Source of the DNA: a virus
IMG/VR virus record: IMGVR_UViG_3300032278_002184
Span: 1-20,326 of that record
Length of the DNA stretch: 20,326 nucleotides
Direction: 5' to 3' (one strand)
Part shown: positions 1-20,326 of the stretch, in pieces
Layout: every line of letters starts with the position of its first letter
Numbering within the stretch: position 1 is the stretch's first letter
Made by a program: the position numbers and the translations under genes
The notes under the pieces: model-generated
Told to the model about the DNA's origin: nothing
Databases searched by the model: none
What the model saw: only the letters and a program-made list of their open reading frames with translations

Positions 1-107
1 AAATTTTCAGTTTTATTCTGTTGCTTTCTTTTTTATCCTGGCGGGTCGGGGGGTGGGGTTCATCTCCACGTGTGGTAACACAGACAACACACTCGCTCTG
101 TCATGTC

Positions 108-127
108 TGTTCTCTTCTGTTCTCTTC
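108..127. repeat. 10-bp tandem repeat, two copies
   Basis: The unit TGTTCTCTTC occurs twice head to tail (108-117 and 118-127) in a pyrimidine-rich strand. No gene is nearby and the function is unknown. Confidence 0.6.
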
Positions 128-312
128 TCATTCCTGCTGTTCAACCTGGGCACCGAGATGAAGGTCGACGGTCCCGGCTGGTCGCCAGGACATTTGAAGT
201 CAACATGACTTCTTCCCCGGCAAGTCGCACAGACCGACCGGTCCGTGTCGATCCCCTGCCACGAGGATCGCCTGGGAGCCGTCCCAGGTGCGGCCATCGG
301 CTCCCCCGGTGG

Positions 313-336
313 CACGCCCGGCAGCACGCCCGGCAG
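313..336. repeat. 12-bp tandem repeat, two copies
   Basis: The unit CACGCCCGGCAG occurs twice head to tail (313-324 and 325-336) in a GC-rich block. A further partial echo follows. It could be a slippage product. Confidence 0.55.
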
Positions 337-369
337 TCGGGCAACCCGGCGGCCCCGTCGCCCGGTCCG

Positions 370-399
370 TTTTCGTTTTCGGCGTTTTCGTTTTCGGCG
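370..399. repeat. 15-bp tandem repeat, two copies
   Basis: The unit TTTTCGTTTTCGGCG occurs twice without mismatch (370-384 and 385-399). Each unit holds a shorter internal repeat of TTTTCG. It lies about 110 bases before the start of the 510-770 gene. Confidence 0.65.
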
Positions 400-509
400 G
401 CCCCCCCTTCGATATTTTGGATCGGACCCCAGGGCTCGCGCGTCCCTTGGTTATTAGTTATCCCACGTTCTCCCACGCGACATTTACGATATTGTTAACG
501 ACATTACAG

Positions 510-770
510 ATGATTGAGACACTGGATCGCAAAACCCCTCAACTGGACACCGAAAGCGTTGAATGGATTGCAGCTCGCGAAGAAAATCAAAAAAAATTTG
601 ATTTACCAATTAAGACGTTGCGCAACTACCGAGCCCCTTCGAAGGTCGGTCGCAAAAAACCCGATAAAATGTTCGGAATTGACCGCGACGGGCGACGCTG
701 GCGACGTCAAGGAACGCCAGGATCAATGGTGTACTACTACGTTCCAAGCCTTCCGAAAAGCGTTGAATAA
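510..770 (+). CDS. Small helix-turn-helix DNA-binding protein (excisionase/MerR-like)
   Basis: An 86-residue protein. The pattern, seen directly, is an N-terminal helical half (about residues 8-40, ending in TLRNYRAPSK), a basic middle (RKKPDK), and a C-terminal stretch with FGIDRDGRRWRR and VYYYVP. A short HTH followed by 'G.D..GR.WRR...YYVP' is how I remember small planctomycete winged-helix proteins that act as excisionase-like or regulatory DNA-binding proteins. The specific role is inference. I chose ATG 510 because upstream in-frame sequence (288-509) translates to low-complexity Arg/Pro-rich protein. No good ribosome binding site is visible. The last codons lie inside a cluster of AAAGCGTTGA repeats (757-798), and another copy sits near the 5' end of the gene (553-562), so autoregulation is possible. 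Confidence 0.6.
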   Translation: MIETLDRKTPQLDTESVEWIAAREENQKKFDLPIKTLRNYRAPSKVGRKKPDKMFGIDRDGRRWRRQGTPGSMVYYYVPSLPKSVE

Positions 771-798
771 AGCGTTGAATCAACGCTTTCAACGCTTT
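757..798. repeat. Clustered palindromic AAAGCGTTGA sites
   Basis: Four perfect copies of AAAGCGTTGA lie within 42 bases. Two are on the + strand (757-766, 769-778) and two on the - strand (780-789, 789-798). The middle pair forms a perfect 10-bp inverted repeat with one central base. A fifth copy lies at 553-562 inside the same gene. The cluster overlaps the stop codon of the 510-770 gene. It could be an operator array or a cruciform. It is a poor intrinsic terminator because no T-run follows. Confidence 0.75.
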
Positions 799-854
799 GC
801 TAAAAGCGAGGCTGCCCGTCTGTCGAAGGCATGGGGGAGGACTGATTAGGCGTC

Positions 855-890
855 CCAGGGGCTCCTGTGGCGTCTTTCTGGAGTCCCTGG
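855..890. other. 11-bp hairpin, possible RNA structure
   Basis: CCAGGGGCTCC (855-865) pairs with GGAGTCCCTGG (880-890). The pairing is 11 consecutive base pairs as RNA, with one G-U pair, around a 14-base loop. It would be most stable as a + strand transcript. No T-run follows, so it is not a standard terminator. It could belong to a small RNA or a leader of the 1132 gene. Confidence 0.45.
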
Positions 891-1011
891 TGGAGAGATT
901 GCCTGTAGGCGGTAGCCAGCTGTGTGGGCTTTTGTGGTGGCTGTATGGGGCAGGTATGTGCTTACCGTTCAACAGACGCCGTAGGTTGAAGTCAGGACCA
1001 GCGAGCAGCTG

Positions 1012-1051
1012 ACATAACAAAACATAACAAAACATAACAAAACATAACAAA
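1012..1051. repeat. Four tandem copies of a 10-bp AT-rich repeat
   Basis: ACATAACAAA is repeated four times without mismatch (1012-1021, 1022-1031, 1032-1041, 1042-1051), about 80 bases before the HTH gene at 1132. A 10-bp period keeps every copy on the same face of the helix. This is typical of curved DNA or a cooperative protein-binding iteron array. Confidence 0.85.
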
Positions 1052-1131
1052 ACCTCATCGTAATACGTTGTTGGCTATGAGTTTACAGGGGGCAACTTAA
1101 TTGTCCTTGAAACTAACTCAGGAGACCAGCA

Positions 1132-1422
1132 ATGACTAATCTTCTCTACGGCGCTGATATTGACCGTCGTATCTCATGGCCGGTTGGCCGGGCTGAGCGG
1201 ATGGCCCGGCGAGGCGAGCTTCCCCACGTTCTGCTACCCGACGGATCTATTCGATTCCGGTGGCGAGATATTGAGCCGCTGCTGAAAGAGATTACGCACA
1301 GGGGCGACACGGGATATGTCTGCGCCCAGAGACCGCCCTGCCCCCCCGTGTCCGTGCAGCCTGGACGGCCAGGGCCTCCTGCACCGCCGCTGGCAAGAAC
1401 AGATAACGTTTTCCGGCCATAA
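1132..1422 (+). CDS. Excisionase-like helix-turn-helix protein
   Basis: A 96-residue protein. Residues 1-55 form a compact MerR/excisionase-type unit: 'LYGADIDRR', then 'GRAERMARRGELPH' as the HTH core, then 'LPDGSIRFRW' as the wing, then 'DIEPLL'. I recognise this pattern from small planctomycete and phage DNA-binding proteins. Residues 56-96 are Pro/Cys-rich and disordered-looking. They are encoded where the gene overlaps the opposite-strand gene 1292-1519, so the tail may be an accident of overlap. The start ATG 1132 is well supported by AGGAG at 1120-1124, seven bases away. Its likely role is transcriptional control or recombination directionality. No integrase is visible to pair it with. 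Confidence 0.7.
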   Translation: MTNLLYGADIDRRISWPVGRAERMARRGELPHVLLPDGSIRFRWRDIEPLLKEITHRGDTGYVCAQRPPCPPVSVQPGRPGPPAPPLARTDNVFRP

Positions 1423-1519
1423 GACACGGCACTTTGCCGGAATCAGCTTGATTGCGCAACCAGTCTTGGGTCACGCCTAGCCGCCGCGCCATCCGCGCTA
1501 AAGACATTAACTCATTCAT
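1292..1519 (-). CDS. Leftward HTH (excisionase/MerR family) protein
   Basis: A 75-residue protein on the - strand. 'MSLARMARRLGVTQDWLRNQADSGKVPCLMAGKR' is split here as MSLARMARRLGVTQ, DWLRNQADSGKVPC and LMAGKR. It is a textbook HTH_17-type recognition unit followed by a wing (RYLF) and a closing helix (AAVQEALAVQ). Such proteins bind DNA as excisionases or small repressors. The last 18 residues (GGRAV...CRPCA) are not domain-like and lie in the 131-base overlap with the convergent gene 1132-1422. Two starts are possible (1519 or an internal Met at 1507). A G-rich GGGG motif precedes the first. It reads away from the repeat hub at 1585-2053, which makes it the probable leftward transcript of a divergent control region. 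Confidence 0.7.
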   Translation of the reverse strand: MNELMSLARMARRLGVTQDWLRNQADSGKVPCLMAGKRYLFLPAAVQEALAVQAARTRGGRAVSGRRHIPCRPCA

Positions 1520-1584
1520 CAGACAAACCCCGTAGGTGAAGGATTGCCAGCCACATTAGCCAGCCAACAACCTTATTATGTGGG

Positions 1585-1671
1585 ACGGGGTGTGCGCTAG
1601 AGGCGCGCTACGTGATGAGTTTCGTGCGCATTAAGGGTTTTTTTCGCACGATATGTGCGCGCTGTGCGCGC
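1585..1671. repeat. TGTGCGC-type repeats with adjacent dyad
   Basis: TGTGCGCGC occurs twice in tandem (1654-1662 and 1663-1671). Related TGTGCGC/CGTGCGC copies occur near 1590 and 1623. TCGTGCG (1622-1628) is inverted as CGCACGA (1645-1651), enclosing a T-run. The segment lies just upstream of the leftward HTH gene. It may act as operator sites or as a weak terminator for transcripts crossing the hub. Confidence 0.5.
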
Positions 1672-1685
1672 TGCAGAAACATCCG

Positions 1686-1820
1686 TTGACACAGGTGACA
1701 CAGGTTGTTTCTTATTAGCCACCTTATATTTCACTTACACGCTTACTAATAACGATTCGTTTCTTGTAAGAATTTGGCCTTCGCGTGCTAATAAGGTCGT
1801 ACCTGTGTCAACCTGTGTCA
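1686..1820. promoter_or_regulatory. TGACACAGG double-site inverted repeat with TTGACA boxes
   Basis: The left arm (1686-1719) has two adjacent TGACACAGG copies followed by a CTTATTAGC end. The right arm (1787-1820) is its inverse: GCTAATAAG, then ACCTGTGTCA, then CCTGTGTCA. The arms differ by a five-base block and one base of spacing, and they enclose 67 bases. The outermost copies include TTGACA, a consensus -35 sequence, at 1686-1691. TCTTAT at 1710-1715 is a weak -10 candidate 18 bases later. The layout fits an operator array overlapping promoters, or replication-initiator sites. Function is inferred from arrangement only. Confidence 0.6.
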
Positions 1821-1837
1821 GAATTCTTCCGCTCATG

Positions 1838-1991
1838 AATCGTCGCAAGTCGTAATCCACGCTTCCGTAAACACTTAGGTTGTTTTCCTACCACATTTGC
1901 GACGATTGCGACGGACTTTCCGGGTAAAGGCGCCTATACGCGTTTGGAGAGATTAACCGGAATGTCCGTCGCAATCGTCGCATCGTCGCAA
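1838..1991. repeat. CGTCGCAA iterons forming a long inverted repeat
   Basis: The octamer CGTCGCAA or its complement TTGCGACG occurs at 1841-1848, 1897-1904, 1906-1913, 1967-1974, 1976-1983 (last base differs) and 1984-1991. Within pairs the spacing is 8-9 bases. The segment 1899-1923 is the inverse of 1957-1981 with one mismatch in 25 bases, around a 33-base loop. Such clustered short iterons plus a long dyad are typical of replication origins or complex operators. Confidence 0.7.
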
Positions 1992-2013
1992 CTCAGGTCG
2001 ATTTCTGCAAATA

Positions 2014-2053
2014 TCTGAATTTAAATTCATAGATTTCTGAATTTGAATTCATA
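2014..2053. promoter_or_regulatory. Twin AT-rich palindromes just upstream of 2063 gene
   Basis: TCTGAATTTAAATTCATA (2014-2031) and TCTGAATTTGAATTCATA (2036-2053) differ at one base and are spaced 22 bases apart, about two helical turns. The core TGAATTTAAATTCA at 2016-2029 is a perfect 14-bp palindrome. The second copy ends nine bases before the ATG at 2063. The position and symmetry are those of operator sites for a dimeric repressor controlling the rightward gene cluster. The binding protein is not known. The HTH and LexA-type proteins in this window are candidates. Confidence 0.7.
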
Positions 2054-2062
2054 CTGAGCTAC

Positions 2063-2407
2063 ATGGGAAGAATGGATCGACCACCAGCAACGGCACATGA
2101 GCCTCTGTGGAGCAAGTGGATAGCCCAATGCCTGGGTGGCGAGTCAGAGCACCGCTTTTTCGATGGAAGCCGGGCCGATGTGTTGGCCGATGGTGTGGTA
2201 TGGGAGGTAGAATGGGCAAAGAAGTGGAAAGAGGCACCTGGGCAAGCCATCCTGTACAGAGTGCTCTCTAGGAGCCTGGAAGGAGGTGTGATATTACTAA
2301 CACGGCGAAAATCCACGGAGAAGCTCTATTATCTCCGCTGTTTACTGGTCTGCGAGCAGTCGAACCTCTTGCTCAGGACATGGGACACGATGCCAGGAGG
2401 CGATTGA
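2063..2407 (+). CDS. PD-(D/E)XK-like small nuclease
   Basis: A 114-residue protein. 'HRFFDGSRADVL' (residues 30-41) supplies Asp39. 'VWEVEWAKKW' (46-55) supplies Glu48/Glu50 and Lys53/Lys54. 'GQAILY' (60-65) matches the QxxxY motif of RecB-type PD-(D/E)XK nucleases. A beta strand VILL (75-78) follows. The acid-acid-lysine-Gln-Tyr order points to a metal-dependent nuclease fold, and small phage relatives of this kind are often called resolvase-like or conserved nucleases. Activity is inferred. The Lys spacing after Glu50 is one residue longer than the classical E-x-K, so the pair Glu48/Glu50 with Lys53 should be treated cautiously. No strong ribosome binding site precedes ATG 2063, and ATG 2072 is possible. 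The gene is first in the rightward cluster, directly behind the twin palindromes at 2014-2053. Confidence 0.65.
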   Translation: MGRMDRPPATAHEPLWSKWIAQCLGGESEHRFFDGSRADVLADGVVWEVEWAKKWKEAPGQAILYRVLSRSLEGGVILLTRRKSTEKLYYLRCLLVCEQSNLLLRTWDTMPGGD

Positions 2408-2781
2408 GACCATCAGCAGGATCGGATTTTTGATATGATAGAGGCGTGCTGGATCGCCGGTCTTCGTTTAGCGTGTGGTAAGCCGACAGGCTGCACCCGA
2501 CCCTACACGGGGGCCCCCACCCGCTTGGATTCCTAACGAAGTAGTTGGCAATGGTTTTATCGATGCCATTGTCTTCCTTTCGCGCCGGCGAACTTCCAGT
2601 GGGCTCGTCGATTCGGGAGGTGCTGCGGTTTTTGCCTATCTTTGACGCGGCACCACCCGGATCGGCTTCAGATAACACGCTCCTCGCATTACAATTGAGC
2701 AGGCAGGCGATATTGTTAGCGTGGGGCCCACATATGATTCGATCTATCCAGAGTCACACCCTGATGGTCCGAGGAGATGCT
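2408..2781. other. Gap of about 370 bases without a supported gene
   Basis: A + frame is open from TTG 2545 into the next gene. Its translation before residue 80 or so looks unnatural, and a much better start lies at GTG 2782. A - strand frame (2373-2678) is also open but has no start signal. The gap contains the structured element at 2462-2541. No clear promoter is visible. Confidence 0.5.
2462..2541. other. GC-rich structured element, possible RNA or transposable repeat
   Basis: CTTCGTT (2462-2468) pairs with AACGAAG (2535-2541) to close an 80-base segment. Inside lie GCG/GGT pairing with ACCCGC (2519-2524), a hairpin AGCC-GACA-GGCT (2481-2492) and a perfect palindrome GGGGGCCCCC (2509-2518). 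The segment is richer in G+C than its surroundings. It does not fit tRNA because no T-arm or CCA-proximal pattern is present. Possibilities are a small structured RNA, a cis element or a mobile palindromic repeat. I cannot tell which. Confidence 0.35.
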
Positions 2782-3072
2782 GTGAATGCCGCTCATGATG
2801 ATCATGGCCCTAAAAAACTTCGGGAAAACACGGTCTTTGTCGTTGGTGACGTGTTCCAAGTGAGGGATACAAGTCCCAACCAACAATGGAGAGGAACCCT
2901 GGTCTTCACCCAGAAAGTCAATTCCTGGGGGATTCAGGCGTATCTGGTCCACCCTACACGTAGTGGGCTGCGGCAACGCGAATATGCCCGTTTTAAATGG
3001 AAAGAAATCACCTACGTCGGGAAATCCCCAGATCCAGAAATAGCGACTGAAATCACCCTGGACGAACGTTGA
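2782..3072 (+). CDS. Small beta-rich phage protein of unknown function
   Basis: A 96-residue protein. From about residue 16 it alternates strands and turns: 'TVFVVGDVFQVRD', 'WRGTLVFTQKVNSWGIQAYL', then 'YARFKWKEITYVG'. 'GD.f.V....P..W.G.l..v..v..WG..a' recalls small SH3-like or beta-barrel phage proteins, but I cannot name a function. GTG 2782 was chosen because AGGAG (2772-2776) lies five bases before it. The upstream in-frame extension to 2545 lacks such a signal and looks non-coding. ATG 2764 is an alternative without a good ribosome binding site. The gene ends 71 bases before the next start. Confidence 0.6.
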   Translation: MNAAHDDHGPKKLRENTVFVVGDVFQVRDTSPNQQWRGTLVFTQKVNSWGIQAYLVHPTRSGLRQREYARFKWKEITYVGKSPDPEIATEITLDER

Positions 3073-3143
3073 CAACCAGTTTTGTTTTCAGTATCGTTAG
3101 TGAGCAGGTTCGCAAGCAGGAGTTTTCCGCTGAGAAAACAACG

Positions 3144-3437
3144 ATGCAACCGATGTTCCCACCGTATCTCAAAAGGTTACCCTGGCTCAGTCAGTGGCAA
3201 GTCAAGAATATGTGCGCGTATGTCATACCGATACCACGAGATACCTTCGAATACTCCGAGGGACGCAAAGCGTATAGGGATCGCACAGCATACGCAAATG
3301 GCAACCGTAATGATCCAAAATGCCCTTATCCGACCGGAAATAGCGAGCGTGTTGGGTGGTACACTGGATGGTACGATGAACGTACTAAAGATCGGATCGG
3401 TGAATTACTGGAAAGAAATGGAATGCTATGGCCCTAG
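3144..3437 (+). CDS. RMF-like small protein
   Basis: A 97-residue protein. The C-terminal half carries 'EGRKAYRD' (39-46), 'CPYP' (60-63) and 'VGWYTGWYDERT' (70-81). The order G..A...., then NPY/CPYP, then W..GW is the signature of the ribosome modulation factor family. Bacterial RMF dimerises ribosomes. In phage genomes RMF-like motifs occur in small proteins of unproven function, so a ribosome role here is inference. The first 36 residues are not recognisable, and translation may start later (for example Met23 at 3210). ATG 3144 has only a weak purine stretch before it. The last bases overlap the start of the LexA-like gene (3428), suggesting coupled translation. Confidence 0.55.
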   Translation: MQPMFPPYLKRLPWLSQWQVKNMCAYVIPIPRDTFEYSEGRKAYRDRTAYANGNRNDPKCPYPTGNSERVGWYTGWYDERTKDRIGELLERNGMLWP

Positions 3438-3643
3438 AACAACTCACAGAACGGCAGGGAGAGGTTCTGGAGAAGCTGAGAGAATCCACCGATTCCAACC
3501 GCTGTTTTACCACCATCCGCCAGCTGGGGGACGCTCTGGGGATCAATAGCCTTAATGGCGTCGTGCATCATTTGAAGGTGCTTGAGCGGAAGGGCTACAT
3601 CACGACGGATAGTAATGTGCATAATGGTATCAGATTGACTTAG
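3428..3643 (+). CDS. Stand-alone LexA-type winged-helix repressor domain
   Basis: A 71-residue protein that is almost entirely a LexA N-terminal DNA-binding domain: 'LTERQGEVLEKL' (helix 1), 'TTIRQLGDALGI' (helix 2), 'SLNGVVHHLKVLERKGYI' (recognition helix and wing entry), and a closing 'GIRLT'. In LexA this domain binds the SOS box. The peptidase half with its Ser/Lys dyad and cleavage site is absent here, because the gene stops right after the wing. It should therefore bind DNA without RecA-dependent self-cleavage and may act as a constitutive repressor, an anti-SOS factor or the phage's own regulator. It overlaps the preceding gene by 10 bases (ATG 3428), consistent with translational coupling. 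Confidence 0.85.
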   Translation: MALEQLTERQGEVLEKLRESTDSNRCFTTIRQLGDALGINSLNGVVHHLKVLERKGYITTDSNVHNGIRLT

Positions 3644-3660
3644 AACCTTCCGATGCGCCC

Positions 3661-3969
3661 ATGGCCACCAAAACAATTACGGTCTGCGATACCTGCGGTA
3701 CAGAGATGGCAGATCAAGCCGAAATCCTCATGGCCTTTGAAGATAAAGAGGTATGCGCCGAATGCTGGCGATTGCTGGATCGAGCCGCCAAACGGAATCA
3801 TGTCGTGCTCTCCCAACAATTTGGCGAGGCATCTCAGCTGTTCGTCGACATACTTGAAATGTTCCGAAATATAAAACCCAAGGACTTCAAGGCAGCCTTT
3901 GGAGCTGATGCCGATCGTAAAAGACGAAGGCTCATATCTCTGACATCTCATCTGGATACTTGGGAATAG
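3661..3969 (+). CDS. Small four-cysteine putative Zn-binding protein
   Basis: A 102-residue protein. Two CxxC pairs, Cys9/Cys12 ('CDTCG') and Cys32/Cys35 ('VCAECW'), form a likely zinc ribbon. The rest (45-102) is helical and ends in a basic stretch (DADRKRRR). Such small zinc-ribbon proteins in phages usually bind nucleic acid or host proteins, but I cannot assign this one. The start ATG 3661 lacks a clear ribosome binding site. The next upstream stop lies just before it, so the extent is not in doubt. The 3' end overlaps the convergent gene 3932-4264 by 38 bases. Confidence 0.7.
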   Translation: MATKTITVCDTCGTEMADQAEILMAFEDKEVCAECWRLLDRAAKRNHVVLSQQFGEASQLFVDILEMFRNIKPKDFKAAFGADADRKRRRLISLTSHLDTWE

Positions 3970-4264
3970 GAGAGCCGCGAAGACCCACCATGGCATCCGT
4001 CAGAATGACTTCCACGAAGAATTCGGCTGTTTCAGCCCAATGCCATAGGGATACCTGCTTGCGGATTGAATCCGCTAACACCTTCATCTGCCGATCATCG
4101 AACTTGGTCTCGCTTTCCAATGTTCCCGTAATGACTTGTTGACGAATGCGCAATGGATTTGGCATGTCCACCTCTTTCAGACACTCGTTAATAGACTCCA
4201 TTACAGGCAGCTTTCCGTCTGTGGGACTCAGATCAGTAAAGACCTCGATGCGATAGTAGTACAT
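3932..4264 (-). CDS. Opposite-strand gene of unknown function
   Basis: A 110-residue protein with natural-looking composition. It begins 'MYYYRIEVFTDL' (a likely beta strand), continues with helical segments ('ESINECLKEV', 'DDRQMKVLADSIRKQV') and has a second strand region 'AEFFVEVILTD'. I do not recognise a family. Three points support it as real. The + strand has no competing gene between 3970 and 4303. An AAAAGG-type ribosome binding site lies nine bases before its ATG. Its start is only 40 bases from the divergent GTG 4304. It is the only - strand gene in the window beyond the HTH gene at 1292-1519. It may encode a regulator or accessory protein expressed apart from the + cluster. Confidence 0.55.
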   Translation of the reverse strand: MYYYRIEVFTDLSPTDGKLPVMESINECLKEVDMPNPLRIRQQVITGTLESETKFDDRQMKVLADSIRKQVSLWHWAETAEFFVEVILTDAMVGLRGSPIPKYPDEMSEI

Positions 4265-4303
4265 TCGTTTAGACCTTTTCAGGGTTGCAAAAGGAACAAG
4301 TTA

Positions 4304-4546
4304 GTGGCGAATACATCCTGTCAATACTGCAACAAGACTTTGAACGATGAAGAACGGATCGATGGAGTGTGCCACGATTGCTGGAGCGGGATTGAAAACA
4401 TAAAGGAACAAGATACCGACGAGGACATGGATGATTGTGAGGATACGGATGAGTTCGACGATTTACTGTCTGAAATCTGGGATATTGATGAAGATGATGA
4501 TGAAGATGAGGAGGAGGATGATGAAGATACCGGAGATGTTAAATAA
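4304..4546 (+). CDS. Zinc-knuckle protein with a highly acidic tail
   Basis: An 80-residue protein. Cys6/Cys9 and Cys23/Cys26 make a compact zinc-binding unit in the first 28 residues. The rest is exceptionally acidic: 29 of residues 37-80 are Asp or Glu, with a long run near the C-terminus. Start GTG 4304 has AAGGAA at 4291-4296, seven bases away. The longer in-frame extension to 4136 runs through the opposite-strand gene and lacks such a site. Acidic tails of this kind in phage proteins can mimic DNA or bind basic host proteins. That function is a hypothesis. The stop overlaps the next start (TAATG at 4544-4548). Confidence 0.7.
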   Translation: MANTSCQYCNKTLNDEERIDGVCHDCWSGIENIKEQDTDEDMDDCEDTDEFDDLLSEIWDIDEDDDEDEEEDDEDTGDVK

Positions 4547-4653
4547 TGCTTTCCTGTAGGCTTAAATGCAATACGTGCGATTCGGAATTTGATCAACCAG
4601 ACAAGGATATATGCCATGCCAGCAAACAGCCGAGTCGGTCGTTGTGTTCGTAA
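4546..4653 (+). CDS. Tiny cysteine-rich peptide
   Basis: A 35-residue frame starting at ATG 4546, which overlaps the stop of the acidic gene (TAATG). GGAG at 4532-4535 is about ten bases upstream. The peptide contains 'CNTC' (residues 8-11) plus Cys4, Cys23 and Cys34, so it could hold a zinc ion. Its 3' end overlaps the start of the basic-peptide gene 4616-4750 by 38 bases. Because it is so short, coding is uncertain, and the overlap start could merely be chance. No family is recognised. Confidence 0.4.
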   Translation: MLSCRLKCNTCDSEFDQPDKDICHASKQPSRSLCS

Positions 4654-4750
4654 AGTCAGCAAAACAAAAACAAAGAGAAGCGCTATCCGGATCTGCCAAA
4701 AGTCTACAGGACAGTCCTATCGAACCGGACGCAAAAGCAGGAAAAAATAA
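4616..4750 (+). CDS. Highly basic small phage protein
   Basis: A 44-residue protein with 16 Lys/Arg and no acidic residue. The core 'GRCVRKVSKTK' and 'SAIRICQKSTGQSYRTG' resembles a short motif I have seen in small phage proteins of unknown function (CV+K...SAI.ICQ.STGQ.Y.TG). The sequence similarity is from memory and should be checked. ATG 4616 is preceded by AAGGA (4603-4607) with eight bases of spacing. The competing ATG 4611 is in another frame that merely leads into the next gene. The stop is one base before the ATG of the exported protein at 4752. Its likely role is nucleic-acid binding, a condensation factor or a packaged minor protein, and this is inference. Confidence 0.7.
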   Translation: MPANSRVGRCVRKVSKTKTKRSAIRICQKSTGQSYRTGRKSRKK

Positions 4751-4751
4751 C

Positions 4752-5009
4752 ATGTCCACATTACGTTCCGTGTTGTGTGCCCTCGTTGTGCTGATCAGCA
4801 CAACTTGCTACTCGCAAGATGAATTTGCAGACGACTGGTCCTATTACCAGAAGCCCTATCAATCCCGATGGCAGACCTATAACTATTACGATTATGGAAC
4901 TGGCTATGGAGGTACGATCTATGGCTACGATTGGGGGAATGGATACCACAGCTACTCTACCCCAAGAGGCCGCTCATGGGATGTCTGGAGACCCAGTTTT
5001 AACTGGTAA
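4752..5009 (+). CDS. Exported Tyr/Gly/Trp-rich small protein
   Basis: An 85-residue protein with an apparent Sec signal peptide: Arg5, then a hydrophobic core 'VLCALVVLIST', then a possible cleavage after Ser21 (CYS/Q). The remaining 64 residues contain 12 Tyr and 6 Trp plus many Gly, including 'YYDYGTGYGG' and 'YGYDWGNGYHSY'. Such repeats suggest a secreted or surface low-complexity protein. In a phage setting it might alter the host envelope or superinfection, or it may be a host-derived cargo gene. I chose ATG 4752, which follows AGGAAA and starts right after the previous stop. The longer frame to 4611 is the other reading of the basic-peptide gene. It overlaps the RuvC-like gene start by 29 bases. 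Confidence 0.65.
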   Translation: MSTLRSVLCALVVLISTTCYSQDEFADDWSYYQKPYQSRWQTYNYYDYGTGYGGTIYGYDWGNGYHSYSTPRGRSWDVWRPSFNW

Positions 5010-5547
5010 TATACTGGGCTTAGATCCTGGTAATTTGCAAAGCGGGTGGGTTATCTATGACCCACGAGAACTCAACGTTCCCTGGAGTGGAACTACACCC
5101 AATGAGGACCTGAAGACACAACTGGAAGTGTTTTCCGAAACCTGTTCTTTAATGGTTATGGAAACCATGCGGCCCCGTGGGATGCCCACAAGCCTTCAGG
5201 AAATGGAAACCCTGATCTGGTCGGGACGATTCATCGAAGCGTGGCACCGGCCGTACAGGATGGTATACCGAGACAAGGCGAAGCTGCACTTGTGCGGAAA
5301 AATGGCCGCCAAGGATACCAACGTCCGTCAAGCACTTATCGATCGGTTTGGTGGCAATGACATCGCCATTGGCGGTGAGCGATGTGCCAAATGCAAAGGA
5401 AAAGGCTGGTTTGGTGCAGGGCGTCCCGTCTGCCAGGAATGCGATGGAAAACAGTGGGCCCATCCGCCAGGATGCTTGCATAAAGTCAGTAGCCATAGCT
5501 GGCCAGCCCTAGCGGTCGCTCTCACCTGGATCGACCAGCACGAATGA
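4981..5547 (+). CDS. RuvC-like Holliday-junction resolvase with inserted zinc ribbon
   Basis: A 188-residue protein. 'ILGLDPG' (11-17) is the first RuvC/RNase H strand with catalytic Asp15. 'VMETM' gives Glu61. 'MAAKDTNVRQALIDRFG' (108-124) gives Asp112. 'SHSWPALAVALT' (171-182) gives the late His172 and ends near Asp185. These match the ordered acidic residues of RuvC-type nucleases that cut branched DNA. An insertion of about 35 residues (135-169) carries two CxxC pairs, Cys135/138 and Cys151/154, plus Cys165. It is probably a zinc ribbon not found in cellular RuvC. The role is likely to resolve recombination or replication intermediates before packaging. ATG 4981 fits the domain start. Upstream extension (4819) reads through the exported gene in another frame. 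No strong ribosome binding site is seen, so coupling with the previous gene is likely. Confidence 0.75.
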   Translation: MSGDPVLTGNILGLDPGNLQSGWVIYDPRELNVPWSGTTPNEDLKTQLEVFSETCSLMVMETMRPRGMPTSLQEMETLIWSGRFIEAWHRPYRMVYRDKAKLHLCGKMAAKDTNVRQALIDRFGGNDIAIGGERCAKCKGKGWFGAGRPVCQECDGKQWAHPPGCLHKVSSHSWPALAVALTWIDQHE

Positions 5548-5597
5548 TGCGAGAACGCGTAATTCAGATGGTCCTACGCTAAACACAAGGAGGAGAC
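5548..5597 (+). promoter_or_regulatory. Strong ribosome binding site before 5598
   Basis: AAGGAGG (5587-5593) lies four bases from ATG 5598 and fixes that start. The 50-base gap shows no clear promoter. Confidence 0.6.
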
Positions 5598-5909
5598 ATG
5601 ATTTCCCATAATGGGCATAGTAGTCGAAAGATTGTTCCGTATTTGATTTACGTGTCGGATAGCCCTGATGGTGTCAAACCAGTAATCGTGTTCCGTAAAG
5701 GTAAAATGTACTATCGCGAGGGGGCCGAATACATTGCGACCAGTCGCTGTAGGTGTGGAGCGTGGTATCATCCAGAGTGTCCCGTCGCAATGCACCGTGC
5801 GAAATCCTTATTGCAACCAGCACCAGACGGTGAATTTTGGAAGCTGTCCGAGAGGCGTCACAAACGCTTGCAGTCGGATTCAAGAAGAATTCGACGATCA
5901 GCACGCTAG
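5598..5909 (+). CDS. Small protein with CxC...C metal-site motif, possibly frameshifted
   Basis: A 103-residue frame with a very strong ribosome binding site. Residues 1-62 look natural: strands 'YLIYVSD', 'VKPVIVFRKGKMYYREG', then 'SRCRCGAWYHPECP' with Cys51, Cys53, His58 and Cys61. After residue 62 the reading frame turns Arg-rich and unnatural (RRHKRLQSDSRRIRRS). The +1 frame over the same bases encodes a richer Cys pattern, CTVRNPYC and CPRGVTNAC, and continues into the next gene. Either two genes overlap or a single protein has been split by an indel or a +1 frameshift at CCC-G (5781-5784). The stop at 5907-5909 lies beside the ribosome binding site of the next gene. No function is assigned. 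Confidence 0.65.
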   Translation: MISHNGHSSRKIVPYLIYVSDSPDGVKPVIVFRKGKMYYREGAEYIATSRCRCGAWYHPECPVAMHRAKSLLQPAPDGEFWKLSERRHKRLQSDSRRIRRSAR

Positions 5910-5919
5910 GAACAACGCA

Positions 5920-6741
5920 ATGATAAAACAGATGACTGTCAACGAGTTTACCCGACGTTACAGATTTTTTCGCAAGCCCGTGCAGGAATGGGCTGAATCT
6001 ACTGCCTCTGCTGTGAATGCCAATGGTGTTTTCGATGAAGATACAAACGAAGTACATACCGTCGTGCCCTATGCCCAAGGACAACATTGGCGGTTGTGCT
6101 TAGAACGCGATCTGGAGGATAAGGATCAGCTAGAGCCAGATCAGGTTATTTCAAAACCATGGCGAAAAGCTGCAAACAAGCTGTTTCAGAAAATGCGAAT
6201 TACCAACGAAGTGGCAGAGTATCGTCGTGAAAGAATCCATTACTACCGTTCACGGAAAAACGGCGCGGGGTTCAGTGAAGAGTTGGCATGGTATGACATC
6301 TTTCAACGCTGGGAATCGGATCTGGAACCAGTCACCAGCGGGAAATATCATGCTGGAGATAAGCTGCTGCAGGAGCGAGCAGATCGCTTTCGAATCAGCC
6401 AGCCGTTCAATGCGGACGACGAAGATGCAATTGAAGAATTCGACCCAGCCAATACGGATATGCAGAGAGATGGATTATGGGTTTACCAAAACATCGGCGT
6501 TAAAAACGTAAAACCGAACGATGCACCAAGCCCAGGCGCGTGGAACCTGTTGGAGAATGCGAGGCGGAACCCAGATAAATTTTACAATCAATTGCTGCCC
6601 AAGTTAGTGAAGGATTTTGATGCGACTAATGAGGAACAGGACAAACAAAACGAAGAACGCAAAAATATCGATGGACTCCAGAAGGTGATCGATCGTTTCA
6701 CCGAAGAACACGATCTCAAAAAAGAAACAACTTCAATCTAG
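5920..6741 (+). CDS. Putative terminase small subunit-like protein
   Basis: A 273-residue protein, mainly helical and charged. The first part contains repeated aromatic/basic helices ('RYRFFRKPVQEW', 'HYYRSRKNG'). The C-terminal third has 'DAPSPGAWNLLENARRN' followed by 'KFYNQLLPKL' (about residues 200-235) and an acidic/lysine tail (EEQDKQNEERK). The Pro-Ser-x-Gly-Ala... Asn-Pro-x-Lys-Phe pattern recalls proteins placed just before TerL in many phages and annotated as small terminase. The family assignment is tentative. ATG 5920 is chosen because AGGAA (5908-5912) sits seven bases before it. A second Met at 5932 is possible. The position two genes upstream of TerL supports a DNA-recognition role in packaging. 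Confidence 0.45.
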   Translation: MIKQMTVNEFTRRYRFFRKPVQEWAESTASAVNANGVFDEDTNEVHTVVPYAQGQHWRLCLERDLEDKDQLEPDQVISKPWRKAANKLFQKMRITNEVAEYRRERIHYYRSRKNGAGFSEELAWYDIFQRWESDLEPVTSGKYHAGDKLLQERADRFRISQPFNADDEDAIEEFDPANTDMQRDGLWVYQNIGVKNVKPNDAPSPGAWNLLENARRNPDKFYNQLLPKLVKDFDATNEEQDKQNEERKNIDGLQKVIDRFTEEHDLKKETTSI

Positions 6742-6776
6742 TTGCTATTTCTCGTGTTCCTTACAAGGAGGTAAAA

Positions 6777-7244
6777 ATGGCTGTTACGCAGGAACTGGAC
6801 GCCAAATACTGGGAAGAGCAATTGGAACTTATGCCAGATAAGGTGGCAGAATTGGCGAGACAATTCCCGCCTAACCGGTTATACAAACTGCATCCAACCG
6901 GGCAGAGAGTAGAGGTCGTCTGCTGGGGAGAAGATCAATCAGTCGCAATTTTCTTGTCGGGAGAGTACAACCTGCTGACATTCGAACGAATCGTATTTGG
7001 CGTCATGCCAGAGTATCTGGAGGAGTGTGATCTGCCAGGACCCGAAGAAGTCACGGGCGCCTTGCTCACTACCGACGAGCAAATAAAAGATTACCTTGAC
7101 AGGATGAAGGCTCAGAATCAAAGTGTGGGGGAAGATAATGATGGGGGGTGGACAGAGAACGCCCTCGAAGAAGGCGAATACGAACTGAACATATGTGGCG
7201 AGGATGGATCGGACAGCCTACCATTCCGAGGTGCGGGACTTTGA
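6777..7244 (+). CDS. Hypothetical phage protein upstream of TerL
   Basis: A 155-residue protein with an excellent ribosome binding site, AAGGAGGT at 6765-6772, four bases before ATG. The N-terminal half is helical and acidic. 'FPPNRLYKLHPTGQRVEVVCW' spans a mixed strand region, here split as FPPNRLYKLHP and TGQRVEVVCW. 'GEYNLLTFERIVFGV' follows. The C-terminal part (115-155) is Glu/Asp-rich and partly encoded in the overlap with TerL (7195-7244). I do not recognise a family. Its place between the putative TerS and TerL suggests a packaging-associated role. Confidence 0.65.
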   Translation: MAVTQELDAKYWEEQLELMPDKVAELARQFPPNRLYKLHPTGQRVEVVCWGEDQSVAIFLSGEYNLLTFERIVFGVMPEYLEECDLPGPEEVTGALLTTDEQIKDYLDRMKAQNQSVGEDNDGGWTENALEEGEYELNICGEDGSDSLPFRGAGL

Positions 7245-9138
7245 AATAAATCCGGATGAATATCCGTTTTATGCCCGCGTACCCACGAACATTCTGGAAA
7301 ATCTGAAGTACCGGCAGCGTCTTCTGGACGAAGCGATCAATGATAAGGGGCTGCAGCGTGACCTGCTGGATATGTGCCGCCAGGACACGCTTTTCTTCGT
7401 AAATACCTTCTGCTGGCTGTTCGAGCCCCGTCCGCTGCCAAAGATCGTCCCCTTCGTAATGTGGCCACACCAAGTGCCCGTCTTCGTGGCCATGGAGCAG
7501 TCCATGGGCATCGAGGATGTGGGGCTGGAGAAATCCCGTGGAGAGGGGGCCAGTTGGATGGCCCTCACGCTGGTTTTCAAGTGGTGGCTGTTCAATGAGC
7601 TGTTTGCCTGCGGTCTGGTCAGTCGTAGTGAGGAGGCCGTCGATGACGAAAACGACCCAGATAGCCTCATGTGGAAGCTGGATTTCCAGATGAAACGGCT
7701 GCCCTACTGGATGAAACCGGGGCGTGGCGATCCCAAGGCCGTCATCCGACGCTCCCATGGCCATATCCTTAAAAATGTCACGAATGAGGCCACGATCGTG
7801 GGATACAGCGCTGTGGGTGACGTGGCCAGTGGGGGACGGAAAACCTGCTTCGTGATGGACGAAATGGCCAAATTCCGGGCTGGCAGCGATTATGACGCGA
7901 TGAGCAGCACCCAATACGTCACCGAATGCCGCTACATCATTAGCACGTTCAAGGGGAATACTGGCGCCTATTACGACGCCCTCCGGGGCCCAAGCTCCAT
8001 CAAAAAGCTGTTTTTGGATTGGAAAGATAATCCGACCAGAAATCAGGGGATTTACGAGGTTCAGCAGGGCAACCTAGTCATGCTGGACCCTATCACCAAC
8101 CCATTGCCTAGCAATTACCATATCGAGTGTAAACCGCAGCACGAACAACTGAGAAATCGCGGGTATACCCTTGAAGGAACGATCCGCAGTCCCTGGTATG
8201 ACAAGCAGTGTGCCCGCACAAACGCCACATCGGGCACGATTGCGGAGGAACTGGATCGCGATCCCACCAGATCCGGCACGCCATACTTCGACATCGAGGT
8301 CATCGAGCGGCTCCTGAAGGAGTGCCGCAGCCCAGTTCATATCGGCAATATCGACTTCACCAAGCTGGAAATGAAACCAGAGTTTATCGAAAACCCCCGA
8401 GGTAAGTGGAAATTGTGGTGCAAATTGGGGATGCCACGCAAACCACAATCAGATCGAGACTACACGCTGGGTATAGACATCGCGGCCGGGGGCGGCGGGC
8501 CTATGGCCAGTAACAGTGTGATTTCGGTCGTGGACAACAAGACGGGCCTGAAAGTGGCTGAATATGCCGATCCGTCTGTTTATCCCCATGATCTGGCTGC
8601 GCTGGCATACGCCACCAGTAAGTTCTTCAGCGGTAAAAGCGGCATGGCCTATTTGATCCATGAAAGTAATGGGACCACCGGTAGTCAGTTCAGCCGGGCA
8701 ATCATGGATCTTGGCCATCCCCACCTGTTTTTGCAGTCTGACGAGATGAGGTTAAGCGGAAAACGCACGAGAAAGCCCGGTTTTCATAACCAGGGAATCG
8801 CCCGAGGTGTGCTTTATGGAGGTTATCGAGCATCTCTAGCCGATGGGACATTCACGAATCTTTCACGTGAGGCGTTAACCGAATGCAAGAGTTACGAGCA
8901 CATCGGCCAAGACAAAATCGAACACTCGTCTGCTGCACGAAAAGGGACCGATCCCAGTGGCGCAGGCCACAATCATGGAGACCGATGTACTGCCGACGCT
9001 TTAGCCTGCCGTGCGCTTCGAGACTTTACAAAGCCACTCGATTCCGACGACGAAGAAGAAGATAAAGCACCTCCCGGCAGCTTCATGTGGAGACGCAAAC
9101 AGTCCGAGTTGTCATCGAAGAAAGATGATTGGTGGTAG
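7195..9138 (+). CDS. terL: Terminase large subunit (TerL)
   Basis: A 647-residue protein. It is the ATP-driven motor and headful nuclease that packages phage DNA through the portal. 'GLEKSRGEGASW' around residues 110-121 is the TerL-type Walker A variant, with Lys113. 'CFVMDEMAKF' (about 218-227) is Walker B with Asp222-Glu223. The nuclease domain shows Asp428 ('LGIDIAAGGGG'), an acidic Glu490 ('HESNGTTG') and Asp596/Asp601 ('GDRCTADALA'), the usual ordering of a RuvC/RNase H-like metal site. Residue numbers follow start GTG 7195. ATG 7204 is equally possible and neither has an obvious ribosome binding site. It overlaps the previous gene by 50 bases, suggesting coupling. Its length is in the usual TerL range. 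The C-terminus is Asp/Glu-rich (DSDDEEED). Confidence 0.9.
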   Translation: MARMDRTAYHSEVRDFEINPDEYPFYARVPTNILENLKYRQRLLDEAINDKGLQRDLLDMCRQDTLFFVNTFCWLFEPRPLPKIVPFVMWPHQVPVFVAMEQSMGIEDVGLEKSRGEGASWMALTLVFKWWLFNELFACGLVSRSEEAVDDENDPDSLMWKLDFQMKRLPYWMKPGRGDPKAVIRRSHGHILKNVTNEATIVGYSAVGDVASGGRKTCFVMDEMAKFRAGSDYDAMSSTQYVTECRYIISTFKGNTGAYYDALRGPSSIKKLFLDWKDNPTRNQGIYEVQQGNLVMLDPITNPLPSNYHIECKPQHEQLRNRGYTLEGTIRSPWYDKQCARTNATSGTIAEELDRDPTRSGTPYFDIEVIERLLKECRSPVHIGNIDFTKLEMKPEFIENPRGKWKLWCKLGMPRKPQSDRDYTLGIDIAAGGGGPMASNSVISVVDNKTGLKVAEYADPSVYPHDLAALAYATSKFFSGKSGMAYLIHESNGTTGSQFSRAIMDLGHPHLFLQSDEMRLSGKRTRKPGFHNQGIARGVLYGGYRASLADGTFTNLSREALTECKSYEHIGQDKIEHSSAARKGTDPSGAGHNHGDRCTADALACRALRDFTKPLDSDDEEEDKAPPGSFMWRRKQSELSSKKDDWW

Positions 9139-9214
9139 ACTTGCTATTGACGCGATACTGTTAGCCTGCCAACATTCCAGTTAAGAAGGCTCAACTCAAC
9201 TCAAGGAAACACAG

Positions 9215-9415
9215 ATGGCAAATCCAGATTCGGCTGCTCATATGAGATCATTGGCTCGCGCGGCTGCCGATAAACAGGGCGGCACATTTCGGGAAGGTGG
9301 TGGTGGGCACTTACTGCCAGAGAAGTTCGATAAGAACCGAGGCAGTGATCGCGGCGGATCAAATTCCCCGAAGTCCCAAAACCCACACGGTAGTACACGG
9401 AAGATGAGCTATTGA
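9215..9415 (+). CDS. Small Gly/Arg/Ser-rich phage protein
   Basis: A 66-residue protein between TerL and portal. It is low in hydrophobic residues. The first part is helical ('MRSLARAAADKQ'), and the rest is Gly/Ser/Asn-rich and basic. AAGGAAA (9203-9208) precedes ATG 9215 by about seven bases. It may be a disordered packaging- or head-associated minor protein. I recognise no family. Confidence 0.6.
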   Translation: MANPDSAAHMRSLARAAADKQGGTFREGGGGHLLPEKFDKNRGSDRGGSNSPKSQNPHGSTRKMSY

Positions 9416-9441
9416 CCTGCTAAATCTCATTAGTTAGCAGG
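9416..9441. other. 8-bp hairpin after the small gene
   Basis: CCTGCTAA (9416-9423) pairs with TTAGCAGG (9434-9441) around a 10-base loop, directly after the stop of the 9215-9415 gene. No T-run follows, so it is a weak terminator at most. It may stabilise or process the transcript. Confidence 0.45.
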
Positions 9442-9520
9442 GTTCTATCTCTTAATAAATTCATAAACGGCAGCCTGATGTTACCTTGGCCGAGGTAGTG
9501 TCACGGTGGGCCAACAGACA

Positions 9521-9571
9521 AGCCACGGCAATGCGGTGCCGCATCATCGCTAATGCCGTGGCTTTTTCTTT
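9521..9571 (+). terminator. Intrinsic terminator-like hairpin just before the portal gene
   Basis: AGCCACGGCA (9521-9530) pairs perfectly with TGCCGTGGCT (9554-9563), followed by TTTTTCTTT. A second palindrome, ATGCGG-TG-CCGCAT (9531-9544), is nested in the loop. It ends about 30 bases before the portal start, leaving no space for an ordinary promoter downstream. Any portal transcription must read through it or come from RNA processing here. Confidence 0.75.
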
Positions 9572-9601
9572 GGCCCTAGCCGTTTTAACTAATCGCAAAA
9601 C

Positions 9602-11404
9602 GTGAATCCAGAAAACGCACGAGATCGAGGGGAACTGCGGAAGTCCATGCAATGGTCTGCGAAAAAGTTGCGGCCATTCAGACGCTATCGTTATGAAGCG
9701 ATGAAACAGTACGTCGGGAATAACTATAGCGATAATTCCATGGGCCACAAAATGCCATTGAACATGCTGGCACTGGCTGTTTCTGTGTACCAGCGTTACC
9801 TCGCACCTCCCAGCTTAGAAGTGCTTGTCACTACCCACGTCACCCGTCTCAAGCCGCGAGCGCTAGAATTCGAGATCGGACTAAACCATCTCCTGCGAGA
9901 AATCAATTACGTCCAAAGTCACCGTGAGTGCGTTATGGACGCTCTTTTTGGTATGGGAGTGATGAAAGTGGGTCTGGAAGTTCTCGATACCAAGGAAGAC
10001 CTTGGCTACCTCCATGATTCGGGACAACCATTTGCCGATCCAGTGAGCCTGGACAATTTTATCCAAGATATGTCGGCTACGCGGCACGATAAGGTTGCAT
10101 ATATAGGAGACAAATTTCCAGTTCCCTACGACTGGGTTATGGAACAGGACTGGAACAAAGAGACAAAAAGCAAGTTAAAGACCTCGCAAGGCAGTGGCAT
10201 TGATACCGAAAGCGGAGATTACCGTGCCGAACGACTCAGCCAGGGCAGTGATTACATGGCTGACGAGTACGAGAAGATGGTCTGGCTCTGGAATATATGG
10301 CTGCCACGGGAAAACCTTGTCACGATCCTCCCAGTAGAAGGTGATTTACCCCCTCTGGATACGAAAGAATGGACAGGGCCCGAGCATGGTATGTACCACA
10401 AACTCGGTTTCAACTCCGTACCAGACAGCTTGATGCCTTTGCCTCCCGTCAGCCAGTGGGTCGATCTCAATGATTTAGTTAATCGAATATGGCGGAAGCT
10501 AGGCCGTCAGGCCGAACGTCAAAAAACCAATCTTCTGGTAGCTGGGCCCGCTGCCAAGGACGGCAACAAAGTAATAAACGCCAATGATGGTGAAGCTATC
10601 TATACACAGCAGCCAGATGCGATGAACGAAGTGCGTTTTGGAGGGATCGACAATCAAACTCTGGGGTTCGCTCTTACGATCAAAGACAACCTGAATTATT
10701 TGATGGGAAACGTCGAGTCTCTAGCTGGGTTTTCATCACAGTCCGGCACGCTGGGACAGGACCGCATGTTGCACCAAAGCGCCAACAAGATGGTGGACGA
10801 CATGCAGCAGATGGTCGCCTATTTCAACAAGCGTGTTATGAGCGATATGGCCATGTATATGTGGGAAGATCCACATATCAATCTCCCGCTTGTTAAACGC
10901 ATTGAAGGATCAACCATTGAAATCCCTTTCAATTGGACAGCAGAAAGTCGAGAGGGTGATTTTATCGATTACAACATCGAATTTGAGCCCTATGCGATGA
11001 GATCCAGTACGCCTGGGGAAAGATTGCAATCTCTAAATCAAATCATGATGAACATGGTCTTGCCTGCTATGTCGATGTTCGAACAGCAAGGTATCCAGTT
11101 TGACATGAAGAAATACCTGAAGACGGTCGCCAAATACTCCAATATCGAAGAATTGAACGACATTGTAACGCCCATTGACCCGGACAAGTTGAACCAGGGC
11201 GTCGAGCCGTATCCCGGTAATAACATGATGCCCAAACGATCTCCAATGGGGCCACCACGACAGTACGAACACATCAATGTGGCAGGTGGACCATCACCAG
11301 AAGCCAAGAATCAACAACTGGCCCAGGCAGCACTTAGTGGCGCTATGTCACCTAGTCCACCCAACGCGCCAGCCGCACAGGGCGGCAACCCAAGGAGCCA
11401 GTAA
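9602..11404 (+). CDS. Portal protein
   Basis: A 600-residue protein in the position and size range of podovirus portals, which form the dodecameric ring at the head vertex through which DNA enters and leaves. The N-terminal third is helical and basic ('WSAKKLRPFRRYRYEAM'). The centre has mixed strands ('YIGDKFPVPYDWVM', about residues 165-180). A Met- and Gln-rich helical crown follows near residues 430-460, and the C-terminus is Pro/Ala/Gln-rich and disordered. Motifs are diffuse, so the call rests on order (TerL before, scaffold and capsid after), size and helix/strand layout. GTG 9602 is the first start after an in-frame TAA. No good ribosome binding site is visible before it. ATG 9647 is a later alternative with GGAAG before it. 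It overlaps the next gene by one base (TAATG). Confidence 0.8.
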   Translation: MNPENARDRGELRKSMQWSAKKLRPFRRYRYEAMKQYVGNNYSDNSMGHKMPLNMLALAVSVYQRYLAPPSLEVLVTTHVTRLKPRALEFEIGLNHLLREINYVQSHRECVMDALFGMGVMKVGLEVLDTKEDLGYLHDSGQPFADPVSLDNFIQDMSATRHDKVAYIGDKFPVPYDWVMEQDWNKETKSKLKTSQGSGIDTESGDYRAERLSQGSDYMADEYEKMVWLWNIWLPRENLVTILPVEGDLPPLDTKEWTGPEHGMYHKLGFNSVPDSLMPLPPVSQWVDLNDLVNRIWRKLGRQAERQKTNLLVAGPAAKDGNKVINANDGEAIYTQQPDAMNEVRFGGIDNQTLGFALTIKDNLNYLMGNVESLAGFSSQSGTLGQDRMLHQSANKMVDDMQQMVAYFNKRVMSDMAMYMWEDPHINLPLVKRIEGSTIEIPFNWTAESREGDFIDYNIEFEPYAMRSSTPGERLQSLNQIMMNMVLPAMSMFEQQGIQFDMKKYLKTVAKYSNIEELNDIVTPIDPDKLNQGVEPYPGNNMMPKRSPMGPPRQYEHINVAGGPSPEAKNQQLAQAALSGAMSPSPPNAPAAQGGNPRSQ

Positions 11405-11703
11405 TGCCAGCACAGAGCACATTGTGGAGGTACAACCCACATACCGATCAAGTGGAACAGTTCGAGAAGCCTAAGAGTCGAGTCCATCGGGCAAAGTGGC
11501 CGATTTATTCAGATCGTGCTGGAGTAAACCCGCATCAGATACCAGAGGCCGAAGCAACAATGAAAAACCTTGGCGTGGAAACCAAGTTTGATGAGCGCAC
11601 CGGATGCGCCATATTTCGGGATGCGAAACATCGCAAGGCACACTGTGAGGCAATCGGGATTTACGATCGCAATGGCGGATATTCCGATCCGATGCCTCAA
11701 TAA
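11404..11703 (+). CDS. Small conserved-looking phage protein between portal and scaffold
   Basis: A 99-residue protein with AAGGAG (11392-11397) six bases before ATG 11404, which overlaps the portal stop. The motif order 'YSDRAGVNPHQIPEA', 'GVETKFDERTGCAIFRD', 'HRKAHCE' and 'YDRNGGYSDP' recurs, in my memory, in small proteins between portal and scaffold in planctomycete-type phage clusters. No enzyme motif is visible. It might be a minor head component or a maturation factor. Function is unknown. Confidence 0.65.
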   Translation: MPAQSTLWRYNPHTDQVEQFEKPKSRVHRAKWPIYSDRAGVNPHQIPEAEATMKNLGVETKFDERTGCAIFRDAKHRKAHCEAIGIYDRNGGYSDPMPQ

Positions 11704-11718
11704 CACAGGAGAATGAAC

Positions 11719-12828
11719 GTGGCCAAGGACGCAATTACGGAAACTCCAGGCGAACCAACCACAGAAACTCAGGAAGGTTTACCCGAGCATGATCGAATAG
11801 AGAACCAGCCGGGTGAATATGATATAAGCCCGCCCGAAATGGTGGCTCCACCGTCGGGCGGTACTGGCACTCAGGATGCTCATCCTGGCGCCACAGGCAA
11901 GCCTAGTTATGCCGACATTGCTGATGAAGGTATTAGCGATTCAGGCGTTAGCTCTGCACTTGCCGAGCAGGCCCGTAGCTATGGGATTACTGACGCTGAG
12001 ATTTCCAATCTCGACGCCAGTGCCCTGAAAACAGTTATGGGTATATATGACCGGTCCATTGCCGAAATGGGACGTGCTGCAATGCACCAGCAGCAAAATT
12101 GGCAAGGGCCACCGCAGGAAGTACAGGATCAGTTAAATCCACAAACGCAGCAGTTCCAGCAGCCATCAGATCAACAGTTGCTTCAACAGCAGCCACAATC
12201 TGATGACTCGCAGCAACAGCAGCAGACGTGGGCACTGACGAAGTACGAAAAAGAGCTGGATGATACTTGGGATGAAGAAGTAAAGGATTACCTCGAAGGG
12301 TTATCCGAACATCAACATCAAGTCAACCAGCAAGTAATGCAACAATTGGGACATCTACAACATGGCTTTAACATGACATCAGCGGGCAACGATGCCGCTG
12401 AATCTGAACGTTATGAGAAAGAAATGGACGGATTTTTCGATACTCTCGGAAACGAATGGGTCGGAGTATTCGGTGGTGGTCCCATGCGTGAACTCCCTCC
12501 TGGTGAAACGCGAGATAATCGCAATAAGTTCGCTGAGGAGCTGGGATCGTTGATGGCGGGCGATATGCAGTACGGAAGAGAGGCTATGCCTTTCGACCAA
12601 CTGCAGAAAAGAACCCTTCATTCAGCGTTCGGACAACAACTGCTAGAAATCGAGCGCGGAAATATCGGCAAACACGTGAGGACACGCCGCAAGCAAGGTC
12701 TTCCTCGCCCCAGTGGCAAGGAAGGGTCTTCGATGACGGGGCGTGAAGCCGCCGCAAAACTGGCGAATGACTGGTATGCCGATCGTGGCATGCAGCCAAC
12801 ACCAGCCCGCATGCCGATAGACATCTGA
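11719..12828 (+). CDS. Probable scaffolding protein
   Basis: A 369-residue protein. It is strongly acidic and disordered at the N-terminus, Gln-rich in the middle (about 120-165, with several QQQ runs), then helical ('KYEKELDDTWDEEVKDYLEG', 'SEHQHQVNQQVMQQLGHLQH'), and basic near the C-terminus ('HVRTRRKQGLP'). This charge pattern and a position just before the capsid gene are typical of scaffolds that template procapsid assembly and are then lost. GTG 11719 is preferred over ATG 11713 because the AGGAG at 11707-11711 has seven bases of spacing to the former and one to the latter. The stop precedes the capsid gene's ribosome binding site by only about 13 bases. Confidence 0.65.
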   Translation: MAKDAITETPGEPTTETQEGLPEHDRIENQPGEYDISPPEMVAPPSGGTGTQDAHPGATGKPSYADIADEGISDSGVSSALAEQARSYGITDAEISNLDASALKTVMGIYDRSIAEMGRAAMHQQQNWQGPPQEVQDQLNPQTQQFQQPSDQQLLQQQPQSDDSQQQQQTWALTKYEKELDDTWDEEVKDYLEGLSEHQHQVNQQVMQQLGHLQHGFNMTSAGNDAAESERYEKEMDGFFDTLGNEWVGVFGGGPMRELPPGETRDNRNKFAEELGSLMAGDMQYGREAMPFDQLQKRTLHSAFGQQLLEIERGNIGKHVRTRRKQGLPRPSGKEGSSMTGREAAAKLANDWYADRGMQPTPARMPIDI

Positions 12829-12857
12829 TGCTTGACTAACATAGGAGATTGCCAGTA

Positions 12858-13886
12858 ATGGCTGACCTTGATGCCAAATCTATTGCGGATCTGGTAGCGT
12901 CAACCTTGGACGAGTTGGGGCGGATGAAGTTCCAGCAAATTGCCCAGAATCTGCAAGATTACGAGGTGTTTAGCCACTGGTTCAAGCGTGACAAAGTAGC
13001 CTTCGACAGTGGAATCGGTATCCAACGGACACTGATGAACAAACTGTCGGGTGCTGCCAAACACGTGGGTCTGATGGAAACCGATACCGTCAACATTACT
13101 GACGTGATCGATCAACTGACGATTCCGTGGCGTCACGCACAGACTTCCTGGGCTTTTATTTACCAGGAAACTCTGATGAATCGCGGTGAAGCACTGGTCT
13201 TTAACGTGATCGAACCGCGCCGCGCTTCAGCCTTGATCGACTTGGTTGAGGAACTGGAGAACAAGGCGTGGGCGAGTCCCGCCAGCGGAAATGTCACCGA
13301 ACCGTATGGGATTCCATATTGGATCGTGACTAATGCCAGCACGGGATTCAACGGGGGTTATCCCTCCGGTCACAGCACTATTGGTGGTGTAAATACGGAC
13401 GACTCACCGACGTTCAAAAATTACACCTTCCAATATACCAATGCCACGAAGGCTGATTTGGTGAAAAAGCTGAGAACCGCGCACCGTAAGTGCGGATTCA
13501 AAAGCCCCATCACCATTCAGGACTATCGTGGAAGCATGGGACAGCGTTACCGACTATATGTCAATGAGGCCACCATGGTCTCACTTGAAGATATAGGCGA
13601 AGCGCAAAATGAGAATCTTGGTCGAGACTTGGCCTCGATGGATGGAACTATCGTTTTTAGAAACCATCCGATCGTATGGGTGCCCAAACTCGATGCGGAT
13701 TCGACGAATCCTGTGTATGGCGTAGACCACAGCACGTTCTATCCCGTCTGTTTGTCGGGAGACTATCTGAGAGAGAGCGAAGCAAAACCCGCTCCCAATC
13801 AGCACAACGTGTTCCAGGTTTTTGTTGACCTCTCGTACAACTATTTGTGCGTTGATCGACGCAGGAACTGGGTGGGATACGTATAG
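12858..13886 (+). CDS. Major capsid protein
   Basis: A 342-residue protein following the scaffold and followed by a strong terminator, the classical place of the capsid gene. It opens with a helix (ADLDAKSIADLVASTLDELG). Mixed-strand segments follow, with 'KHVGLMETDTVNITDVIDQL' near residue 70 and 'PWRHAQTSWAF' after it. Gly/Asn-rich loops occur around 130-190, and a basic aromatic end 'NYLCVDRRRNWVGYV' closes the protein. This is compatible with an HK97-type fold, though the fold is inferred from position, size and composition. ATG 12858 is chosen because AGGAG (12842-12846) lies 11 bases before it. The TTG at 12849 would be too close. Confidence 0.75.
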   Translation: MADLDAKSIADLVASTLDELGRMKFQQIAQNLQDYEVFSHWFKRDKVAFDSGIGIQRTLMNKLSGAAKHVGLMETDTVNITDVIDQLTIPWRHAQTSWAFIYQETLMNRGEALVFNVIEPRRASALIDLVEELENKAWASPASGNVTEPYGIPYWIVTNASTGFNGGYPSGHSTIGGVNTDDSPTFKNYTFQYTNATKADLVKKLRTAHRKCGFKSPITIQDYRGSMGQRYRLYVNEATMVSLEDIGEAQNENLGRDLASMDGTIVFRNHPIVWVPKLDADSTNPVYGVDHSTFYPVCLSGDYLRESEAKPAPNQHNVFQVFVDLSYNYLCVDRRRNWVGYV

Positions 13887-13896
13887 AACCTTTCGT

Positions 13897-13939
13897 GCAT
13901 TGGGTGCGCGTTCGTAGCGCGCACCCAATGCTTTTAATT
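13897..13939 (+). terminator. Strong intrinsic terminator after the capsid gene
   Basis: A perfect 14-bp stem (13897-13910 with 13918-13931) around a 7-base loop is followed by TTTTAATT. It starts 11 bases after the capsid stop. This would halt most transcripts and boost capsid over downstream genes. Confidence 0.85.
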
Positions 13940-14069
13940 CCCAGTGGCGACATTGAAGTCACGAATGTCTGGGCCGGGGGCGGCCGTTTTTCCAGTGGGT
14001 GTGTTACCCGCAAAAAGGCGGCGCGGTTTGGTAGCTGCGCCACAATGCTTTCTATGGACGGTGATAGTT
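13940..14069. other. Spacer before the decoration-type gene
   Basis: Two + frames are open here, one of which could encode 64 residues from an ATG inside the terminator stem (13928). I do not support either as a gene. A GGCC-GGGGGC-GGCC element followed by TTTTT (near 13980) may be a second weak hairpin. No convincing promoter is seen. Confidence 0.4.
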
Positions 14070-14942
14070 ATGACAAATGTAGTTCAATATCGAGATCGCT
14101 CGGATACCACCAGAGGACCTAGCCCGGTTATATGGGCCGACTGTCCTTGGGCAGACATTCAAAATCAGACAGGCCAGGGATCTGGCGGATATAGTTTTTG
14201 GGATGATTTCACCAACGCGTCGAAGACCGACGCCGGTCTTCACGAAGGTGCGGGCGAGTCAGCCGGTGGACCGTACATTTTCTACGGTGACACTGGTGTC
14301 GTTATGAAAACGCAAGCCAGCACAACCGAGGGAAATGCCATCGGCGGTGTCCTTCAGGTTAGCGGAAATGACGCCGACAACGATGAAGGATCTCTTAGCA
14401 CGGGTTCACCGGCATTCATCGTCAGCGATACCACGGCGTATGCCAAGAAGCTCTGGTTTGAGGCACGTATCAAGTCGGTAACCGTGGCAGATAATGGAGT
14501 GGCCCAGTTCATTGGACTCGCCTGGGATCACGGGAGTCAGGTGTCGGTTGCTGGCGCGGAAGCGCTGGTGGACAACACGGGCGCTCTGGGCGCGTTCTCG
14601 TACCTTGGATTCCACGTTGATGCCGCAGATGGCGATTCGTGGGACTTCGTTCACAAGGCAGAGGGCCAAGCGCAAACCGTGCTTATCTCCGGGGTCGATA
14701 CGGCTGTCGCGGATACCTATGCGAAGTTTGGGTTTGTGTATGATCCAGGCGAGGTGGATGCCAAGCAGATCAGAATCTACGTGGATGGTGCAGAGCAAAG
14801 CACATACGGCACGGCGACCACCATCGCTACTGCGACATTCCCTGACGCCGAAGCAATGGCTCCGACTTGGGCGACCAAAGTGGGATCAGCAGCAGAGCTT
14901 CTGTGCTCCCTTGACTGGTGGAGAGTAGCTCAGTTGGGTTAA
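14070..14942 (+). CDS. Virion lectin-fold protein, probable head decoration or fibre
   Basis: A 290-residue protein. After an N-terminal lead it shows 'GYSFWDDFTNA' (about residue 45), which opens a jelly-roll domain of concanavalin/LamG type. Later strands are 'KKLWFEARIKSVTVAD' and 'AQFIGLAWD', and there is a closing 'KFGFVYDPG..IRIYVDG' (about 225-245). The order W/F-DDF ... LWFEARIK ... KFGF.YDP ... RIYVDG is a recurring shape in phage virion proteins. It likely decorates the head or contacts surface sugars. Ligand and location are inferred. ATG 14070 is chosen over 13944 because the upstream part is Arg/Val-rich and overlaps the spacer. Only a weak GG.GAT precedes it. A terminator lies on each side (13897-13939, 14989-15046). 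Confidence 0.6.
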   Translation: MTNVVQYRDRSDTTRGPSPVIWADCPWADIQNQTGQGSGGYSFWDDFTNASKTDAGLHEGAGESAGGPYIFYGDTGVVMKTQASTTEGNAIGGVLQVSGNDADNDEGSLSTGSPAFIVSDTTAYAKKLWFEARIKSVTVADNGVAQFIGLAWDHGSQVSVAGAEALVDNTGALGAFSYLGFHVDAADGDSWDFVHKAEGQAQTVLISGVDTAVADTYAKFGFVYDPGEVDAKQIRIYVDGAEQSTYGTATTIATATFPDAEAMAPTWATKVGSAAELLCSLDWWRVAQLG

Positions 14943-14988
14943 AGACGCAGATTGGCAGGTGAGGCGTAAAATCCTTGCCTGAAATTAT

Positions 14989-15046
14989 ACCCGGTGGATG
15001 CCGCTCATTTCACACTCGCCTTCTTGCATCCACCGGGTTTTTATTT
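14989..15046 (+). terminator. Intrinsic terminator with long loop
   Basis: A perfect 13-bp stem, ACCCGGTGGATGC (14989-15001) with GCATCCACCGGGT (15026-15038), encloses a 24-base loop and is followed by TTTTTATTT. It lies 47 bases after the stop of the 14070-14942 gene and 20 bases before the next start. Confidence 0.8.
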
Positions 15047-15066
15047 AGTCGTAACGGAGCGTGACA

Positions 15067-15543
15067 ATGGAAAAAGAACAGTTCCCAGAAATTCCAGAAG
15101 TGGAAGCGGCTGCTATTCGCAATGGCCTTATGCTGACAGACCAGCAGGAAATCCCCCTGCTCATGCAGCAAATCTATTGGAAGTTCAAGCGGCACTGGGA
15201 TCATGTTGCCCACGGAATGCAGATGTCACTAACAGCCATATGCTTCCTTGTTCAGACATATTGGAACTCCGAAAAGTTGGAACCTCCAAGTCCTAAAAAG
15301 AAAAAGGCTCCAGTCCGAAATAACAATTCACAGATTACTGAGGCAATGACAAAGTTTGCCGATACCGAGCACGATGCCGATGTACTGGCATGGTGGAGAA
15401 ATCATTGGCGTAAATCCAAATACCAGGGCCTCACCTCTGATGGAAAGCTCGTTCGAGTCGTCGTTCAAGATGGCACAGCAGAAGAAAGAGAGCTTAAACC
15501 TAATCACGTGAAGGTCGCTTTAGTGGAGCAAACTGTTGGCTGA
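15067..15543 (+). CDS. Hypothetical virion-region protein
   Basis: A 158-residue protein. ATG 15067 has GGAG (15056-15059) seven bases before it. It has a Glu-rich N-terminus, then a helical block with Trp/Tyr/His ('YWKFKRHWDHVAHGM'), a basic linker (PKKKKAP), a helical 'TEAMTKFADTEHDAD' and a final strand-rich part ('KLVRVVVQDG'). It is not recognised. It sits between a virion protein and the tail adaptor, so a neck or tail-completion role is possible. It overlaps the next gene by eight bases. Confidence 0.6.
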   Translation: MEKEQFPEIPEVEAAAIRNGLMLTDQQEIPLLMQQIYWKFKRHWDHVAHGMQMSLTAICFLVQTYWNSEKLEPPSPKKKKAPVRNNNSQITEAMTKFADTEHDADVLAWWRNHWRKSKYQGLTSDGKLVRVVVQDGTAEERELKPNHVKVALVEQTVG

Positions 15544-16564
15544 ACCCACACTTTCTCTGAAATACAGCACGCTGCGAGAGCACATCGGCTACATGCTGGG
15601 CTTTGGCCGTACTTCCGGCAGCTGGACCAGTAATGAGTCGGCTGACATTAACTACGTGCTGGATCGCGGACTGGCTATGTTTTATCACCCCGAACCACTA
15701 CCAGGGGAAGGCAATGTAGCGCACGAATGGAGCTTTCTCGAACCGGAAACAACTTTCCAGATTTGGCCTACCACCACTTATACGGCTTCTGGAGATCCTG
15801 ATGGTGGCACAACACTGACGGCCACTGCCGGAAGCACCGATTTTATTACCGGAACGACGATGGTGGGAAAGACAATTACTTTCACAACCAGTGGAAACAC
15901 CTATACCGTCGCTTCCGTATCCAGCGCGACTGTGCTGATCACGACCGGAAGCATGAGCGGTAACACCAGTGGCGATACATTCAAAATCACGTCGGATGGC
16001 AATTATAACCTTCCCGATGACCATGGTGGTTTTGCTGGCGATGGGAGAATTCATTATGCCGAGGACGACAACAGCTTTTATTCGATGGAGATCACCAGTT
16101 CCAGTCGGGTCTTATCATCCAGACAACTAAATGTTGGATCTGTCGGTCCCGGCAATCGCCCTTCGTTGGCAGCCGAACGGCCTACTAATGCAAGGTCAGC
16201 TACGCAAAGCACTCGCAGCGAGTTGATGGTTTGGCCCGCGCCCACGGGGACCTACACATTGCATTATCGTTACCACGCGTTGCAGGACGCCTTAACAAGT
16301 GACCTTTTCCCGATAGGTGCCAATCAGCATTCAGAGACGATTTTAGAAGCATGTCTGGCTGCAGCCGAAAGTCACATCGGGGACAACCAAGGAAATCACA
16401 ATCAACGGTATATGCGACTGCTATCGGCCAGCGTGTCGCGAGATCGAAACGCCTTTGCCGCTCATAAGCTGGGTTATAACGCCGACCGCAGCGAAGGGAG
16501 TGGCGGGCGCCGCCGTTACTTCGAATCCGCTACCTATAACGGTGTTGAATACTTTGGAGACTAA
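15536..16564 (+). CDS. Head-tail adaptor (tubular-A-like) with an inserted beta domain
   Basis: A 342-residue protein. The core reads 'SLKYSTLREHIGYMLGFGRT' (7-26), 'INYVLDRGLAMFYHPEP' (38-54), 'HEWSFLEP' (63-70), then a later helix region 'ETILEACLAAAESHIGDN' (about 275). These resemble the head-completion / tail-tubular-A proteins that join portal to tail in podoviruses. Residues about 84-152 form a Gly/Thr-rich inserted unit ('GKTITFTTSGNTYTVASVSS'), probably an Ig-like or beta-barrel module not needed for the core. Start TTG 15536 is supported by GGAG (15525-15528) seven bases before it. It overlaps the previous gene, implying coupling. Confidence 0.65.
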   Translation: MAEPTLSLKYSTLREHIGYMLGFGRTSGSWTSNESADINYVLDRGLAMFYHPEPLPGEGNVAHEWSFLEPETTFQIWPTTTYTASGDPDGGTTLTATAGSTDFITGTTMVGKTITFTTSGNTYTVASVSSATVLITTGSMSGNTSGDTFKITSDGNYNLPDDHGGFAGDGRIHYAEDDNSFYSMEITSSSRVLSSRQLNVGSVGPGNRPSLAAERPTNARSATQSTRSELMVWPAPTGTYTLHYRYHALQDALTSDLFPIGANQHSETILEACLAAAESHIGDNQGNHNQRYMRLLSASVSRDRNAFAAHKLGYNADRSEGSGGRRRYFESATYNGVEYFGD

Positions 16565-16567
16565 TTT

Positions 16568-17092
16568 ATGGCCACTGAAGCCCAACAGATGAAAGCCGCT
16601 GTAAGCACGGTGGCGACTTCTACCTCATTCACAGCAAAAACACCCACTACAACTAAGCCGAGTGGTGGTAATGGCGTCGTGGATTTGTTCGCGCTCGATA
16701 CTGGACAAAGCCAGGGTGCCCACGTGCCGGATCATATGGTGGTCAAACCGTATGGTACGGATGCCAATAATGAGACCTTTGATATGCGTGTCTGGGGTTG
16801 GAGCCGCAATGTCAACGATTCGAGTTCGACGCCTACCTGGGAGCCATTCTTGATCATTGAGGTTAATGTCATTTTGGGGAATATCTCAACTACGGCAAGG
16901 GAAAGCGCCACTACATATGACGCAGATACAATTACTGCCGAACGTGGCGATACGGAAACCGTGAGGATCGTATCTCCGGGTGATGACCTGTCAGCGTATT
17001 TTATAGCGGACATAACTGGATGCGAACTGATTGAATTCGATTTTGACATGACCGGAACCGCTGGCGCTAACGCTTTGTATAGATTTATTTAA
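16568..17092 (+). CDS. Hypothetical beta-rich virion protein
   Basis: A 174-residue protein with GGAG (16556-16559) eight bases before ATG 16568. It is rich in Thr/Val/Asp and short strands ('TFDMRVWGWSRNV', 'WEPFLIIEVNVILG', 'ETVRIVSPGDDLSAYFIA', 'CELIEFDFDMTG'). It has no membrane segment or enzyme motif. It ends exactly one base before the next start (TAATG at 17090-17094). Together with its neighbours it is best read as a structural tail or head-surface component. No family is recognised. Confidence 0.6.
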   Translation: MATEAQQMKAAVSTVATSTSFTAKTPTTTKPSGGNGVVDLFALDTGQSQGAHVPDHMVVKPYGTDANNETFDMRVWGWSRNVNDSSSTPTWEPFLIIEVNVILGNISTTARESATTYDADTITAERGDTETVRIVSPGDDLSAYFIADITGCELIEFDFDMTGTAGANALYRFI

Positions 17093-18636
17093 TGCCCTCT
17101 ACACGAAATATCGCCGGTTCGATTCGCCAGCGACGTGGTGCGACACGTCTGTTCAAAAGACGGACTAATCCACTGGCGTTGCGCGATACTCAATTGTTTT
17201 TTCTGCCAGAAGCACACACGGCCAGTACCGGTGGTGCCAGACAATACACTTTAGCCAATTCCGAATCTCACAGGCGTGCCAACGAGGCAACGTTCCGTAC
17301 TGGCGGCGGTGATTTCATGGTTGGGGCGTTCGTTTATTCTGATAGTCATTCTGGCTCCTCGAATGATATTATCCTGTGTTTTGGAGGAGGCAGCGTTTTC
17401 ACGACGGGGACTAATGCTGATTACGCACTCATTCTGTCAGCTAGCAAGCCGAGAATGTATGTCTACGACCTGACATATGCCATTTGGGGGTCCGCACTAA
17501 ATCTAAACACATGGTACTTTGTCGCGGGTTGGTACGACTCCGTAGGAGATAAAATCTATGTGTCTGTAGATGGTGGCACCCCCACAAGCACCAGCCAGTC
17601 AAATGGTGCTACAGATGGAGCGACTTATTTTCATGTGAGTGGCCGTTCCACGTCGGCAACTAAAATGTTCGATGGTCGGATTGCCAGGGCGTTTCTGCTA
17701 AAGCCTCCAACGGCTCTGGGGGATGGTTCTGCCGGGACTCTGGCAAAAACAATCATCGACAGAATGGTGGATGGAGGCACTGGCCTCACGTGGGCTGAAA
17801 TATCGCTACAGGAACGCACAGATTGGGGACTTACACCTGGAAATGGCGCTTTTTATATCGGCAATGAGGCAAGCGGCAATCTAACCGATTCGGTCAACAG
17901 TAAAGATTTAACTGATACGAATACCGTGACGACTGCCGCTGGTCCAGGCTCTGGGGACGCCGCTGACGGCGATCCGTTAGATGGAATAACGGATCTTACT
18001 ATCAATGCTAAACAATACGTGCAGGCAACTCGTTCCAAACAGCCGCAATTTTCAGAGAACCAAGCTCTGGTGGGTGGGAAAAACTGCCTGCTGTTCAGCG
18101 GGGGCCAGCTGTTGGCCTTGGCTGCTGACTATCTGACGGGCACCGAAGGATTGGTCTCTATGTCGATTCATCTCACCTCGCTTACAGATAGCGCTGTGGC
18201 ATTTTCCGGCTCCAATAATGCAGATGATACCACCGGTTCAATCAAAATTATGCCCTATGAGGATAGCAGTAATCCTAATGTGCGACTGGAGCACCGTGGA
18301 TCAGGGGACGCCGATTCTGTTCGTGGCAGCACGACCATAGCGATCAACACGACCTACGTGTTGACATGGACCAGTGATGGATCGTCATACAGCTTTTTTG
18401 TGAACGACGCAGCTGAAACCGAAGCGGCGGCGGCTGGAAGCCTCTCTGGAGATTGGTGGGGGGATATTACCAGCAAAGATGTGTCATGTATCGGATGCTT
18501 CAAAGCCAGCAGCGAAAACGCTCATATGACCGGCTACATACGTTGCTTAGTTGCATGCAGCAATGCAAACTCCTCACGCTATAAGAGCTTGATTCGGTGG
18601 CTAGCGCATGACGCGGGAGTAACTCTAGCTAAATGA
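17092..18636 (+). CDS. Two-domain lectin-fold tail/fibre protein
   Basis: A 514-residue protein. The basic N-terminus ('RNIAGSIRQRRGATRLFKRR', residues 5-24) may anchor it to the virion. The first jelly-roll region (about 30-205) has strands such as 'GGDFMVGAFVYSD' and 'NTWYFVAGWYDSVGDKIYVS' with 'VDGG' afterwards, the LamG/concanavalin pattern. A linker with Gly/Asp (about 265-295) leads to a second lectin-like region (about 310-500, 'TYVLTWTSDGSSYSFFVND'). Such doubled domains usually bind glycans, so a receptor-binding role is inferred. The start overlaps the preceding stop. No clear ribosome binding site is visible, so coupling is likely. Confidence 0.6.
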   Translation: MPSTRNIAGSIRQRRGATRLFKRRTNPLALRDTQLFFLPEAHTASTGGARQYTLANSESHRRANEATFRTGGGDFMVGAFVYSDSHSGSSNDIILCFGGGSVFTTGTNADYALILSASKPRMYVYDLTYAIWGSALNLNTWYFVAGWYDSVGDKIYVSVDGGTPTSTSQSNGATDGATYFHVSGRSTSATKMFDGRIARAFLLKPPTALGDGSAGTLAKTIIDRMVDGGTGLTWAEISLQERTDWGLTPGNGAFYIGNEASGNLTDSVNSKDLTDTNTVTTAAGPGSGDAADGDPLDGITDLTINAKQYVQATRSKQPQFSENQALVGGKNCLLFSGGQLLALAADYLTGTEGLVSMSIHLTSLTDSAVAFSGSNNADDTTGSIKIMPYEDSSNPNVRLEHRGSGDADSVRGSTTIAINTTYVLTWTSDGSSYSFFVNDAAETEAAAAGSLSGDWWGDITSKDVSCIGCFKASSENAHMTGYIRCLVACSNANSSRYKSLIRWLAHDAGVTLAK

Positions 18637-18983
18637 GCACCAAAACAACAACACGGTTTAATCGGAGATGGAGGGCATTCATTCCGGTGTCTCAGTTGAC
18701 CGAGGCCAATCTCGCATATCGCGATGCCATGGACGAGCGAGTTGATCCGTTAACTGCAAACAGCGGTGTGATGGTCATCAATATCGACGATAGCGAGAGT
18801 ACCGCAGCCCGCGCTTACCTCTTAGACGTGCAATGCACGGACGATGAATACAACCGTCTGGAGGCCGCTATGAGCAGCCAGGGCGTTAGCCCCGTTCAGA
18901 GGAGAAAATTCACCACGCACGAACTGAGTGTGGATGATCAGGAACAGCATCTTTCCGACGCTGGATTTAAGCTCAAACGGTAA
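18633..18983 (+). CDS. Hypothetical virion-region protein
   Basis: A 116-residue protein whose ATGA overlaps the previous stop. It is charged, with mixed helix and strand ('AFIPVSQLTEANLAYRDAMD', 'MVINIDDSESTAARAYLLDV', 'EQHLSDAGFKLKR'). It is not recognised. Its place behind a fibre-type gene suggests an accessory or chaperone of the tail. Only a distant GGAG (13 bases) precedes the start. Confidence 0.6.
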   Translation: MSTKTTTRFNRRWRAFIPVSQLTEANLAYRDAMDERVDPLTANSGVMVINIDDSESTAARAYLLDVQCTDDEYNRLEAAMSSQGVSPVQRRKFTTHELSVDDQEQHLSDAGFKLKR

Positions 18984-19022
18984 GTTGCTGACATTTATAA
19001 CCTAGCATAAAGGATGGATTCT

Positions 19023-19238
19023 ATGCCAACTGCAGGACACAGTGCTAATGGTGTTGTTTGTAAGGACGACCGTAATGACGTGATTATGTTACATGGCATC
19101 ACGGTCCCAACCGATGGCGGATCAGGCTTTGCCGTGGGCTGCCTGTTTATTCATACTGATGGCGGTGCCGGGACAGCCCTGTATTGCAACGAAGGAAGTC
19201 GCACGAGTTGTGATTTTGATGCCGTAACTGTCGCATGA
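19023..19238 (+). CDS. Small virion protein (head-surface or fibre-like)
   Basis: A 71-residue protein. The motif order 'VPTDGGSGFAVGCLFIHTDG', 'GAGTALYCNEGSRTSCDFD' (split for length) is like small repeated-strand phage virion proteins I recall as head fibre or decoration types. ATG 19023 is favoured over 19014 because AGGA (19011-19014) lies eight bases before it. The last ATGA overlaps the coiled-coil gene that follows. Confidence 0.55.
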   Translation: MPTAGHSANGVVCKDDRNDVIMLHGITVPTDGGSGFAVGCLFIHTDGGAGTALYCNEGSRTSCDFDAVTVA

Positions 19239-19417
19239 TTGAACGCTTTGCACGCGATCTAAAACTACTTCGGATTGAACTGGACCGCGCTACGATCGAA
19301 CTTCAGGAAGTCACACGTAGATACCATGAGCTTACTGGTATTTGCGAATATCTGGAGCGTGTAGTTAATCGCGGCACCGTACAAGATGAAGACGGTTCCG
19401 ACAGTGACACAGACTAA
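19235..19417 (+). CDS. Short coiled-coil protein
   Basis: A 60-residue protein starting in ATGA overlap with the previous gene. Heptad-like hydrophobics run through 'LKLLRIELDRATIELQEVTR' and 'YHELTGICEYLERVV', a single coiled coil of about 45 residues, followed by an acidic tail (DEDGSDSDTD). It may be a small tail or chaperone subunit. No ribosome binding site is visible apart from coupling. Confidence 0.6.
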   Translation: MIERFARDLKLLRIELDRATIELQEVTRRYHELTGICEYLERVVNRGTVQDEDGSDSDTD

Positions 19418-19466
19418 TGACCCAATACTGTGCGCTATATGTATGTAATCACAGAGGTAAACCACA

Positions 19467-20326
19467 ATGCCTGTTGGTGCGAGTAGCAGACGACAGTACA
19501 TTAACCTGCAAATGCCTTACAATGGCATTGTAAAGAAAACTGAATTTCAGAAATCACCTCCATTTACAACCTATGACGCCCAGAATGTCATCCCATATGA
19601 AAGCGTGGATGGAAGGCGTCGATTAGGATCTCGCCCCGGCTTGGCCTATGATGGAAGTGATACGGGTGGCGATGTGCGTATGCTCGCTCGTATGGAATAC
19701 ATCGATACCTCTGATAATAGTCTCGAAGACAGGCTCATACAGATAGGCGAAGACGGACAGATTTACAAAAGTACATCAAATGGGGGAACTACGTTTTCCG
19801 CTAATAATAGTGGCGACCTCCGTTTTGCTACGGATCATCATCTGATGTCCGTCTGGCGAAATGGGCTGATGTACATTGCGGACTATGATCTTACCGGCCC
19901 CAAAGCATTTGGTACTAATGGGACTGTTACGGGCACTTCGTTTGACAGTACGACTTATGGCAACTGGACCACAATCGGAATCAATAAAGATGATTACGTG
20001 GTCGTCATCGACAGCGCGAGTGAAGAGGGCGCTGCAGTCGGAGTCTATGAAATCAACCTTGTTGCTTCTGGGGCTATCACTTTGGCCAGCAGTCCTGGCA
20101 ACGATACCAATATAACATTTCGTGTTGTCAGGTGCCCCAAGATTTACGATCCCAATGCGGGGATTGTTACGCGACACATCGCCAGTGCAGATAAGGGGGG
20201 CGTACCATGCGGCCATCCGTGTATCGCGTTATTTCGCGATAAAATCTGGTATGCAGGGGGCCCTGATGCTCCGCACAACGTGCATGGCAGCAAAAGTGGC
20301 GATCCTCTCGACTGGGATATTTCTGC
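19467..20326 (+). CDS. Tubular-B-like tail protein, 3' end cut by window
   Basis: A frame open from ATG 19467 to the end (286 codons without stop), preceded by GAGG (19454-19457) nine bases away. It begins 'MPVGASSRRQYINLQMPYNG' and then 'TTYDAQNVIPYESVDGRRRL' followed by 'GSRPGL'. The 'N..P.....R.R.G.RPGL' opening is characteristic of podovirus tail tubular B (gp12-type) or stabilisation proteins that complete the tail nozzle. A Thr/Ser/Gly-rich part near residues 150-220 may be an inserted domain. The C-terminal half is outside the window. Distinguishing the two roles needs the missing end. Confidence 0.65.
   Translation, partial: MPVGASSRRQYINLQMPYNGIVKKTEFQKSPPFTTYDAQNVIPYESVDGRRRLGSRPGLAYDGSDTGGDVRMLARMEYIDTSDNSLEDRLIQIGEDGQIYKSTSNGGTTFSANNSGDLRFATDHHLMSVWRNGLMYIADYDLTGPKAFGTNGTVTGTSFDSTTYGNWTTIGINKDDYVVVIDSASEEGAAVGVYEINLVASGAITLASSPGNDTNITFRVVRCPKIYDPNAGIVTRHIASADKGGVPCGHPCIALFRDKIWYAGGPDAPHNVHGSKSGDPLDWDIS

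Follow-up and report, generated by a model that had tools for sequence, protein, structure and literature searches.

The region between positions 1585 and 2053 of the window (the whole IMG/VR record IMGVR_UViG_3300032278_002184, positions 1 to 20,326, 20,326 bases) contains stacked arrays of short repeats that are built like satellite replication origins. Judging from the sequence, we consider the chances about even that this region, called the hub below, consists of orphan origin modules of the P4/PICI type, which would most likely use initiators supplied in trans or be kept as relics, and which may also serve as operators. The record is that of a tailed phage, with matches to terminase, portal-like and capsid proteins, some of them weak. 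A sister phage, IMGVR_UViG_3300032820_000032 (L017; 39,732 bases), matches it at 99.97% over 15.7 kb and at 98.06% over 1.6 kb. The left end of the window (1-400) diverges from the sister (88.8% over 375 bp, the rest being mostly near-identical), by local variation or a contig-end error.

Four repeat families had been claimed for the hub, and all four were found in it. It contains no coding gene, as had also been proposed; the longest ORF lying wholly within it has 66 aa. Coordinates of the repeats and of the flanking genes are given in Table 1.

Table 1. Repeat features and flanking genes of the hub region (window coordinates)
Feature	Position	Strand	Description
Direct-and-inverted array outside the hub	757-798		AAAGCGTTGA, 2 direct copies (12 bp apart), 2 inverted (9 bp apart)
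Direct array outside the hub	1012-1051		four copies of ACATAACAAA, 10-bp period; intergenic, upstream of 96-aa ORF 1132-1422
HTH_17-like protein, 75 aa	1292-1519	-	leftward of the hub; weak matches to excisionase, TerS/Nu1-type proteins and P2 Cox
Module 1	1585-1672		TGTGCGC iterons at 1591, 1654, 1663; near copy CGTGCGC at 1623; hairpin TCGTGCG/CGCACGA at 1622-1651
Module 2	1685-1820		TGACACAGG, direct at 1687, 1696 (9 bp apart), inverted at 1802, 1812 (10 bp apart)
Module 3	1838-1991		CGTCGCA in the order + - - + + + at 1841, 1898, 1907, 1967, 1976, 1984
AT palindromes	2009-2053		direct repeat of two 14-bp palindromes, TGAATTTAAATTCA (2016) and TGAATTTGAATTCA (2038)
114-aa ORF	2063-2407	+	rightward of the hub; product label nuclease unconfirmed

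No other 469 bp of the window are as rich in repeats as the hub. Of its 469 bases, 170 lie in 9-mers that recur within 200 bp; when the region was simulated 500 times with a first-order model, the mean was 12 (sd 15) and the highest value 76, and the best 469 bp in each of 30 simulated whole windows held at most 88 such bases. Two 7-mer families reach at least four copies in 200 bp, while 1992 of 2000 simulations had no such family and the other 8 had one; the TGTGCGC family, with three exact copies in the window, stays below this threshold. Chance as an explanation of the repeats is ruled out by both simulations. By the 9-mer measure, the best stretches of a comparison panel were P4 crr (142), AbTJ (119), lambda (108; ori region 104) and P4 ori (103). 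A 7-mer cluster scan of a small panel gave signals at lambda ori, P4 ori and crr, the epsilon15 repressor sites and the P2 att/Cox region, and none in phage 186; it also signalled at coding or unannotated places (4 of 5 clusters in lambda, 1 of 3 in P4, three in AbTJ).

The original prediction considered such dense variety unusual. This is borne out for families that combine direct spacing with inverted copies: among 173 sources compared (1.74 Mb, a set enriched for array carriers), the window and the sister each have three in 1.3 kb, and contig L171 ties this number through overlapping forms of one word. It no longer holds once one-way families are counted too, since several of the 173 sources then exceed the hub, those recognised being coding repeats.

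The sister keeps all hub families, with modules 2 and 3 unchanged. Its module 1 is longer by ~133 bp, the added units carrying TGTGCGCGC, TGTCCGCGC and a recurring CCTGAAACC...TCGAAAT tail, and thus the length of this module varies between near-identical phages, unless either record contains an assembly error. The description of TGTGCGC as both tandem and inverted is correct for the three direct copies; an exact inverted copy is absent from the hub, which has only the looser hairpin, and occurs once in the sister. In Module 2, opposed iteron pairs stand on either side of a spacer (1705-1800) with 64% AT, compared with 49% in the window. Within Module 3, CGTCGCAA is found in three direct (1841, 1967, 1984) and two inverted (1897, 1906) copies, with CGTCGCA additionally at 1976, and the spacers have 56% and 44% AT. 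Its inverted repeat, reported earlier as 25 bases, is actually 30 nt long and 93% complementary (arms 1898-1927/1953-1982), 25 nt being the gap between the arms. The twin palindromes, 22 bp apart, belong to a stretch with 82% AT and end 12 bp before the ORF at 2063; they are a candidate unwinding element or dimer operator ahead of that ORF.

Folded as single-stranded DNA, segments 1895-1991 and 1685-1820 gave z values of -8.4 and -8.1, respectively, with 0 of 200 shuffles equally stable in each case; for 1585-1680, z was only -1.8 and 12 of 200 shuffles were as stable. Rfam and tRNA searches produced no match, and no σ70-like promoter was seen in 1100-2500 (shuffles, 0.8). Outside the hub, the AAAGCGTTGA array sits at the 3' end of an 86-aa ORF (510-770), which carries one further internal copy.

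Viral contigs were scanned for the hub words. CGTCGCA triplets were retrieved at 54 loci and the TGACACAGG pair at 36 (in both cases one locus is the sister), TGTGTCA triplets with a 10-11-bp period at 39 and TGTGCGC triplets with a 9-bp period at 32. One scrambled control word with the TGTGTCA spacing gave 13 loci, or 6 non-redundant ones against 28 for TGTGTCA. A coding lattice, often collagen-like, was assigned to 23 of 53 CGTCGCA, 27 of 32 TGTGCGC and 25 of 35 TGACACAGG loci, and to none of the 39 TGTGTCA or 13 control loci. The mechanical lattice rule dropped L157, L161, L163, L171 and L181 from the non-coding list; of these, the first three match P4 alpha, L171 shares their layout and L181 is a sequence duplicate. 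Among non-redundant, non-lattice loci, an inverted copy was found within 300 bp at 9 of 28 for TGTGTCA, 9 of 23 for CGTCGCA, 1 of 3 for TGTGCGC, 0 of 8 for the TGACACAGG pair and 0 of 6 for the control.

For every hub word, there are other viral contigs in which an array of it follows a primase-helicase gene on its 3' side. Measured from the 3' end of that gene, TGTGTCA arrays lie at 10-221 bp in L123 and 3-198 bp in L151, TGTGCGC arrays at 28-271 bp in L157 and 786-1007 bp in L163, and CGTCGCA arrays at -14 to 220 bp in L091, 63-82 bp in L086 and 11-379 bp in L069. All of them are opposed except that of L086, which is a direct triplet only. The L123 gene combines D5_N, DUF5906 and Prim-Pol; the genes of L151, L157 and L163 match P4 alpha (blastp E 2e-9 to 2e-10), with DUF5906 in their records; the L091 gene has Toprim and AAA_25, and those of L086 and L069 match primase/helicase PHROGs. 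In L157, L161 and L171, TGTGCGC stands in opposed groups of three and two copies, 187 bp from a long ORF that matches P4 alpha in L157 and L161. An AAA_25 helicase is encoded ~3 kb from the array in L074 and L060, and in L103 the array lies inside a DnaD-like loader gene. A related phage group (L074, L083, L104, L060, L095) has CGTCGCA arrays with a GGGGTACGTAGTACCCC hairpin, located upstream of terminase genes in L074. L055 (IMGVR_UViG_3300032820_000140), a contig of 22 kb that shares its metagenome with the sister phage, has five direct CGTCGCA copies in two groups with a 10-bp period at 2016-2186.

The polarity of the copies is shared as well. Read in the TGTGTCA sense, Module 2 has two minus copies (9 bp), 101 bp, and two plus copies (10 bp), and the L123 array has two minus (9), 69 bp and two plus (9). 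L123 (IMGVR_UViG_2823300744_000001) contains a 16-mer, TGACACAGGTGACACA, identical to that of the hub and in the same polarity order; it differs from the hub in that its array adjoins its own D5_N/DUF5906/Prim-Pol gene and has one word and a spacer of 54% AT. The Bordetella phage BPP-1 resembles Module 2, having two direct repeats 9 bp apart (GCCTCGTTTGCCTCG), a 72-bp spacer, AT-rich by eye and with an inner palindrome, and two inverted repeats; in terms of its own word, the order is again two minus (9), 72 bp, two plus (9). An annotated endonuclease gene and terminase genes follow. Unlike the hub, BPP-1 has a single word (GAGGCAA), ~470 bp from its own primase gene. For CGTCGCA, the order in L091 is + - - + + + + -, the first six copies repeating the Module 3 order.

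The array layout was also looked for without reference to the hub words. Homologues of the L123 primase-helicase were present in 1040 annotated phage records, and 12 of the 40 listed were chosen for diversity. Arrays with at least four copies of a 7-mer and one 8-13-bp step, between -150 and +700 of the gene 3' end, were detected in five of them (Constance, Devera, TM4, BPP-1 and Javan364) and in that interval of the other seven there was none. Eight families lay near the 3' end against five in the remainder of the 12 loci. In three of these five phages (Constance, Devera and TM4), the array overlaps with a gene annotated downstream; in BPP-1 and the satellite Javan364 it is intergenic.

Primase-helicases are not the only neighbours of such arrays. 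TGTGTCA triplets occur 4-12 bp from tyrosine integrase genes in L121, L127, L128, L146 and L147, and 417 bp from one in L143, so the array design is not unique to origins; at the remaining array loci, neither kind of gene was identified as a neighbour. Among 92 array-neighbour proteins (90 of 209, plus those of L157 and L163 added by hand; proteins were excluded for length, distance, duplication or an array within a clear coding gene), Phage_integrase was the commonest family (9), followed by DUF5906 (4) and D5_N, AAA_25, Toprim_3 and Prim-Pol (2 each), these being among the best 25 of 56 families in all. The 12 control-word neighbours (of 14 control proteins) had none of those families and one lambda P-like match. 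A DUF5906 match was obtained for 11 of the 30 chosen records (10 over the cut-off; window and sister negative) and in 4 of 40 comparison records (2 over the cut-off). The 30 were hand-chosen, some being already known positives and the integrase-adjacent L121, L127, L128, L143, L146 and L147 being left out, and several of the positives have the gene kilobases away from their array; the 40 were mostly coding-lattice loci (not checked one by one), with six control-word loci and L074, a non-coding array. No AAA_25 was found in the L055, L021, L151 and L123 records.

Given these integrase neighbours and the excisionase-like HTH gene adjacent to the hub, the arrays could be read as the arm sites of an integrase and the sites of Xis, i.e., an attachment-site region. 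We rejected this reading, which is very improbable, because an attachment site of this kind would have its integrase in the same element and no Phage_integrase (PF00589) match was obtained in the window or sister records, which may be incomplete. The recombinase that was found is a serine recombinase ~8 kb away, with a dyad beside it seen by eye. In the sister, this 258-aa protein (L017:6377-7153, plus strand) has a Recombinase-like match (residues 13-44) ahead of the Resolvase match (60-207), an unusual order, and the dyad, TGTCAAGAC...GTCTTGACA, lies near L017:6340-6375.

The layout of the hub is closest to that of known satellite origins. The P4 regions (ori 9086-9809, crr 4291-4590) likewise have short repeats 9-11 bp apart, in opposed groups, with two repeat types at ori. 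The annotated P4 ori lies between ORF88 (excisionase and regulator, minus strand) and sid, a setting like that of the hub, which is likewise flanked by an excisionase-type gene and, at its opposite end, by rightward genes. P4 alpha binds the P4 type 1 repeat. P4 differs from the hub in encoding this primase-helicase and in carrying the type 1 repeat at ori as well as at crr; the three words of the hub are others, and the search for an alpha-type gene was negative. PICI origins lie immediately 3' of the initiator gene and consist of two iteron sets flanking an AT-rich region (PMC6092414). Such sets around an AT-rich region, known from both Gram-positive and Gram-negative PICIs, are complete in Module 2 and partial in modules 1 and 3. 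The hub differs in having three different modules stacked and in standing 5' of both neighbours, with no primase or initiator gene of its own next to it; since no such gene was found beside it, we do not file it as a PICI or P4 origin but only as built like one. Against an origin-module reading stand this position and the lack of a clear AT-rich spacer in modules 1 and 3, the matching L123 spacer having just 54% AT.

Is the hub then the origin of the phage itself? Its iterons, AT-rich repeats and stable dyads, the two separated cis regions of P4 and the local skew minimum, a shallow one lying a few kb leftward, would fit a main or second origin driven by the phage's own initiator. The sister genome argues otherwise. 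Leftward of the hub (in window orientation) it encodes a DUF3799 (PDDEXK-like) protein, RecT, a replication initiation protein and DnaB, the last being the source of its AAA_25 match. The initiator matches phrog_2509 (E 3.4e-18), and its epsilon15 homologue is 31% identical over residues 3-115. Its gene holds two clusters of a different iteron, CGTAACG/GTTACG (L017:15076-15130 and 15425-15478), which encode near-repeats NALRNVTR. By the 7-mer scan, CGTAACG is not clustered in the hub, nor are hub words clustered in the initiator gene, so the hub does not share iterons with the initiator gene as expected of a lambda O/epsilon15-type origin. The lambda O gene contains lambda's own iterons, and by this analogy the phage's own origin would most simply be placed in its initiator gene.

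At the hub, the sister's cumulative GC skew reaches no global extreme, and a skew-based origin call there was dropped; the shallow local minimum, ~1.5-4 kb left of the hub and followed by a rise, seems to follow gene strand. We consider it decidedly unlikely that the hub is the phage's own origin. The prediction of a replication origin of the element is thus supported as regards origin-like architecture, by the occurrence of the same words 3' of primase-helicase genes elsewhere and by the P4-like setting, and is not favoured as regards the phage's own origin. DUF5906, D5_N, Prim-Pol and tyrosine integrase had no match in the window or sister records, and no other primase was seen in Pfam scans of the large ORFs submitted. 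Since both records are linear and together span ~42.7 kb without closing, this does not prove the absence of a primase-helicase. As the sister has its own initiator with other iterons and no primase-helicase was found, the modules would most likely depend on initiators supplied in trans or be relics.

The genes around the hub bring in another explanation. The HTH label of the left neighbour is weakly supported (HTH_17, E 9e-5), the match being below Pfam's cut-off; the protein also matches P2 Cox (E 0.008) and a TerS PHROG (E 1.3e-4). The nuclease label of 2063-2407 found no backing: there was no match near any Pfam cut-off, none in PHROGs, and the structure model was poor (pLDDT 58), as was that of the other flanking protein modelled (pLDDT 46). 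The 86- and 96-aa ORFs have no Pfam family match and are HTH-like by eye only; for the 114- and 96-aa ORFs, the sister was the sole source of relatives in viral contigs. A 71-aa protein at 3428-3643 consists of a LexA-type DNA-binding domain only (E 2.2e-15), without the peptidase part, and no full CI/Cro-type repressor was present among the scanned ORFs, a subset of all.

Small HTH_17-type proteins (the 75-aa protein, perhaps the 86- and 96-aa ones) might bind the 9-10-bp direct repeats head-to-tail and so regulate the transcription that diverges to the left and right, with the AT palindromes as dimer operators. Apl/Cox/Xis-type proteins, the presumed relatives of the HTH_17-like ones, bind direct repeats about one helix turn apart (PMC7498355). 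The hub spacing resembles this binding mode. As in the operators of phages 186, P2 and lambda, an excisionase-like HTH gene is near; the hub, moreover, lies between divergent genes, and its palindromes stand just ahead of a rightward ORF. Unlike those operators, it has opposed arrays and several unrelated words. Three different words would require three proteins, an origin accounts better than RDF filaments for opposed pairs on either side of a 100-bp AT-rich spacer, and neither a σ70-like promoter nor a Pfam family for the 86- and 96-aa ORFs was found. The direct repeats are spaced by 8-10 bp, against 10-11 bp expected of an RDF (Apl/Cox/Xis) operator, and the HTH_17 match falls below its cut-off. 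Overall, opposed polarity and word matches fit initiator binding better and the position between divergent genes fits operators better. We regard the operator explanation, the main rival, as somewhat unlikely; both roles could be true, since the P4 origin adjoins an excisionase/regulator gene. A master control region with divergent operators, the other half of the original prediction, is a possible reading. The TerS match of the 75-aa protein could instead indicate a packaging (cos/pac) site bound by a Nu1-like small terminase. We rejected this scarcely credible reading, because the large terminase gene starts 5 kb away and the hub words elsewhere adjoin primase-helicase genes instead.

Searches for relatives of the hub retrieved no divergent phage that carries it, only the near-identical sister. 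A DNA search of annotated phages with 4.5 kb around the hub gave no match. At E up to 10, two hub pieces matched 8 and 2 records, all at E 5-6, i.e., chance level. Three of these ten were inspected: in Gordonia phage Daredevil and Mycobacterium phage Steamy, a CGTCGCATCGTCGCA pair occurs close to the genome end, within non-coding DNA that is rich in repeats and does not show the hub layout, and PD491P1 has a short match only. The Daredevil genome end (L108:980-1531) is non-coding and repeat-rich, with several longer CGTCGCAGGTCA repeats in both orientations. A terminase profile found one locus in genome contigs, in a Puniceicoccaceae MAG (39% identity), with no repeat cluster in the 18 kb examined. 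The terminase relatives L006-L008 had no cluster of hub words in the DNA examined; L007 is repeat-dense at its start, apparently through a coding repeat. No plasmid with the L123 array region was obtained at E up to 1, and a search short of a full literature check retrieved no account of a phage with orphan or stacked origins of the satellite type.

Returning to stacked orphan origin modules, the hub would work as follows. TGTGCGC, TGACACA and CGTCGCA modules and an AT-rich tandem palindrome stand between a leftward HTH_17-type gene and a rightward operon. A primase-helicase initiator would bind each array through its DNA-binding domain, and an AT-rich stretch could be opened. The initiators would come in trans from co-resident satellites, prophages or plasmids, and the modules would titrate them or replicate with their help. 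Alternatively, the modules may be kept relics, and they may also act as operators for the flanking genes.

The hub may thus be a borrowed or decoy control region. A more specific proposal, which we hold to be unlikely, is a multi-specificity origin mimic that titrates the initiators of several competing satellites or prophages, or borrows whichever initiator is present. The principle of titration is illustrated by ectopic lambda origins, which arrest lambda (PMC4488673). Conflict between phages and satellites acts on satellite origins: the ICP1 nuclease Odn requires the PLE origin iterons for cutting (PMC8263062). The results also suggest a way of recognising origins, orphan ones included, in viral DNA without annotation, namely by opposed arrays of 7-mers spaced 8-11 bp apart, which often lie 3' of primase-helicase genes; the rule is a loose one, holding in 5 of the 12 named phages. 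A phage with several origin modules of the satellite kind and no matching initiator would directly test whether origin decoys or origin borrowing occur in nature.
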